DNA of 64,000 nt from an uncultured Campylobacterales bacterium (lineage in GTDB: Bacteria; Campylobacterota; Campylobacteria; Campylobacterales; Arcobacteraceae). Where the stretch lies: NCBI GenBank assembly GCA_947494995.1, contig CANLWY010000004.1, positions 62,001 through 126,000 of the forward strand, read 5' to 3'. Of this stretch, positions 1-64,000 are shown in pieces (the stretch's first letter is position 1; each line of letters starts with the position of its first letter). Below the pieces are notes generated by a model. The model did no database searches, was not told where the DNA came from, and saw only the letters and a list, made by a program, of their open reading frames with translations. The position numbers were made by a program, and so were the translations under genes.

Positions 1-726
1 ATAATAGTATTTTTTCTTTCAGTACCAATTCTTAAAATGTTTATAGGTGTAGGAAGTGAAAAACTTCTTGAAACTATTAAAGATGGGGATGTATTAGATT
101 CTATTTGGCTTACAATGAAAGTATCAGCTTGGGCAATGATTTTTGTACTATTTACTGGACTTCCTTTAGCTTATTTGATAGCAAGATACAACTTTTATGG
201 AAGAAGTTTTATAGAAGCAATTATTGATATTCCTATTATGATCCCTCATACGGCTGCTGGTATTGCACTTTTGACAACTTTTGGAGATACTTTTTTAGGA
301 GAGTTTTTTAAATTTTTTGGAATTGAGTTTGTAGGAACTGAGTATGGAATTATGATTGCAATGATGTTTTTGTCTGCACCTTTTTTAATAAATTCTGCAA
401 AAGATGGTTTTAGAAAAGTTGATGTGAAGCTTGAAAAAGTTGCAAGAACATTAGGTGCAAATCCTATATCTGTATTTTTTAGAATTACTATACCAAATGC
501 AAAGAAAGATATTATAAATGGTGCTTTGATGATGTGGAGTAGAGGACTTGGAGAGTTTGGTGCCGTTGTAATTTTGGTATATCATCCAATGACTACACCA
601 GTATTGATTTTTGATAGATTCAATTCTTATGGTTTGGAATTTTCTGCACCCGTTGCAGCTGTAATAGTAGGTTTTAGTGTTGTTGTATTTTTAATTGTAA
701 GATTTATTACTGGTAGATTAAAATAA
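1..726 (+). CDS. ABC transporter permease, tungstate/molybdate type (5' end outside window)
   Basis: Inner-membrane permease subunit of an oxyanion ABC importer. The frame is open from base 1, so the gene starts upstream of the window; the ATG at 37 is probably internal. The visible part has several hydrophobic helices and a clear EAA coupling loop (EKVARTLGANP, about residues 133-143 counted from the ATG at 37), which docks on the ATPase. The stretch SRGLGEFGAVVIL followed by the TTPVLIFDRF region resembles WtpB/ModB-type permeases. The binding protein is expected upstream and no ATPase follows, so this is the last gene visible in its operon. The exact anion cannot be settled from sequence alone. 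Confidence 0.85.
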   Translation: MIVFFLSVPILKMFIGVGSEKLLETIKDGDVLDSIWLTMKVSAWAMIFVLFTGLPLAYLIARYNFYGRSFIEAIIDIPIMIPHTAAGIALLTTFGDTFLGEFFKFFGIEFVGTEYGIMIAMMFLSAPFLINSAKDGFRKVDVKLEKVARTLGANPISVFFRITIPNAKKDIINGALMMWSRGLGEFGAVVILVYHPMTTPVLIFDRFNSYGLEFSAPVAAVIVGFSVVVFLIVRFITGRLK

Positions 727-770
727 GTTAATAAAATTGAAGATTCTAAGAGAAAAAGTTCTAAAAATAC

Positions 771-799
771 ATAAGAAAAGTTAAGATTTATTTTCTTAT
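771..799. promoter_or_regulatory. Inverted repeat, candidate operator of the nickel-transport operon
   Basis: Perfect 9-base arms ATAAGAAAA (771-779) and TTTTCTTAT (791-799) separated by 11 bases. The right arm lies where the -35 region of the nikK promoter would be (-10 box at 814-819). A repressor bound here would block RNA polymerase. A nickel-responsive regulator such as NikR is a natural guess but the protein is not in the window. It could also be a weak hairpin ending the upstream operon. Confidence 0.45.
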
Positions 800-813
800 A
801 AAAGCTATAGTTT

Positions 814-819
814 TATAAT
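814..819 (+). promoter_or_regulatory. -10 box of nikK operon
   Basis: TATAAT 29 bases before the nikK start, followed by a good AAGGA Shine-Dalgarno at 837-841. No consensus -35, as is usual in Campylobacterota. Confidence 0.6.
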
Positions 820-847
820 TTCACAATATTTAAAATGAAGGACGACA

Positions 848-1564
848 ATGAAAGCTATTTTAGTATTACTGTCTTGTGTATTTTATTTAAATGCACATTT
901 TTTAACATTTATCCCATCAACGGATAATGTTTCTAATCAAGAGAATTCAAATGTAAAATTTGATGCAATGTTTATTCATCCCTTTGAACAAACTGGGATG
1001 ACTATGGTAAAACCTGAAGGTATTTTTTTAGGGAAGGAAAAACTTCCTTTAAAAGAGACAACAAAGTTTGAACATAAAGCTTGGCAAACTGAATATAAAG
1101 TGAAGAAACCAGGTGTTTATCAATTTTATGTACAACCTAAAGCTTATTTTGAACCAGCAGAAGAGAAACATATTGTACATGTTCCAAAATTAATTATTTC
1201 AGCTTTTGGTTTAGAAGATGGTTGGGATGAACCTCTTGGATTAAAATATGAGATTATTCCTTTGGTTAAACCATTTGCTGTTTATAGTGGAAATCTTTTC
1301 CAAGGTAAAGTTTTACATAATGGTAAACCAGCTTCAAATGTTGAAGTAGAGGTTGAATTATTCAATGAATTTGGATTAAAAGCGCCAAGTGATGCACATA
1401 TTACTCAAGTTGTAAAAACAGATGACAATGGAGTTTTCTCTTTTACAATGAATCATAAAGGATGGTGGGGATTTGCAGCACTTATCGAAGAAGGTGAAAA
1501 GGAACATAAAGGTAAAATGTATCCAGTCGAAAACGGCGCACTTTTATGGATAAAGGCTTACTAG
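848..1564 (+). CDS. nikK: DUF4198 periplasmic protein of nickel ECF transporter, NikK-like
   Basis: Periplasmic accessory component of a nickel/cobalt ECF importer. A signal peptide covers residues 1-16 (ending LNA), leaving His17 as the predicted first mature residue (HFLTF). The rest is a beta-rich DUF4198-type domain, with a C-terminal carboxypeptidase-regulatory-like Ig fold around residues 150-210. It is followed after 3 bases by the NikM-type substrate component, then NikL, NikQ and NikO. This is the usual context for NikK in Campylobacterota. An exact biochemical role is not established in the family. A periplasmic metal-delivery role is inferred. Confidence 0.8.
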   Translation: MKAILVLLSCVFYLNAHFLTFIPSTDNVSNQENSNVKFDAMFIHPFEQTGMTMVKPEGIFLGKEKLPLKETTKFEHKAWQTEYKVKKPGVYQFYVQPKAYFEPAEEKHIVHVPKLIISAFGLEDGWDEPLGLKYEIIPLVKPFAVYSGNLFQGKVLHNGKPASNVEVEVELFNEFGLKAPSDAHITQVVKTDDNGVFSFTMNHKGWWGFAALIEEGEKEHKGKMYPVENGALLWIKAY

Positions 1565-1567
1565 AAA

Positions 1568-2170
1568 ATGCATATTTCTGATGGAATATTATCAAGTGAA
1601 GTTGTAATTGCTACATCTGTTATATCAGTTGGATTAGTTTTATACGCACTTAAAAATTTAAAAAATTCTAATATTGCAATTGTTGCAGCAATGGGGGCTA
1701 TATTTTTTATAGCCTCTTTTATACATATTCCATTAGGGCCTACGCAAATACATTTAGTATTAATAGGAGTTATAGGATTAATACTTGGCTCTTCAGTATT
1801 TTTAGCTCTTTTAATTGCACTATTATTGCAAGCTACACTTTTAGGCTATGGAGGTTTAACTTCCCTTGGTGCAAATCTTATAATTATGGCTTTACCAGCT
1901 TTTATAGTTTATATAATAACTAAAAAAGGGTTTCTTAATTTTTTAAATGAGAAGATGAAATATTTTTTTATTGGTTTTATAGCAGTACTTTTATCAACTG
2001 TTTTTTTAGCTCTTATTTTAGCTCTCTCAAAAGAGGAGTATCTTCTTGCTTCATATACTATTCTTTTAGCTAATATTCCTGCAATGATAATAGAAGGTTT
2101 AGTTACTCTATTTTTAATCAACTATTTAAAAAAATCTATTCCAGATTTACTTGAAAAGGTAAATTTATGA
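1568..2170 (+). CDS. nikM: Nickel ECF transporter substrate-binding membrane component NikM/CbiM
   Basis: Substrate-capturing integral membrane subunit. The N-terminus MHISDG is the family hallmark: in CbiM/NikM structures the terminal amine and His2 bind the metal together with a further His. Candidate partners here are His53 and His62, in the segment HIPLGPTQIHLVLIG. Six or so hydrophobic helices fill the 200 residues. It overlaps nikL by 4 bases (ATGA), so the two are translationally coupled. Nickel rather than cobalt is inferred from the NikK/NikL neighbours and from the absence of cobalamin genes nearby. Confidence 0.9.
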   Translation: MHISDGILSSEVVIATSVISVGLVLYALKNLKNSNIAIVAAMGAIFFIASFIHIPLGPTQIHLVLIGVIGLILGSSVFLALLIALLLQATLLGYGGLTSLGANLIIMALPAFIVYIITKKGFLNFLNEKMKYFFIGFIAVLLSTVFLALILALSKEEYLLASYTILLANIPAMIIEGLVTLFLINYLKKSIPDLLEKVNL

Positions 2171-2565
2171 AAATAGTTCTTTTAACAATATTTTTATCTG
2201 CTTCTCTTTTTGCACATAAATTAAATGTTTTTGTTTCGCAAGATAAAGATAATGTAGTTGTTAGTTCATATTTTGCGTCAGGAAGTTTTTGTAAAAATTG
2301 TAAAGTGGAAGTTTATGATAGAAAAAATGAGCTTTTAGAAGAAGGAAAAACTGATAAAAACGGTGAATATATTATTAAAAACCTTGATTCTAAAATAATT
2401 GTAAAAGTAGAAGCAAGTGGTGGACATGGTGCTTCAAATGAGTTTGAGGTTGAAAATCTAAAACCAAAAGAAAAAATAGAAGAAACCCATAATATATGGC
2501 AGTCTTTGATTGCCGCATTTTTAATTGGACTTATTTTTGTAGTTTTAAAGAGATTAAAAAAATGA
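2167..2565 (+). CDS. nikL: Small periplasmic/membrane-anchored nickel transport protein NikL-like
   Basis: A 132-residue protein with a signal peptide (1-16, ending LFA) that again leaves His17 at the mature N-terminus (HKLNVF). It continues with a small Ig-like domain containing Cys42 and Cys45 (FCKNC), a Gly-Gly-His-Gly segment near 85-88, and a C-terminal membrane helix at about 110-127. This layout fits NikL, the CbiN-like partner of NikM that is needed for metal loading. It overlaps nikQ by 4 bases. The Cys pair and His are candidate metal ligands; this is inference. Confidence 0.75.
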   Translation: MKIVLLTIFLSASLFAHKLNVFVSQDKDNVVVSSYFASGSFCKNCKVEVYDRKNELLEEGKTDKNGEYIIKNLDSKIIVKVEASGGHGASNEFEVENLKPKEKIEETHNIWQSLIAAFLIGLIFVVLKRLKK

Positions 2566-3209
2566 GTAAATTTAATTCTTCTGTTTTATTGATATGTGCA
2601 TTTTTATACTCTATTTTTATAAGTTTTAATAGAGTAGAACTTTTATATACCCTTCCTATAGTTTATGCAATATATTGTGAAAAAGAGAATATTTTAAAAA
2701 TTTTAAAGAAATTAATATTTTTGAATCTTTTTATTCTTATGATTTTTATTGTTTTACTTATTCAAGACTCTTTTGAAGAGGCTTTAAATATCTATATAAG
2801 AACAAATATGATTATTCTGTTTAATCTTCTTTTATTTTCTCACTCTAGTGGTTATGATATTGTAAGAGCTTTAAATGAACTTCGTTTTCCTAAAAAGTTT
2901 GTAAGTGGAGTTTATTTTACTCTTAAAATGATACAGACATTAACTGATGAGTTTAAAAAGATAAAACAAACATTAAGAGCAAGAGGTTTTAAAGCAAGTT
3001 CTTCAATGTTTGCATATGAAACCTATGGAAATCTTTTTGGTCATATTTTTGTAAAGTCTATTAAAAAAGCAGAAGCTATGCAAGACTCTTTTAAGTTAAG
3101 GGGTTTTCACGGAAGAATTTATTTAATCAATAATTCAAAATTATCTAAATATGATTTAGGTTTATTATTTCTAGTTTGTATGTTATTTGTTCAAAAGGTT
3201 ATTACATGA
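2562..3209 (+). CDS. nikQ: ECF transporter transmembrane T-component NikQ/CbiQ
   Basis: Energy-coupling transmembrane subunit linking the S-component to the ATPase. The ATG at 2562 was chosen because it overlaps the nikL stop (ATGA), and the protein then starts MSKFNSS with 215 residues. An upstream in-frame start at 2496 would only re-read nikL in another frame. Hydrophobic helices fill the N-terminal half. The coupling helices contain ARG at 140-142 and LRG at 179-181, the two Ala/Leu-Arg-Gly motifs typical of EcfT proteins that contact ATPases. It overlaps nikO by 4 bases. Confidence 0.88.
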   Translation: MSKFNSSVLLICAFLYSIFISFNRVELLYTLPIVYAIYCEKENILKILKKLIFLNLFILMIFIVLLIQDSFEEALNIYIRTNMIILFNLLLFSHSSGYDIVRALNELRFPKKFVSGVYFTLKMIQTLTDEFKKIKQTLRARGFKASSSMFAYETYGNLFGHIFVKSIKKAEAMQDSFKLRGFHGRIYLINNSKLSKYDLGLLFLVCMLFVQKVIT

Positions 3210-3859
3210 GTTGTTCTATAAATTTAAAGCAAGTCTCTTATGAAACATCTTCAAAAGAGATTTTTAAAGATGTAACACTAAATGTTTCTCATGAAGAGAA
3301 AGTTGCAATAGTTGGAGCTAATGGAAGTGGAAAATCTTCACTTTTAAAAATAGTAGCAGGTCTTTTAAGACAAAAAGATGGAGGGGTTTTTCTTTTTCAT
3401 GAAGAGATGCATACTCTTAAAGAGTTTAAATCACATAGAAGTGATATAGGATATCTTCCTCAAGATGTAAGTGATCATTTTTTATGTCCTACTGTTATAG
3501 AAGATGTAATGTTTGCTCTAAGAGCAAAGGGGATTAAAAAAGATGAATCTTATAGACAATCTTGCAATATGTTGGATGAACTTGGAATTTTACATTTAGA
3601 AAATAGAAATATTTATGATTTAAGTGGTGGAGAACAAAAAATTGTAGCTCTTGCAGGAATACTTATAACAAGACCAAAAATTATACTTTTAGATGAACCT
3701 ACAAATGCCCTAGATGAAGATGCAGAAAATAGAATAATTGATATTTTAAATTCAATAAAGAAATCAATGATTATAGTTTCTCATCATAAAACTTTTATTG
3801 AAAGACTTACTCCTACAATTTATCGGTTAAACTCTAGTGGATTAGAAAAAGTCAGTTAG
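3206..3859 (+). CDS. nikO: ECF transporter ATPase NikO/CbiO
   Basis: Cytoplasmic ATPase of the nickel importer. The start at 3206 follows AAAAGG at 3193-3198 and overlaps the nikQ stop; 217 residues. It has Walker A GANGSGKS (37-44), Q-loop Gln86, signature LSGGEQ (139-144), Walker B IILLDEPT (159-166) and switch His193. Only one ATPase is encoded, so it should act as a homodimer. Last gene of the nik operon. Confidence 0.93.
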   Translation: MSCSINLKQVSYETSSKEIFKDVTLNVSHEEKVAIVGANGSGKSSLLKIVAGLLRQKDGGVFLFHEEMHTLKEFKSHRSDIGYLPQDVSDHFLCPTVIEDVMFALRAKGIKKDESYRQSCNMLDELGILHLENRNIYDLSGGEQKIVALAGILITRPKIILLDEPTNALDEDAENRIIDILNSIKKSMIIVSHHKTFIERLTPTIYRLNSSGLEKVS

Positions 3860-3887
3860 ATTTAACTTCCTAAAAACTATATTCTAT

Positions 3888-3893
3888 TATAAT
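3888..3893 (+). promoter_or_regulatory. -10 box before GNAT gene
   Basis: TATAAT 20 bases before the next start codon, followed by AAAGGA at 3901-3906. It implies a very short leader for the acetyltransferase-racemase-hydrolase group. Confidence 0.5.
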
Positions 3894-3913
3894 CATATTT
3901 TAAAGGATAACTT

Positions 3914-4480
3914 ATGATAGAGTATTTATTAGCTTCTAAAAATGATATTGAAGGAATTTTAGAACTTCAAGCAAAAAACTTAGTTACAAATTTAAAAGAT
4001 GATGAAAAAGATGATGGTTTTGTAACTACTCCTTTTACAGTTGAACAAATAGAAAATCTTATAGACCTGAATGGTGTATTTATAGCACGTGATAAAGGAA
4101 AAGTCATTTCTTATGTGATGTGTGCATCTTGGCAATATTGGATTGCATGGCCTATGTTCGAGTATATGGCTTCTTTTTTAGAGACTTTAGAGTTCAATAA
4201 AACAAAGCTTACAATGGATAATTCATATCAATATGGGCCAATCTGTGTTGCAAAAGAGTATAGAGGGCAAAAAGTATTTGAAAATATTTTTGAGTTTGCA
4301 AGAGAAGAAATGAATAAAAGATATCCTATTTTAGTAACATTTATAAATAAAATAAATAGACGTTCTTACGAAGCTCATGTAAGAAAATTAGGACTAGAAG
4401 TAGTTACAGAGTTTGAGTTTAATAATAACAACTTTTATGAATTATGTTATGATACATCAAAACCACTGGAGATAAAATGA
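3914..4480 (+). CDS. GNAT-family N-acetyltransferase
   Basis: Probable acetyl-CoA dependent acetyltransferase of 188 residues. The central strand and loop YGPICVAKEYRGQKVFENIF (about 107-126) fits GNAT motif A, where the Arg/Gln-Gly turn binds the pyrophosphate of acetyl-CoA. The C-terminal NRRSYEAHVRKLGLEVV matches motif B. Substrate unknown. The stop overlaps the start of the racemase gene by 4 bases (ATGA), so the two are co-translated and may act on related amino compounds; that link is inference. Confidence 0.8.
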   Translation: MIEYLLASKNDIEGILELQAKNLVTNLKDDEKDDGFVTTPFTVEQIENLIDLNGVFIARDKGKVISYVMCASWQYWIAWPMFEYMASFLETLEFNKTKLTMDNSYQYGPICVAKEYRGQKVFENIFEFAREEMNKRYPILVTFINKINRRSYEAHVRKLGLEVVTEFEFNNNNFYELCYDTSKPLEIK

Positions 4481-5172
4481 AAAAAATAGGAATGCTTGGT
4501 GGGATGAGTTGGGAAAGTACGTCAACTTACTATAAGCTTTTAAATGAAGAAGTAAAGAATAGATTAGGGGGCTTACATAGTGCTAAAATTATTTTATCTT
4601 CTGTTGACTTTGAAGAGATAGAAAAATTTCAACATAGTTCTCTTTGGGATGAAACAGCAGTAATATTATCAAAAGAAGCAAAAGCAGTAGAAAATGCAAA
4701 TGCAGATTTTTTAATAATTTGTACAAATACTATGCATAAGGTTGCTCCTCAAATTGAACAAAATATAAATATTCCTATTTTACATATTGCAGATGCAACA
4801 GGTGAAGCTTTAGTAAAAGAAGATATAAAAAAAGTCGCACTTTTAGGTACTAAGTTTACTATGACTGAGGCTTTTTATAAAAATAGGATAGAAGAGAAAT
4901 TTAATGTACAAGTAGTTGTTCCAAATGAAGAGGAACAAAATATTGTACATGATGTAATTTATAAAGAGTTATGTTTAGGAGTTTGTAATAGAACTTCAAG
5001 AGATGAATATATAAAAATTATAAAAAGATTAGAAAAAGAGCATGGTTGTGAAGGTGTAATTTTAGGCTGTACAGAAATATCTATGCTTATAAAACAAGGT
5101 TATGTGGATATTCCAATTTTTGATACAACAAAACTTCATGTTTTATCTGCAATTGAGTATGCGTTAAAATAG
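4477..5172 (+). CDS. Aspartate/glutamate racemase family protein (YgeA-like)
   Basis: PLP-independent amino-acid racemase fold with two catalytic cysteines. Cys82 lies in CTNTMH and Cys198 in GCTEI, the pair that deprotonates and reprotonates the alpha carbon. The N-terminal GMLGGMSWEST (5-15) is the substrate carboxylate loop typical of the YgeA/broad-specificity subgroup rather than cell-wall MurI, which would carry a different N-terminal motif. Length 231 is normal. It sits between the GNAT gene (4-base overlap) and the SGNH hydrolase (1-base gap). Confidence 0.85.
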   Translation: MKKIGMLGGMSWESTSTYYKLLNEEVKNRLGGLHSAKIILSSVDFEEIEKFQHSSLWDETAVILSKEAKAVENANADFLIICTNTMHKVAPQIEQNINIPILHIADATGEALVKEDIKKVALLGTKFTMTEAFYKNRIEEKFNVQVVVPNEEEQNIVHDVIYKELCLGVCNRTSRDEYIKIIKRLEKEHGCEGVILGCTEISMLIKQGYVDIPIFDTTKLHVLSAIEYALK

Positions 5173-5173
5173 T

Positions 5174-5686
5174 ATGAAAAAGAATATTGATATTGTAATG
5201 CTTGGTGACTCAATTACGAGTCGAGGAGAGTGGAAAGAGCTTTTAGAAGATGAACATATATTGAATCTTGGAATTGATGGAGATACAACATCTGGGATTT
5301 TAAATAGAATAGGAAGTGTTGTTGAACTTGCTCCTAAAAAAGTTTTGTTAATGGCAGGAATAAATGACTTATGTATCTCTATTCCTTTAGAAGAGGTTTT
5401 TGAAAACTATAAAAAAATAGTAGAAGTTCTAAATAATAGTTCTATTTCTGTTATTGTTCAATTTACTCTTATCACTCAAATGCCAGCTGTAAATAAAAAA
5501 GTAAGGATTTTTAATCAACAATTAGAAGAGTATTGTCATGAGAATTCAATAGAGTTTGTTGATTTAAATATCTCTTTTTCAAATGAAGATGGATTACTTA
5601 GAGAGGATTTGACAACAGATGGACTGCATCTTGGGCAAAAAGCTTATAAGGTGTGGGCATATAAATTAAAAAGCTTTTTAGCATAA
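5174..5686 (+). CDS. SGNH/GDSL-type esterase
   Basis: Small 170-residue SGNH hydrolase. Block I is GDSIT (11-15) with nucleophile Ser13. Block III is GIND (62-65) with Asn64. Block V is TTDGLHL (147-153) with Asp149 and His152. Gly residues around GIDGDTTSG (33-41) supply the oxyanion hole. No signal peptide, so it is probably cytoplasmic. This resembles the short GDSL family with acylhydrolase or deacetylase activity; the substrate is unknown. The TGA-like compact spacing to the racemase gene points to one transcript. Confidence 0.82.
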   Translation: MKKNIDIVMLGDSITSRGEWKELLEDEHILNLGIDGDTTSGILNRIGSVVELAPKKVLLMAGINDLCISIPLEEVFENYKKIVEVLNNSSISVIVQFTLITQMPAVNKKVRIFNQQLEEYCHENSIEFVDLNISFSNEDGLLREDLTTDGLHLGQKAYKVWAYKLKSFLA

Positions 5687-5712
5687 ATATTAATAAATAG
5701 ATTAAATTTAGA

Positions 5713-5718
5713 TATACT
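5713..5718 (+). promoter_or_regulatory. -10 box before hypothetical gene
   Basis: TATACT, 26 bases before the start at 5745, in an AT-rich spacer; GGAG Shine-Dalgarno at 5736-5739. Confidence 0.4.
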
Positions 5719-5744
5719 TCCGCAGATAGATTAATTGGAGAATT

Positions 5745-6230
5745 ATGGATTTTAATAAATTAGATAAAAATATAAAAGAAGAGTTACATAAAGAGTTTTC
5801 ACAATATGCAGATATTTTAGGTGGGAAAAACTTTTTTCTAAAAATGATTGAAGAGATTAGAGCAGAAAAACCAAACCCTATATTAAATAAAAGTGGAACA
5901 TTTCATACTTCAAAAGCAAAATTAACACTTAGTAAATCAATGTTTAAAGATACATTCACAACTCTTTTTGATGCAATAAGAAGAGAAGAGAAAAAGGGTG
6001 ATATGCTTGATGGAATTAATCCAAAAGAGTATAAAAACACTATGAATATGATGAGAACTTTAAAGTCTGTAAATATTACAGTTCAATCAAAAGATGAAAA
6101 TGAAGAGAGTTTTTCTTTTGATATTTTAGATACAAGAGAAGAAAAGAAAACAAAAGTTACTTTTACTTTTAAAGCAATTTTCTTTTATCATTTAGATGAG
6201 GCTAAAAAAGCATTAAATTATAAAGATTAA
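5745..6230 (+). CDS. Conserved-looking hypothetical protein, 161 residues
   Basis: I do not recognise the family. The protein is cytoplasmic with no signal or membrane segment, rich in Lys and Glu. It seems to have a helical N-terminal half and a beta-rich C-terminal half (SVNITVQSKD, SFSFDILDT, KVTFTFKAIFFYHL). A good Shine-Dalgarno (GGAG) and a -10 box precede it, and the frame has normal local codon use, so it is a real gene. It converges with the NosD-like gene after 3 bases. Confidence 0.7.
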   Translation: MDFNKLDKNIKEELHKEFSQYADILGGKNFFLKMIEEIRAEKPNPILNKSGTFHTSKAKLTLSKSMFKDTFTTLFDAIRREEKKGDMLDGINPKEYKNTMNMMRTLKSVNITVQSKDENEESFSFDILDTREEKKTKVTFTFKAIFFYHLDEAKKALNYKD

Positions 6231-6233
6231 AGA

Positions 6234-7445
6234 CTATTTTAATTCTACTCTAGGTTTTGTATCCTCTAGCAGAAGAACAGGTTCTACAAAGGGAGCTAGA
6301 TTTAGAATGAAGTTTAAAATAGAGATTGTTGGCGTTGCATAGAAAAACTTGATTTTATTATTGTAATGCCATAATCTATCTGCATATTGAAAGATTTTAT
6401 ATGTAGTATCCCCAATGTTATCGTTGTTTCTGTCAAAACCAGAATAGTGATCCCAATAATTTTCTTCAACAATATTTTTTGAAGTTCTATTTCCTCTAAC
6501 ACTTTTTACAACATCATCAATATTTCCAATAATAGTATTGTTTTTGATTAAGTTATATTTTATCGCTCCATGAAAATGAAATGCTTCCATATTGTATTTA
6601 ATTTGATTGTTTGTAATAAACCGTTTTATAGTTTCTTCATTATGTTTCGCATCAATATAAAAGGCTTTGCTATTGTAGGTAACAATATTATCTTTAAATA
6701 CAAAGTTTGAAACACCTTTTATCATAACTCCAATACTTACAGTTCCTAAACCACTTTTTATTATATTGTTGGCAACTTCTGTATCTTTTGCTCCTTCAAA
6801 TATCAAGCCTACTGAGTTAAACTGAAAGTGGTTATCTTCAATTCTATTATCGTGACTATTTTGTATATGTAAGGCGAGTCTTGATTTTTCTATATGGTTT
6901 TGAGTAAAGGTATTATTATCTGAATATGCGAAAGTAATATCTCTTGAATTGTATATCTCATTATTTTGAATTAGATTATTAGTTCCATAATATAGCTTAA
7001 TGGCATCACCTCTAAGTGAGATATCTGTATTTTTAGAGCTTATTTTATTGTTAATAATTTTTGAATTAGATAGCATTCCTGTATCAATACCATAAAGAGA
7101 GTCTTCAATGGTACAAGAGTCTATAATACTATTTTTAGAGTTTGATATTTTGATTGCTGCATCTCTGTTTTCTAATCTTGTGCCACTGCCTTTAATAATA
7201 AGGTTTTTTAATACTACATTTGAAGAGTTAATTTCAATAACTGTATTTTTATTTTCACCTTGGATTATTACTTCATTTCCTTTTCCAATAATAGTTAGTG
7301 GTTTATTGATTTTGATATTTCCATAATAGATACCATTTGGTAGTTTCAAGGTTGAGTTTGCAGAGGCTTTATTTATAGCTTCTTGCACTATATTTGCATT
7401 TAAAATAGATAAAAAAAGTGTTAAGATTAAAAATATTTTTTTCAT
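6234..7445 (-). CDS. NosD-like periplasmic right-handed beta-helix protein
   Basis: A signal peptide of about 18 residues (ending SILNA) is followed by a long series of short beta-helix rungs rich in Asn (NNxI, NxI...N patterns) and then the NosD-type C-terminal signature NYWDHYSGFDRNNDNIGD (near 330-347). NosD is the periplasmic accessory protein needed to mature the copper sulfide site of nitrous oxide reductase NosZ, probably with the NosFY ABC transporter. No nosZ, nosF or nosY is nearby: this copy stands alone between small unrelated genes. A related carbohydrate-binding or other NosD-family role is possible. Confidence 0.75.
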   Translation of the reverse strand: MKKIFLILTLFLSILNANIVQEAINKASANSTLKLPNGIYYGNIKINKPLTIIGKGNEVIIQGENKNTVIEINSSNVVLKNLIIKGSGTRLENRDAAIKISNSKNSIIDSCTIEDSLYGIDTGMLSNSKIINNKISSKNTDISLRGDAIKLYYGTNNLIQNNEIYNSRDITFAYSDNNTFTQNHIEKSRLALHIQNSHDNRIEDNHFQFNSVGLIFEGAKDTEVANNIIKSGLGTVSIGVMIKGVSNFVFKDNIVTYNSKAFYIDAKHNEETIKRFITNNQIKYNMEAFHFHGAIKYNLIKNNTIIGNIDDVVKSVRGNRTSKNIVEENYWDHYSGFDRNNDNIGDTTYKIFQYADRLWHYNNKIKFFYATPTISILNFILNLAPFVEPVLLLEDTKPRVELK

Positions 7446-7522
7446 AAAACGTCCTAAAAATATATTTTATCATTTATTTTAGAAAAAACAATTGTCATTG
7501 GATAAGAAATAGATTATTTTGA

Positions 7523-7528
7523 TATACT
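7523..7528 (+). promoter_or_regulatory. Extended -10 box before ywbE-like gene
   Basis: TATACT preceded by TGA (TG at the extended -10 position), 23 bases before the start at 7552. The spacer is shared with the divergent NosD-like gene. Confidence 0.5.
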
Positions 7529-7551
7529 TTCAAAAAATATTTAGGATATAA

Positions 7552-7749
7552 ATGATACGAGACCATAGAGAACGTGATGATATAAACCCTGGGTTAAAAG
7601 TAAAAATTGTGTTGAAAAAAGATCAAAGAACAGGAAAATTAACACAAGGTGTTGTAAAAAAACTTTTAACAAACTCTAAATATCATCCAAGAGGTATTAA
7701 AGTTATGTTAGAAGATGGACAAGTTGGACGTGTACAAGAGGTTTTATAA
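7552..7749 (+). CDS. YwbE family protein (DUF2196)
   Basis: 65 residues matching the short YwbE family throughout: RDDINPGLKVKIVLKKDQRTGKLT-like core, then HPRGIKVMLEDGQVGRVQ (about 46-63). The family has an SH3-like beta fold; the molecular function is unknown. AGGA at 7543-7546 supports the start. The stop shares its last A with the next start (TAATG), so it is translationally coupled to the YaiI-like gene. Confidence 0.85.
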   Translation: MIRDHRERDDINPGLKVKIVLKKDQRTGKLTQGVVKKLLTNSKYHPRGIKVMLEDGQVGRVQEVL

Positions 7750-8195
7750 TGACTTTATATGTAGATGGTGATGCTTTTCCAAACTTATTAAAACCAATAC
7801 TTTTTAGAGCAATAGAGAGATTAAAATTAAAAACAGTAGTTATTGCAAATAAAAAGATAAATATTGGACAATCTCCTTTTATAACTTATGTGCTTGTAGA
7901 GCAGGGTGCTGATGAAGCTGATAATAAAATTGTTGAACTATTAGAAGAGAATGATTTAGTTATAACAGCTGATATCCCACTTGCTGATAGAACTATTTCA
8001 AAAAATGCTCATGCAATAGATCATAGAGGTGAGTTGTATACAGAGGATAATATCAAACAATATCTAGCTATGAGAAATCTTATGCAAGAGATACGTGATA
8101 GTGGAGAGATTACAAAAGGACCAGCCCCTTTTTCTCAAAATGATGCTCAAAAATTTGCTAATCAGTTAAATAAGTTTTTACAAAAATATTTATAA
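7749..8195 (+). CDS. YaiI/YqxD family protein (UPF0178)
   Basis: 148 residues with the family's NYN/PIN-like nuclease core: an N-terminal YVDGDAFPN (4-12) and the acidic motifs GADEADNKI (58-66) and TADIPLADR. Those acidic residues suggest metal-dependent nuclease activity, but no substrate is known. The C-terminal GPAPFSQNDAQKFANQL segment is also typical. Coupled to ywbE by a one-base overlap. Confidence 0.88.
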   Translation: MTLYVDGDAFPNLLKPILFRAIERLKLKTVVIANKKINIGQSPFITYVLVEQGADEADNKIVELLEENDLVITADIPLADRTISKNAHAIDHRGELYTEDNIKQYLAMRNLMQEIRDSGEITKGPAPFSQNDAQKFANQLNKFLQKYL

Positions 8196-8267
8196 TCTTT
8201 TCAATTTTTTGAGTCTTTTTCAACTTTTCATCGTCTATATATAAAAAGATGATAAAAAAGGATTACT

Positions 8268-8861
8268 ATGGATACATTTTTAGCAATGATATCATTCTCA
8301 TTGGTTATGTCAATCTCTCCAGGACCAGTTAATATGATAATTATTTCCTCAGGAATAAATAATGGATTTAGAAAAACATTTACATTTATATCAGGAGCAA
8401 CAATTGGTTTTACACTTCTTTTAGGTTTTATCGGATTTGGTTTTTATAATGTTATGGAATTATTTCCAAACTTTTTAAACTATTTGGCATTTTTTGGCTC
8501 GGGCTTTATAATATATATGGGGTATAAAATTGCAACTTCAAATAAGTCTTTAGAAATAAATAAGAGTGAAAAAAAAGTACCTCGATTTCATGAAGGATTT
8601 TTATTACAGTGGTTAAATCCTAAAGCATGGATTGCATCCGTTTCTGGTGTATCTTTATTTTCTATTTCTGAGGCTATTTTATTGACCTTCATAGTAGTTT
8701 ATTTTTTTCTTTGTTATATAGGTCTTTCTTTTTGGGGAGTATTAGGAGATCAGATAAGCGGTTTTTTTAGGTTAGAGAAGAGGTTGAAAATGTTTAATCT
8801 TTTTATGGGAAGTTTATTGATAATTACTGCAGTTTATTTATTTTATATTCAACTAATATAG
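8268..8861 (+). CDS. LysE/RhtB family amino-acid exporter
   Basis: Six-helix inner-membrane exporter of 197 residues. The first helix carries the family motif SISPGPVNM (about 15-23), and helices continue to the C-terminus with a polar loop at about 90-113 (KSLEINKSEKKVP). LysE/RhtB proteins export amino acids or their derivatives by proton exchange; the substrate cannot be read from sequence. Own promoter-like TATATA near 8236 and AAAGGA before the start. It precedes the sigma factor gene by 25 bases and may be co-transcribed with it. Confidence 0.85.
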   Translation: MDTFLAMISFSLVMSISPGPVNMIIISSGINNGFRKTFTFISGATIGFTLLLGFIGFGFYNVMELFPNFLNYLAFFGSGFIIYMGYKIATSNKSLEINKSEKKVPRFHEGFLLQWLNPKAWIASVSGVSLFSISEAILLTFIVVYFFLCYIGLSFWGVLGDQISGFFRLEKRLKMFNLFMGSLLIITAVYLFYIQLI

Positions 8862-8886
8862 ATATATTTTTATATAAAGGAATAAA

Positions 8887-9456
8887 ATGGATAATAGTAC
8901 AGAAGATGTTTGGAAAGAGTATCATAAACAACTTCTAGGTTTTATTAGTAGTAAAGTTTCAGATAAACAAATTGCAAAAGATATTTTACATGAAGTATTT
9001 ATAAAGATTCATACAAAAATGCATACCTTAGATGATATCACAAAACTAAAAAGCTGGGTGTACCAAATTACAAGAAATACCATTATTGATTTTTATCGTA
9101 CAAATAAATTTATAAAAGAGATTCCTGATTGGGTAGATAAACCTTTTGAAATAAGTTCTGATGAAATAATAAAAGAGGAATTATCTTTATGTCTTGGTTT
9201 TTTGATTGAAAAACTACCTCCAAAATATAAACAAGCAATTGAATTATCTGAAATGGAAAATAAAACTCAGCAGGAGTTAGCTGAAGTTGAAAATATATCA
9301 TTATCAGGTGCAAAATCTAGAGTACAAAGAGGAAGAAAAATATTAAAAGAGATGCTTCTTGAATGTTGCCAACTAGAGATAAATAAACACAATAGAATAG
9401 TTGAAGTCAAAATAAAAGATGAAAAAAATTGTGAGTTAGTTAAAAATAGTAAATAA
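8887..9456 (+). CDS. sigZ: Sigma-70 family factor, SigZ-type (ECF group)
   Basis: 189-residue alternative sigma factor. Region 2 spans about 8-75, with AKDILHEVFIKIHTK (30-44) and SWVYQITRNTIIDFYR (56-71) matching regions 2.2-2.4. Region 4 spans 100-158, with a helix-turn-helix at KTQQELAEVENISLSGAKSRVQRGRK (given here in part: 126-151). The C-terminal tail has paired Cys (160-161) and another Cys182, as in SigZ-like factors, which could bind metal or sense redox state. No anti-sigma gene adjoins it. Confidence 0.85.
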   Translation: MDNSTEDVWKEYHKQLLGFISSKVSDKQIAKDILHEVFIKIHTKMHTLDDITKLKSWVYQITRNTIIDFYRTNKFIKEIPDWVDKPFEISSDEIIKEELSLCLGFLIEKLPPKYKQAIELSEMENKTQQELAEVENISLSGAKSRVQRGRKILKEMLLECCQLEINKHNRIVEVKIKDEKNCELVKNSK

Positions 9457-9457
9457 A

Positions 9458-10459
9458 TTAGTTCTCAAAGAGTTCTATTTCACAAACAACTTGCGCATGG
9501 TCACTTTGTAAAATAGAACCATCTTTATTTTCTTTCAAATGTTCATCTAAAATCTCATATGAACTAATCTTTCCAAGAGCATTTTTATCTTTTTTATTAA
9601 AATCTTTTGAGACAAAAATATAGTCAAGAACATTTCCATATGATTGGTAATAGCTTGTAGGGGATCTTAGTTTTTTCTTTTCTGGATGAGGATTATCCTC
9701 TTTTTTACTTGATAGATAATATGCATCGAAAAGAAGATAAGAGTTGAATTTTTTATTTTCATGATATGCCCTATTTGTAAGTGCATCAATACAAAGAGAG
9801 AACTCTTTGTCATTTAAATCACACATAGAAACTATTGGTGTTTTACACTTCTTAAAGTCATAAAATAAAGATGAGGTTTCAACTAGCCTTTGTTTAAGAG
9901 CAGGGGAGTAGTTTTTTTCTAAAGCTTCTTTTGTTTTTTCTTGTTTCTCTTTAAGAGTACTTTTTTTATCAAAAATATATTCAAACTCATTTAATCTATT
10001 TGATTTAAAGTGATTTACATAAACTGTAATTTGTTTTTTATTAGAAAGTTCTATTAAAGCTTTTATTGGAATTCTTGAAAAAGTAAAATGTCCTTGGAAA
10101 TTATGCTTTTTTATACTTGGAATATGAATATTTACTTTGTGAGTTTTTATTATTGGAAACTTTGAAGCAAGGGCTACTGTTGTACTTATATATACAGTTG
10201 GATTTTGTTTGTCTGTTTTTGCATCATCAACTGTAACAAAGTATTTGAAACCTAACTCTTTACAGATTTCTTCTAAAGCATCTTTTGAAAAAACTTCTTG
10301 AAATCCTATAATGTCACAATTCATTTTCTCAATTTTTTCTTTTATCCAAGATGTTTTATTCTCCCATTGACTAGGGGTAAACTTATCTTTTTTTATATAC
10401 CAAGAGAAAGGGGGCTCAACAAATTGAAAGAGGTTAAATGTTCCAAATCGAATTATCAT
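9458..10459 (-). CDS. Endonuclease/exonuclease/phosphatase fold protein
   Basis: 333-residue EEP-superfamily metallo-hydrolase. The expected sites are present in order: Asn9 (TFNL), Glu55 (GFQEVF), His150 (YVNHFKSNR), Asp214/Asn216 (CDLND), Asp279 (VLDYIF) and Asp320-His321 (SDHAQ). No signal peptide is visible, so it should act in the cytoplasm, possibly on nucleic acid or a phosphoester. The substrate cannot be assigned. It converges with sigZ with one base between the stops. Confidence 0.82.
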   Translation of the reverse strand: MIIRFGTFNLFQFVEPPFSWYIKKDKFTPSQWENKTSWIKEKIEKMNCDIIGFQEVFSKDALEEICKELGFKYFVTVDDAKTDKQNPTVYISTTVALASKFPIIKTHKVNIHIPSIKKHNFQGHFTFSRIPIKALIELSNKKQITVYVNHFKSNRLNEFEYIFDKKSTLKEKQEKTKEALEKNYSPALKQRLVETSSLFYDFKKCKTPIVSMCDLNDKEFSLCIDALTNRAYHENKKFNSYLLFDAYYLSSKKEDNPHPEKKKLRSPTSYYQSYGNVLDYIFVSKDFNKKDKNALGKISSYEILDEHLKENKDGSILQSDHAQVVCEIELFEN

Positions 10460-10495
10460 AAATAGATTATATCAAAAGCAACTTCTCTTTTATGT

Positions 10496-10501
10496 TATAA
10501 T
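10496..10501 (+). promoter_or_regulatory. Extended -10 promoter before DUF234 gene
   Basis: TATAAT with TG at the extended position (10493-10494). It puts the transcript start near 10508, just upstream of the AAAAGG Shine-Dalgarno at 10516-10521. Confidence 0.6.
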
Positions 10502-10597
10502 TGCGCAATTTAATTAAAAGGCTTCCCCATCATACTAAATAATAAAACACTATTAGAACAATTTCAAGAGTTTTGTAAAACAAATAATCCCAAAGAT

Positions 10598-11410
10598 ATG
10601 GAAACAGCACTAAACTATTTTGCTGTATTTGGAGGGCTTGAAGTAAAAATAGATATGACAAAACCTTTAAGGTCTTTAATAGTAAGACATATTTTAAATG
10701 AGTATTACTCTATTCAAGATTATATTGCTAAGCTTACAAAAAATTCTGCACCTTATCATAAGGTTTTAACTGGAATTGCACTTGGTGATAGAAGAACAAA
10801 CTCTGCTTTTAGAAGAGCAGATATAGAGTATCATGAAGGACTAAAAGTTATATATGAACTTGAAGAGTTAGAAATAATTCAAACTGAAACTTCACTTGAC
10901 TTTTTAACAAACAATTTTGAAGAGAATGATGTATCAGATAAGCTTCTATTTACAACGCCATTTTTAAGATTTTGGTTTGCTTTTGTATCTCCTTTATATA
11001 GAGGAATAGCAAGAAGAGAATATGATGAGTGTTTTGAAAGATTTGGAAATTATCAAAATGAATTTATGGATTTAGTTTTTGAACAGTTGTGCCATGAGTA
11101 TATAAAAGTAATGTTTAAAGATGATGAAATAGAAGAGATAGGAAGATATTGGGATGAAGATAAAAATGAACTTGACTTAGTAGCTCAAACAGAATCTGGA
11201 AGAGTAATAGTTGGTTCATGTAGATATACAAACTCTAAGATGAAAAAAACAGAAGTTACTAGATTAAAAGATATTTGTGAAAAACTTGAAATTATTCCAG
11301 ATTTTGTAACACTATTTTCAAAAAAAGGTTTTACAAATGAGCTTAAAGGTGAAAAAGGTGAAAGCTTAAAACTTTATACTGTAAAAAGTTTGAAGTCGTT
11401 GATAATATAG
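10598..11410 (+). CDS. DUF234 domain protein (PD-(D/E)XK-like), start codon uncertain
   Basis: 270 residues from the first canonical ATG, with no AAA ATPase domain although DUF234 is often the C-terminal part of AAA proteins. The C-terminal half has GRYWDEDKNELDLVAQTESG (179-198), resembling a PD-(D/E)XK nuclease core (E-D ... G-x-C where many have ECK), so catalysis is doubtful. The frame stays open upstream to 10514, and the Shine-Dalgarno AAAAGG at 10516-10521 fits a start at ATC 10529 or ATA 10532. That would add 22-23 residues (LNNKTLLEQFQEF). The real protein therefore probably starts at a rare codon. It is one base from the FkbM gene. Confidence 0.75.
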   Translation: METALNYFAVFGGLEVKIDMTKPLRSLIVRHILNEYYSIQDYIAKLTKNSAPYHKVLTGIALGDRRTNSAFRRADIEYHEGLKVIYELEELEIIQTETSLDFLTNNFEENDVSDKLLFTTPFLRFWFAFVSPLYRGIARREYDECFERFGNYQNEFMDLVFEQLCHEYIKVMFKDDEIEEIGRYWDEDKNELDLVAQTESGRVIVGSCRYTNSKMKKTEVTRLKDICEKLEIIPDFVTLFSKKGFTNELKGEKGESLKLYTVKSLKSLII

Positions 11411-11411
11411 T

Positions 11412-12488
11412 ATGAATCTAATAGAAACTACTTTTATAAATGAAAGAGATAAAGCTCTAGTAGAAGAGTTTATCTCTTCACCTACTAGAAAAAAATTTAT
11501 TATAGGGATAAATCGTCTTACAAAGTCAGTTCAAAAGTATGTTGAGCTTGATGGAATAATTGATGATTTCACAAGAATTCAAAGTTCAAGAAAAAAGAAA
11601 AACATATACCAAATAGATGAAGTTCCAAATGATGCTTTGATTTTATCTACATCTACAGGAAGTCCTTTAGAGGTAAAAGAAGGATTAGATAGTAAAGGTT
11701 TTGAAAATATAAACTATCTAAGCTTTTTTAAATATTCAGATTTTGATTTAGCAAAACCTCCTTTTATAACTGATTTTGAAGAGGATTATAAAAAAAATAA
11801 AGAAAAATATGAAAAAGTTTACAATCTTCTTGCAGATGAAAAATCAAAAGAGGTTTTTACAAAAGTAATCAATTTTAAAATAAGTTTTGATTTTAACTTT
11901 ATGGAAGGTTTTACAAATAATCATGCAGAACAATATTTTGATAAAGATATTATTCCTAAAATTGAAGATATAGTTTTTCTTGATGGCGGAGGATATATAG
12001 GGGATACAATTCCACAAATTAAAAACAACTTTCCAGACTTTAAAAAAATATACTGTATAGAACCAAATAATTTACATATAGGTATTGCAAAGAAAAACTT
12101 TTTAAATGAAGATAAAATAGAGTTTATAAACTGTGGTTTGGGAAATAAAAAGCTTCTAAATGAAGATAAACAAGCAGTTCAAAACAACTGTGAACATGAT
12201 TTTCAAGCTACAAGTATAAATACAATTGATAATATAGTTGATGAAAAAGTAGATTTTATAAAACTAGATATAGAAGGTGCAGAACAAGATGCTTTAGAAG
12301 GAGCAAAAGAGACTATATCAAATCATCATCCAATTTTAGCTATTTGTATTTATCATAAGGCAGAAGATTGGTACAAGATTCCTGAAATTGTGTTAGATAT
12401 TAGAGATGATTATGATTTATATTTAAGGCACTATATGGAAGGCATCTACGAAACTGTTATGTATTTTATTCCAAAGAAATTAAGTTAA
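11412..12488 (+). CDS. FkbM family SAM-dependent methyltransferase
   Basis: 358 residues. The C-terminal half is the methyltransferase: motif I FLDGGGYIGDT (189-199) binds SAM, IYCIEPN (213-219) is the acidic motif II, and KLDIEGAEQDALEGA follows in the family's characteristic D-I-E-G position. The N-terminal 180 residues are of unknown role, perhaps acceptor recognition. FkbM enzymes O-methylate sugars, glycolipids or secondary metabolites. No glycan cluster is adjacent, so the acceptor is unknown. The end overlaps the converging kinase gene by 9 bases. Confidence 0.82.
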   Translation: MNLIETTFINERDKALVEEFISSPTRKKFIIGINRLTKSVQKYVELDGIIDDFTRIQSSRKKKNIYQIDEVPNDALILSTSTGSPLEVKEGLDSKGFENINYLSFFKYSDFDLAKPPFITDFEEDYKKNKEKYEKVYNLLADEKSKEVFTKVINFKISFDFNFMEGFTNNHAEQYFDKDIIPKIEDIVFLDGGGYIGDTIPQIKNNFPDFKKIYCIEPNNLHIGIAKKNFLNEDKIEFINCGLGNKKLLNEDKQAVQNNCEHDFQATSINTIDNIVDEKVDFIKLDIEGAEQDALEGAKETISNHHPILAICIYHKAEDWYKIPEIVLDIRDDYDLYLRHYMEGIYETVMYFIPKKLS

Positions 12489-14075
12489 AGGTAGTTTTAT
12501 TAAAAAGCTTACTCCTTTTCCTTCTTTACTACTACATTCAATTGAACCTTTTAATTGAGTAGTTATAATATTATAGATAATATTTAAGCCAAGTCCTGTA
12601 CCACCTTTACTTCTATTTGTCGTAAAAAATGGTTCAAAAATAAGAGTTAAATTCTCTTCTTTTATTCCTTTACCATTGTCTTTATATATGATATTAACAG
12701 TTTTATCTTCACGAACTATACTTATGGTTATATTTCCTTCTTGTTTCTCATTAAAACCATGGTTTATTGAATTTATAATTAGATTTGTAAAAATTTGTGC
12801 GTATGCTCCTGCATATGAGTTTAGTAAAACTCTTTCTTTACATTCAACTTTTATAGTAATTTTTGTTTTTTTTATTATATTATCAAGACTTGTTAAAATC
12901 TCTTCGACGTAGGATTTTAATTCAAACTCTCTTTTATCTTCACTACTTTGGTCAACAGCAACTTGTTTAAAGCTTTTCACTAAATCAGCAGTTCTCTCTA
13001 GGTTTCTTGTAATTTGAAAACTTATGTCATTTGAGTCTTCTAAAAAACTCTTAAATCTTTCTTCTGAAAGTTGTCCTTGTTCATAATCTTTTAAAACTTC
13101 TTTATTTATATCCATTAGGTGAGTTGCACCAGTAAGACCTATACCTATTGGTGTATTTATTTCATGGGCAACACCAGCAACTAGCCCTCCTAGACTAGCC
13201 ATTTTTTCTGCTTCTATTAGTTTGGTCTGTGTTTGTTTTAAATTAATTATTGTCTCTTGCAGTTCATTATTTGAACATTTAAGCTCTTTTGTTCTCTCTT
13301 CAATTTTATCTTCTAGTTCATCTATTTGCTTTTTTATTGTATCTTTCATGATAGAAAAACTATTTGATAGTTGAGTTAATTCATAACTTCCATTTATTTT
13401 TATATCACTTTTTAAGTCCCCTTTTGTAATTTTTTTTGAAGCAATTATAAGTTTTTCAATTGGAGACAATATGTATCTTACAATTAGAATAATTAAAATT
13501 GAAATAATTGATAAGATAACTATTGTGGTCATTAGAAACTTATCATTAAAATTATGAAGAGATTTATATTTTAGATTAGTTGGTATACTATATCCTATAA
13601 TCCAATCCCAATTTTTGTAGTGCTTAAAGATAATCCATTTATCAATGCCTCTATATGTCACATTAAAATTACCTTCTTTTACATTGATAATTTTTTTGTA
13701 TTCTTTATTTTCTGCATATGTATTATAATTTTCTTCACTTAAATTTGGGTGTAGTATAAAAAATCTTTTTTCATTTATAATAAATGGATAGATTTTCATA
13801 TTTTCTGTATAATGTACTTTTTTAAGTTCTTTTATTAAAAGTTCTTTAAAGGCATATTCATAACTTTGAGGAGCTAAGGTTCTTTGTAGTTTTTGATACT
13901 TACTTTCTATTGTTTGTAAAATAGTGTCAATTTTTTCTGTATAAACATTAAATTGTTTTTTGTCAATTGTTTCTTTAATTTCATTTGATGATAGATAATA
14001 CAGTATTAAAATACCGCTTAATAGAGTGATTAACACAGAAGTTAGTATTTGAAAATAGAGCCGTTTTCTAAACAT
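12480..14075 (-). CDS. Sensor histidine kinase with periplasmic Cache-like domain
   Basis: Membrane sensor of 531 residues: TM1 about 8-28, periplasmic Cache-like domain 30-178 (the segment WIIGYSIPTNLKY resembles the end of sCache domains), TM2 about 180-203, HAMP 204-256, coiled coil to 290, and phospho-acceptor His304 in the H-box GVAHEINTP. The N-box is at 427-440, G1 DNGKG 466-470, F-box EPFFTT 481-486 and G2 GGTGLGL 491-497. All catalytic boxes are intact. No response regulator is adjacent. It is divergent from a periplasmic binding protein, which may be its ligand partner. Confidence 0.88.
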   Translation of the reverse strand: MFRKRLYFQILTSVLITLLSGILILYYLSSNEIKETIDKKQFNVYTEKIDTILQTIESKYQKLQRTLAPQSYEYAFKELLIKELKKVHYTENMKIYPFIINEKRFFILHPNLSEENYNTYAENKEYKKIINVKEGNFNVTYRGIDKWIIFKHYKNWDWIIGYSIPTNLKYKSLHNFNDKFLMTTIVILSIISILIILIVRYILSPIEKLIIASKKITKGDLKSDIKINGSYELTQLSNSFSIMKDTIKKQIDELEDKIEERTKELKCSNNELQETIINLKQTQTKLIEAEKMASLGGLVAGVAHEINTPIGIGLTGATHLMDINKEVLKDYEQGQLSEERFKSFLEDSNDISFQITRNLERTADLVKSFKQVAVDQSSEDKREFELKSYVEEILTSLDNIIKKTKITIKVECKERVLLNSYAGAYAQIFTNLIINSINHGFNEKQEGNITISIVREDKTVNIIYKDNGKGIKEENLTLIFEPFFTTNRSKGGTGLGLNIIYNIITTQLKGSIECSSKEGKGVSFLIKLPLT

Positions 14076-14163
14076 AATGCTACCTTAATTTTCGTCTGTA
14101 AAATTATACTAATTTTTTGTGTAATATTATATATGGTAGGATTATTAAAAAAAAGGATTAATC

Positions 14164-15099
14164 ATGAAATCAGTTTTATTTATCTGTGTATTCTGTTTAA
14201 GTTTTTCTTTTGCCCAAACTAAAGTTTTATATATAAATTCATATCATGAGGATTTTTATTCCGCAATTATTCAAACAAAAGTAGTTCGTGATATGTTAGA
14301 ACCACAAGGTATCAAGTTGAAGTTTGTACACATGGATACTAAACGTATTAAGAAACATGAACTAAGAGAAATAGAGGCTTTAAAAGTTAAGAAGCTTATT
14401 GAAGAGTGGAAACCAAATCTTGTAATTGCAAGTGATGATTCTGCAAGTAAGTATGTAATTTCAAAGTGGTATAAAGATTCACATATTCCTTTTGTTTTTA
14501 TGGGTGTAAATTGGAGTGCTAAACAGTATGGTTATCCATATAAAAACGTGACAGGTCAAATAGAAGTAGATTTGGCAAAAGAGCTTATTGATGAGTTAAA
14601 AAAACATGCAAAAGGTGATAAGGTTGCCTTTTTAGCAGGAGATACTTTAACTGATCAAAAAACACTTAATTTTTATCAAAATAATCTATCTTTAGAGTTT
14701 GAACAGGTTAGATTAGTAAATAGTTTCAAAGAGTGGAAAGAAGCTTATATCTCTTTACAAAAAGAGGTCGATGTAATCCTATTTTTAAATAATGCTGGTA
14801 TAAAAAATTGGGAGGATAAAGAAGCAGCAAAACTTGTAAAAGATGTGACTGTTATTCCTTCTGGAACAACAGATCAAAGCTTACATCCTTTTGTATTAAT
14901 TAGTTTTGCAAAAGATGTTCATGAGTATGGTGAGTATGCAAGTAAAACAGCACTTAGAATATTAAGAGGAACATCTCCTTCACAGATTCCAATTACAAAA
15001 AATAAAAGAGCAAAGGTTAGTTTAAATATGAGTTTAGCAAAAAAACTTGAAGTAATTTTTCCTATTGAATTAGTTGATATGGCAACATTGGTTAAATAG
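14164..15099 (+). CDS. Periplasmic ABC-type substrate-binding protein, orphan
   Basis: 311 residues with a signal peptide ending SFA (1-17). No lipobox: a Cys at 11 lies in the hydrophobic core. The sequence VLYINSYHEDFYSA, then KPNLVIASDDSASKYVI and IPFVFMGVNW, fits the type 1 periplasmic binding fold of the ABC_sub_bind group. No permease or ATPase follows. The divergent gene encodes a Cache-domain histidine kinase, and binding proteins of this group are often paired with such sensors, so a signalling rather than uptake role is plausible. Confidence 0.75.
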   Translation: MKSVLFICVFCLSFSFAQTKVLYINSYHEDFYSAIIQTKVVRDMLEPQGIKLKFVHMDTKRIKKHELREIEALKVKKLIEEWKPNLVIASDDSASKYVISKWYKDSHIPFVFMGVNWSAKQYGYPYKNVTGQIEVDLAKELIDELKKHAKGDKVAFLAGDTLTDQKTLNFYQNNLSLEFEQVRLVNSFKEWKEAYISLQKEVDVILFLNNAGIKNWEDKEAAKLVKDVTVIPSGTTDQSLHPFVLISFAKDVHEYGEYASKTALRILRGTSPSQIPITKNKRAKVSLNMSLAKKLEVIFPIELVDMATLVK

Positions 15100-15855
15100 T
15101 TAATTGCAAAACTCTTCAATTTTTGTTGCAAAATAGATAGGGCATTCTATCATAGGGTAATGCCCTGCCTCTTGACACTCTACTATTTTAAAATCTTTAT
15201 AAGTAAGTTCAAAAATTTTTTTTATTGAGTTTAGCCCAAATACTGGAAAATCATGCCTCCCAACAATAACTCTTATTGGGATATCTATAGTTTTTGCTTC
15301 TTCAAGAAAGTCAGTATTCATATACATTTCCATATATCCAACTCTTGCCTCTATAGTTGATGCTTCATAAGCCATCTTAATTCTAGAGTTTTTCCATGAT
15401 TGATTATATCTTTTACTAGAGCTATTTACTATATCTTCTATTAGGTTTTTATTCTCTTTCATCTGTTTTAATAAAGCTTGTTTTTGTATTTCAGGAGCTT
15501 TAACTCCTGAAGCAGGAATTGGAGTAACTAGGACAAGTGATTTTATTCTAGAATCAATTAATGCTAATTTTTGAGCAATCATTGTAGACATTGAGTGAGC
15601 AACTATATACACATCTTTTAATTTTAGTGTTGTAATAAGATTTTTTACATCATTTGAGGCTTCTTCTATTGTATATGAGCCTTTGATATCTTTTGAAAGT
15701 CCATAACCCCTTAAATCGGTAAAAATATAAGTAAAGTTTTCACTATTAAGATATGGAAGAATTGAGTTATAGTTCTTATGGTCTCCCATAAGTTCATGCA
15801 AAAATATTACTTTCTTTTTTCCTGAACCTACTATTTTATAAGCTAATTCAATCAT
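15100..15855 (-). CDS. Alpha/beta hydrolase
   Basis: 251-residue alpha/beta hydrolase, cytoplasmic. The nucleophile elbow is AHSMS (86-90) with Ser88. The acid Asp202 lies in VGRHDFP and the base His232 in EAGHYP. The oxyanion region is FLHELMGD (18-25). The substrate is unknown; esterase, lactonase or dehalogenase-like chemistry would fit the fold, though the elbow has Ser rather than Asp and so excludes haloalkane dehalogenase. Tail-to-tail with the binding protein gene with no gap. Confidence 0.85.
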   Translation of the reverse strand: MIELAYKIVGSGKKKVIFLHELMGDHKNYNSILPYLNSENFTYIFTDLRGYGLSKDIKGSYTIEEASNDVKNLITTLKLKDVYIVAHSMSTMIAQKLALIDSRIKSLVLVTPIPASGVKAPEIQKQALLKQMKENKNLIEDIVNSSSKRYNQSWKNSRIKMAYEASTIEARVGYMEMYMNTDFLEEAKTIDIPIRVIVGRHDFPVFGLNSIKKIFELTYKDFKIVECQEAGHYPMIECPIYFATKIEEFCN

Positions 15856-15937
15856 TGTTGCCTCTTTATATTTTAATAAAGAAACTTTATCTAAATTTTA
15901 TGAAAGAGAAATAAAATTTAATATTTTTTTATCTAAA

Positions 15938-15974
15938 CCTTATACTTAATTGCAGGAGTTATTTAAGTATAAGG
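15938..15974. terminator. Perfect 12-base inverted repeat downstream of chemoreceptor gene
   Basis: Arms CCTTATACTTAA (15938-15949) and TTAAGTATAAGG (15963-15974) with a 13-base loop, 14 bases after the stop of the leftward chemoreceptor gene. It could end that transcript or protect its 3' end. The U-run expected of an intrinsic terminator is weak on both strands, so a protein-binding site is also possible. Confidence 0.5.
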
Positions 15975-15987
15975 CTATATTGATTTT

Positions 15988-18156
15988 TTAGAAGTTTGAT
16001 TTATTACTATCTTCTAGCATTGAAGCCGCAATATTTTCAGTTTTTTGAGCTATACCTTCCGTTTCATTTGCAGATGCTGCATTTTTTTGAGTCTCTTTAT
16101 CTAAAAGTGCAATAGCATCATTTATTTGTTCAATTCCCGATTGTTGTTCATTTGCTGATTGTGTTATTGTTTCAATATTAACTATTGTTTTTTTAATATT
16201 TTCACTTAAATCATCATACCCTGTAATCATTTCATCAGATGTTTTTATACCATCTGATGTTTTCACATTAGCTGCTTCAACTAAAGCTTTTATCTCTTGA
16301 GCAGCTTCAGCTGATCTACTAGCAAGATTTCTTACTTCTTGTGCAACAACAGCAAAGCCTTTTCCTGCCTCTCCAGCAGTAGCAGCTTCAACAGCGGCAT
16401 TAAGTGAAAGAATATTTGTTTGAAATGCAATTTGATCAATTACAATAATTGCTTCACTAATTGATTTTGTTTGATCATTAATATCTTGCATAGAGTGAAC
16501 TGTTTTATTGGCTAAATCATAACCTTTTTTAATAGATTCTGTTAAATTTTTAGAGTATGAATAAACTTCATTGATTACATCAGAATTATTTTGCACTGTA
16601 CTTGTCAATTCTTCAAGTGCAGCTGATGTTTCTTCTAAAGAAGCAGCTTGTTGTGATGCAGAATTATTAAGTAAAACTACATTTGATGATAACATTTGAG
16701 CATTTTCTTGAAGAGTCTCCCCATTAGAAATATTAGCTTTAAGCATTTCAACCGTTGACTCACCTAATTCATTTACTCCACTTGCAAGTGTATTTAGGTG
16801 ATTCTTTAAGTTTTTAGTATCAATTCTATTTCTATAATCATAGTTTGAGTATTCTTCTAAAATATTTAGTATATTATTAATATTATTTTCCATATTTGAA
16901 CCTAAATGATTTAGTACATTTTTAAGCTCTGTAAATACTCTATCTTCAACGTCAACACTAATCTTTGGCGAGAAATTACCATATTCGTACTCTTTTAAGA
17001 CATCAATTGTTTCATTTATAAGTATTCTATTTTCTTCAATACTTTTTCTAGTTTTAATAATATTTGTATTTACTACTTTTGCCATATCTGCAAATTCATC
17101 TTTTGATTTATCATCTAATAACTCAATATCATCTGATTCATTATTTAAAAATTTAAAGAATTGTAGTAATTCATCTCTAAATCTATTTATTGTGCTAACT
17201 GTATTTTTCAACATAAATGCTAAGAAAAGAATACCTACAAGGAAGAATATTGAATATAATACTGTAATAAACTGCATTGTTGAAATATTTTTATCATTTG
17301 TACTGATTGTTTCTTTAAGCTCTTTTTGTTTTTCTTTTACAATATTTTCAATAACTTGTTGTTCTTTTGTTGCAATTTTATTTACTTTTATAAGAGTATG
17401 ATCAATAGCTTTAATTCTATCTTCTATTAAAACACCTTTTAGTGCTAGTTTGTGTCCTTCTTCATAAAAAATAAGATAATCTTTTTTCAAGACCTGAAGT
17501 TTTTCACTTGCATCTGGAAATTTTCTAATTACAACATTAATATAGTTTTCCATTGCATTTTTGATTATAGTTGAGCTTTTTACTTCTTCTTTTGTTGCTA
17601 CAACAAGTGCATTTGTTAACATCTCTTTAGTTTGAATAATCAGAAGTTTTAATTTTGTTTTTTCAAGAGAAGGGATATCTCTTCCTATTGCCCTTAAAGA
17701 TGATTCAACTGTTATAATAGTTTTATTAAAACTTTGATTAATAGATTTTGACATTTTTGTAATCTCTAGTTTCTTAATACCATGTGTTGAAAGTTCAAGT
17801 AATGAACTGTAGTAGTTGTTAAACTGTTTATTGATTTTTTTTACAAAAGTTTTGTCTTTTTTATTAATACTATTTGTTTGTAATTCTTTTACTATTTTAG
17901 TATAAACTTTTTTTGCCTTTTCTAGTTCTTTCAATGTATCTTTTTGACCAGTAAGAGCAATATTATTTGCTATTTTCTGCATATGATTTAAAAGATACCT
18001 GATTTCAGTTAGCTTTGATGAAGTTGTAATTTCATAGTTTAATAAGGCACTAGATTTTTTAATTTCATTAGTATTTAAAAATGTTCCTATTGAATTGATA
18101 AATAAAATAATTAAAAAAATCGATGTTACAATAATTGATTTTTTTTTGATAGTCAT
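15988..18156 (-). CDS. Methyl-accepting chemotaxis protein
   Basis: 722-residue chemoreceptor. TM1 is about 8-28, followed by a long helical periplasmic domain (about 30-295, consistent with a four-helix-bundle type sensor), TM2 about 297-318, a HAMP/linker region, and the signalling hairpin with the hallmark tip [18 protein letters not shown] and [13 protein letters not shown]. It lacks a terminal CheR-type pentapeptide (the end is NKSNF). The ligand is unknown. It lies alone, upstream of a long intergenic region shared divergently with rpsL. Confidence 0.92.
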
Positions 18157-18283
18157 TTTCTTAACCTTTAAAGTTTTATTAATTTATTTTATTAAATATA
18201 AATTTAAAGTTATATTAAAATTAGGTATTTTTAGAAATAAAATAATATTTATAAGTACTCATAATAACTTTTATAATACTGCC

Positions 18284-18315
18284 TAATTAGCTATATATTG
18301 GTATATATCTAATTA
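18284..18315. repeat. Inverted repeat, 14-base arms
   Basis: TAATTAG-C-TATATA, loop TTGG, TATATA-T-CTAATTA: arms of 14 bases with one mismatch. Being almost pure AT it is a weak hairpin, but the symmetry fits a dimeric regulator site. It lies 127 bases upstream of the divergent chemoreceptor start. Confidence 0.45.
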
Positions 18316-18477
18316 ATATAATCTAGATTAAATTTAAAAATAATTTTAATGATTAAAATAAGTGAATACATATTCATGCAACATCGTCTTTTAGGCACAT
18401 CTAGATTGTTCCTTTTAATTTAAAGAAGGAATAAAATTATGAACTTTGGACTAAGTACTGTTTAAGTTTAAGTTAAG

Positions 18478-18483
18478 TATAAT
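18478..18483 (+). promoter_or_regulatory. -10 box of the str operon
   Basis: TATAAT preceded by a periodic T/A-rich stretch (TTTAAGTTTAAGTTAAG), the usual Campylobacterota promoter style without a -35 box. It would give an untranslated leader near 195 bases before rpsL. Confidence 0.6.
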
Positions 18484-18684
18484 CCATGACTTTTTTAGAA
18501 AACAACTCAACGTTTCTCTAGAATGGTAGTATCGTTTTGATTATGATTCTTGTCATATGTCATGGCACTTTTTTAGTGTAACGAGAAGCATGAGCCGCTT
18601 TACAGCTCAAACCAAATAAATAGAGAATCTATAATGATTCACATGTTAAATTACAGATTACTCTAAATAAAACAAAGGGAAAGA

Positions 18685-19059
18685 ATGCCTACAATCAATC
18701 AGCTTGTAAGAAAAGAGCGAAAAAGAGTGATTAAGAAATCTAAATCACCTGCATTAGACAAATGTCCACAAAGAAGAGGAGTATGTACTAGAGTATATAC
18801 AACTACACCAAAGAAACCTAACTCGGCTTTAAGAAAAGTTGCAAAAGTTAGATTAACAACTGGTTTTGAAGTAATTTCATATATCGGTGGTGAGGGTCAT
18901 AACCTTCAAGAACACTCTATCGTATTAGTTAGAGGGGGAAGAGTTAAGGATTTACCTGGTGTTAAGTATCACATCGTTAGAGGTGCTTTAGATACTGCTG
19001 GTGTTGCAAACAGAACTGTTGCAAGATCTAAATATGGTACTAAAAAGCCAAAGAAATAA
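18685..19059 (+). CDS. rpsL: 30S ribosomal protein S12
   Basis: Small-subunit protein at the decoding centre. The full length of 124 residues and the conserved [20 protein letters not shown] region (28-47) and [13 protein letters not shown] are intact. Lys at the streptomycin-sensitive position (TPKKPNSA) is present, so this is the wild-type form. AAAGGGAAAG precedes the ATG. First gene of the str operon; rpsG follows after 16 bases. Confidence 0.98.
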
Positions 19060-19063
19060 GTAG

Positions 19064-19543
<480 letters not shown>

Positions 19544-19558
19544 TAGGAAACAACTAAA

Positions 19559-21667
19559 ATGGCTAGAAAAACACCACTTTCAAGAGTTAGAAATATTGGT
19601 ATTGCTGCACATATTGATGCAGGAAAAACAACAACTACAGAAAGAATTTTATTCTATACTGGTGTATCTCACAAAATTGGTGAGGTTCACGACGGTGCAG
19701 CTACAATGGACTGGATGGAGCAAGAGCAAGAAAGAGGTATTACAATTACTTCTGCTGCGACAACTTGTCACTGGCCTCACCCAAAATCAAATGACCAACT
19801 ACAAATTAACATCATTGACACTCCGGGTCACGTTGACTTCACAATTGAAGTTGAGAGATCTATGAGAGTTCTTGATGGTGCAGTAGCTGTATTTTGTTCA
19901 GTAGGTGGAGTTCAACCACAATCTGAAACAGTTTGGAGACAAGCTAACAAATATAGAGTACCAAGAATGATCTTCGTTAACAAAATGGATAGAACTGGTG
20001 CAGATTTCTATATGGTTGAAGAGCAAGTTTCTTCAAGACTTAAAGCTAATCCTGTTCCAATTCAATTACCAATTGGTGCTGAAGAAAACTTCCAAGGTGT
20101 TGTTGATTTAGTACAAATGAAAGCTATCGTATGGGATGAAGATGCTGCTATGGGTTCTAACTACCACGTAGAAGAAATTCCTGCTGATATGCAAGAAAAA
20201 GCTGAAGAGTACAGAGAGAAGATGATTGAAGCTGCTGCTGAGTCTTCTGAAGAGTTAATGGAAAAATACTTTGAAGAGGGTGAATTATCTCAAGAAGAAA
20301 TTGTTGAAGGTCTTAAAGCTGGTTGTTTAAATATGACTATTACTCCAATGACTTGTGGTACTGCATTCAAAAACAAAGGTGTTCAAACTTTACTTGACGC
20401 TGTTGCTATGTATATGCCTTCTCCATTAGAGGTTGAAGATATTAAAGGTGAGACTCAAGATGGTGAAGCAGTAGTTGTTGAATCTACTGATGAAGGTGAA
20501 GTTGCTGGTCTTGCATTTAAAATTATGACTGACCCATTTGTTGGACAACTAACATTTACAAGAATCTATAGAGGTGTTTTAGAGTCTGGTACATACGTAA
20601 TGAATGCTACTAAGATGAAAAAAGAAAGAATCGGAAGATTACTTAAAATGCACTCAAACAACAGAGAAGAAGTTTCACAACTTTATGCTGGTGAAATTGG
20701 TGCAGTAGTTGGTCTTAAGACTACTATTACTGGTGATACTTTAGCTTCTATGGAAGATCCTGTTATCTTAGAGAGAATGGATTTCCCAGATCCAGTTATC
20801 TCTGTTGCAGTTGAGCCAAAAACTAAAGCTGACCAAGAGAAAATGGGTATTGCATTAGGTAAATTAGCTGAAGAAGATCCATCATTTAGAGTTGCGACTG
20901 ATGAAGAGTCTGGTCAAACTATTATCTCAGGAATGGGTGAATTACACCTTGAAATTCTTGTAGATAGAATGAAAAGAGAATTCAAAGTTGAAGCAGAAGT
21001 AGGTGCTCCACAAGTTGCTTATAGAGAGACTATTAAGAATCCAGTTAAGCAAGAGTACAAATATGCTAAACAATCTGGTGGTAAAGGTCAATATGGTCAC
21101 GTTTATTTAGAGATCAACCCATTACCTTCTGATTCTGAAGATAACTACTTCTTCCATAACAATATTAAAGGTGGGGTTGTACCAAAAGAGTATATTCCTG
21201 CAGTTGATAAAGGTTGTCAAGAAGCAATGGCTGGTGGTATCTTAGCTGGTTATCCAATGGTTAATATTGAAGTTACACTTTATGATGGTTCTTACCATGA
21301 TGTTGATTCATCTGAAATGGCATTTAAACTTGCTGCATCTATGGGATTCAAAGCTGGTTGTAGATCTGAAGCAGCACAGCCTGTAATTCTTGAGCCAATC
21401 ATGAAAGTTGAAATTGAAACTCCTGAAGATTATATGGGAGATGTTATCGGTGACGTTAACAAAAGAAGAGGACAAGTTAATTCAATGGACGAAAGAGCAG
21501 GAGTTAAATTAATTACTGCAATGATTCCATTATCTGAAATGTTCGGTTACTCTACAGACTTAAGATCTATGTCTCAAGGTAGAGCAACATATGCAATGTT
21601 ATTTGATAACTATTCTGAAGTTCCTAAGAATGTATCAGAAGAAATTATGAAAAAAAGAAACGGTTAA
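19559..21667 (+). CDS. fusA: Elongation factor G
   Basis: 702-residue translocase GTPase. G1 is [12 protein letters not shown] (17-28), the switch II region DTPGHVDF and the NKMD G4 motif are present, and domains II-V run to the end (domain [11 protein letters not shown], domain V GRATYAML). Normal length. Only 15 bases after rpsG. It ends at a strong terminator, so tuf is not part of this operon. Confidence 0.98.
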
Positions 21668-21698
21668 TTTAAACTTTTAGTTTAAATACTTTTTCTTT

Positions 21699-21729
21699 AA
21701 GCCTCGACTTTTGTCGGGGCTTTTTTTTT
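21699..21729 (+). terminator. Rho-independent terminator of the str operon
   Basis: Stem AAGCCTCGAC / GTCGGGGCTT (one G-U pair) with loop TTTT, followed by nine T residues (21721-21729). A smaller AT hairpin TTTAAAC/GTTTAAA (21668-21686) lies just before it. Confidence 0.95.
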
Positions 21730-21804
21730 GCTTTAAAACTTTAAATCCTATCTTAAATTATTTTTAGATAAAATCTCTGACATATCTATAATAAGAGAAG
21801 TTCA

Positions 21805-23676
21805 ATGTCATTTTTTAGAAATCTGTTTTTATTTATTTTCCTATTCTGTAATCTTAATGCTTCAATGGTAGATGATATAGTTTTTGTAGAAAATAAAGAT
21901 AGTAAAGAAAGAACTTTAAAAGAAGAATTTTTAAATTCAAATACAGACTATTATACAATTAGTATTGCGACTTTAGATTTAGATAAACATGACCCTATAG
22001 ATTATTTTAAAACATATAAACTAACAAATGCTGTTGCGTATAGATATGGAGAGAATAAAGAGTTTGTAAAGGTAATTTCAGGAGTTTATAAAACTGGTAC
22101 TGATGCAACAAATGATATAAAGAGTCTGGATCCTAGACTTAAAAGAAACAAACCTTATTCAGCAAAAATAAAAAGACATCAAAAATTATTTGAAGAATAT
22201 AATGGAATAATTGTTAAAAAAGAAAAAAAAGTAACTTCTTCAAAAAAACAGGCTCCTTTAAATGAAACTAAAGACTCTATATACATTGAAGATAATGAAA
22301 ATTCAATTAAGTTGAAAAAAGAGTTTTTAACAAATGGATCAAACTATTATTCAATAGCAATAGGAAGTATTAGTTTAGATAAAAATAGTATTCAAAATTT
22401 TTTTAGAAGCTATAATATTGGAGATAAAGCCTTAGCTCATATATATGGAAAAAACAGAGATAAAGTAAGAATTATTTATGGTTTATATAAAACTAAAAAA
22501 GAAGCAAAAGAAGCGATTGAAAAATTCAATCAAGAGTTAAGTAAGAATAAACCCTTTTCAATGAAAATGAATAAGTTTCAAAATTTTTATAATAGATTTA
22601 ATAAAGATAATAGTGATGAAATGATTGTTGAGTTAAAAGTAAATAATAGAGAAGAAAAAGAGAAAGAATTTAAACCAAAACTTAGTGATGAAATCAAAGT
22701 TATTAAACCTATAATAGAGAAAAAAGAGTTAAAAAAAGAGCTTGAACCTCAAAAAGTTACTTCAGTTAAAAAGCCTGAGATAAAAAAACAAAAAATTAAA
22801 AAAATAGAAAAGAAAAAACTTGAGAAAAAAAGAGTTATTAAAAAAGTAGACTCAAATAAAAAAAGGTATGTAAAACATTCTAAACTACAAGATGTATATT
22901 ATGTGGAAGAAAAAGGTGAGTTTAATATTTTAAATGAAGTGTTTTTAAATGAAGGTAGTTCTTTTTATACTGTAGATTTAGGAGAATTAAAATTAAATGA
23001 AACTACAATCCATCAGTTTTTTATTCAAAATAGTATGGAAAACAATGCTTTAGCATATAAGTATGGAGATAAAAAAGAGTATGCGAGAGTAATTTATGGA
23101 GCATTTGAAACGAAAGAAGATGCAAAGAATATTGCAGAAAAATTGAATATTTCTACTTCTGAAGAGCTAAAAGTGAGCAATATTAAAAACCATCAAAAAC
23201 TTTATAAAGTTTATCATAAAAATAAGATGGAATATAGAAAAGAGAGTCTACCTCAAAAAAATATTAATACAAATAATTATATAAATAGTGATTATACAAT
23301 TGTCTATTCACAAATAGATAATAATACTCCTTTAAAAGATGAGTTTTTTAATAGAAATAGTAATAAATACACAATTACTTTAACTACTTTTTTAAAAGAT
23401 ACAATAGATGTTGATAAATATTTTTCTATCTATGGTTTAGTTGAGAATAGTTTGGCTTTTCCAATAGGTACAAAAAATAGTTATTATAGAGTTATATATG
23501 GTGTTTTTGATAGTGCAAAAGAAGCTAAAGATGCAATGTCTGATTTAGATGAGAATCTAAGAAAAAATCTACCTTATGTTTCAAAAATTAGAACAAATCA
23601 AAAAAAATTTGAGAGTCATTATGGCAGAAAACTTGAATCTGAGTTTAACAAAATACAAAAAATAGAGTTTAGATAG
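21805..23676 (+). CDS. Periplasmic protein with four SPOR-like repeats
   Basis: 623 residues, signal peptide 1-19 (ending LNA). I see four diverged copies of a roughly 95-residue unit at about 38-132, 169-265, 375-471 and 509-606. Each has F-L-N ... YT/YS-I-x-I/L, then a F-x-x-Y segment, G-x-x-K, V-I-Y/S-G-V/L-Y/F-x-T/S and ...KNKPF/Y. The last parts match the SPOR pattern (x-V-x-x-G-x-F). A Lys/Glu-rich low-complexity linker (about 280-355) splits the repeats two and two. SPOR domains bind denuded septal glycan, so a role in cell-wall or division-site binding is inferred. It is followed by nadK after 8 bases. Confidence 0.7.
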   Translation: MSFFRNLFLFIFLFCNLNASMVDDIVFVENKDSKERTLKEEFLNSNTDYYTISIATLDLDKHDPIDYFKTYKLTNAVAYRYGENKEFVKVISGVYKTGTDATNDIKSLDPRLKRNKPYSAKIKRHQKLFEEYNGIIVKKEKKVTSSKKQAPLNETKDSIYIEDNENSIKLKKEFLTNGSNYYSIAIGSISLDKNSIQNFFRSYNIGDKALAHIYGKNRDKVRIIYGLYKTKKEAKEAIEKFNQELSKNKPFSMKMNKFQNFYNRFNKDNSDEMIVELKVNNREEKEKEFKPKLSDEIKVIKPIIEKKELKKELEPQKVTSVKKPEIKKQKIKKIEKKKLEKKRVIKKVDSNKKRYVKHSKLQDVYYVEEKGEFNILNEVFLNEGSSFYTVDLGELKLNETTIHQFFIQNSMENNALAYKYGDKKEYARVIYGAFETKEDAKNIAEKLNISTSEELKVSNIKNHQKLYKVYHKNKMEYRKESLPQKNINTNNYINSDYTIVYSQIDNNTPLKDEFFNRNSNKYTITLTTFLKDTIDVDKYFSIYGLVENSLAFPIGTKNSYYRVIYGVFDSAKEAKDAMSDLDENLRKNLPYVSKIRTNQKKFESHYGRKLESEFNKIQKIEFR

Positions 23677-23684
23677 GATAATAT

Positions 23685-24554
23685 TTGAAAATAACAAGAG
23701 GCGCAAAAAAACTAGAATCAATAAAAAGAGCAGGAATTATTTTAAAGCCTGATTCTCCTGATATAAAAAATGATTTTCTTAAAATAAAAGAGTGTTTCAA
23801 AGTACATGAGATTGAACTTTTCTTAGAGAAAAAGTCTGCATTAATGATTGGTGAAAAAGATGGACAAGAATTAGGTGACCTTTGTGAAAATGTAGATTTT
23901 CTTGTATCAATTGGTGGAGATGGAACTTTACTTTCTGTTGTAAGAAACTCATTTACTTTTGATAAACCAATCTTAGGTATACATATGGGTACCTTAGGAT
24001 TCTTAACAGATATTGTGTTTGAAGAGTTACCCACTTTTTTAAATGACTTTAAATCAGGAAACTATAGAATTGATAATAGAATGTTGGTTGAATGTAAAGT
24101 AAATGATAAAACATTCGTTGCTTTTAATGATATTGTAATTTCAAGAAAAACAGTATCTTCAATGTTAAGAACAAAATCTAAAATTAATGGAATTTCATTT
24201 AATACTTATAATGGAGATGGAGTAATTATCTCAACGCCAACAGGTTCAACTGCTTATAACTTATCCGTAGGTGGCCCAATTGTTTATCCTTTAACAGAAG
24301 CTTTTATTATAACTCCTGTTGCTCCTCATTCCTTATCTCAAAGACCTCTTGTAATGCCAGCAGAAATTGAGATTGAATTTAAAATCACTGATGAACAAGG
24401 TGCTGTTTTATTGATTGATGGGCAAGATACTTATGAGGTTGAAGATCAAACAGTTATTAAAGTTACAATTGCTAATAAAAAAGCAAAACTTATACATAGG
24501 ATAAAAAGAAACTTTTTTGAAGTTTTAAATGATAAATTAGGGTGGGGAAATTAA
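23685..24554 (+). CDS. nadK: NAD kinase
   Basis: Makes NADP from NAD and ATP or polyphosphate. It has the family GGDGT motif (77-81) with catalytic Asp79, an NGDG segment near 175 and TPTGSTAYNLSVGGP near 184-198. 289 residues is normal. The start is TTG at 23685, preceded by AGGA at 23675-23678. The SPOR-repeat gene ends 8 bases upstream and recN starts at the next base after the stop. Confidence 0.95.
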   Translation: MKITRGAKKLESIKRAGIILKPDSPDIKNDFLKIKECFKVHEIELFLEKKSALMIGEKDGQELGDLCENVDFLVSIGGDGTLLSVVRNSFTFDKPILGIHMGTLGFLTDIVFEELPTFLNDFKSGNYRIDNRMLVECKVNDKTFVAFNDIVISRKTVSSMLRTKSKINGISFNTYNGDGVIISTPTGSTAYNLSVGGPIVYPLTEAFIITPVAPHSLSQRPLVMPAEIEIEFKITDEQGAVLLIDGQDTYEVEDQTVIKVTIANKKAKLIHRIKRNFFEVLNDKLGWGN

Positions 24555-26096
24555 TTGATTAATAGAATTTATTTAAAAGATTTTTTATCGTTTAATGAAG
24601 TAGATTTAGAGTTAGATAGAGGTTTAGTAGTTTTTACAGGACCTTCAGGTGCTGGAAAATCAGTTTTGATGCAAACTATATTATCTCTTTTTGCAATTGG
24701 AGACTCTAAAGCTAGCTTAGGTGAAGTAAGTTTATGTGGACTTAATATTGAAGATGAAGCTTATGATATAGAAGTAGATGACGATGTTGTAATAAAAGAG
24801 ATAAAGAAAGATAAAATAAGATATTTTCTAAACTCTCAAACTATATCAAAAAAAAATCTTAACTCTTTTTCAAAAAAATTGATAAAACACCTTCACTTAA
24901 AAGATACTTCGGATTTTGATAGCAGCAAATTAATTGAGTTTTTAGACTCTCTTTGTAGTAAAAATGAAAAAGAGTTTATTGAAGTTAAAAGTAGATTTAA
25001 TGAAAAATATGAAGAACTATTTAATATTCAAAAAGAGTTATCAAAAATAAAAGAAGATGAATCAAAACTAGAAGACTTAAAAGAGTTTGCAAAATTTGAG
25101 ATAGAAAAAATTGCATCAATCAATCCACAAGTTGGTGAGTATGAAGAATTAAATGATATAAAGAAAAAGCTAGCAAAAAAAGAAAAGATTCAAGAAGCAT
25201 TAGAAAAGTCTAATGCAATCTTTAATTACACTTCTTCTGTAAATCAAGCTTTAGAACTACTTGATGAAGATACAGCTTTCTTTGATGAAGCAATAAATGA
25301 ACTAAATAATATTTTTGAAAAGTTTAATGATTCTTTATTAGAAATGGAAGAGTTGGATATTGAAAATGTACTTGATAGAATAGAAAAACTTTCTTCTTTA
25401 CAAAAAAGGTTTGGTTCAATTGAAGAGTCTCTTGAATATAAAAAACAAAAAGAAATTGAGCTAGAGTCATATGAAAATATCTCTTTTGAAAAAGCTATTT
25501 TAGAAAAGAACTTGATAAAAATCACAAAAGAAGTAGATGAGTTAGCTTCTAAAATAACAGTTTTTAGAAGAGATTCTTCTTTAATATTAGAAGAGAGAAT
25601 AAACTATTATTTAAAGTTTTTATATCTTTCAAATGCAAAAATAAAAATTCAAAAGAAAACTTTAGATAGGACAGGTATTGATGAAGTTTTATTTGAGTTA
25701 AATGGGGTTAATCTTGATACTATCTCTTCAGGAGAGTTCAATAGATTAAGACTCGCTCTTTTAACTTCAATAAGTGAATTTGATATTATTGGAAATGGTA
25801 TTTTATTTTTAGATGAAATAGATGCAAATCTAAGTGGAAAAGAGAGTTCAGCAATAGCAACAGTTTTAAATAAATTATCTCAATCCTATCAGATTTTCGC
25901 AATTTCTCATCAACCACAACTTACTTCAACCGCACATCAACACTTTCTAGTTGATAAGAAAAATGGTGTATCTAGTGTAAAAAAACTTGATGAAACTTCA
26001 AGGGTTGATGAAATAGCAAGAATGATAAGTGGTGAAGATATTACTGAAGATGCTTACTCTTTTGCTAAAAATCTTCTAAAACAGAAGAGGAATTAA
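24555..26096 (+). CDS. recN: DNA repair ATPase RecN
   Basis: SMC-like recombination-repair protein of 513 residues, the shorter form seen in Campylobacterota. The N-terminal Walker A is GPSGAGKS (29-36), a long coiled coil spans about 135-340, and the C-terminal signature ISSGEFNRLRLAL and Walker B LFLDEID complete the ATPase. TTG start at 24555 immediately after the nadK stop, with GGGGAAA upstream. The nadK-recN pairing is common across bacteria. Tail overlaps the ankyrin gene by 4 bases. Confidence 0.92.
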   Translation: MINRIYLKDFLSFNEVDLELDRGLVVFTGPSGAGKSVLMQTILSLFAIGDSKASLGEVSLCGLNIEDEAYDIEVDDDVVIKEIKKDKIRYFLNSQTISKKNLNSFSKKLIKHLHLKDTSDFDSSKLIEFLDSLCSKNEKEFIEVKSRFNEKYEELFNIQKELSKIKEDESKLEDLKEFAKFEIEKIASINPQVGEYEELNDIKKKLAKKEKIQEALEKSNAIFNYTSSVNQALELLDEDTAFFDEAINELNNIFEKFNDSLLEMEELDIENVLDRIEKLSSLQKRFGSIEESLEYKKQKEIELESYENISFEKAILEKNLIKITKEVDELASKITVFRRDSSLILEERINYYLKFLYLSNAKIKIQKKTLDRTGIDEVLFELNGVNLDTISSGEFNRLRLALLTSISEFDIIGNGILFLDEIDANLSGKESSAIATVLNKLSQSYQIFAISHQPQLTSTAHQHFLVDKKNGVSSVKKLDETSRVDEIARMISGEDITEDAYSFAKNLLKQKRN

Positions 26097-28024
26097 TCCT
26101 CTTCTACTTGAAACTCTTTTCTCATATTTGTAACCAATATAGCAAGTTTGTCTTTTTGAGATTTTGTACGAGCTTGTTCAATTAAAGGTTTTAAATTTTT
26201 GTGAAACTTTTTTAAGAAGTTATATATATATTTTGTTTTTTTATAGGGATTGTTTACATGAGCATTTAGTTCAATAAATTCTAATACCATATCTGTATAT
26301 CCTAAAAATGCGGCGTAATTTATTGGCATAACCCCAAATTTATCAGGTTCGTTAAGTAAAGACTTATTATAGGTATATATAAGTTTAAATATTTTTATAT
26401 TGTTTTTCCATACCGCATTATGTAAAATATGTCTTCCTCTATTATCAATTGCATTCATATCTGCTCCACTATGAAGAAGCATTTTAATAACAGTGATGTC
26501 ACAGTTTAGTATAGCTTTATGTAAAGTGATCCCTCCAAAAGAATCTTTTGCGTTTACATTTGCTCCCATGATTATAATTGCTTGAAGATTGTTATAATAC
26601 TCTTTTTGTTCACTCTCTTTTTTGAAATTTTGATTTTCATCCATATATCTATAGATTATATTATTCCCTTCATTATCAGGTTGGTTTATATCAGCTCCAT
26701 GTTTTATAAGAAGTTTCATAATATCTATTCCACCATATCTTAAGGCTTCAAAGATATATGGTTCTTCTTTTGAGTTATATAAAGTAAGGTTTGCATCAGT
26801 ATTAACAAGTACACTCTCTAATATTGAAACATAGTCAGTGTTAAAATCTAAAAATCTTTTTTCAGTTGATTTCACTTTTTTTTCATTTCTTACAACTAAA
26901 CTAGCTTCAATAAGTTTTTCTATAACAGTTCTACCTTCTTTATCTTTGATATTGGGACTTGCTCCAAAATCAAGTAAAAGATGAATTACTTCTAGGTAAT
27001 CATTCCCCTTTTTAATAATTTCATTCAATGTTGTTTGATTATCTTTATTTACAATATCTATATCTACATCATATTCAAAAAGTATGTTTAGAATATCAAG
27101 ATTTTTATATTTTGTTGGTATAGATAAAATGGTTTCGTTTTTATTATTGCAAAGAGTTGGGTCGATTCCATTTTCAAGTATTATTGGAATAAAGTTTATA
27201 ATGTTCTTCATATCAATTTTATGTTTTTCAGCATCTTCAGGTGTATTTATAACTAAGTTCTTTTCTTTTAATACAATAAATTCAATTAAGTGAATAAGAA
27301 TATTATTGCCATCACTATCGATACTATTTATATCTAAACCATTTTCTAAAAGAGAATAAAAGACCTCTTCACTTTCTACTCCATTTTCTACAAGATAAAA
27401 AAGTAGGTTTCTATTTGCTGTATCTTTTTTATTTAAATCATCAAACTTATCTAAAACTGTATTTAAAATTGTTTTGTTTGTAAAAATATGTTTATCAAAT
27501 AAAATATCTTCATTGACTTCAAATTTTTCATCACAGAAAAGTTCTTCTAATACATTAAAGCTTTGGGCTTTTACTGCTACTTGAAGAAGGGTTTTGCCTT
27601 TTTTGTTTTTTCTGTTTATATCCTTAATTAAGGGTTTTAATTTTTTATATATGGGAAAGTGATGATTTACTATTGCAAATTCAATAGCAGTGTAGCCATT
27701 ATAACTTTCTGTATTAACATCTGCATTTACTTTAAGTAGTTCTTCTACTGCATCAAGGTATCCATGTTTTGATGCTAACATTAAAGCTGTCATTCCTTTT
27801 GAATCTTGTGCATTAAAATTTATTTTATTTTTAAGAAGCCATTTTACTGATTCAATTTTATTTTCAGCAATAATTACATGTAAAAAGTTTTGAATATTTT
27901 GATTTGTATGGTTGATGTTTACATATTGTAACATTGAATCAACTTTACTCTCTTTAAAGTTAATACTTTTTAATTCGCTTAACAACTCCTCTGAGGTAGG
28001 CTTTTTAAATATCTTACCAATCAT
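26093..28024 (-). CDS. Ankyrin-repeat protein, 643 residues
   Basis: Cytoplasmic by sequence (no signal peptide or membrane segment). Ankyrin units recur from about residue 55 to 615, with typical turns such as DSKGMTALMLASKHGYLDAVEELL (first half, about 89-112), NGYTAIEFAI, DKEGRTVIEKL, DNEGNNIIYRY and DNRGRHILHNAV. Several copies are degenerate. It is a binding scaffold; partner unknown. It is not obviously part of an effector cassette: neighbours are recN and a chemoreceptor, both housekeeping-like. Confidence 0.85.
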   Translation of the reverse strand: MIGKIFKKPTSEELLSELKSINFKESKVDSMLQYVNINHTNQNIQNFLHVIIAENKIESVKWLLKNKINFNAQDSKGMTALMLASKHGYLDAVEELLKVNADVNTESYNGYTAIEFAIVNHHFPIYKKLKPLIKDINRKNKKGKTLLQVAVKAQSFNVLEELFCDEKFEVNEDILFDKHIFTNKTILNTVLDKFDDLNKKDTANRNLLFYLVENGVESEEVFYSLLENGLDINSIDSDGNNILIHLIEFIVLKEKNLVINTPEDAEKHKIDMKNIINFIPIILENGIDPTLCNNKNETILSIPTKYKNLDILNILFEYDVDIDIVNKDNQTTLNEIIKKGNDYLEVIHLLLDFGASPNIKDKEGRTVIEKLIEASLVVRNEKKVKSTEKRFLDFNTDYVSILESVLVNTDANLTLYNSKEEPYIFEALRYGGIDIMKLLIKHGADINQPDNEGNNIIYRYMDENQNFKKESEQKEYYNNLQAIIIMGANVNAKDSFGGITLHKAILNCDITVIKMLLHSGADMNAIDNRGRHILHNAVWKNNIKIFKLIYTYNKSLLNEPDKFGVMPINYAAFLGYTDMVLEFIELNAHVNNPYKKTKYIYNFLKKFHKNLKPLIEQARTKSQKDKLAILVTNMRKEFQVEED

Positions 28025-28104
28025 ATAAATCCTTTATTAGATTATATTCTAGCATAAAAAAATAAAAATAAAAAAATAATATAAAAACTATAAGTCCTAA
28101 AATA

Positions 28105-28133
28105 TTGACTTTTGGAGGTCTTAAGTATATAAT
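28105..28133 (+). promoter_or_regulatory. Near-consensus -35/-10 promoter of chemoreceptor gene
   Basis: TTGACT (28105-28110), 17 bases, TATAAT (28128-28133). Unusually complete compared with the other promoters here, which mostly show only a -10 box. Confidence 0.7.
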
Positions 28134-28164
28134 ATAAATAAAATAACTAATTTGGAGAAAGTTA

Positions 28165-31095
28165 ATGTTTCGTAATCTTTCTATAAAATCAAAATTGCTA
28201 TTACTTTCATTAATGGCTATTGTAATTGTTTCAGTGTTGGTGACTTTTAAATCTATTTATTCAATTAAAGAGTTATCTGAAGAAAAGATTGAACGTTTTA
28301 AAGTTGAGTCATATGAAAATAAAGAAAAAGAGTTAAAAAACTATGTTTCTTTAGCCATGAAAACAGTTGAATCTTACTATGAAAGAACAGCTATTGAAAA
28401 AGTAAAAGTTGAAGTGCAAGAAGACTTAAAGTCTCAAGCAAAGTTTTTGTTTTCTATATTAGAGTACGAATATAATAAATATAAAGATACTTTAAGTGAA
28501 GATGAACTTAAACAGAGACTTATTGAGATTGTTGAAGGTACAAGATATGGTAAAAGCGGGTATTTCTGGATAAATGATTTGGACGCAGTTATTGTTATGC
28601 ATCCAATAAAACCACAATTAAATGGGAAAAATTTATATAGTTATAAAGATAAGGCTGGAAAACTTATATTTAAAGAGTTTGCAGCAGTTGCTAAAAGAAG
28701 TGGTGATGGCTTTGTTGATTATGTATGGCCAAAACCAGGTTTTGAAAAACCACAACCAAAAGTATCTTATGTGAAGCTTTTTAAACCATATGGATGGGTT
28801 ATTGGAACTGGTGAATATGTTTCTGATGTTTCTTCAAGTTTAAAAGAAGAGGCTTTAAAATCAATTTCAAGTATGAGATATGGGAAAAGTGGATATTTTT
28901 GGATAAATGATTCTCAACCAAAAATGGTAATGCACTCAATTAAACCAGCTTTAAATGGAAAAGATTTATCAAAAATAAAAGATGCTGCTGGAAAGTTTTT
29001 ATTTAATGAAATGGTAGAAGCTACTAATGGTGACGAAAAAGCTGGTTTAGTTAAATATATGTGGGCAAAACCAGGAAAAGATGATCCTCAACAGAAGTTT
29101 TCTTATGTTCATAAATTTGCTCCTTGGGATTGGATTATAGGAACAGGTGCATATGTTGATGATGTAGAAGAGAATATTTTAAAAATGAAAGAAAAAACAG
29201 AAGAGGAAATTAATAGAATTATTTCTTTTATTTCTCTTTTTGCGTTAGGTTCAATAGTTATTATTTATATTATCTATTCTTTCTTAATTAAACGAGCAAT
29301 TATAAATCCTTTAGTTGAGTTAAAAGAGGCTATTGAATATGTTGATTCAGGAACTGATAAAAGAAGTGAAATAAGAAAAACTAGTAATGATGAAATAGGA
29401 CAAGTGGTTGATAGTTTCAATAAGTATATAAAAAGACTTCAAGATGGTTATGAAGAAGATGCTAAGGTAATAGAAGAAGTTGAAGATGTTATTCAAAAAG
29501 TTAATAACGGTTTTTATGTTTATAAAGTTGAAGCAGATTCTTCAAATCCACAAATTCAAAAACTAAGAAACTCTATTAATTCAATGATTAGTTCAACTAA
29601 TATGAAACTTGAAGATATAAATAAAATATTAATTGAATATGGAAACTCTAATTTTGATTTTAAAGTAAATGAAAATCATGAAGGTTCAAATGGTATTGTA
29701 GGTTCTATTTTTACAAGTACAAAAGAGTTAGGTGGAACAGTATCAGAGTTTTTATCGATGATTACAAATACAGGAGAGAAGCTAAATACGGATATTGATG
29801 TTTTATCTTCATCTTCATCATCTCTATCAACTTCGGCAAATGACCAAGCAGCTTCTCTTGAAGAGACTGCGGCTGCGGTTGAAGAGATTACGTCAATTAT
29901 TAAATCAAGTAATGAAAAAGTAAATAGAATGTCTATTCTAGCAAACGACCTTAATTCTTCTGCAAAAGATGGTGAAGAGTTAGCTTCAAAAACAACTAGA
30001 GCTATGGAAGATATTGATACTCAAGTTATTTCAATAAATGAAGCAATTACTGTAATTGATCAAATTGCTTTCCAAACAAATATTCTTTCTTTAAATGCTG
30101 CAGTTGAGGCAGCAACTGCAGGTGAAGCAGGAAAAGGTTTTGCTGTTGTTGCACAAGAGGTAAGAAATCTAGCAGCAAGATCGGCAGAAGCTGCTAAAGA
30201 AATTAAAAGCTTAGTTGAAAATGCTACAAGTAAAGCAAATGAAGGTAAGATAATAGCTGATAATATGATTAGTGGTTATTCAGATTTAAATAATAAAGTT
30301 TCTGAAACAATAGGTCTTATAAGTGATGTTACAAGTGCTAGTAAAGAACAAGAAACAGGAATTGTTCAAATTAATGACGCAATTAACTCTTTAGATCAAG
30401 CAACACAAGTAAATGCAGCTTCTGCATCACAAATTAGTAATTTAGCAAATGAAGTATCTGGTTTATCAAGCGATATGTTAAGTATTGCAGATAGAGCAAA
30501 GTTTAATGAATCAAAAAGAGCAGAAATTTGTGATATAGACTTAGTATTTGCAATGTCAAAACTTAAAAATGACCATGTAATATTCAAAAATGAAAACTTT
30601 TCAAAAGTAGGTTCTAATACTACATGGACTGTAACTTCTTGTAAAGATTGTGATTTTGGAAAATGGATTATAGAACAAGAAAGAGAAGGAAAAGGATTTA
30701 CAAAAACACCTAACTGGTCGTCAATGAAAGAGTGTCATGAACAAGTACATAAGACAGTTCAAGAGTATATTGAAAAAAATGCTCAGAAAGTAGATAACCA
30801 GCAGCTTGAAGAGGTTTCTAGAAGATTAGAAGAGTATACCTCTTGCCTATTTAAATCAATGGATAGAGTAAAGGTTGAACATTGTAAGATATATGAACAA
30901 CAAGCAAAAGCAACACAGAAAAATAATGAGTCTAAAAAGATTATTGAACAAAGACCAACTCCTGTAGAAACTAGAAAGGTTAATACACCAAAAAGTGTTG
31001 CCCCAAAGAAGAAAGCAGAAGCAATTAAACCTGCTGTAAATACTGAAACAATAAGTGCTAATAATGATGATGACGATGAGTGGGAAAGCTTTTAA
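28165..31095 (+). CDS. Methyl-accepting chemotaxis protein with twin Cache, CZB domain and terminal pentapeptide
   Basis: 976-residue receptor. TM1 is about 12-32. Two sCache_2-type units follow at about 125-220 and 236-332, each with [11 protein letters not shown] and W-x-I-G-T-G-x-Y. TM2 is 354-374, HAMP 375-425. The signalling hairpin carries [22 protein letters not shown] domain (near 800-870) has the expected His (KNDHVIF), Cys (CKDCDFGKW) and His (ECHEQVH) zinc ligands. CZB domains sense zinc or hypochlorite and oxidant stress. The end, EWESF, matches the W-x-x-F pentapeptide used to tether CheR in other bacteria. Confidence 0.9.
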
Positions 31096-31172
31096 AGCTT
31101 CCCCTCGTCATTATTTAATTCTTATAAATCCTAACTAATTTTTTTTAAACCCCAAACTATAAAATATTTTGA

Positions 31173-31178
31173 TATAAT
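31173..31178 (+). promoter_or_regulatory. Extended -10 box before U32 gene
   Basis: TATAAT with an upstream TGA in the extended position, 43 bases before the chosen start at 31221. Confidence 0.55.
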
Positions 31179-31220
31179 TGCGATTTTAAAAACAGTGTCT
31201 TGGAAACACAAAGGAATATT

Positions 31221-32534
31221 ATGAAGAAAGATAATAAAGTAGAGCTTCTCTCTCCTGCTGGGAATTTAGAGAAGTTAAAGATTGCTTTTGCCTATGGGGC
31301 AGATGCAGTTTATGGTGGTGTCAGCCACTTTAGTTTAAGAATTAGAAGTGGAAAAGAGTTTAGCTTTGAAACTTTTAAAGAGGGTATTGATTATGCCCAT
31401 GCAAGAGGTAAACAAGTATATGCAACGATAAATGGATTCCCATTTAACTCGCAAATTGAATTATTAAAAAAACATATTATTAAAATGGCAGAACTTGAAC
31501 CAGATGCATTTATTGTTGCAGCTCCAGGAGTTGTACGACTATGTAGAGAATTAGCACCTCAAATACCAATTCACCTATCAACACAAGCAAATGTATTAAA
31601 CTATTTAGATGCCCAAGTATTTTGGGATATGGGTGTAAGAAGAATTATTGCTGCAAGGGAAATTTCTTTAAAAGATGTAAAAGAGATTAAAAAACATTTA
31701 CCAGATATGGAAATAGAGATTTTTGTACATGGTTCTATGTGTTTTGCGTACTCAGGTAGATGTTTAGTATCTGCTGTACAAATGGGAAGAGTACCAAATA
31801 GAGGAAGCTGTGCAAATGACTGTAGATTTGAATATACTTTATACGCAGCAAATGAAGACCATAGTTCTTTGTTCAGACTTGAAGAAGAACCTGGTGTCGG
31901 AACTTATATCTTTAATGCAAAAGATATGAACCTAGCTTCTCATGTAAATGAGATTTTAGAATCTGGTGCAGTTGATTCTATTAAAATTGAAGGTAGAACA
32001 AAGTCACCTTATTATGCGGCAGTTACAGCTTATGCTTATAGGTCAGCAATTGATGACTGTGAAGCAGGGAATTTTGATGCAAATAAGTATCAAGATGAGT
32101 TAGCAACTACAAAAAATAGAGGTTTTACAGATGCATATTTAGTACATAAACCTTTTGATAGAAATGACACTCAAAACCATGATTATGCCTTGTCTAAAGG
32201 TTCATATGAAGTAAGTGGTTTAATTACAGAAGATGAGGAGCATTTTTACTGTAAATATAAAACTTATCCAAATGATGAAATTGAAATCTTCGCACCGCTA
32301 AACACTAGTATTGAAGAAGTAGAAAATGAGATTGGAAAAATCTATAAAAAAGAAGATGGTAAGTATTATGTTTCATTTAAAAAGATTTTAACTGAAACAA
32401 ATAAAGAGCTTGAATCAGTTCATAGTGGAAATACAAATAAAATACAACTTCCAGGAAAGCTTCCATACCTTACAATGCTAAGAGTTGAAAATGAAGATAT
32501 GACAAATTGTGAATCAGGTGGTTGTAGTAATTAA
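31221..32534 (+). CDS. U32 peptidase family protein, TrhP/YegQ-like tRNA hydroxylation protein
   Basis: 437 residues from the ATG at 31221, which has AAGGA at 31211-31215. A TTG at 31200 in the same frame has no ribosome site. Start segment VELLSPAGNLEKLKIAF and EIFVHGSMCFAYSGRCLV are U32 hallmarks. Cys174, Cys181, Cys197 and Cys201 are candidate iron-sulfur ligands, as in TrhP/RlhA/UbiU-V. TrhP makes 5-hydroxyuridine at tRNA wobble position 34 using prephenate. That function is a family-level inference, and the other U32 groups are alternatives. Confidence 0.82.
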   Translation: MKKDNKVELLSPAGNLEKLKIAFAYGADAVYGGVSHFSLRIRSGKEFSFETFKEGIDYAHARGKQVYATINGFPFNSQIELLKKHIIKMAELEPDAFIVAAPGVVRLCRELAPQIPIHLSTQANVLNYLDAQVFWDMGVRRIIAAREISLKDVKEIKKHLPDMEIEIFVHGSMCFAYSGRCLVSAVQMGRVPNRGSCANDCRFEYTLYAANEDHSSLFRLEEEPGVGTYIFNAKDMNLASHVNEILESGAVDSIKIEGRTKSPYYAAVTAYAYRSAIDDCEAGNFDANKYQDELATTKNRGFTDAYLVHKPFDRNDTQNHDYALSKGSYEVSGLITEDEEHFYCKYKTYPNDEIEIFAPLNTSIEEVENEIGKIYKKEDGKYYVSFKKILTETNKELESVHSGNTNKIQLPGKLPYLTMLRVENEDMTNCESGGCSN

Positions 32535-32536
32535 AG

Positions 32537-33844
32537 ATGGTAATATTTAGAACGACTGAAAATATTAATATTAAAACTACTGATGGAACTTTAGTAAAAT
32601 ACTTAAAACTCAAAGCTCCATCAAATCTTTTTAATGAAACTGTTTATATAACTACTTATGAAGATTATGAAGATTTAAAAAGAGTTTTTGCTAATGTTGG
32701 TCCAAAATATAAAGTAAGGGTAATTGATGAGTCTAAAATAAGATATTTAAGTCAATTTCCAAAAGAGTTGGGAATATCAAACATAAATGAATATTCTATT
32801 ACTCAGAGTTTAGATTTTAAGTATAAAGATCATACTTTTATAAATGAAAAAAAAGAAGAGTTACAAGCTTTATATCTAAATGAAAAAAAAGTAAGTTTAG
32901 ATAATCAATTGCAAGGAGTTTTAAAACAAGATATCTCCTTACTTATATTAGGAAATCCTGGACAGTCAATTTCTGAAATGATTTGTGCTTGTTCTGCTCT
33001 TAGAATTTTACATGAAAAATTAAATAAAAAATTTAAAAGTGTTAAAATTGATATTTATTTAAATGCTTCAGAAAATAAATACTATTCAAGAGATAAGATG
33101 ATCTTTTCAAATCAAACTTTTATAAATAAGGTTTCTGCTCTTTCAATAAATGTGAAAGAGTTTTGTTCTTATGATTTTTTTATAGATGTAAGTTCAGTTA
33201 CAAAAAGAAGCTATTATAAAAAACTTCCTCATATTGATGCATGGCTTTATAAATTTGGAATGGATACTTCAAAAATCAGTGAAGTTGAAAAATTCAATAC
33301 AATTAATATTGGAAATTTTAAAGTTAAAAAAGAGTTAAAAGAGAAAGTTTCAAAACTTAAATTAAAAGGTAAGACAATTCTTTTTCATCCTTTCTCAGCA
33401 AATATTGAGAAGTCAATTCCAAAAGAGATTGCTGTCAAACTTTTAAAAGAGCTTTTATTAAAACTTCCTGATTATACGATAGTTTCTGTTTTAAAAATAG
33501 ATTCTAAGCTTGATGATGATAGATTTGTAGATCTCTCTGCGTATTCTCAAAGTTTTTTAGATTATTCATATATTGTATCAAGTATGGATAAGGTTATTAC
33601 AGTGAATACTGCAACGTATCATATAGCAGATGCTTTTTTTATTCCTACTGTTATAATTCTTACGGCTTTAGATATTGATGATAATATTCATTCTTATCCA
33701 AATTCAAAATTAATATATGTAGAAGATAAATCAAAAAATTTTAGTCAATTTATTTTTCAAAATGATTCTTTAGTTTTATATCGTTTTACAGGTTGGCAAG
33801 AGCTTAAATCGTCTAACATCATAAACTTATTAGAATCTTTTTGA
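32537..33844 (+). CDS. GT9-like glycosyltransferase (heptosyltransferase fold), diverged
   Basis: 435 residues with a start 2 bases after the U32 stop. The C-terminal half reads LFHPFSANIEKSIPKEIAVKLL, then VITVNTATYHIADAFFIPTVII (here in part, about 355-375), and fits the GT9 nucleotide-sugar domain. The N-terminal 130 residues (FRTTENINIKTTDGTLVKYL) are not recognisable as the usual acceptor domain. It may therefore be an atypical sugar transferase or a non-enzymatic homologue. Cytoplasmic. Coupled to the U32 gene by spacing only. Confidence 0.6.
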   Translation: MVIFRTTENINIKTTDGTLVKYLKLKAPSNLFNETVYITTYEDYEDLKRVFANVGPKYKVRVIDESKIRYLSQFPKELGISNINEYSITQSLDFKYKDHTFINEKKEELQALYLNEKKVSLDNQLQGVLKQDISLLILGNPGQSISEMICACSALRILHEKLNKKFKSVKIDIYLNASENKYYSRDKMIFSNQTFINKVSALSINVKEFCSYDFFIDVSSVTKRSYYKKLPHIDAWLYKFGMDTSKISEVEKFNTINIGNFKVKKELKEKVSKLKLKGKTILFHPFSANIEKSIPKEIAVKLLKELLLKLPDYTIVSVLKIDSKLDDDRFVDLSAYSQSFLDYSYIVSSMDKVITVNTATYHIADAFFIPTVIILTALDIDDNIHSYPNSKLIYVEDKSKNFSQFIFQNDSLVLYRFTGWQELKSSNIINLLESF

Positions 33845-33850
33845 TATAAT
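33845..33850 (+). promoter_or_regulatory. Extended -10 box before purE
   Basis: TATAAT with a preceding TGA that is also the stop codon of the GT9-like gene, 31 bases before the purE start. Confidence 0.55.
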
Positions 33851-33881
33851 CCAACGTTTTACAATAGACACAGGGGTAAAA

Positions 33882-34376
33882 ATGAATTTTGTATCTATTT
33901 TAATGAATAGTAAATCTGATTATGAAATCATCAAGTATTGTGTAGATACACTTGATAAATTTGATGTAAAGTACGAACTTATAATCTCTTCTGCGCATAG
34001 AAGTCCAAAGAGAACAACAGAGTATATTTTAGATGCAGAAAAGAAAGGTGCTATTGTTTTTATTGCTGCTGCTGGTATGGCTGCGCATTTAGCAGGAGTT
34101 GTTGCTTCAAGTACAACAAAGCCAGTAATTGGTTGTCCCATGAAAGGTGGAGCAATGGATGGTATGGATGCTATGCTATCAACTGTTCAAATGCCTGCAG
34201 GAATGCCAGTTGGAACTGTTTCTTTAGGAGAATCAGGAGCTGTAAATGCTGCATATTTAGCTATGCAGATTTTAGCAGTTTCAGATAAAGAGTTAGCAAT
34301 AAAATTAAGAGAAGATAGAATAGTACAAGCAAAAAAAGTTGAGACGGATTCAGCTTCAATAGAGGTAGTTCTATAA
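33882..34376 (+). CDS. purE: N5-carboxyaminoimidazole ribonucleotide mutase PurE
   Basis: Purine synthesis enzyme converting N5-CAIR to CAIR. Residues MNSKSDYE (8-15) bind the phosphate, SAHRSP (37-42) holds catalytic His39, and GMAAHLAGVVAS (65-76) and PVIGCPMKGG (81-90) complete the class I active site. 164 residues, full length. Followed by a glutaredoxin-like gene after 1 base and then glyQ. Confidence 0.96.
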   Translation: MNFVSILMNSKSDYEIIKYCVDTLDKFDVKYELIISSAHRSPKRTTEYILDAEKKGAIVFIAAAGMAAHLAGVVASSTTKPVIGCPMKGGAMDGMDAMLSTVQMPAGMPVGTVSLGESGAVNAAYLAMQILAVSDKELAIKLREDRIVQAKKVETDSASIEVVL

Positions 34377-34377
34377 A

Positions 34378-34611
34378 ATGAAAAAAGTTGCATTGTTTAC
34401 TCTTCCAAAGTGTAAGTGGTGTAATGAAGCAAAAGCTTATTTTAAAGCAAAAAAGATCAGATATAGTCTAATAGATCTTTCCACAAACAAAAAAGCTTTA
34501 AGTGATTGTAAAAAACATGGTTGCAAGGGTGCACCAGTAGTTTTAATAGAGAACACTTGGATTTGTGGTTTTGATAAACAAAAAATAAATAAAGCATTAG
34601 GGATTAAATAG
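34378..34611 (+). CDS. Glutaredoxin-like thiol oxidoreductase
   Basis: 77 residues: beta-strand MKKVALFTLP, active-site CKWC (12-15), cis-Pro loop GAPVVLI (51-57 region), and the C-terminal WICGFDKQKINKAL. This is a dithiol glutaredoxin/thioredoxin-like mini fold, probably reducing disulfides or mixed thiols. A further Cys near 63 (ICGF) and two Cys around 44-49 (DCKKHGCKG) are extra. Adjacent to glyQ with no gap. Confidence 0.85.
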   Translation: MKKVALFTLPKCKWCNEAKAYFKAKKIRYSLIDLSTNKKALSDCKKHGCKGAPVVLIENTWICGFDKQKINKALGIK

Positions 34612-35496
34612 ATGGTTACATTTTCAGAAATTCTATTAAAGTTACAACAGTTTTGGGCAGAACAAGGATGTAATATTGTTCAGCCTTATGATATTCCAGC
34701 TGGAGCTGGAACTTTTCATCCAGCAACTTTACTTAGAAGTTTAGACTCAACTCCTTGGTCTACAGCATATGTAGCACCAAGTAGAAGACCAACTGATGGA
34801 AGATATGGAGAAAATCCAAATAGACTTGGAGCTTATTATCAGTTTCAAACTTTAATAAAACCTAGTCCTGATAATATTCAGGACTTATATTTACAATCTT
34901 TAGAGTATCTTGGCTTAGATATTTCAAAGCATGATATTAGATTTGTAGAAGATAACTGGGAATCTCCAACTCTTGGAGCATGGGGACTTGGTTGGGAAGT
35001 TTGGCTTGATGGTATGGAAGTAACACAATTTACTTATTTTCAACAAGTTGGAGGGCTTCCTTGTGATCCTGTTGCAGTTGAGATTACTTATGGTACTGAA
35101 AGACTTGCAATGTATTTACAAGGTGTTGACTCTGTATTTGATATTGTATGGAATAAAAATGATCACGGTACTACAACATATGCAGACGTTCATAAAGAGG
35201 GTGAATATCAATTCTCAACTTATAACTTTGAAGTAGCAGATGTTGATATGTTATTTAGACATTTTGATGATGCTTTTAATGAGTGTAAAGTTTGTTTAGA
35301 AAAAGGTTTACCTCTTCCTGCTTATGATCAATGTATGATTGCATCTCATGCTTTTAATACACTTGATGCAAGAAAAGCTATTTCTGTAACTGAGAGACAA
35401 AACTATATCCTTAAGGTTAGAGAATTAGCTCAAGGTTGTGCAGTTCTTTATAAAGAACAAGAAGAAGATAGATTAAAAAGAATTGGAAGAAAATAA
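34612..35496 (+). CDS. glyQ: Glycine--tRNA ligase alpha subunit
   Basis: 294-residue catalytic subunit of the alpha2-beta2 glycyl-tRNA synthetase. The family start [19 protein letters not shown] and the segments [14 protein letters not shown] and [19 protein letters not shown] are all intact. The beta subunit gene glyS is not adjacent, as is common in Campylobacterota. It is followed by nif3-like, flgZ-like, waaA and an RluA-family gene, a conserved block. Confidence 0.97.
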
Positions 35497-35497
35497 G

Positions 35498-36253
35498 TTG
35501 AAACTAAAAGAGATTTACAACTTTTTAGATGAGTTATCTCCTTTTGAACTACAAGAGAAATGGGATAATTCAGGATTATTAGTTGGAAGTTTTGATGATG
35601 AGATAAAAAAAGTTTATATCTCTATTGATTTAGATTTAGAAATTTTAGAAGAGCTTGAAGAAGACTCTTTAATTATTACTCACCATCCATTAATCTTTTC
35701 ACCACTTAAAAAAGTTAATTATGACTCTTACAGTACGAAAATTTTAAAAAGACTTATTCAAAAAAACATTGCATTGATTTCAATGCATACAAATATTGAT
35801 ACTACACATCTAAATAGATATGTAGCACGTGAGATTTTAGGTCTAGATGTTCTTGATACAGAAGGTTATATCTGTTATGCAAATGTAAATGATTTATTTT
35901 CAAACTTTGCAAACAATATAGCTTCAAGATTAGGACTTGAGTATATAAAATATGTAAAATGCAATGATGATGTGAAAAGAGTTGCATTAGTTACTGGTGC
36001 TGGAATGTCAATGATATCTCAGATAGATGCAGATTGTTTTTTAACGGGTGATATAAAATATCATGACGCAATGGAAGCAAAAGCTAGAGGAATATCTCTA
36101 ATTGATATTAGACATTATGAAAGTGAAAAACACTTTAGTCCCTTATTGATGGGACTAATAGAAGAATATTTGAAAAAAAATAAATTAAAAGCTATAATAA
36201 CAGCTTCAAAAAATCCATTTAAGTTTTGTACACAAGGAGAAACGGTTGAATAA
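35498..36253 (+). CDS. Nif3-like dinuclear metal centre protein (DUF34)
   Basis: The TTG at 35498 was chosen because the resulting MKLKEIYNFLDE is what homologues start with. An in-frame TTG at 35483 would overlap glyQ by 14 bases. 251 residues. The metal site includes His-His in LIITHHPLIFSP (61-72 region), KWDNSGLLVG near the N-terminus and the C-terminal DIRHYESEKH. Family members are hexameric with two metals; GTP cyclohydrolase-type and other roles are suggested but not settled. Confidence 0.88.
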   Translation: MKLKEIYNFLDELSPFELQEKWDNSGLLVGSFDDEIKKVYISIDLDLEILEELEEDSLIITHHPLIFSPLKKVNYDSYSTKILKRLIQKNIALISMHTNIDTTHLNRYVAREILGLDVLDTEGYICYANVNDLFSNFANNIASRLGLEYIKYVKCNDDVKRVALVTGAGMSMISQIDADCFLTGDIKYHDAMEAKARGISLIDIRHYESEKHFSPLLMGLIEEYLKKNKLKAIITASKNPFKFCTQGETVE

Positions 36254-36968
36254 ATATTTACAAGATTTAGTAAAATTATCAAAATATGATAGTGCAATTA
36301 GTATGTTTGAACCAAAAGTTGAGAATGAAAAATCAAAATTATCTACATTTGTAGAGATTGCAGAGTCTATTAAAGGACAAATCAACGAAACATATGCACA
36401 AATTGATGATGTAAAATCTAAAAGAACTAAAAATAATATCCATTTAGCAGAATTAAAAACTAAATTAGATGATATTTCAAGAAAAAACAATGAAGTTACA
36501 AATGAAAAAGAATTAAAAGCTTTACAATTAGAAGAAGAGATTGCAAAAGAACAAATTTCATTTGCAAATGAAGAGATTGTAAGACTTGATGAAATTGCTG
36601 CTGCTAAAGAAGAAGAATTAAAAGAGTTACAAGCTAAATTAGCAGAAGAAGAAGAGTCTATTAAAGAGATTCAAGTTGCAGTTGATGAAGCAATTGAAGC
36701 TATTAATAAAGAGAGAAATGTAGTATCTCAAGAAAGAGGTGAGTTATTAGAAAAGTTTGATAACAAAATCTTAACATTTTACGAAAAAATTAGAAGATGG
36801 GCAAAAGACTCAGCTGTAGTTCCAGTAAAAGATCAAGCATGTTACGGATGTTACATGAAAATTAATGACAAAACTTATGCGGAAGTTATTAAATCAGAAG
36901 AGATTATTAATTGTCCTCATTGTGGAAGAATTTTATACAAAGAAGAAGAAACAACTGAAGAGGCTTAA
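36246..36968 (+). CDS. flgZ: Coiled-coil zinc-ribbon protein, FlgZ (HP0958) family
   Basis: 240 residues: a long antiparallel coiled coil (about 20-170), then a C4 zinc ribbon with Cys199/Cys202 (CYGC) and Cys223/Cys226 (CPHC). In H. pylori the homologue HP0958 stabilises the RpoN sigma factor and binds flaA mRNA, affecting flagella. TTG start at 36246 with AAGGAG at 36233-36239, overlapping the nif3-like stop by 8 bases. Gene order around it is the same as I recall for H. pylori. Confidence 0.85.
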   Translation: MNKYLQDLVKLSKYDSAISMFEPKVENEKSKLSTFVEIAESIKGQINETYAQIDDVKSKRTKNNIHLAELKTKLDDISRKNNEVTNEKELKALQLEEEIAKEQISFANEEIVRLDEIAAAKEEELKELQAKLAEEEESIKEIQVAVDEAIEAINKERNVVSQERGELLEKFDNKILTFYEKIRRWAKDSAVVPVKDQACYGCYMKINDKTYAEVIKSEEIINCPHCGRILYKEEETTEEA

Positions 36969-36970
36969 TT

Positions 36971-38119
36971 TTGAGCCTTTTTAGTGTAATTTACTATTTA
37001 CTAGCACTCTTAGTATATATTCTTGCACTTCCTTATTTAATATATAAATCAAAAAGTACTAAATATAAAATAGCAATTCCTTCAAAGTTTTTTTTATCAA
37101 AAAATCCAAGTTTTGAAAAAGAAGGAATTTGGTTTCATACTTGTTCAATGGGTGAAACAAAAGCTATCAAACCTCTTGTTGAAAAAATAAAAGACGAAGT
37201 TAATATTTCAGTAATAACGAATACAGGTTTTGCTGAAGCTAAGAGTTTAAGTTCAAATGTAAGATATCTTCCTTTTGAAATCTTTTTACCTTTTTGGATT
37301 AGGAAGCAAAAAGCATTGATTGTTATGGAAGCAGAGCTTTGGTATATGCTTTTTTTATGTGCAAAGTCTAAAGGTGCTAAAACATATTTAATAAATGCAA
37401 GAATCTCTGATAAATCATATAGTTCTTATAAAAGATTTGCATTTTTTTATAAAAGAGTTTTTGCTAATATAGATAAAATTTTTGCGCAAACCGAAATAGA
37501 TAAGAAAAGGCTGTTAGAACTTGGAGCAAAGAGAGTTGAAGTAATTGGAAATATAAAACTTGCACAACTTCCAAGGGTTACAAGAGAGTTTAAAAAGTCA
37601 AACGAAACTTTAATTACAGCTGGAAGTACACATGAAAATGAAGAAGAATTAATTCTTGATTCATATGATAGAAAGTATGGAAAGTTGATTGTTGTTCCAA
37701 GACATCCAGAAAGGTTTGAAAAGGTAAATGTTTTATTGCAAAAGTATGCAAGAAATAACTCCCTTACATACCATAAGTTTTCTGATAAAGAAGAGTTTTC
37801 TTCAGATATAATATTAGTTGATAAATTAGGAGAACTTAATAATATCTACGCTATTTCTGATATCGTTATACTTGGAGGAGCTTTTGAAAATATTGGAGGA
37901 CATAATCCAATAGAACCTGCATTCTTCGGTTGTAAGTTGATAAGTGGTGAGAGGATTTTTAATCAAAAATCACTGTTTGAATGTGTAAATAATTACAGAA
38001 TAATAAAAAATGAAGAGTTGAAAGAGACTCTTGAAAATATTGAAAATTTAGAAAAATCTACTCTTGTACAAGAGGGTGATATAGAACCTATTTTAAAGGA
38101 ATTACATGGCTTACGATAA
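36971..38119 (+). CDS. waaA: 3-deoxy-D-manno-octulosonic-acid transferase (Kdo transferase)
   Basis: Inner-membrane glycosyltransferase adding Kdo to lipid A precursor. N-terminal membrane anchor (residues 1-22), then WFHTCSMGETKAIKPLV (48-64 region), VMEAELWYML and the GT-B C-terminal half with AGSTHENEEELIL and GGAFENIGGHNPIEPAFFG. Length 382 is slightly shorter than enterobacterial WaaA (about 425) but normal for Campylobacterota. TTG start with AAGAGG upstream. Overlaps the next gene by 14 bases. Confidence 0.93.
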   Translation: MSLFSVIYYLLALLVYILALPYLIYKSKSTKYKIAIPSKFFLSKNPSFEKEGIWFHTCSMGETKAIKPLVEKIKDEVNISVITNTGFAEAKSLSSNVRYLPFEIFLPFWIRKQKALIVMEAELWYMLFLCAKSKGAKTYLINARISDKSYSSYKRFAFFYKRVFANIDKIFAQTEIDKKRLLELGAKRVEVIGNIKLAQLPRVTREFKKSNETLITAGSTHENEEELILDSYDRKYGKLIVVPRHPERFEKVNVLLQKYARNNSLTYHKFSDKEEFSSDIILVDKLGELNNIYAISDIVILGGAFENIGGHNPIEPAFFGCKLISGERIFNQKSLFECVNNYRIIKNEELKETLENIENLEKSTLVQEGDIEPILKELHGLR

Positions 38120-38855
38120 AGCATACAAAGTATTAGCAAAACAAGAAGGAATCTCTAATTCTAAAGCAAAAGAGTTAATTGATAAAGGTCTTGTAAGAGC
38201 TATGGGAAAAAAAGTTATGATTGCCAGAGGTGAAATTCCTACTGATACAAAGTTTACTGTCAAAGAAATTGATCAAATTAAAATGATATTTCAAGATGAT
38301 GATATCTTAGCTTTAGATAAACCTGCATTTATGACAAGTGATGAAGTTGCAAAGAAATATCCAAACTATTTAATGCTTAATAGGCTTGATAAAGAGACTA
38401 GTGGGGTTATGTTATTTGCAAAGAATGAAGAGTTTCAGAAAAAAGCAATTTCTGAATTTAAAGCAAATAGAGTATATAAAGAGTATGTTGCAATAGTAGA
38501 TGGAAAAGTAATTGATGAAATTGAAATAGATAAGCCTATATTAACTACAAGAGATAGAGGTCAAGCAAAATCAAAAGTTGATTCAAAAAAAGGTAAACCC
38601 GCAAAATCAACTGTATATCCAATGTTCGTAGAAGGAAATAAGTCAAAAGTAAAAGTTGTTATTGATACAGGACGAACACATCAAATTAGAGTACATTTAA
38701 ACTATGCAGGGCTTCCAATTATTGGAGATGCAATTTATGGAAAACCAGCTTCTAATATAAATAGAGTTCTTTTACATTCTAAAAGAACAAAAATCTTCAA
38801 TTATGATTTTGAGGCAAAAGAACCTAGAGAATTTAAAGTGTATGACTTTAATTAA
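38106..38855 (+). CDS. RluA-family pseudouridine synthase
   Basis: 249 residues. An S4-like RNA-binding region (about 1-58) is followed by the catalytic domain with LNRLDKETSGVMLFAK (91-106), where Asp95 is the expected nucleophile, and GRTHQIRVHLNYAGLPIIGD near 197-216. It probably converts uridine in rRNA or tRNA; the target is not deducible. AAAGGA at 38095-38100 supports the ATG at 38106. Last gene before a terminator. Confidence 0.9.
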   Translation: MAYDKAYKVLAKQEGISNSKAKELIDKGLVRAMGKKVMIARGEIPTDTKFTVKEIDQIKMIFQDDDILALDKPAFMTSDEVAKKYPNYLMLNRLDKETSGVMLFAKNEEFQKKAISEFKANRVYKEYVAIVDGKVIDEIEIDKPILTTRDRGQAKSKVDSKKGKPAKSTVYPMFVEGNKSKVKVVIDTGRTHQIRVHLNYAGLPIIGDAIYGKPASNINRVLLHSKRTKIFNYDFEAKEPREFKVYDFN

Positions 38856-38875
38856 ACTTTAAGAAAAATGAAAAC

Positions 38876-38903
38876 TAAGAAGTCCTTAAAATAGGACTTC
38901 TTA
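38876..38903 (+). terminator. Hairpin terminator after pseudouridine synthase gene
   Basis: 11-base perfect stem TAAGAAGTCCT / AGGACTTCTTA with loop TAAAAT. The T-run after the stem is poor, so termination may be partial. Confidence 0.7.
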
Positions 38904-39006
38904 TAAAGCTATAAAATTAAATTTTACTTAAAATACTATCTATTTAAACTGCTTTAAAGAAAAAAAACAGTAAAATCCCAAAAATTTATAAAATATGGAG
39001 TTAGTT

Positions 39007-40368
39007 TTGTTTGATTCATTAACCGGTTCGATAAAAAATGCAGTAAATAAAATTAGACATAAAGATGATATTGCATCACTTAAAAAAGCAATAACAGAAT
39101 TAAAAAAGTCATTATTAAAAGCTGATGTACATCATAAGACTACAAAAGAGTTAGTAACTGCAATTGAACTACAAACAAAAGCAAGTGGGATAGGGCAAGA
39201 CTCTTTTCTTAAAGCTTTAAGAGATGAATTAACGAATGTATTAACTACAGAAGGAAACCAAGGTTTTGTTTTTTCTTCAACTCCTCCAACAACAATTTTA
39301 ATGACAGGACTTCAAGGTTCTGGTAAAACAACAACAACAGGTAAGTTAGCAAACTATTTAAAACTTAGAAAGAAAAAAGTTTTAGTTGCAGCTGCCGATT
39401 TACAAAGACTTGCAGCCGTTGAACAATTAAAACAAATTGCCGCACAAGTTGAAGTAGATATTTATTTTGATGATAATGAAAAAGATCCAGTAAAGATAGC
39501 ACGTGCTGCACAAGAGAAAGCTAAAAAAGAGTTGTATGATGTTCTTTTAATAGATACAGCTGGACGACTTGCAATTGATGATGAGCTTATGGCACAACTT
39601 GATGATGTTAAAAAAGCAGTAACTCCTGATGAAATTTTTTATGTTGCTGATTCTTTAACAGGTCATGATGCTACAAGAACAGCAAGCTCTTTTAAAGAGA
39701 AAATTGGAATTGACGGAGTTATCTTATCAAAATATGATGGTGACACTAAGGGTGGAGTTGCCATTTCTATTGCACATCAAGTAGGAGTTCCTTTAAGATT
39801 TATAGGTATTGGTGAAAAGATGCCAGATCTTGAAGTATTTATTCCGGATAGAATTGTATCTAGGCTTATGGGTGCAGGTGATATTGAAGGTTTAGCAGAA
39901 AAAACTTCAGCTGTAATTGATGAGAAGAAAGCAAAAGAAGTTACTAAAAAGATCAAAAAAGGTGAATTTAATTTTAATGACTTTTTAGACCAACTTGCAA
40001 TGATGAGTAAATTAGGTTCTATGAAGTCTATTATTGGAATGATTCCAGGTCTTTCTCAAATGGCAGGGCCACTTAAAGATATGGATTTTGAGAATTCGGA
40101 TGAAATAAAAAGAATTAAGGCATTAATTGGTTCAATGACACCAAAAGAGAGAGAAACACCAAGTCTTATTAATCCATCAAGAAAGAAAAGAATTGCAAAA
40201 GGTTCTGGACTTACTGATGTACAAGTAAACAAAATTTTAAAGCAGTTTAAAAATGCTTCTAAAATGGCTAAGAAACTTTCATCAAAAGGTGGAATGAAGG
40301 GCTTACAAAATATGATGTCTCAAATGCAAGGTCAAGGTGGTCCTGGAGGACTTAATTTACCTAGATAA
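39007..40368 (+). CDS. ffh: Signal recognition particle protein Ffh
   Basis: 453-residue SRP GTPase that targets membrane proteins co-translationally. I chose TTG 39007 (MFDSLTGSIKNAV) because GGAG at 38997-39000 sits 6 bases before it; the ATG at 38995 overlaps that site. N domain 1-90, P-loop GLQGSGKT (101-108), DLQRLAAVEQL, DTAGR and SKYDGD motifs. The M domain ends in a Met-rich tail (MKGLQNMMSQMQGQGG). First gene of the ffh-rpsP-khpA-rimM group. Confidence 0.95.
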   Translation: MFDSLTGSIKNAVNKIRHKDDIASLKKAITELKKSLLKADVHHKTTKELVTAIELQTKASGIGQDSFLKALRDELTNVLTTEGNQGFVFSSTPPTTILMTGLQGSGKTTTTGKLANYLKLRKKKVLVAAADLQRLAAVEQLKQIAAQVEVDIYFDDNEKDPVKIARAAQEKAKKELYDVLLIDTAGRLAIDDELMAQLDDVKKAVTPDEIFYVADSLTGHDATRTASSFKEKIGIDGVILSKYDGDTKGGVAISIAHQVGVPLRFIGIGEKMPDLEVFIPDRIVSRLMGAGDIEGLAEKTSAVIDEKKAKEVTKKIKKGEFNFNDFLDQLAMMSKLGSMKSIIGMIPGLSQMAGPLKDMDFENSDEIKRIKALIGSMTPKERETPSLINPSRKKRIAKGSGLTDVQVNKILKQFKNASKMAKKLSSKGGMKGLQNMMSQMQGQGGPGGLNLPR

Positions 40369-40383
40369 GGTGAAGTATTACTC

Positions 40384-40436
40384 TTAGTATTGAGTTGTAA
40401 ACTCCATTTAGGTGTGAGTTTAGAATTCAATACTAA
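40384..40436 (+). promoter_or_regulatory. Long stem-loop before rpsP
   Basis: Bases 40384-40404 pair with 40416-40436: 20 of 21 positions pair (one G-U, one G-G mismatch in the middle), closing an 11-base loop CATTTAGGTGT. The hairpin sits 15 bases after the ffh stop and 27 bases before rpsP. It is followed by A-rich sequence, not T, so it is not an ordinary terminator. It could be an RNase III site, a stability element or a translational operator for S16. Confidence 0.7.
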
Positions 40437-40463
40437 AAAACAATAAAAACAAGGAAAGAAAAC

Positions 40464-40694
40464 ATGACAGTAATTAGATTAACTAGAATGGGAAGAAACA
40501 AGAAACCATTTTATAGAATCGTTGTAACAGACTCAAGAAAAAGAAGAGATTCAGGATGGATTGAATCAATTGGTTACTTTAACCCAGTAGCTGAGCCAAA
40601 AGTATTAAAACTTGACGAAGAGAGATATAACTATTGGTTAGGTGTAGGTGCAAAACCATCTGAAAAAGTTAAAAAATTAGCAGCTCAAAAGTAA
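40464..40694 (+). CDS. rpsP: 30S ribosomal protein S16
   Basis: 76 residues with the family signature [21 protein letters not shown] at the N-terminus and [10 protein letters not shown] (31-40 region). AAGGAAAG at 40452-40459 precedes the ATG. S16 is an early assembly protein of the small subunit. Followed by khpA after 20 bases. Confidence 0.97.
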
Positions 40695-40714
40695 TTTTAC
40701 TATAGAATAACAAC

Positions 40715-40954
40715 ATGATTACAAATTTTATAGAAAGCTATGCAAAACTTATCGTAAGTAAACCAGAAGAGGTAACTATTTCAGCAAACAGTATTGATGA
40801 AACTTTTACTGAAATTACTATAAATGCAAATAGTGCAGATATTGGTAAATTAATTGGTAAAAATGGAAATATGATTAATGCTTTAAAAACTATGGCAAAT
40901 GGTTGTAAAGCAAAAGATGGTGTATCTTACAAAATCCAAGTTATTGCAAACTAA
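40715..40954 (+). CDS. khpA: KH-domain RNA-binding protein KhpA
   Basis: 79-residue single KH domain protein. The nucleic-acid-binding loop is IGKNGNMINALK (47-58 region), with the G-K-N-G version of the GxxG motif. KhpA binds RNA, and in other bacteria acts with KhpB in post-transcriptional control and cell elongation. Always found between rpsP and rimM in this lineage. Confidence 0.92.
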   Translation: MITNFIESYAKLIVSKPEEVTISANSIDETFTEITINANSADIGKLIGKNGNMINALKTMANGCKAKDGVSYKIQVIAN

Positions 40955-40963
40955 ACTTTACTA

Positions 40964-41497
40964 ATGAAAAATAAAATTTATGTTGCAAAATTAGGAAAAG
41001 CAGTAGGTTTAAAAGGTCACTTAAGACTTTTTATTGACTCTGATTTTCCTAATCAGTTTAAAAAAGGTGCAACATTTACTACAAACAAAAAGCTTGAGCT
41101 AAAAGTTCAAGAATATAACACTTCTCGAGAAATAATTAAATTCGAAAACTATGATGATATGGATTTAGCTAAGAAGCTTACCAATCAAGAGCTATATGCA
41201 ACAGAAGAAGATACAAGAAATAACTGTTCTTTAGAAAAAGATGAGTATTTCTGGTTTGATTTAATGGATTGTAAAATTATTGAAGATGGGAAACTATTAG
41301 GTACTATAAAAGATATTCATAGATACCCTTTAGATGACTATTTTGAAATTTCTACTGACTCTGTATTAGTTGAGAGGGAAAACCTTCCAAAAACATTTTT
41401 AGTACCATATATTGTAGAGAATTACATTGTAAATGTGGATATTAAGAATAAAGCTATTGATGTTAAAAATTGTTTTGAAATACTAGAAAACTCGTAA
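40964..41497 (+). CDS. rimM: Ribosome maturation factor RimM
   Basis: 177 residues: N-terminal RimM domain (VAKLGKAVGLKGHLRLFIDS) and C-terminal PRC barrel (YFWFDLMDCKIIEDGKLLGTI, about 89-109). It helps assemble the 30S head. No trmD or rplS follows, although these usually continue this operon; instead an inverted repeat and converging genes follow. Confidence 0.94.
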   Translation: MKNKIYVAKLGKAVGLKGHLRLFIDSDFPNQFKKGATFTTNKKLELKVQEYNTSREIIKFENYDDMDLAKKLTNQELYATEEDTRNNCSLEKDEYFWFDLMDCKIIEDGKLLGTIKDIHRYPLDDYFEISTDSVLVERENLPKTFLVPYIVENYIVNVDIKNKAIDVKNCFEILENS

Positions 41498-41520
41498 GCT
41501 TTCTAATATTTTAATGGGAA

Positions 41521-41550
41521 TGTTAAAAATCCTATTTTAGGTATTTAACA
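41521..41550. terminator. Stem-loop between rimM and the converging SHOCT gene
   Basis: Outer stem TGTTAAA / TTTAACA (41521-41527 with 41544-41550), inner stem CCTA / TAGG with TTT loop, and a small asymmetric bulge. It is placed to end transcription from both sides. Confidence 0.5.
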
Positions 41551-41575
41551 ATTAGTCAAACAATAGATATATTAA

Positions 41576-41776
41576 TTATTCCATTAAATTCTTCTTTTTT
41601 TCTATATACTCTTCTAATTCTATTTCTCCTTTTGCATATCTTTCATCTAAAATCTCTTTTGCAGATTTTCTATCACTTTTATTACTTAAAAGATAAATAA
41701 TTAAAGCTATAATTAGAATAAAAAATATCCAACCAAATCCCATCATAAATCCTCCATTATGATAACCATTAAACAT
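41576..41776 (-). CDS. Small SHOCT-domain membrane protein
   Basis: 66 residues: short N-terminal His/Gly stretch (NGYHNGGFMMG), one membrane helix (about 14-31), and a C-terminal SHOCT helix pair (AKEILDERYAKGEIELEEYIEKKKNL, here in part, residues 39-64). SHOCT domains are oligomerisation or nucleic-acid-contact segments; the function is unknown. GAGGAGAG precedes its start (41780-41787 on the opposite strand). The roughly 140 bases upstream are gene-free and hold its promoter region; I see nothing else there. Confidence 0.8.
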   Translation of the reverse strand: MFNGYHNGGFMMGFGWIFFILIIALIIYLLSNKSDRKSAKEILDERYAKGEIELEEYIEKKKNLME

Positions 41777-41920
41777 ATTCTCTCCTCTTTATTATGATAA
41801 GTCCTTTTTTTGATTTTCTAAGGAATTGTGAAATAGTAGATTAATTTATTTCTTAAGTAACAATACAAAGTTTATTTGCTTTTTTATCTATTGTTTTAGT
41901 TTTATTTGACCTATATAAGC

Positions 41921-43063
41921 TTAATATTTACATCTTTTTTCATACTCTTCAGCAGTAAAATCAACTAAATAAGCTTCTTTTATTCCTTTTTCTAAAAGTT
42001 TATTTATTACTTTTTGTCTCTCAGTTTCAGAGTCATAAGGTCCTGAATATATCTCTATTCTATTTTTAAAATCTCTACAAAGTGATACATTTTTATCAAT
42101 TTCTAGTATCTTATCTAAGTAAGATTTATATAAATTACCTTTAATCGTTGCAACATTGATAAATGGTAAAAATTGATTTATACTTTTATTTTCATTTTCG
42201 AATTCATTTTTATTAAACTGATCTTCTTCAACTTCTTGTGATTCTTCAATAGTCTCTTCTTTAACTGGATCTTGTATTTCCGTTTTTTGATTTTCAATAT
42301 CTTCTAAAAATCTTTTTTTCTCTTCTTCAAATTCTGCTTTTAATTCTTCTTGTAATATTAAAAGTGCTTTTTGCTCTTTTTTAAGTGCTTCTTGTTGCTG
42401 GGTTAATAATTTTTTTTCTTCTTCAATTTTTGCTAATCGCTCTTCTTCTTTTTTCTTTTTTTCATTAAGAGCTTTTTCTTCTGCTTCTTTCTTCTTTCTT
42501 TCTGCTTCTTTTTTCTTTTTTTCTTCTTCTTTTATTCTTTTTTCTTCTGCTTCTAACTCTTCTTTATTCATTATCTCATGCTTAGTAAGCATTTTAAGTT
42601 TTTTATTTAGTTTTGATTCATCTATATTTTTATCTTTAAAATCTATTTTTATTTCAGTTTTTTTCTCTACAACTTTTTCAGCTTGTTTTACTGGTTCTGG
42701 ATCAAAGAAACCTGTAAAATACATAATTGTTCCTGCTGTAAGAACAATAAAAAGAAAAATTACAATTGCTATTAATATTTTATAAATTTTTGGTTGTTTT
42801 TTTTGTACAGGAAGAGGCTCTTCATTGTTTTTATTTGATTCATTAACTAGCTCTTTTTCATCATCTCTATCTTCATTTTCAATAACGTTTTCTTTTGATA
42901 TTTCTTCTTTATCTGTAGTATCTTCTTGATTTTCAATTGGCTCCAATGATTCTTCATCATCTTTTATTGATAGCTCCACTAAAGCTTCTTCTGGTGAAAC
43001 ATCATTACTTGATGCTTCTAATCCAAGCTCTTTAATTATCTCTTCATCACTTTTTTCAGCCAT
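41921..43063 (-). CDS. Membrane-anchored coiled-coil protein with C-terminal SPOR-like domain
   Basis: 380 residues, type II topology: very acidic cytoplasmic tail (1-90), one membrane helix (94-116), periplasmic Lys/Glu coiled coil (about 165-260), and a C-terminal SPOR-like domain (300-372) with IYSGPYDSETERQKVINKL (338-356), the typical G-P-F/Y turn followed by an amphipathic helix. Cys329 and Cys378 flank the domain. It is the third gene of the flgG leftward operon, 3 bases after the basic protein. A wall-binding role around the flagellum is inferred. Confidence 0.7.
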   Translation of the reverse strand: MAEKSDEEIIKELGLEASSNDVSPEEALVELSIKDDEESLEPIENQEDTTDKEEISKENVIENEDRDDEKELVNESNKNNEEPLPVQKKQPKIYKILIAIVIFLFIVLTAGTIMYFTGFFDPEPVKQAEKVVEKKTEIKIDFKDKNIDESKLNKKLKMLTKHEIMNKEELEAEEKRIKEEEKKKKEAERKKKEAEEKALNEKKKKEEERLAKIEEEKKLLTQQQEALKKEQKALLILQEELKAEFEEEKKRFLEDIENQKTEIQDPVKEETIEESQEVEEDQFNKNEFENENKSINQFLPFINVATIKGNLYKSYLDKILEIDKNVSLCRDFKNRIEIYSGPYDSETERQKVINKLLEKGIKEAYLVDFTAEEYEKRCKY

Positions 43064-43066
43064 TTG

Positions 43067-43504
43067 TTACTCTTCTTCTTTGATTTTTTTTCTTTTTTCT
43101 TTCTGTTTTTGAAGGATTTTCTCTCTATTTCTTTTGTAGTACTCTCTTCTATACTCTTTTAGTTCTTCTTTTTTCTTTTCTCGATATTCTTTATCGTATT
43201 CTAATCTTTTTTCTCTATTCTCTTTGTAATAAGTTTGTTTTTTTTCTCTGTATTCTTCTATCTTCTGAATAATTTGTTCTTTTCTATCATCTATATGGGC
43301 TTTTTGCTTTTTTGCAATAAGTTTAATATTTTTAGAAAAATTTTCAGAGTTTAATTCTTCAGAATAATCAATAGCTTTATAATCTTTATATTTGTTTTTT
43401 TGAGTTTTTTCTTTACTTTTTAAATAATAATCTCTTTTTTTCTTTTTATGTTTGGCAAAATTTGCTTCACGAAGCTTTTTTAACTCTTCTAAATTCATTG
43501 ACAT
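43067..43504 (-). CDS. Very basic Lys/Arg/Tyr-rich helical protein
   Basis: 145 residues, no signal or membrane segment. Nearly all helical and strongly positive, with repeating (E)-x-R-E-K-(K) and Y-K-E-N-R-E-K stretches (residues 80-145). I do not recognise the family; the repetitive composition limits any homology call. It lies between flgG and the membrane SPOR protein on the same strand, 28 bases after flgG, so it probably belongs to the flagellar regulon. It could pair with the acidic cytoplasmic tail encoded next door. Confidence 0.6.
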   Translation of the reverse strand: MSMNLEELKKLREANFAKHKKKKRDYYLKSKEKTQKNKYKDYKAIDYSEELNSENFSKNIKLIAKKQKAHIDDRKEQIIQKIEEYREKKQTYYKENREKRLEYDKEYREKKKEELKEYRREYYKRNREKILQKQKEKRKKIKEEE

Positions 43505-43532
43505 TTATATAATTAGACCACTTTTAGTTTTT

Positions 43533-44321
43533 TTATTGTTTTAATCGATTTACTATCGATAACATTTCATCAGATGTTTTGATTGCTTTTGAATTTGCTT
43601 CATATGCTCTTTGTGCAGTAATTAAATCAACCATTTCATTTACAAGTTTTACATTCGAAAGTTCAACCATACCTTGTCTTACACTTCCAAATTGTTCTTC
43701 AGTTGGAACACCGTCTATAGGGTCTCCTGAAGCATCACTTGGTAAAAATAAAGACTCCCCTTGTGGAGTTAATCCTGCAGGGTTAATAAAGTCTACAAGC
43801 GTTATTTGTCCTAAGTTTGTTACATCACCTGTAGTAGGGTCTTCCGCTGTTACTGTACCGTCTGCTGCTACTGTTAAGTTTATAAGATTATCAGGAACAG
43901 TAATTTGAGGTTCAACTAGATAACCATTACCATTTACAATATTACCTTCTGCATCTAATTTAAAAGCACCATTTCTTGTATATGCAATCTCTCCTGTTGG
44001 CATACTTATTTGAAAGAAACCATTTCCTTCTATAGCCAAATCAAGAGTATTTGATGTAAGTTCTAAGTCACCTTGTAAAAAGTTTTTTTGGATACCAGAT
44101 ACTCTAACTCCAAGTCCTACATCAATACCTGTGGGATTAGTTGTTGTTTCAGAGGTCTGTCCTGCTGTGTAATTTAATGATTCGTACATTAAGTCTTGAA
44201 ATTCAGCTCTATCTTGTTTAAATCCCATTGTATTTACATTTGCAATGTTGTTTGATGTTACATCAATTTGATGTTGCATTGAGTTCATTCCTGTAGCAGC
44301 TGTATAAAGACCTCTAATCAT
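43533..44321 (-). CDS. flgG: Flagellar distal rod protein FlgG
   Basis: 262 residues, the usual FlgG length. The N-terminal MIRGLYTAATGMNSMQHQI and SNNIANVNTMGFKQ, and the C-terminal NEMVDLITAQRAYEANSKAI motif for the helical axial core, are all intact. It forms the distal rod. It is transcribed leftwards, away from cheY, from the -10 box at 44351-44356, and heads a three-gene operon with the basic and SPOR-like proteins. Confidence 0.95.
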   Translation of the reverse strand: MIRGLYTAATGMNSMQHQIDVTSNNIANVNTMGFKQDRAEFQDLMYESLNYTAGQTSETTTNPTGIDVGLGVRVSGIQKNFLQGDLELTSNTLDLAIEGNGFFQISMPTGEIAYTRNGAFKLDAEGNIVNGNGYLVEPQITVPDNLINLTVAADGTVTAEDPTTGDVTNLGQITLVDFINPAGLTPQGESLFLPSDASGDPIDGVPTEEQFGSVRQGMVELSNVKLVNEMVDLITAQRAYEANSKAIKTSDEMLSIVNRLKQ

Positions 44322-44350
44322 GGTAATCCTTAATTTTGTAATTATCTTAA

Positions 44351-44356
44351 ATTATA
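44351..44356 (-). promoter_or_regulatory. -10 box of leftward flgG operon
   Basis: TATAAT on the minus strand (ATTATA as written), 29 bases before the flgG start. It is sigma-70-like; no sigma-54 GG/GC pair is seen. Confidence 0.5.
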
Positions 44357-44426
44357 TTTAAAGAACTTTTAAAGTTAGATAAATTGGTTACTATTTATAT
44401 TAAGTATAAATTTAAAACAAATAATA

Positions 44427-44432
44427 TATAAT
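44427..44432 (+). promoter_or_regulatory. -10 box of rightward cheY operon
   Basis: TATAAT in an AT-rich stretch, 38 bases before the cheY start. With the box at 44351 on the other strand it makes a divergent flagellar promoter region of about 150 bases. Confidence 0.5.
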
Positions 44433-44470
44433 AATAAGATTTTGAATATAGTTTTAAAAAAGGTAAAGAT

Positions 44471-44839
44471 ATGAGAATTTTAATAGTTGATGATAGTTCC
44501 ACTATGAGAAGAATTATAGGTAATGTCGTTATGCAGCTTGGTTACACAAAGGAAGATTTTGATGAAGCTGAAGATGGTGTAAAAGCGTGGAAACTGTTAA
44601 GTGACTCTCAGTATGATATTATTTTAACAGACTGGAATATGCCTAATATGAATGGACTTGATTTAGTTAAGAAAGTTAGAGCTGAAGGTAACCATCAGAA
44701 AACACCAATTATTATGATTACTACAGAAGGTGGTAAAGGAGAAGTTATTACAGCACTTAAAGCGGGTGTAAATAACTATATTGTTAAACCATTTAATGCT
44801 CAAGTTTTAAAAGAAAAACTTGATGGAGTTTTAAAATAA
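44471..44839 (+). CDS. cheY: Chemotaxis response regulator CheY
   Basis: 122-residue single receiver domain. The acidic pocket is Asp7/Asp8, the phosphorylation site Asp54 (LTDWNMP), switch Thr84 (MITTE), aromatic Tyr103 and Lys106 (YIVKPF), all as in CheY. When phosphorylated it should bind the switch and change rotation. The next gene, 28 bases on, encodes a CheZ-type phosphatase. Confidence 0.95.
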   Translation: MRILIVDDSSTMRRIIGNVVMQLGYTKEDFDEAEDGVKAWKLLSDSQYDIILTDWNMPNMNGLDLVKKVRAEGNHQKTPIIMITTEGGKGEVITALKAGVNNYIVKPFNAQVLKEKLDGVLK

Positions 44840-44867
44840 TTATAAAAAATCCTAAAAAGGTATAAAA

Positions 44868-45941
44868 ATGAGTATGAGTCAAGAAGAGATTGAATCTTTG
44901 ATGAATGGTTTAGACTTTGAAGATGATGCTTCATCTTCTGAAGCTGAAGTTGAAGAGATTGAACCTCAAGGAAATATGTCTGAAGATGATATAAATGCAT
45001 TAATAGCCGAAACTGAAGATGCCTCTAATAATGAAGAGTCTTCAAGTGAAGAGAGTGTAGATGATATATTAAATAGTTTAGAGAATGCGGAAGTTGAAAA
45101 TACATCTTCAGAAGAGACAAACATTGATGATATTTTAAAAGAGTTAGAGAATGATGAAGCAAATTCAACTGTTGTAGAAAATTCAGACCCTGAAGTTGAG
45201 ATAGCTACACCTGCAAATGAAAATTTAGAAACTACAGTAGAAGAAGCAAGTTTGGAAGAAACTATTGAAAGTTCTAATGAAGAAGTTTTAAATGATGATA
45301 TAGATGATCTTTTATCATCTATAGATGGAGTAGTAGAAGATTCTCCATCCGTTGCACCAGTAGCCGATAAAAATGATGTAAAAGATATTGATGAACAGAT
45401 AAGTTCTGGTGTTTTTCCTCTTCCTGTTGAAGAAGATACAAAAGTTGTAAACCAATTGAGTGCAGTAGCTAATGATTCTGAAGAAAAAGCTACAAAAATT
45501 TTTGATGTTTTAAGTAATATTCTTGACTATAATAACGCAATACAAAATGATGTTAAAGCTTTAAGTAGCTTTAATGAAAGACAAATTGCAATGTTAAGTT
45601 CATTAAGTCAAAAATTTCCAAATATAGAAGCTTTTAGTAAGAATTTAGAACATGCTCAAGAAATGAGTGATTATATTAATGATGCTAATGAAAAGTTAAA
45701 TGATGGTAATACAGAAATTTTTCAAGCAATGGAACTTATGCAATATCATGATATCAATAGACAAAAAATTGAAAGAGTTATGTCTGTAATTAGAAAACTT
45801 ACTATTTATTTAAACAATCTTTTTGAAGATGATAATAATAGAGCAGAAGTCTCTGTAGCAAATCATATTCATGGTGATAATACAGAAGATTTAGTTGGTG
45901 ATGATGATTTAGAAGCATTAATTGCAGAATTTAACAAATAA
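44868..45941 (+). CDS. cheZ: CheZ-like CheY-P phosphatase with multiple CheY-binding-type peptides
   Basis: 357 residues. The C-terminal helical domain (about 200-320) carries YHDINRQK with Asp295 and Gln299, the D-x3-Q active site of CheZ; the layout resembles the H. pylori CheZ-like protein HP0170. The last residues DDLEALIAEFNK look like the CheZ C-terminal CheY-docking peptide. The N-terminus SQEEIESLMNGL is close to the CheY-binding end of FliM (consensus SQ-x-EIDALL). Similar acidic D/E-I-D-x-L motifs recur near 39-48, 64-71, 86-93 and 144-150. Between them lies an acidic, low-complexity linker. Confidence 0.75.
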   Translation: MSMSQEEIESLMNGLDFEDDASSSEAEVEEIEPQGNMSEDDINALIAETEDASNNEESSSEESVDDILNSLENAEVENTSSEETNIDDILKELENDEANSTVVENSDPEVEIATPANENLETTVEEASLEETIESSNEEVLNDDIDDLLSSIDGVVEDSPSVAPVADKNDVKDIDEQISSGVFPLPVEEDTKVVNQLSAVANDSEEKATKIFDVLSNILDYNNAIQNDVKALSSFNERQIAMLSSLSQKFPNIEAFSKNLEHAQEMSDYINDANEKLNDGNTEIFQAMELMQYHDINRQKIERVMSVIRKLTIYLNNLFEDDNNRAEVSVANHIHGDNTEDLVGDDDLEALIAEFNK

Positions 45942-45956
45942 TTTAAGGGGAAGATA

Positions 45957-46682
45957 ATGAATCAAGGTACATATCCTTTAGCTGCGTCTATGATTAATCA
46001 AATTAATAGAATTGATATGATTTCAAATAATTTGGCTAATAGCAATACTAATGGTTTTAAGCAAGAGGGTACTACTGAAGGTTCATTTAACTACTATTTG
46101 CAAAGAGCAAAAGAAGAAGGCTTTACTCCTTCAAAAATAAACGAAGTAACAAATACAATTCCAAAAATGGACTCAAAGTTTATTAATAGTGAGCAAGGTC
46201 CTATTATGCCTACAGGAAATAATTTGGATTTTGCTTTAAGTCAATCAGATACTTTTTTTAAGGTTCAAGATGAAAGTGGGGAAGTAGTCTATACTAGAGA
46301 TGGGGCTTTTAAAGTTTTAAATGGTTTTTTAGTTGATTCAAATGGTCAATATATCCTAAATAATGATAATGAACCCATAGCAACAGAAGAGGGCGCATTT
46401 GTGAATCAAATCTCTGTAGTAAAAATTGATTTTAGTGAATTAGAAAAATTTAAAGATAATAACTATAAAGAGAAAGAGGATGGAGCTGCCATTGAAATCT
46501 TTGAAACTAATGATGGACAAATACTTCAAGGAGCTATTGAAAAATCCAATGTAAACTCTGTTATAGCAATGGTTCAGTTAATTGATGCACAAAGAAGGTT
46601 TGAACAAGCTCAAAAAGCTGTAAAAACAATTGATGAATTAAATGGAAAGTTAATAGAAAAAATAGGGAATAATAGTCAATAA
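45957..46682 (+). CDS. flgF: Flagellar rod protein FlgF-like
   Basis: 241 residues of the FlgF/FlgG rod family. The N-terminal motif ISNNLANSNTNGFKQEG and the C-terminal IEKSNVNSVIAMVQLIDAQRRFEQAQK give the coiled-coil axial core. It starts MNQGTYPLAAS rather than the FlgG MIRGLY, and it is short in the middle, so proximal rod FlgF is more likely. Its stop overlaps the start of flgB by one base. Confidence 0.8.
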   Translation: MNQGTYPLAASMINQINRIDMISNNLANSNTNGFKQEGTTEGSFNYYLQRAKEEGFTPSKINEVTNTIPKMDSKFINSEQGPIMPTGNNLDFALSQSDTFFKVQDESGEVVYTRDGAFKVLNGFLVDSNGQYILNNDNEPIATEEGAFVNQISVVKIDFSELEKFKDNNYKEKEDGAAIEIFETNDGQILQGAIEKSNVNSVIAMVQLIDAQRRFEQAQKAVKTIDELNGKLIEKIGNNSQ

Positions 46683-47089
46683 TGAAAGCAAGTGGTGTAA
46701 CAGACTTATTATTTAATCACTTAAGTTTTAGAAGTGATAGACAACAGGTAATATCAAGTAATATAGCAAATATTAATACTCCTAATTATAAAACGAAAGA
46801 TTTAGCTTTTGAACAAGAATTAAAAAAAGTTGAAGAAGGACGTAGCCTTAAAATGGCTACAACAAACTCTATGCATATGACAGGAGTAGAAGCTCCTATA
46901 ATGCCAAGTGAACCAAAACTTTTTAAAGTAGAGGGGTTACAAGAACAAAATGACGGTAATAATGTAAATCTAGACACTCAAATAAGTGAAATGTCAAAAA
47001 ATAAAGTAATATTTGACGCATTACAATCATCAATAAAAAAAGATTCAAGATTGTTTAGATCAGTAATCGAAGCATCATCAAAAAATTAA
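46682..47089 (+). CDS. flgB: Flagellar basal-body rod protein FlgB
   Basis: 135 residues. N-terminal VISSNIANINTPNYKTKDLAFE (about 25-46, given here as the rod motif S-N-I-A-N) and the C-terminal FDALQSSIKKDSRLFRSVI fit FlgB, the first proximal-rod protein. In most bacteria flgC and fliE follow; here fliF follows after 16 bases, so those genes must lie elsewhere. Confidence 0.88.
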   Translation: MKASGVTDLLFNHLSFRSDRQQVISSNIANINTPNYKTKDLAFEQELKKVEEGRSLKMATTNSMHMTGVEAPIMPSEPKLFKVEGLQEQNDGNNVNLDTQISEMSKNKVIFDALQSSIKKDSRLFRSVIEASSKN

Positions 47090-47105
47090 TTAGGATATTT
47101 ACTAT

Positions 47106-48845
47106 ATGGATCAACTTTTAAAGTTTATAAACAATCTAAATGCTGCGCAAAGAGCCGTAATAATTGGAGGGTTTTCTATACTTTTTGTGCTTTTAGTAGG
47201 ATTATTAGTTTACTCAAATATTAAAGCACAAGATAAAAAATTAAATTATACAATTGCATCAAATTTAACAAAAAACCAAGTTATGTTAGCTTCAAATGAA
47301 CTTGAAGCTTCAGGAATAGAGTTTTCAGTTATTGGTAGTGGAGATAATCTTACTCTTAAAACATCAAAAGATTTTATAAATATTGCAAAAATAAAACTTG
47401 TTACAAGTGAAGCTGCGACAAGTAATCATGTAGGTTGGGAGATTTTTGAAAAATCATCTCTAGGAACTACAAACTTTGAAAATAAAGTTAAATATTTAAG
47501 AGCTTTAGAAGGGGAGCTTTCTCGTTCTTTAGAATCTCTATCAGGAGTATTAAGAGCTAGTGTAAAAATAGCTATTCCTAAAGAGACTATTTTTACTGAA
47601 AGAAAAACAGAACCAACTGCATCTGCTGTTATATCTTTAAAACCTGGAATCTTTTTAACTCAACAGCAAATTGATGGAATTAAGAACTTTATATCTTCTG
47701 CTGTTTCAAACTTGAAAGTAGATAATATTCAATTAATAGATCAAGATGGAGCTTTATTACAAATGTCTCCTGATGATATAGATAATCAGAAATCATTAGC
47801 TCAAAATAAATATAAACAAAAACTTGAAGAGGATTATGAAAAGAAAATTGTTGCTTTATTGGAACCTTTCGTTGGAGTAGGACGTGTGGTCGCAAGAGTT
47901 ACTATGCAACTTGACTTCAAGAAGATTCATGTGCAACAAGAGATATATGAACCTGAAGGTACTATTAGAAGTCAACAAACAGATGAAATGGAAAGTACTT
48001 CACAAGGAACAAATTCTGGCACTGGAGGTACTGCAGGCGTTGATAATAATATAGAAAACCCTGATGGAGCGAACTCAAGTAATTCATCAGCTTCAAATTC
48101 TGTTACAGCAAAAAATATTACAAATTATGAAATATCAAAGAAAGTAATTGATGAAAAGAGTAATAATTACTCTTCTGTAAAAAGAGTTAGTGCTGCTGTT
48201 ACTTTTGACTCTACAATTTTAGAAGGTGTTCAGAATAAAGATGAATTTTTATCTTCGATGCAATCAATTGTACAAGATACTATAGGGTATGATGAAAAAA
48301 GAGGCGATAAAATTACAGTAAAAGATTTTAAATTTATTGGAGTTAAGCCTTTAGAATCACAAGCTAGACTTGATGAAAATGGTAATCCTGTAGATAGTTC
48401 AGTTTCAGAAGATGGAACGGTAGACACAATTGCAATGATAAAATCAGTATTAAGAGATTTTGGAGAGTATTTTCAATATTTAATTGCAGCAATTCTACTT
48501 TTTATTTTTTATAAAAAATTTATTGTAAATCATGAGGTTGTTGTTTTAGGTGATAAGACTTCCTCAAAAAAAGTTGATGCAGATGGTAATCCGATAGGGG
48601 ATGACTTTATGGATGAATTTATGACAAATTATGAAAATGATTTTGATGCTACAACCGCTCAAGGGAGATTAAAAGCTAAAGTAAGAAGTCAAATAATGAA
48701 TAATATTGAAGGCTTGGATGAAGAGAGTGCTGCAAAGTATGAGGTTTTAATAGAGGCAATAGATAAAGAGATAAATGAAAGCCCTGAGGAAATTGCAAAA
48801 ATGATAGAATTGCTTTTAACTGAGGGTAGTGGAAAATTTAAGTAG
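47106..48845 (+). CDS. fliF: Flagellar MS-ring protein FliF
   Basis: 579 residues. An N-terminal membrane helix (about 17-38) and a second near 450-472 flank the periplasmic ring-building domains (YscJ/FliF motif ANELEASGIEF, LEGELSRSL). A Ser/Asn/Gly-rich variable loop lies near 300-340. The C-terminal tail (about 540-579) is the FliG-binding end. It builds the MS ring and export housing. 10 bases before fliG. Confidence 0.95.
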   Translation: MDQLLKFINNLNAAQRAVIIGGFSILFVLLVGLLVYSNIKAQDKKLNYTIASNLTKNQVMLASNELEASGIEFSVIGSGDNLTLKTSKDFINIAKIKLVTSEAATSNHVGWEIFEKSSLGTTNFENKVKYLRALEGELSRSLESLSGVLRASVKIAIPKETIFTERKTEPTASAVISLKPGIFLTQQQIDGIKNFISSAVSNLKVDNIQLIDQDGALLQMSPDDIDNQKSLAQNKYKQKLEEDYEKKIVALLEPFVGVGRVVARVTMQLDFKKIHVQQEIYEPEGTIRSQQTDEMESTSQGTNSGTGGTAGVDNNIENPDGANSSNSSASNSVTAKNITNYEISKKVIDEKSNNYSSVKRVSAAVTFDSTILEGVQNKDEFLSSMQSIVQDTIGYDEKRGDKITVKDFKFIGVKPLESQARLDENGNPVDSSVSEDGTVDTIAMIKSVLRDFGEYFQYLIAAILLFIFYKKFIVNHEVVVLGDKTSSKKVDADGNPIGDDFMDEFMTNYENDFDATTAQGRLKAKVRSQIMNNIEGLDEESAAKYEVLIEAIDKEINESPEEIAKMIELLLTEGSGKFK

Positions 48846-48854
48846 AGGTAATAA

Positions 48855-49856
48855 ATGAATGATATAAGTGAAACTTTAAAAGGAATGTCAATGCTTGATA
48901 AGATTGCACATTTTTGTGTTCTTATTGGAGAAGAAGCTACAGTTAAGATTTTCCAACATCTACCTAAACATCAAGTTGAAGATATTTCGACAGCTGTTAC
49001 TATGATAAACTCTATTGATAAAGATACTTCATTAGCTGTTCTAGAAGAGTTTCATCTTTTTACAAGATCAAAAAGTTTTATTAGTTCAGGTGGTTATGAT
49101 TATGCTAGAGAGATTTTATATAAATCATTAGGAAAAGGTGAGGCTGATGAAGTTTTAGCAAAACTATCTCGTATGAAATTAGCTGCTCAATCTTTTGCAT
49201 ATTTGGATGCAATTAACCCTAAGCAATTATCTGACTTTATTAAAGATGAATCTCCTCAAACAATTGCAGTAATCCTTTCTCATATGGAAGCTCCAAAAGC
49301 AGCAGATGTTTTACAACAGTTAGAAGAGGACATTAAAGTTAAAGTGACTATGCAAATGGCTACAATAAAAGATGTTTCTCCTGATGTAGTAAGAACAATT
49401 TCAGTAGTTTTAGAGAAAAAACTAGAATCTCTATTGTCATCTATTGTAGATGTTGGAGGAGTTAAAGTTGTTGCTGATATGCTAAATAGATTAGGTCCTA
49501 AAGCACAAGATATTCTTAAGAATATCAATGGTGTTGATACAACTTTAGCTACAAAAATAAAAGAAAATATGTTTGTATTTGAAGATCTTCTTAATTTAGA
49601 ATCTGAATATATTATGAAGATTTTACAAAATGTAGATACCGCAGAAGTTGCAGTTGCTATGAAAAATGCTACAGATGAGGATATGCAAAAGATTACAGGG
49701 GCAATGTCTCAAAGGGCTAGTGATAGGTTTAGAGAAGAGTTTGAGATGCTTGTAAAAGTTAAGATAAAAGATATTGAAGCTGCACAAAGAAAGATGCTAG
49801 AAGTTGCCCAAAAAATGATAGAAGAGGGCGTAATTGATAGAGATATGGATGAATAA
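48855..49856 (+). CDS. fliG: Flagellar motor switch protein FliG
   Basis: 333 residues with N-, M- and C-domains. The M domain has ESPQTIAVILSHM (about 136-148), the place of the EHPQR motif that binds FliM/FliY. The C-domain has the charged torque helix region (MSQRASDRFREEFE near 290-303), facing the stator. It couples the stator to the C ring. fliH starts 2 bases after the stop. Confidence 0.96.
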   Translation: MNDISETLKGMSMLDKIAHFCVLIGEEATVKIFQHLPKHQVEDISTAVTMINSIDKDTSLAVLEEFHLFTRSKSFISSGGYDYAREILYKSLGKGEADEVLAKLSRMKLAAQSFAYLDAINPKQLSDFIKDESPQTIAVILSHMEAPKAADVLQQLEEDIKVKVTMQMATIKDVSPDVVRTISVVLEKKLESLLSSIVDVGGVKVVADMLNRLGPKAQDILKNINGVDTTLATKIKENMFVFEDLLNLESEYIMKILQNVDTAEVAVAMKNATDEDMQKITGAMSQRASDRFREEFEMLVKVKIKDIEAAQRKMLEVAQKMIEEGVIDRDMDE

Positions 49857-49858
49857 AA

Positions 49859-50521
49859 ATGAATAAAAACAATGTATATTCAAGTGCAAAAATTGTAAAT
49901 GAGAATGAAGGTGTTCAAGATTATCAGTTAGGTACCTTTATTCAAAATGAAGCTCAAACTGAAGTAAGTCCAAATAATCAAGTAATATTAAATGATAGAG
50001 AAATTAATGGAAATATAGATCCTGCATTAAATGAAATTAGAGCATTAAGCTCGCAAATAAATGATATAAATCAAAAGCTTACACTCTTAGAGAATAATGG
50101 TATGACAGGACGTGAGATTGATGCACAAGTTGTTCAAGCCATCAAAGATTTAAAGCATTATGCAAACTTTTTTGAACAAGCAACTTTTCAAATGGAATCT
50201 AAACTTTTAAAGACTTCTATTTCTATAGCACAAAAAATAATTTCTATTGAAGTTGGTGAAAATTCTTCAGAAATTGCAAAGCAAACAATTACTCATCTTT
50301 TAGATAAAATTAAAAGTGCCTCAAAGGTTAAAATTCATCTAAATCCAAAAGATTATGAGGTTTTAAGAAATAATCTAAATTTTGAAAACTATATTGAATT
50401 ATTAGAAGATCCTAACGTGACTGCAGGTGGCGTAGTTATTGCAAGTGATTTAGGTAATTTTGATGGAAATATTGAAGCAAAAGTAAACTCTATGCTTGAA
50501 TCTCTTGATTCAGTTATATAA
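49859..50521 (+). CDS. fliH: Flagellar export ATPase regulator FliH
   Basis: 220 residues: a coiled-coil middle (about 55-110) and a C-terminal V-type-ATPase-subunit-E-like domain (about 120-215, e.g. KLLKTSISIAQKIISIEVGE). FliH binds the export ATPase FliI at the base of the flagellum. fliI itself is not in the window. The fliG-fliH order is typical. Confidence 0.85.
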   Translation: MNKNNVYSSAKIVNENEGVQDYQLGTFIQNEAQTEVSPNNQVILNDREINGNIDPALNEIRALSSQINDINQKLTLLENNGMTGREIDAQVVQAIKDLKHYANFFEQATFQMESKLLKTSISIAQKIISIEVGENSSEIAKQTITHLLDKIKSASKVKIHLNPKDYEVLRNNLNFENYIELLEDPNVTAGGVVIASDLGNFDGNIEAKVNSMLESLDSVI

Positions 50522-50591
50522 TTATTACACATTTAACTCATACAATCAAAAGTAATTTTTACAAATAATTTTAAATAGTACAATTTTATGG

Positions 50592-50597
50592 TATAAT
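50592..50597 (+). promoter_or_regulatory. Extended -10 promoter before fliN
   Basis: TATAAT preceded by TGG (extended -10), 27 bases before the fliN start. It separates fliN-flgD-flgE from the cheY-fliH transcript. Confidence 0.6.
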
Positions 50598-50624
50598 CTG
50601 CCAAGATATAAAAAAAGTGTATAG

Positions 50625-50912
50625 ATGGAAATTACAGAAAGAGATTACGATTTATTAGTTGATACCCAGATTATTGTTGATGTAATGCTTGGAAGTGCAG
50701 ATATCACCATAAAAGAGTTTTTAGACTTAAGTGATGGTGATATATTATCATTGGATAAACTTGCAGGTTCTGGTGGAGATATTTATGTAAATAAAAGAAT
50801 CATTGGAACGGGGGATATCATCGTAATAGATGAAAAACTTGCAGTTAGAGTGCAAGAAGCAATGGACTCTGACAATGTTGTTAGATACTTTTTTGAAGAA
50901 AATATTATATAG
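50625..50912 (+). CDS. fliN: Flagellar motor switch protein FliN
   Basis: 95-residue SpoA/FliN domain. The signature VDVMLGSADITIKEFLDLSDGDILSLDKLAG (in part, residues 18-33 and 35-47) and VNKRIIGTGDIIVID (55-69) are intact. It forms the base of the C ring. A second FliN domain is fused in FliY at 58125. flgD starts 9 bases on. Confidence 0.88.
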   Translation: MEITERDYDLLVDTQIIVDVMLGSADITIKEFLDLSDGDILSLDKLAGSGGDIYVNKRIIGTGDIIVIDEKLAVRVQEAMDSDNVVRYFFEENII

Positions 50913-50921
50913 GGAGTTATT

Positions 50922-51590
50922 ATGTCAACAGATAATGTAGCAGTAAATACAGCAACTGGTGTTGGTGGAAACACATATACCACTTCAGTTAGTAATGATA
51001 AGTTAACAACTCAGGACTTTTTAAAGCTTATGATTGCTGAATTAAAATTACAAGATCCTACATCTCCTATGGACTCGCAAAGAATGCTTGATACTCAAAT
51101 GAAAATGTCTTCTGTTAATACAAACCTGCAAATGATTGAAACTATGGAAGCTTTATCGAATTCGTTTACTCAATCAAACTTATCAAATGCAGCAAATGTA
51201 ATTGGAAAGAATATTGAAGATGGAAATATTGGCGAAAATGGTGTAAATAAAGCTTATACTGTGAGATCTGTAGAGAGCAATGAAGGAGAAGTAAGTGTTA
51301 TTGCTCAACAAATGCTTTATGTGGAAGACCAAGTAAAAGATAATAATGGTAATATAATTAACTATAATGTAAATGGTGAAATTTTAAATGAAAGTGGAGA
51401 GACTACAGGACAAAAAGTAGCTTTAAAAAATCCAGGTGAAGTTATTTTAGAAAACGGAAAACCAGTTATATTAGATGAAAATAATGAGAAAGTTGTAGGT
51501 CATGAATATGAAATGGCAGGTGGAGTTTTACCTGTTTATTCAGATCAATTGACAACAATCCCATTTAGTAGTATTACAAGAATTTTTTAG
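50922..51590 (+). CDS. flgD: Hook-capping / scaffold protein FlgD
   Basis: 222 residues. TQDFLKLMIAELKLQDPTSPMD (here in part, residues 27-47) is the FlgD hallmark. The C-terminal region carries Asn/Gly-rich FlgD Ig-like and Tudor-like domain remnants. It caps the growing hook and is required for hook assembly. Followed by the first hook gene after 8 bases. Confidence 0.9.
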   Translation: MSTDNVAVNTATGVGGNTYTTSVSNDKLTTQDFLKLMIAELKLQDPTSPMDSQRMLDTQMKMSSVNTNLQMIETMEALSNSFTQSNLSNAANVIGKNIEDGNIGENGVNKAYTVRSVESNEGEVSVIAQQMLYVEDQVKDNNGNIINYNVNGEILNESGETTGQKVALKNPGEVILENGKPVILDENNEKVVGHEYEMAGGVLPVYSDQLTTIPFSSITRIF

Positions 51591-51598
51591 GAGTTTAT

Positions 51599-53068
51599 AT
51601 GATTAGTGCATTATGGAATGGCGTTTCAGGTTTAAATACTTATGAAAAAGCTTTAGATACTCAATCTAATAATGTATCAAACTCCGGAACAATTGGACAT
51701 AAAAAAGATGAAATTTCATTTCAAGATTTGATGTATCAATCACGATATGGAAAAGGTGTAACAGTTCAAGGGGTTGAAAAAAATTTTAATCAAGGGGGTA
51801 TTAAAGTAACAAACAATACTCTTGATGTAGCTATTGAAGGTGATGGGTTCTTTATGGTTCAAGACCCTAAGGATAATGAACAATATTTTACAAGAGCTGG
51901 AAACTTCAAAATGGGTACAAATGGAGTTTTACAATCTATGGAAAATAATTATGTACTAGGAACTCCTACGACAATTTCAAATATTGTAAGTTCAGATCCT
52001 AATGTACAACAATTTACTAGTGATTATACATCATTTATTGACTCAAGACAGATAACTACGACTACATTTGCACAATCAATTAATGCAAAATCTACTGACT
52101 ATACAAAGAGTGCAGTCGATAGTGGAGTTTCAGGAAGTGGTTTTAAAACAGCAAACTCTAAAATGTCTGATATAGAAGCTTTAATAACAGATTATAAAGA
52201 GAAAATGGACTTGTATGCTTCTAATCCAGTATCTCCTGGTAGTTCTTCAACTTCACAAGTTACACAAATAGATTTTATAGATTTTAACATTCAATTACAA
52301 GGATCTGGTGATTATATTGAACTTTCTGTAAATAATTCAAGAGTTAGGCAATATTTTGATACTGATACTCAAACAACAATGAATGAGTTTGCAGATAAAA
52401 TTTCAGCAGTTCAAGGTTTGACTGGAACTGTAGATTCTAATGGACTTGTTACTATTAATACTTTAATTCCTGGAAGTGATTTTAAAATAACTACGCCAGC
52501 AATCAATGATAGAGGATATGGAGTTGTAGAAACAACAGCACCAATATTAGGTTCTGGACTAGGAATGATAAACAGTTCAAGAGATGCATTAAAAGATGCG
52601 TTAGAGAATGCTGATGCAAAACTTTTAGAAATGACAAATCACATAACATACCTTGATCCTGGAGTTCAAAATATACAAAATAGTGTTAGTTCAATTCAAC
52701 TAAAATTAGATAGTTTAAATATTTCAGAAAATGTTTTTGGGCAGTTATCTATAGAAGATGGAATAATTTATGCAAAGGATGATGATAATAAGTTTTTAGT
52801 TGGAAAATTAGAAACTGCACAATTCCCTAACTCAGAATCATTAGTTGCTGTTGGAGGAACTAATTATTCAATAGGAAAAGAAACAGGTGTTGCAAGAAAT
52901 GCTGATTCAATAAATAAATTAGTTAGTAAGTCAATTGAATTAAGTAATACAGAATTTAGTGAAAGTTTAGTAGATTTAATGGTTTATCAAAGAGCCTTTG
53001 AAGCAAACTCAAAATCTGTAACTACGTCAGATGAGTTTTTAAGAACAGCTTTAGAGTTAAAAAAATAG
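51599..53068 (+). CDS. flgE: Flagellar hook protein FlgE paralogue 1 (489 residues)
   Basis: Hook-family protein. Start MISALWNGVSGLNTYEKAL and the motif SNNVSNSGTIGHKKDE, then LDVAIEGDGFFMVQ, and the C-terminal SESLVDLMVYQRAFEANSKS. It shares with the downstream gene an aligned block beginning FTSDYT and containing ITAKATDYT/INAKSTDYT. A 12-base hairpin surrounds its stop codon, so expression may drop before the second copy. Confidence 0.82.
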   Translation: MISALWNGVSGLNTYEKALDTQSNNVSNSGTIGHKKDEISFQDLMYQSRYGKGVTVQGVEKNFNQGGIKVTNNTLDVAIEGDGFFMVQDPKDNEQYFTRAGNFKMGTNGVLQSMENNYVLGTPTTISNIVSSDPNVQQFTSDYTSFIDSRQITTTTFAQSINAKSTDYTKSAVDSGVSGSGFKTANSKMSDIEALITDYKEKMDLYASNPVSPGSSSTSQVTQIDFIDFNIQLQGSGDYIELSVNNSRVRQYFDTDTQTTMNEFADKISAVQGLTGTVDSNGLVTINTLIPGSDFKITTPAINDRGYGVVETTAPILGSGLGMINSSRDALKDALENADAKLLEMTNHITYLDPGVQNIQNSVSSIQLKLDSLNISENVFGQLSIEDGIIYAKDDDNKFLVGKLETAQFPNSESLVAVGGTNYSIGKETGVARNADSINKLVSKSIELSNTEFSESLVDLMVYQRAFEANSKSVTTSDEFLRTALELKK

Positions 53069-53080
53069 TTTTAACTCTAA
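53051..53080 (+). terminator. Hairpin with the stop codon in its loop
   Basis: TTAGAGTTAAAA (53051-53062) pairs perfectly with TTTTAACTCTAA (53069-53080); the six-base loop AAATAG contains the TAG stop of the first hook gene. There is no strong T-run, so it may attenuate, stabilise or be a processing site rather than terminate. Confidence 0.6.
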
Positions 53081-53095
53081 GTGTTTTAATATAAG

Positions 53096-53113
53096 TGCTT
53101 AAATATTTAAGCA
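53096..53113. repeat. 18-base perfect palindrome between the two hook genes
   Basis: TGCTTAAATATTTAAGCA reads the same on both strands. It lies 51 bases before the second hook gene. It could be a binding site for a dimeric regulator or a short hairpin; being AT-rich it is not strong as RNA. Confidence 0.55.
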
Positions 53114-53163
53114 TTGATATTTGAACATGAGAGTGTTTAAAAATTTATCTAAAAGGATAAATC

Positions 53164-55296
53164 ATGATCGGAGCATTATGGACAGGAATTTCGGGACTAG
53201 CGTCTCATCAAACAGCGTTAGATAACGAGTCACACAATATTGCAAATGTAAATACTGTAGGGTATAAAGCCTCAAGAATCTCTTTTGCGGATCAAATGTA
53301 TCAAGATAGAATTGGTAAGGGGTCAAAAGTATTAGATTCTGAAAAGCTTTATGTACAAGGAAATTTAAAACTAACAGGTGTTGATTATGATATGGCACTT
53401 AGTGGAAACGGATTTTTTACAGTAAAAAATACAGCAACCAATGGAACTTCAGAATCTCTATATACAAGAGCTGGTAACTTTAGGATGGGTGATAATGGAA
53501 CCCTTCAAGATGCAGCAGGAAACGAGGTTCAAGGATGGGCTATGACTAAAATTGATCCTGATAAGGATATTACTTCTACAAATCCTAATATTGATATGTT
53601 TACTAGTGATTATACAAAGCTTTTAGGAAGTAAAATTATTAGACATTCAAACTATATTGAAACAATTACAGCAAAGGCAACTGATTATACTGAATCTGCA
53701 AAATCTGATGCAGAAACAGTATTTGAAGGAGCTGGGGCAAAAAGTCAATCAGCAAAAATATCTGATGTTGAAGCTTTAATTTCAAACTATTCAAAATGGT
53801 TATCTGCATTAAAAGATGAGCCAGACGGGGGAAGTTCAAGTTCAACTGCACAAATATCTCAAATAAATTTTAAATCTTGGAGTGATGGATTAATATCAAC
53901 TGATGGGGATCAAATATATGTTTATATAGATGGAAATAAGTACTCTCAAAACTATGTATCAACTACTTCAGATGCTTCTTTTCATGAAGATTATTATAAC
54001 TCTTTAACTGCAGGAGAAAGAACAGCTTTAGGTTTAACAACTGATCCTAATGTAACTCCACTTGTTTCTCCAACACATGATACTCAAATAGCTGTTTATG
54101 ATAGAGAAGCTAGTAGAATTGCTACTTATAAAGCACTTGCTGATACAATCTCTGAAATCCCAGGTTTAAGAGCTTATATGGTTAGTGAAACAAATACAGC
54201 TACAGGAAATAATGACGTACTAGAAGAAGATGATACTTTTGACTTGTCAACAGCTGTTGCAGATATGAGGAAAGGTATCCTTCAAATAGAATCATTAATT
54301 CCAGGAGAATCATTTACAATAAGTGAGGTAGGAGAATCATCAGGTCAAACTACAGTAGCAGGTTCCACTCAAACGTCAATTTCTGCTGTTGAAGGTACTG
54401 GTGTAGGTGCATTAGAGAGTGCGAAAGATGCTTTATCTAGAGCTATTACAGGTAAACAACAAGATGTTTATACTGCAACTGATTTAGATTTTGCAACTTC
54501 AACTGACTTTGAATATAGTGTTTCAATTTATTCTAAAGATTTAGAAAGAACTATACCTGTTCCAAATGATTCAGCAACAATTCCTCAAGCAGATCCAATT
54601 ACAATTGATGCAACTCCTGTTGGAAATGAGACTAATGTAGATGCTTTTGTAAGATCTTTTAATACTCAAGCAGCATTATCTGATCCTGTATTAGCAGACC
54701 ATGTTATAGCTTTAAATATAAATGGAAATGTAGTTATCCAAACATTAGATGAAAACTATGATGTAGATTTTTCTGGTGGATTAACTCAAGATCCAGCAGG
54801 TACACCTACGCCTATTGATAAGAATAATGACTATAGTGGAAGACAAGGTGCTGGTGCAGAATTTATTGAACTTGTAAATAAAATAGAACAAACTGCAACT
54901 CAAGATTCTCTTCAGTTAAAACTAGATACTTTAGGAATCTCTGATTCTGCTTTTGGTGAGTTTTCAGTTGATTCTGATGGTGTTATTTCTATGACTCAAG
55001 ATGGAGTAGAGTTTGCTATTGGTCAAGTATCTATTGCTTTATTTAATAATAACAGAGGATTAAATCCTTCAGGGGATAATTTACTTGCATCAACTACTGA
55101 ATCTGGAGATCCAATTTATAATTTAAACAATGAAAAAACAGCAAAAATTGAAGGTCAAACATTAGAGCTCTCAACTGCTGACTTGTCAGAGAGTTTAGTT
55201 AACTTAATGGTATTTCAAAGGGCATTTGAAGCAAATGCAAAATCAATTACAACATCAGATGAGTTACTTAACACACTGATTAACTTAAAACGATAA
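53164..55296 (+). CDS. flgE: Flagellar hook protein FlgE paralogue 2 (710 residues)
   Basis: Longer hook-family protein. It has MIGALWTGISGLASHQTAL, SHNIANVNTVGYKASRI, MALSGNGFFTVK, and the terminal SESLVNLMVFQRAFEANAKS. Compared with paralogue 1 it carries a large Thr/Asp/Ser-rich central insertion, with variable surface domains between about 230 and 560. Length is like the long hook proteins of Campylobacterota, so this is probably the main hook. AAAGGA precedes the start; a strong terminator follows. Confidence 0.85.
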   Translation: MIGALWTGISGLASHQTALDNESHNIANVNTVGYKASRISFADQMYQDRIGKGSKVLDSEKLYVQGNLKLTGVDYDMALSGNGFFTVKNTATNGTSESLYTRAGNFRMGDNGTLQDAAGNEVQGWAMTKIDPDKDITSTNPNIDMFTSDYTKLLGSKIIRHSNYIETITAKATDYTESAKSDAETVFEGAGAKSQSAKISDVEALISNYSKWLSALKDEPDGGSSSSTAQISQINFKSWSDGLISTDGDQIYVYIDGNKYSQNYVSTTSDASFHEDYYNSLTAGERTALGLTTDPNVTPLVSPTHDTQIAVYDREASRIATYKALADTISEIPGLRAYMVSETNTATGNNDVLEEDDTFDLSTAVADMRKGILQIESLIPGESFTISEVGESSGQTTVAGSTQTSISAVEGTGVGALESAKDALSRAITGKQQDVYTATDLDFATSTDFEYSVSIYSKDLERTIPVPNDSATIPQADPITIDATPVGNETNVDAFVRSFNTQAALSDPVLADHVIALNINGNVVIQTLDENYDVDFSGGLTQDPAGTPTPIDKNNDYSGRQGAGAEFIELVNKIEQTATQDSLQLKLDTLGISDSAFGEFSVDSDGVISMTQDGVEFAIGQVSIALFNNNRGLNPSGDNLLASTTESGDPIYNLNNEKTAKIEGQTLELSTADLSESLVNLMVFQRAFEANAKSITTSDELLNTLINLKR

Positions 55297-55297
55297 T

Positions 55298-55334
55298 TTA
55301 AAATAAGAGGAATTATCCTCTTATTTTAATTTTT
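55298..55334 (+). terminator. Strong intrinsic terminator after hook paralogue 2
   Basis: 14-base perfect stem TTAAAATAAGAGGA / TCCTCTTATTTTAA (55298-55311 with 55316-55329), loop ATTA, followed by TTTTT. Ends the flgD-flgE transcript. Confidence 0.92.
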
Positions 55335-55345
55335 AGAGGAAAAAA

Positions 55346-55675
55346 TTGGACAATTTTTTATTAATTACAATAATAGGAATTTTACTGTTATACTTTTTTT
55401 CAAGTACAAATGTACATAAAGCTTTATATAGAAAAGTAAATGAAGAAAAAAATATTATAGATGCTGAGAATAAAAAACTTCAGACACTTATTGAAAGATA
55501 TGAAAAACAAGTAAAAGTAAGTGCAGGTACTCTTAAAAATAATCAAGACTCATTACAAGTAGCAAGAGATGATCTTCAAAAACTTAGATTAGAAAATGCA
55601 GAGTTAAAACATCAAATAGAAGTTTTAGAGAGTAGAGCTGAAGAGTTATATGCACAAGTTAATACTATGGTTTAA
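55346..55675 (+). CDS. Small membrane-anchored coiled-coil protein
   Basis: 109 residues from a TTG at 55346 with AGAGGA at 55335-55340. N-terminal membrane helix (about 3-20), then a heptad coiled coil (about 30-105, LQTLIERYEKQ..., LENAELKHQIEVLESRAEEL). No family recognised. It adjoins the TPR protein gene by 4 bases and lies inside the flagellar locus. A scaffolding role is possible. Confidence 0.65.
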   Translation: MDNFLLITIIGILLLYFFSSTNVHKALYRKVNEEKNIIDAENKKLQTLIERYEKQVKVSAGTLKNNQDSLQVARDDLQKLRLENAELKHQIEVLESRAEELYAQVNTMV

Positions 55676-55679
55676 CTAA

Positions 55680-57677
55680 ATGAAAAGAGTAGTTTTATTA
55701 ATCGCATCTTTGATTTTTTTAAATGCAAAATTGTATGCAAAAAATGATATTATTGATTCTCAACCAGAGATACTTTTTAAATATGATAAATTAAAAAAGC
55801 ATCAAGAGAATTTTAGATTACAAGTAGAGTTTAATAAAGCTATTTTACTTTTAGAAAAACAAGAGTATAAAAAAGCAATTAAGATTTTTAAAGAGACTTC
55901 TTCTCTTTTAAAAATACCATCTTTTTTAAATATAGGAATTGCATATTTAAAGTTAAATCAAATTGAAAATGCACTATTGTATTTAAATAATATATATGAT
56001 TATAAAGAAGCCTCTTTTTCTAACACTTATTCATATATTTCTGCTTGTTTTTATTTATATCAAATAAAAAAAGAGAGGCATTATTTAGAAACAATTATAG
56101 ATGTTACAAAAAAATATAAAAATTTAAGTGAACATTCAAAAAGAATGGTTGCAGATACTTATATAATATTAAAAGATTACGAAAGAGCACTAATAGTTCT
56201 AAATTCTATGGAGTTCCCCATGGAACTTAAAAAAGCTATGCTTTATTTAAAGTTAAAAGATTATGAAAGTGCAGAACAACATTTAGAAAAAGCAAAAAAC
56301 CAGACATTAAATCAGCAAAAAAAGAATTTAATACTATGGTTAATGGTTTTTAGAGATTTAAAATCAAATGAATTAGAGAAATTAAAAGAGCATATTGATG
56401 AAATAAGAAAAGTTAAAAATTACTTTAAAGTTAACTTAGAATATCCTCTTCAAATGTTTTTTAACAAAAATAAATATACAACTAAAGAGTATTTAGATTC
56501 CGTAACTAAGTTTGATGAAAATAGGAAAATAGATTTTATGTTTTATTTTGCACCTTTTATCTTTTCAGATAAGGAAGAGATTCTTTATGATATTTCTAAG
56601 GGATTTATTTTTAAAGACCGGCAAAATGTTCAAAGTTTAGAAAAAATGGTTCAGTATAACTCTAAGTTTATAGATATTATTCAAGAAGACCCTATAGTTA
56701 GAGTAAATAAGTTAAAATCATATATAAAAGATGATTCTAACTCTTATATTTATTATAATTTAGCACTTTGTTATGCTCAAATAAGTGATTTTCATAATGC
56801 ATATAAATATTTTACAAAGGCATATAAATTAAATCCAGGTAATAAACTCTATTCAGTAATGACTTTAATAAGTGCTAAAAAAATAAATAAAAAGCTTAAA
56901 GATTTTGATTATATAGAACAAAATATTAAATCTAAAGAGGGTATGTATAAATATTTTGGCCAAGTTTTATATAAGTTTTTTATTAATAATAAATTTGAAG
57001 TTAACTTTGATCCTTTATCTTATCAGAAAACTATATTTTATAAAGGTTTAGATTATCTAGTACAGTTAGAAGCAGAAAGAGTTGATCTAAACCATCCTCT
57101 TTTTCTTGAACACTATAAAGACCCTTTAGTATATTTAATGAAATCAATAGTTAGGAAAGATGGTGAAAATGATTATAAATATTTTGCAAGATTACAAGAT
57201 AATATACCTTTAAAAATAAATAACAATTTTTTAGAAGGACCTTTAGTAGTTACGAAATATTATATAGATTTATTAAAAGCATTAGGACTTTTTTACAAAG
57301 CAGATTTTCGTATTAATACTAAACAAAGCCCATCCTACCTTAGAACAAAAGCTTTAAGAAGTCTTCATGGACATAAACCTTTAGAAACGATCAAAACATT
57401 GGAAATACTCCAAAAAAAATATAAATTAGAAGATAAGTATACTATGTATTTAATAGTTGCAGCTCTATTGGAAGCTGACAAATATAATGAGGCTTCAATA
57501 CAAATCTCTCTTATAAAAGCTATCTTGAAAGATTCAAGTGCTGATTTTTTAACTGGTGTTCAGCTAATTCAAAATTTAAAATTAAGTAGTTCAACACAGT
57601 ATTTTGTTCAGCCTTATAAAGATGATTTAATTGATTTTAGGTTAGTGAATTTTGATAAACTACTAGAATCCCTCTAA
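55680..57677 (+). CDS. Periplasmic TPR-repeat protein in flagellar locus
   Basis: 665 residues, signal peptide 1-20 (ending LYA). Helical hairpins of TPR type recur, clearest at about 45-90 (LLEKQEYKKAIKIFKETSSL), 155-205 (YIILKDYERALIVLNSM) and 357-400 (YYNLALCYAQISDFHNAYKYFTKAYKLNPGN). The middle is helical, without clear motifs. Periplasmic TPR proteins act in motor disks, for instance PflA of Campylobacter, but this protein is shorter and I cannot claim orthology. It is coupled to the coiled-coil gene. Confidence 0.72.
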   Translation: MKRVVLLIASLIFLNAKLYAKNDIIDSQPEILFKYDKLKKHQENFRLQVEFNKAILLLEKQEYKKAIKIFKETSSLLKIPSFLNIGIAYLKLNQIENALLYLNNIYDYKEASFSNTYSYISACFYLYQIKKERHYLETIIDVTKKYKNLSEHSKRMVADTYIILKDYERALIVLNSMEFPMELKKAMLYLKLKDYESAEQHLEKAKNQTLNQQKKNLILWLMVFRDLKSNELEKLKEHIDEIRKVKNYFKVNLEYPLQMFFNKNKYTTKEYLDSVTKFDENRKIDFMFYFAPFIFSDKEEILYDISKGFIFKDRQNVQSLEKMVQYNSKFIDIIQEDPIVRVNKLKSYIKDDSNSYIYYNLALCYAQISDFHNAYKYFTKAYKLNPGNKLYSVMTLISAKKINKKLKDFDYIEQNIKSKEGMYKYFGQVLYKFFINNKFEVNFDPLSYQKTIFYKGLDYLVQLEAERVDLNHPLFLEHYKDPLVYLMKSIVRKDGENDYKYFARLQDNIPLKINNNFLEGPLVVTKYYIDLLKALGLFYKADFRINTKQSPSYLRTKALRSLHGHKPLETIKTLEILQKKYKLEDKYTMYLIVAALLEADKYNEASIQISLIKAILKDSSADFLTGVQLIQNLKLSSSTQYFVQPYKDDLIDFRLVNFDKLLESL

Positions 57678-57736
57678 ATAACGACATAATTTTTATTATT
57701 TTTTATTAATGCCATCCTTTTTTAGCTTTTTTTTGC

Positions 57737-57742
57737 TATAAT
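57737..57742 (+). promoter_or_regulatory. Extended -10 promoter before FlaG-like gene
   Basis: TATAAT preceded by TGC, 35 bases before the start at 57778, with AGGAGG at 57767-57772. It begins the transcript for the FlaG-like, fliY, stator, flgJ and later genes. Confidence 0.65.
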
Positions 57743-57777
57743 ATTTGTATCTCTATACTTTATAAAAGGAGGGTATT

Positions 57778-58092
57778 ATGGAATTAGGTAGAATTGCTGA
57801 AATTGATAATGCGCAAGCTAATCATGTTGAAAAAATAAAATCTGTAAAAGAAGTTGATGATAAGCAAAAAGTTGTCGAAGATGAGCAATATAAAAAAGCT
57901 CAAGGTAGTGCCCAAGAAATTGATACTAATGAAGTTTTGTTGGATAATGTTAGATTTGGTTACAACAAAAGTTCAAAAGATTTTTTTGTAAAAGTCACTA
58001 GAGGTGATGCTGAGTATAAATACCCTACAGAAGATATGATGAGGGTTAAAGCACATCTATTAAATGAGCTTGAAAAGTCAGTAAAAGATTAA
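57778..58092 (+). CDS. FlaG-like small flagellar protein
   Basis: 104 residues: a Lys/Glu/Asp-rich N-terminal half and a C-terminal FlaG-like domain (57-100) with NVRFGYNKSSKDFFVKVTRG and YPTEDMM, where FlaG normally has the IPPEEM-type motif. FlaG proteins affect filament length. The key P-x-E-x-M pattern is conserved but the hydrophobic core is only partly matched, so this is a likely but not certain assignment. Confidence 0.6.
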   Translation: MELGRIAEIDNAQANHVEKIKSVKEVDDKQKVVEDEQYKKAQGSAQEIDTNEVLLDNVRFGYNKSSKDFFVKVTRGDAEYKYPTEDMMRVKAHLLNELEKSVKD

Positions 58093-58124
58093 AATAGAAT
58101 AATATTATAATAAAGGGTTAGTTT

Positions 58125-59015
58125 TTGGCATCTGATTTATCAAGCTTTTTGAAAGATGAATTAGCTAATACACTAGAACAGTTACTTTCAAAGAGTGTAT
58201 CCATAGACTCTGTTAGTGAACTAGATGTTAGTAGTTTAGATGATTCACAATGTATTGATGTTTCTGCAAAGTTTGATTTTGCAGATATCTCTTCAAGTTG
58301 GCATTATTATGTCCCTACCATAACTGCAACTAAATTTGAATACTTTATGTTAGGTGGAATGGGAGATTTAAAAGAACATATTGATGACGAAATTACTGAT
58401 GCTGTAAATGAAATAATCTCAAATGTTTGTGGTAGTTTATGTACAGCAGTAAATGCGCAAAACTTTCCAGATGTCTCTTCAATGAAAGCAGAATCACAAG
58501 GTTCATCTATTAAAGAGTGCAAAGATATTGGCAGTACCTTAAAAAGTTATGTTTTTGATTTAACTCTTGATGGAGAGAAGCTTCCAATTTATATCTCTTT
58601 TGATGATTTAATAATTCCTTATTTAGCTGAAATTACGGGTGGTGAAGAAGTAAATTCTAGTGGAACAAGTTCTTCTATATCAGCTCCTTCTTCAACTCCT
58701 TCAACTACAACTCCAGAAATGAATATAAGCTCTTTACTTTCTAATGAAGCAGCGGAAAACTTACAACTTTTATTTGATATAAAATTAAAACTAAGTGTTA
58801 GACTTGGAACTAAAAACTTTTTATTAAAAGATATTTTAAGATGGGATATTGGTGAGATTATTGAACTTGAGCAGATGGTAAATGAACCTTTAGAAATTTT
58901 AGTAAATGGAATTAAAATTGGTGAAGGTGAAGCTGTAATTGTTGAAGGTAAATTTGGTTTAAAAGTAAAAAATATTGGCAATAGTTCAAGTAGACTTAGT
59001 CAAATAGGATTATAA
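58125..59015 (+). CDS. fliY: Flagellar switch protein FliY (CheC-like domain plus FliN domain)
   Basis: 296 residues, TTG start at 58125 with AAAGGG at 58112-58117. Residues 30-170 form a CheC/CheX-like domain (ending KLPIYISFDDLIIP), then a Ser/Thr/Pro-rich linker (175-200), and a FliN-type SpoA domain (210-286, DIKLKLSVRLG...LKDILRWDIGEIIEL). The CheC-type phosphatase motif D-x3-E-x2-N is off by one here (Asp92, Glu96, Asn100), so phosphatase activity is doubtful. It lacks the N-terminal FliM-like peptide. Confidence 0.82.
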   Translation: MASDLSSFLKDELANTLEQLLSKSVSIDSVSELDVSSLDDSQCIDVSAKFDFADISSSWHYYVPTITATKFEYFMLGGMGDLKEHIDDEITDAVNEIISNVCGSLCTAVNAQNFPDVSSMKAESQGSSIKECKDIGSTLKSYVFDLTLDGEKLPIYISFDDLIIPYLAEITGGEEVNSSGTSSSISAPSSTPSTTTPEMNISSLLSNEAAENLQLLFDIKLKLSVRLGTKNFLLKDILRWDIGEIIELEQMVNEPLEILVNGIKIGEGEAVIVEGKFGLKVKNIGNSSSRLSQIGL

Positions 59016-59018
59016 CAA

Positions 59019-59774
59019 ATGGATAAGAGTACTGCAGGTGGTTTAGGTGCTGGATGGGGTTTTGTTTCCCTTGCTATTATTTTAGGTGGTGTTGGATTTG
59101 GTCCATATATTGATATTCCTTCTTTTGTAATTGTAATTGGTGGAACTATAGCAGTTACTGCTGGGCAGTTTGAAGGAAGTGACTTAAAAAGAATTGGAGC
59201 AGCATTAAAAGTTGCATTTAATGAAGTTAAAGTTGAACCCTTGCCAGAACTTATTGAAAAGATCACTTTTTATGCGACAGAGATAAAAAAACATGGTGTT
59301 ATGCATATTGAACAAAAAGTTTTGGAAGAACAAAACCCATTTTTTAAAGAAGCGTTTCAATTGCTTGTTGATGGAACAAAAGCAGAGACATTAACTCCTT
59401 TATTAGAGACAAAACTTGAATACATGGAAAAAAGACATGGAACAATGATCGGTCTTTTTGGTAATATGGGTGGAACAGCTGGAGCAATGGGTATGATTGG
59501 TACTCTTGTAGGTCTTGTTGCTATGCTTGCAAATCTTTCAGACCCAGCAGCAGTTGGACCTGCAATGGCCGTTGCATTACTTACTACAATGTATGGTGCT
59601 TTAATTGGTACCTTATTTGCAGGACTTATTGAAAGTAAATTATCACAAAAGCATAAAAAAGAAGTTGATACCTGTGAAGTTATTATTAAAGGTGCAAGTA
59701 TGATTGCAGCTGAAGAATCAATAGGTAATATTAAAATGCAATTAAACTCTATTTTAGTAGATACAGAAGAGTAG
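59019..59774 (+). CDS. motA: Flagellar stator protein MotA/PomA
   Basis: 251 residues with four membrane helices. The segments GAMGMIGTLVGLVAMLANL and AAVGPAMAVALLTTMYGALIGTL (each given in part, 155-175 and about 178-200) are the PomA-like channel-lining helices. The large cytoplasmic loop between helices 2 and 3 holds the FliG-contacting charged residues. It pairs with MotB. Similarity to PomA of sodium-driven motors suggests a sodium stator. 12 bases from motB. Confidence 0.93.
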   Translation: MDKSTAGGLGAGWGFVSLAIILGGVGFGPYIDIPSFVIVIGGTIAVTAGQFEGSDLKRIGAALKVAFNEVKVEPLPELIEKITFYATEIKKHGVMHIEQKVLEEQNPFFKEAFQLLVDGTKAETLTPLLETKLEYMEKRHGTMIGLFGNMGGTAGAMGMIGTLVGLVAMLANLSDPAAVGPAMAVALLTTMYGALIGTLFAGLIESKLSQKHKKEVDTCEVIIKGASMIAAEESIGNIKMQLNSILVDTEE

Positions 59775-59786
59775 AAACGATTTTTT

Positions 59787-60560
59787 ATGGCTAAAGAAAA
59801 ATGTCCTGAATGTCCTAAGTGCTTACCTGGATGGTTAGTACAATTTGGTGACTTAATGTCCCTTCTTCTAACATTTTTTATTCTTCTTTTGTCTATGGCA
59901 GTAATGGATAAGAAAAAAGTAGAAGAATATTTTGATGTTATGAAAAAAGCAATGGGCTTTATAGATTCTTCAACGGATGTTCAAACACAAAGTGATTCTC
60001 ATTCAACTGAAAACAGTAATTCTGAAGCTGATGATACAGAATCTACCGATGAATCTATAGAGGAGGCTGCTGAAGAGGTTTCTGAATTAGTTGAACAGAT
60101 GAATGAATCTGCAGTTGATGAAACAGAGCAGATTCAGATTGAAAAAGGCAAAAATGAGTTTACTTTAGATATTCCTTCAACAATTATGTTTGAAGAAGGA
60201 GAATATTTTTTATCAGATATAAATGCAAAAAGATTTATATCTAAAATAGCAAGAGTTATAAGAACAATGCCTCAAACTTATAATATAGAGATTATAGGAC
60301 ATACTTCAGCAAGTTCTTATAGAAGTGACACAATACCAAGGGATAATTGGGATATATCTGCATTACGTTCTATTGAAGTTGTAAAAGAACTTATAAAAAA
60401 TAGGATTGATCCAAGTACTTTAAAAGTCTCAGCATATGCTTCATATCATCCCAAAAGTGAAAAAGCATCTGATAATAGAAGAGTTGAGATGAGATTCTTT
60501 TCTGAAAATAATCAAGAAGATATTTTGGGAGAAGAGAGCTTTTTTGATAGATTGGAGTAA
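59787..60560 (+). CDS. motB: Flagellar stator protein MotB/PomB
   Basis: 257 residues. N-terminal Cys6, Cys9 and Cys12 (CPECPKC), a membrane helix with the ion-binding Asp22 (FGDLMSLLLTFFILL), an acidic Ser/Glu linker (about 60-120) and a C-terminal OmpA-like peptidoglycan-binding domain (about 135-245) with EIIGHTSAS and SDNRRVEMRF. The N-terminal Cys triplet is PomB-like. It anchors the stator to the wall. Confidence 0.93.
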   Translation: MAKEKCPECPKCLPGWLVQFGDLMSLLLTFFILLLSMAVMDKKKVEEYFDVMKKAMGFIDSSTDVQTQSDSHSTENSNSEADDTESTDESIEEAAEEVSELVEQMNESAVDETEQIQIEKGKNEFTLDIPSTIMFEEGEYFLSDINAKRFISKIARVIRTMPQTYNIEIIGHTSASSYRSDTIPRDNWDISALRSIEVVKELIKNRIDPSTLKVSAYASYHPKSEKASDNRRVEMRFFSENNQEDILGEESFFDRLE

Positions 60561-60563
60561 GAA

Positions 60564-60866
60564 ATGGAATTAAATACAAACTTTGTTGATATAAATACTA
60601 TTAAATCAAATTCAATTAAAAATTATGAAGGACTAGATAGTTCAAAGCTTGAAGATAAAGCATTAAGAAAAGTATCTGATGATTTTGAAGCTTTTTTTAT
60701 GCAACAATTGATGGAAATATCTTTAAAGAATACTCCAATTGCAGGAGAAGGAAGTGGGTCTGATATTATTAAAGGAATGTATACTCAAGCAGTTACAGAA
60801 CAATCTACAGGAACAGTTGGCATAAGTGATATGCTTTATAATTTTCTAAGTGAAAGAAAAAAATAA
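60564..60866 (+). CDS. flgJ: Rod-binding protein FlgJ-like (no muramidase domain)
   Basis: 100 residues corresponding only to the N-terminal rod-binding domain: SDDFEAFFMQQLMEISLKNTP (38-58), then GSGSDIIKGMYTQAVTEQSTG. The peptidoglycan hydrolase part of enterobacterial FlgJ is absent, as in most Campylobacterota. It caps rod growth. 3 bases after motB. Confidence 0.85.
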   Translation: MELNTNFVDINTIKSNSIKNYEGLDSSKLEDKALRKVSDDFEAFFMQQLMEISLKNTPIAGEGSGSDIIKGMYTQAVTEQSTGTVGISDMLYNFLSERKK

Positions 60867-60879
60867 AAAAGAGTCTGCA

Positions 60880-61257
60880 ATGATAGATAATATTATAAAA
60901 GAGATGATTGATTTAGTTATAAAAATGCAAGAGTATATTAAGCAAGATATTGAAGATATAAAACAAGCAAAACATGCAGAACTTCTTACTCGAAATGATG
61001 AAAAACAGTTCATGATTGAAAAAATTGCTTTATATAAACAACAGTTAAATCAAGAAATAGTAAATCAAATGCAAAATGGAGTAGATGTAAATATTTATAG
61101 AGAAAAAGTTGATGATTTAGAGGCTAAATTAAAAGAACTTTTTGAGTTAAATAGAAAACTAGCATTAATAGTTGAACCAATACAACAAATGTACAAAGAT
61201 ATTGTTGATGAGATAACAGAAAATAATGGAGGAAACTTTTTTCATGTTAAGGCTTAA
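60880..61257 (+). CDS. Helical protein, candidate FlgN-type chaperone
   Basis: 125 residues from the ATG at 60880 (MIDNI), which has AAAGAG upstream; an earlier in-frame start at 60850 would overlap flgJ by 17 bases. All-helical, no signal, with IDLVIKMQEYIKQDIEDIKQ and a long second helix. Position between flgJ and flgA suggests FlgN, the chaperone for hook-filament junction proteins, but sequence support is weak. Confidence 0.6.
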   Translation: MIDNIIKEMIDLVIKMQEYIKQDIEDIKQAKHAELLTRNDEKQFMIEKIALYKQQLNQEIVNQMQNGVDVNIYREKVDDLEAKLKELFELNRKLALIVEPIQQMYKDIVDEITENNGGNFFHVKA

Positions 61258-61648
61258 AAGTCTTTTATTAGTTTCTTTATTCTCTTTAAATTTATATTCA
61301 ATAGAGGTTATTATAACAACTTCAAAAATAAATTTTAAAGAGATCATTTCTTCTTCAAAACTAACAGTTTCTAATGTTGAAAAGGTAAAAAAATTTTGTA
61401 TTCCAATGAAAGTTTCAGATTTTACAAAGAAAAAGTTTATAGCAAAAAGGTATCTTAAAAAAGGAACTGTCCTTTGTGCAAAAGATGTTCAAGATTACGA
61501 TAAAAATAAAGAATCAGTAGTTTTTAATTTTGGTTCAATACAGATTGAAAGACCAGGAAAAGTTATTTTTGAAAATGATAAATATATAAAAATTAGAAAA
61601 TTAGATGGAAAAATTGAAAAAATTTATAAAGATGGAAGATTACAATGA
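61244..61648 (+). CDS. flgA: Short FlgA-like P-ring assembly protein (SAF-type domain)
   Basis: 134 residues from the ATG at 61244, behind GGAGG at 61228-61232; a start at 61226 would lie inside that site. Signal peptide (about 1-18, ending LYS). KFIAKRYLKKGTVLCAKDV and IRKLDGKIEKIYKDGRLQ match the FlgA/SAF C-terminal domain, but the N-terminal part is minimal. FlgA is the periplasmic chaperone for the P ring. The stop overlaps flhF by 4 bases. Confidence 0.72.
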   Translation: MLRLKSLLLVSLFSLNLYSIEVIITTSKINFKEIISSSKLTVSNVEKVKKFCIPMKVSDFTKKKFIAKRYLKKGTVLCAKDVQDYDKNKESVVFNFGSIQIERPGKVIFENDKYIKIRKLDGKIEKIYKDGRLQ

Positions 61649-62796
61649 ATATGCTCTCTTTTTTAGGTGAAACACCAACTATAGCATTAAGAAATGCACA
61701 AGAAGAGTGTGGTGAAGAAGCAATTGTAATATCAACAAAAAAAATATCGAGTATACAAGATGGAAATAAGGATATGTATGAGGTTGTTGTAGCACTTGAA
61801 GATGAACAGCAGCCATTAAAACAGCATACAAAAGAAGTATCTACAATTCCACAAGTAAAAAATGAACCAAGTTTTAATGCAAAAGTGTATGATTTTAAAG
61901 AAGAGATTCTTAAAATGCAAGATGCAATCATGCAAGTACAAAAATCTCTTTGGGATCCAAAAAGTCAATTGTATGATTTAACTATACCTCCTGAGTTTGT
62001 AGATATATATAATCTTTTTGAGCAAAATGAGTTTGATCAAGAGATGACTTACACTATTATGAAAAAAACTATTAAGCAACTACCTGTTGCTCTTAAAGCA
62101 AATCCGAAAAAAGTAAATGATTTTTTTAAATTAGTTTTAAGAAGAATTATTCCAATTAAGCAAGAAATCCCTTTAAGAAAACATCAAAGAAAAATTATAA
62201 TGATGGTGGGACCAACAGGAGTAGGAAAGACTACAACTATTGCGAAACTTGCTGCAAGATATGCTTATAAGTTAGGGCAAAACTATAAAGTGGGGATTGT
62301 AACTTTAGATTCATTTAGAGTTGGTGCAATTGAACAATTGCAGGCTTATACAAATATTATGAGACTACCTTTAGAAGTAGTTAAAAAACCAGAAGATTTA
62401 GTTGAAGCTCTTCTTAGGCTTAAAGATTGCAACTATATTTTTATTGATACTGCTGGTTCATCACAATATGATGTTGATAAAATTGAACTTATAAATGAGT
62501 ATCAAGAAAGAGTTAATGAACTACCTATTGAGAAAGTTTTAGTTCTTCCTGCAAATGTAAAGCACAGCGATTTAATAGATATTTATACAAACTATTCAAG
62601 ACTAAATATTGATTTTTTAACTTTTACTAAGTTAGATGAAACGAAAACTTTTGGAAATCTTATCTCTTTTGCTCATAAGACAAAAAAATCAATAACTTAT
62701 TTTTCTATAGGTCAAAATGTACCTGATGATTTAATAGTTTCAGATTCAAGTTTTTTAATTGATTGTTTTATGAATAATGGCTGTGAAAGGAGATAG
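61645..62796 (+). CDS. flhF: Flagellar SRP-like GTPase FlhF
   Basis: 383 residues. A short basic N-terminal domain begins MLSFLGETPTIAL. The G domain has P-loop GPTGVGKT (189-196), LDSFRVGAIEQL, DTAGSS and TKLDETKTFG. FlhF recruits early flagellar parts to the cell pole and sets placement. It is paired with FlhG, which limits flagellar number. The DTAGSS motif is the FlhF version of DTAGR. Coupled to flgA by ATGA. Confidence 0.94.
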   Translation: MNMLSFLGETPTIALRNAQEECGEEAIVISTKKISSIQDGNKDMYEVVVALEDEQQPLKQHTKEVSTIPQVKNEPSFNAKVYDFKEEILKMQDAIMQVQKSLWDPKSQLYDLTIPPEFVDIYNLFEQNEFDQEMTYTIMKKTIKQLPVALKANPKKVNDFFKLVLRRIIPIKQEIPLRKHQRKIIMMVGPTGVGKTTTIAKLAARYAYKLGQNYKVGIVTLDSFRVGAIEQLQAYTNIMRLPLEVVKKPEDLVEALLRLKDCNYIFIDTAGSSQYDVDKIELINEYQERVNELPIEKVLVLPANVKHSDLIDIYTNYSRLNIDFLTFTKLDETKTFGNLISFAHKTKKSITYFSIGQNVPDDLIVSDSSFLIDCFMNNGCERR

Positions 62797-62799
62797 CTA

Positions 62800-63615
62800 T
62801 TGTTTAATGCAATTTCTTCACAAGCTAGTAAGCTTATTAATCTTACAAAAAACAATACTCTTAACTCTAAAACAAAAATAATAACAGTAACTTCAGGAAA
62901 AGGTGGAGTTGGTAAATCTACATTTACTGCAAATATTGCATATTTACTTGCAAAAAGAGGATTTAAAGTAGCAGTAATTGATGCAGATATAGGTTTAGCA
63001 AATATGCAAGTACTCTTTGATGTTAAACCAATATTAACACTTTTTGATTATATTGAAGGACGAAATACTATAAATGAAGTTATTTCGGATACCTCATACT
63101 CAAATGTATCCTTAGTTGCGGGGAAAAGTGGATATCAATATACAAACTTAAAGAATTCTCTTGTTTTAAGTAGAGTAGTTGAAGATATAAGAGATCTAAA
63201 TAGATATGATATTGTTTTGATAGATACAGGTGCAGGATTAAATGAACATGTACAAGAGTTCTTAGCAGTTTCTGATAATATTTTAGCCCTTACAACTACA
63301 GATCCAGCAGCATTAACTGATGTTTATGCTTTAATGAAACTACTCTCAATTGATAAAGAAAAACTACTTTTATGTTTTAATCATACAAGAAATTTTCAGA
63401 TAGGGGAAACAATTGCCAATTCTTTGGTTAATTTAGCTAAAAAAAATAGGTTAAATTCAAATTTTATGGTAAAATATATAGGTAATGTCTCGAGCTCCGC
63501 AAATATTTCTACAACTTCAAGGCTTAGAAAACTATTTGCACATGAATTTGGAAATGATGAAATAACTAAACAACTTCAAAGGGTTATTGATATATTACTA
63601 ATTGATATTAAGTAA
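62800..63615 (+). CDS. flhG: Flagellar number regulator FlhG (MinD-like ATPase)
   Basis: 271 residues from TTG 62800 with AAAGGAG at 62786-62792. The deviant Walker A KGGVGKS (34-40), IDADIGLANMQVLFD and IDTGAGL motifs are intact. The N-terminal SSQASKLINL (7-16) fits the Q-A-x-x-L motif that stimulates the FlhF GTPase. It should set one polar flagellum together with FlhF. Confidence 0.93.
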   Translation: MFNAISSQASKLINLTKNNTLNSKTKIITVTSGKGGVGKSTFTANIAYLLAKRGFKVAVIDADIGLANMQVLFDVKPILTLFDYIEGRNTINEVISDTSYSNVSLVAGKSGYQYTNLKNSLVLSRVVEDIRDLNRYDIVLIDTGAGLNEHVQEFLAVSDNILALTTTDPAALTDVYALMKLLSIDKEKLLLCFNHTRNFQIGETIANSLVNLAKKNRLNSNFMVKYIGNVSSSANISTTSRLRKLFAHEFGNDEITKQLQRVIDILLIDIK

Positions 63616-63671
63616 GGTTTGTTTGTGTTTGTATTGGCATTTAACATTTTTTTATCTAGTACAGGGATAGT

Positions 63672-64000
63672 ATGGTAGTAGAAAAATTTTCACAAAGTGT
63701 GATAAATAGTGGAGTATTTAGATTATATATTGCCACTGGTTTTTTTGCCACTCTTATTTTCTTTGTAGTAAATGCAGATTTATACACGCCACTTGAAATG
63801 ATATTTGGAATTATCGGTGTAACGGTAGTTTTAAAAGGTGTTTCAAATATGATGCTTTCACTAATAATTTTACTTTTTAATCTTGATAATAAACGAAATG
63901 AATTAAATTTTAAATATAATGAAGAAAAGATAAATACAATGATGGCTGAGCTTGGTGTGCAAGAAGCACAAAATATTGCAAAAAAAGTAAATAAAAGTTA
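63672..64000 (+). CDS. Small membrane protein, cut by window end
   Basis: ATG 63672 with AGGG at 63663-63666. At least 109 residues are visible with no stop before 64000. Two membrane helices (about 18-34 and 44-68) are followed by a charged helical tail. No family recognised. Position after flhG is usually occupied by fliA and other late genes, so this could be an unrecognised flagellar protein or a neighbour. The 56 bases before it hold no other gene. Confidence 0.6.
   Translation, partial: MVVEKFSQSVINSGVFRLYIATGFFATLIFFVVNADLYTPLEMIFGIIGVTVVLKGVSNMMLSLIILLFNLDNKRNELNFKYNEEKINTMMAELGVQEAQNIAKKVNKS

Follow-up and report, generated by a model that had tools for sequence, protein, structure and literature searches.

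Candidate CheY-P docking peptides at both ends and along the linker of an Arcobacter-type CheZ

We report that the CheZ-type phosphatase encoded in the window (the whole 64,000-nucleotide stretch of DNA analysed here) carries six short peptides patterned on those that bind CheY-P, one at each end and four in an acidic linker. We consider it moderately probable that these form a tethered array of candidate docking sites that would feed the active site and possibly buffer CheY-P. The docking reading fits because the motifs keep a conserved register, closely match both types of CheY-P-binding peptide and lie in a protein encoded next to a CheY, CheYz, whose docking face is mostly kept. An earlier sequence-only reading of this DNA had the anatomy right, and its interpretation is partly supported by what follows: the evidence bears on docking peptides, while several CheY-P molecules held at once, a buffer and a cooperative shut-off stay at the level of proposals. 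The gene pair concerned is:

44471..44839, plus strand: cheY (CheYz in the Arcobacter literature), 122 aa, Response_reg E 4.5e-29, directly upstream of cheZ.
44868..45941, plus strand: cheZ, 357 aa, a CheY-P phosphatase of the CheZ type whose acidic linker is expanded, matched by NCBIfam and Pfam below their cut-offs.

The open reading frame at 44868-45941 encodes CheZ and forms, together with cheY, a gene pair of the Arcobacter type. Its product matches NCBIfam Phos_CheZ at E 5.1e-37 (127.7 bits, below the curated cut-off of 350) and Pfam CheZ at E 6.4e-4 (20.1 bits, below the curated cut-off of 30.7). Among the aligned orthologues, 46/46 match the NCBIfam model at E <= 0.001 and 32/46 the Pfam model at E <= 0.01; the alignment holds the window's protein and 45 of the 52 other main loci, five having been removed by thinning (L004, L010, L012, L015, L021) and two as fragments (L026, L054). 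A misread frame was ruled out, the same start motif leading to the same end across the 46 aligned sequences. A sequence search of solved structures with the window's CheZ returned a single, irrelevant match. Behind cheY and cheZ come flagellar basal-body genes, identified by reading the sequence without a profile scan. At 41921-43504, adjoining the flagellar locus, the minus strand encodes two strongly charged proteins of 380 and 145 aa, neither of them matched by Pfam.

Family f1, that of the window's genome, is called the Arcobacter family because the window's gene pair is arranged as in Arcobacter; it is what 'family' means in all counts below. CheY lies directly upstream of CheZ in 35 of its 36 loci, the exception being a contig-end fragment. 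Two family genomes (G022, G034) gave no CheZ match, and a FliM match was absent there too; in four genomes of other families (G043, G046, G053, G054) no CheZ match was found at E 1e-5 despite a FliM match. A second, short CheZ-like protein (119-171 aa) occurs in 14 related family genomes (L055-L068), with the C-terminal pattern in 13 of the 14 (exception L057) and the start MTQ[ED]ELDALMAG in L055, L056 and L057; the window's own genome yielded no such paralogue at E 1e-5.

The catalytic part of the protein comprises two features:

45444..45827, plus strand: CheZ helical hairpin, residues 193-320, with AlphaFold2 helices 193-249 and 254-320.
45750..45764, plus strand: catalytic D-x3-Q, D295 and Q299 (DINRQ), invariant in 46/46 aligned sequences.

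The active pair Asp295/Gln299, already named in the sequence-only reading, is thus borne out by its invariance, and both residues fall within the predicted helix 254-320. In an hhalign comparison this stretch aligns with FQDLTGQ of E. coli CheZ at E 0.0017 with a probability of only 15%; the same comparison with a 17-sequence alignment gave E 0.072. AlphaFold2 run on the 46 sequences produced block mean pLDDT values of 88 to 98 over residues 201-310 within a model that is modest as a whole (mean pLDDT 69, pTM 0.38). In fold comparison of this model the matches listed were generic helical hairpins, and the E. coli CheZ structure was absent from them. Family membership suggests that the protein would be a dimer with phosphatase activity.

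The candidate docking peptides, with their BLOSUM62 scores against two templates only, the E. coli FliM peptide (SQAEIDALLNG) and the E. coli CheZ peptide (SQDQVDDLLDS), are as follows:

44877..44909, plus strand: FliM-like peptide at the N-terminus, SQEEIESLMNG (residues 4-14), scoring 38 with E. coli FliM as template.
44979..45011, plus strand: linker copy 2, residues 38-48, SEDDINALIAE, score 18, predicted helix 39-54.
45045..45077, plus strand: linker copy 3, residues 60-70, SEESVDDILNS, score 35 against the E. coli CheZ peptide, predicted helix 64-72.
45111..45143, plus strand: linker copy 4, residues 82-92, EETNIDDILKE, score 21, predicted helix 86-97.
45288..45320, plus strand: linker copy 5, residues 141-151, LNDDIDDLLSS, score 31, predicted helix 145-150.
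45897..45938, plus strand: C-terminal CheZ-type peptide, residues 344-357, GDDDLEALIAEFNK, pattern match at residue 347.

The N-terminal peptide is the top-scoring window of the entire CheZ protein, in agreement with the earlier proposal of a FliM-type N-terminus; for comparison, the FliM of the window's own genome (SQDEIDALLDI) reaches 36 with whichever E. coli template suits it better. At least four linker copies of an acidic pattern had also been proposed, and these we recovered with the pattern hydrophobic-(D/E/N)-x-hydrophobic-hydrophobic, in the same register as the known peptides, starting at residues 41, 63, 85 and 144. Together with the N-terminal peptide (38) they make up the five best windows of the protein (copy 3, 35; copy 5, 31; copy 4, 21; copy 2, 18), and copies 3, 4 and 5 are closer to the E. 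coli CheZ C-terminal peptide than to FliM. The C-terminal CheZ-type peptide noted earlier was found as well, though it scores just 11 against the E. coli templates (rank 16), so that it is recognised through its pattern and its place and not through its score. AlphaFold2 places a short helix at every motif (residues 5-13, 39-54, 64-72, 86-97, 145-150 and 345-356) and two further linker helices without a motif (132-136 and 170-179); the rest of the linker is of low confidence.

How far such matches could arise by chance depends on their strength. Windows scoring at least 28 number three in CheZ as against six in 137,330 aa of other proteins, FliM being one of the six. Shuffled sequences yielded two linker windows at a score of at least 30 in 0/4000 cases, at 28 in 1/4000 and at 26 in 8/4000, which rules out composition as the source of the strong copies. 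At low thresholds the score test is weak, owing to the abundance of D, E and S in the linker: the observed count was met by 303, 58, 25 and 54 of 1500 shuffles at thresholds of 16, 18, 20 and 22. There, composition explains many of the matches and the weak copies are not set apart. Copies 2 and 4 score within the reach of shuffles, and their support therefore comes from conservation. In a sample of 414 proteins drawn from 464 kb of the genome, CheZ among them, no protein but CheZ has five motif hits within 150 aa, the runners-up having three. A FliI-like export ATPase, identified by reading (L229:3366-4667, equivalent to G000:C4:133366-134667), begins MDIDSLLNAIDS, which closely resembles linker copy 5 (DIDDLLSSIDG), possibly by chance.

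Both end peptides are widely kept. The N-terminal motif is present in every family protein with an N-terminus (35/35) and in 17/17 orthologues from other families of the order, the start codon of each orthologue being set at this motif where it is present. The C-terminal pattern occurs in 34 of the 35 family proteins having a C-terminus (L025 departs) and in 17/17 outside the family. A wider sample was drawn from named loci: of 302 that were confirmed, the best 80 were taken, and each of these carries the active-site pattern; as this was one of the two search patterns, a locus could be found without the N-terminal pattern. In these best 80 of 302, MTQEEL opens the protein in 80/80 and MTQEELD in 78/80, and the C-terminal motif is likewise present in 80/80; three of the CheZ proteins, from records titled Campylobacterales or Helicobacter, are the same as three among the 17 other-family orthologues. 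The sampled Campylobacterota CheZ thus generally have a FliM-like N-terminus. E. coli CheZ (MG1655), the sole CheZ examined from outside the Campylobacterota, has no such motif and starts MMQPSIKPADEH. One record, titled Arcobacter sp. isolate NORP14 (L221), holds a short-type CheZ with an MTQEELDALM start and zero linker copies; either its title or our family limit may be inexact, and the record is possibly misnamed.

In the passages covered of a study of H. pylori CheZ, the N-terminal region is described as having no known function, its deletion (residues 1-39 in the strain table) left phosphatase function intact, and deletion of the C-terminus (the last 12 residues in the strain table) abolished phosphatase activity (PMC11237671). 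The last of these results, as reported in those passages, indicates that a peptide of the C-terminal type matters.

The linker copies are conserved on a narrower scale. In the 16 members of the genus, window included, the four copies form conserved islands in a fast-changing linker: motif columns have an entropy of 0.56 bits against 1.73 for the remaining linker, random placements of four blocks were as conserved as the motif blocks in 9/20,000 cases and rigid shifts in 0/153, and the sequence between the copies is replaced and changes in length. Copy 2 is the best conserved of the linker copies in the genus; L016 deviates at the position of copy 4, and L017 lacks copy 5. Across the family, 35 linkers contain 110 copies as against 10.1 in shuffles, with at least one copy in 33/35, at least two in 30/35 and at least three in 23/35, and some member of 14 of the 18 genera has at least two. 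The fragment L026 was omitted from this count, its genome being represented by the fragment L054. A stricter first pattern did not admit F at position 0 or V at +3, both of which are allowed by the relaxed pattern behind the 35-linker count. The relaxed pattern also takes IDG-type hits beside another copy (L002, L003, L004 and L028), which we do not claim as copies; with these four dropped there remain 106 copies, and the linkers with at least one, two and three number 33, 29 and 23 of 35.

Maintenance of motif number in orthologues had been named in advance as a test of the multiple-docking idea, and the outcome is mixed. Within the genus the four linker copies are indeed kept. Across the family their number ranges from 0 to 5, with none in 2/35 (L025 and L027) and one in 3/35 (L023, L030 and L034), and outside the family they are almost wanting: none in 17/17 orthologues under the stricter pattern and none in 76 of the 80 named loci (best 80 of 302), the other 4/80 having one copy.

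There are signs that the linker grew by local duplication. A direct DNA repeat joins two neighbouring copies:

45060..45093 (over copy 3) and 45126-45159 (over copy 4), plus strand: direct repeat of 34 nt, 79% identity.

The spacing between copies 3 and 4 is 66 nt, or 22 codons, so that the two look like a 66-bp tandem duplication and the array seems to have grown locally. A DNA repeat search in L016 and L018 placed no repeat on linker copies. At the protein level, the CheZ at L016:1300-2478 has an additional linker copy, VSDDDINELLAQVDE, whose likeness to the neighbouring MSEDDINELIAQTED hints at local duplication.

The presumed docking partner and substrate is the adjacent CheYz. Its closest solved relatives are 3gwg and 3h1e ('Chemotaxis protein cheY homolog', E 6.3e-47), and it retains, in E. 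coli numbering, W58, T87, K92, Y106, V108, K109, F111 and K119, whereas residue 91 is G in place of K. The stretches around W58, K92 and K119 are kept in 34/34 family CheY sequences compared (the CheY at L030 lay outside the comparison). Of 98 receiver matches in the window's genome, six lie in open frames of at most 150 aa, and among these standalone receivers CheYz alone combines W58, K92, Y106, V108 and K119 (C4_215019 being taken from an internal start). In the parts covered of PMC9321776, CheYz is put forward as the FliM-binding CheY of Arcobacter, and K91 (E. coli numbering) is given as a conserved residue of that CheY class. Our CheYz alignments differ from this: position 91 holds G, and the lysine that is conserved stands at 92.

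An AlphaFold2 run on a congener's CheY-CheZ read-through fusion gave no sign of docking; it dealt with one chain, unphosphorylated CheY, another sequence and a shallower alignment, and its coordinates were unreadable. The motif blocks had pLDDT values of about 46, 75, 47, 58, 56 and 56-67 in the fusion, against 73, 84, 69, 68, 64 and 66-71 in the window's CheZ alone. This lower confidence means that the run cannot count for docking, and the differing sequence and alignment, the unphosphorylated CheY and the unreadable coordinates make it weak evidence against. Other observations that weigh against the docking reading are the varying copy number, the share of low-scoring matches that composition explains, the low template score of the C-terminal peptide, the two linker helices without a motif, G at CheYz position 91 and the phosphatase function kept by H. 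pylori CheZ without residues 1-39.

Both the FliM peptide and the E. coli CheZ peptide grip the alpha4-beta5-alpha5 face of CheY. In the working that we propose, CheZ would end the CheY-P signal, its helical hairpins forming a dimer and D-x3-Q being its active site, and its six helix-forming peptides (one per end, four in the disordered acidic linker) would dock the same face of CheYz-P. Capture by any tethered peptide would raise the concentration of CheY-P beside the two active sites, leading to dephosphorylation. With up to 12 peptides per dimer against two active sites, the array would serve first as a capture antenna, giving a lower effective Km and a faster shut-off; were CheZ abundant, CheY-P would also be withheld from FliM, and the array would act as a buffer. 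The motifs and their conservation, the active-site residues, the adjacent CheY with most of its docking face and the signs of linker growth are observed; binding, simultaneous occupancy, the antenna or buffer effect and which of these effects dominates are inferred. In an illustrative calculation with assumed values (Kd 25 uM, 1.5 uM dimer, 3 uM CheY-P), the share of CheY-P held would be 40% with six sites per chain and 10% with one, and over the values tried six-site holding spans 5 to 92%. The calculation thus makes buffering possible, dependent on the concentrations in the bacterium.

The simplest competing explanation is that just the two end peptides dock CheY-P, the linker copies being duplication relics or weak accessory helices on a CheZ that behaves in the ordinary way. 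Two end copies are the usual state outside the family, where linker copies are nil in 17/17 orthologues and in 76/80 named loci (best 80 of 302); their number drifts from 0 to 5 within it, and shuffles reach the scores of copies 2 and 4 (18 and 21). Relics should, however, erode together with the sequence around them, so that the conservation of the copies in 16 genus members, amid sequence that is replaced and changes in length, counts against this explanation; we think it unlikely.

A slightly less likely explanation again is that some protein besides CheY is the partner of the motifs, chiefly of the N-terminal one. Candidates are an assembly factor that recognises EIDAL-type peptides, such as FlhG, and Campylobacterota-specific chemotaxis proteins such as ChePep or CheO; the motifs would then serve the polar placement of CheZ or a link to the motor. 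FlhG can bind the FliM EIDAL motif, this peptide type is common to CheZ and FliM, and flhF- and flhG-like open reading frames, read from the sequence without a profile scan, lie downstream of cheZ in the window at 61645-63615. The persistence of phosphatase function in H. pylori CheZ without its N-terminal region leaves room for another role, as far as the source was covered (PMC11237671). ChePep makes H. pylori CheZ polar, and C. jejuni CheO pulled down CheZ, FliM, FliY and CheA, not CheY, according to the parts covered of the papers concerned (PMC7750401 and PMC11237671 for ChePep; PMC9665402 for CheO). Against a partner other than CheY, the template closest to linker copies 3-5 is the CheY-binding peptide at the C-terminus of E. 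coli CheZ. In H. pylori, moreover, the polar localisation of CheZ reportedly maps to the central domain. Finally, the array could be a decoy or sponge: it would chiefly vie with FliM for CheY-P and tune the sensitivity of the motor, and would change the dephosphorylation rate little. It is of the same peptide type as FliM, whose motif is carried by 47/47 FliM loci read, and the assumed values of the illustrative calculation give the 40% versus 10% holding just mentioned. The effect would depend, however, on the concentrations and affinities in the bacterium, and a phosphatase that keeps its substrate near the active site should mainly destroy it; we regard this as very unlikely.

Beyond the docking array itself, a broader picture can be drawn of a multivalent CheY-P receiver in the Arcobacter-type CheZ: an array grown by duplication of a 22-residue cassette, a dimer holding many CheY-P molecules, a processive and switch-like shut-off, CheY-P gathered in CheZ clusters and the Campylobacterota N-terminal peptide as the ancestral seed. 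We put this forward tentatively, as possible and rather doubtful; if true, it would explain the role of the N-terminal region in H. pylori CheZ.

The docking reading offers a concrete and cheaply tested explanation of why Campylobacterota CheZ has its N-terminal region, to which the passages covered of PMC11237671 ascribe no known function. If the linker copies bind CheY-P, signal lifetime would be tunable by duplication of a 22-residue cassette, with the active site unaltered. CheZ is a possible bacterial case of a signalling enzyme that works through arrayed short linear motifs, for which eukaryotes provide the better-known examples. Within the titles, abstract starts and passages of the open-access literature that were covered, neither a FliM-like N-terminus nor linker docking motifs are described for CheZ; an earlier mention in papers on H. 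pylori CheZ-ChePep or ChePep is possible.

Among known systems, the Arcobacter CheYz-CheZ gene pair, part of a large flagellar locus, has an arrangement matching that in the window; docking motifs are not described for its CheZ in the parts covered of that paper (PMC9321776). The CheZ proteins of H. pylori and other Campylobacterota resemble the window's CheZ in their N- and C-terminal peptides (Helicobacter species are among the 80 loci, H. pylori itself being absent), and those outside the family differ in a short linker, mostly without linker copies. E. coli CheZ shares the D-x3-Q stretch, and its C-terminal peptide SQDQVDDLLDSLGF has the pattern of the window's linker copies 3-5. It has a helical hairpin fold and a single docking peptide per chain and, unlike the window's CheZ, is without the N-terminal motif. 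FliY of Bacillus subtilis is a CheY-P phosphatase that also bears a FliM-like N-terminal CheY-P-binding peptide; it is a part of the motor with one docking peptide and a CheC/CheX-type fold unrelated to CheZ. FliM itself shares the SQxEIDALL core, as a single N-terminal EIDAL peptide, whereas the N-terminal version in CheZ has M in place of the last L of EIDALL.
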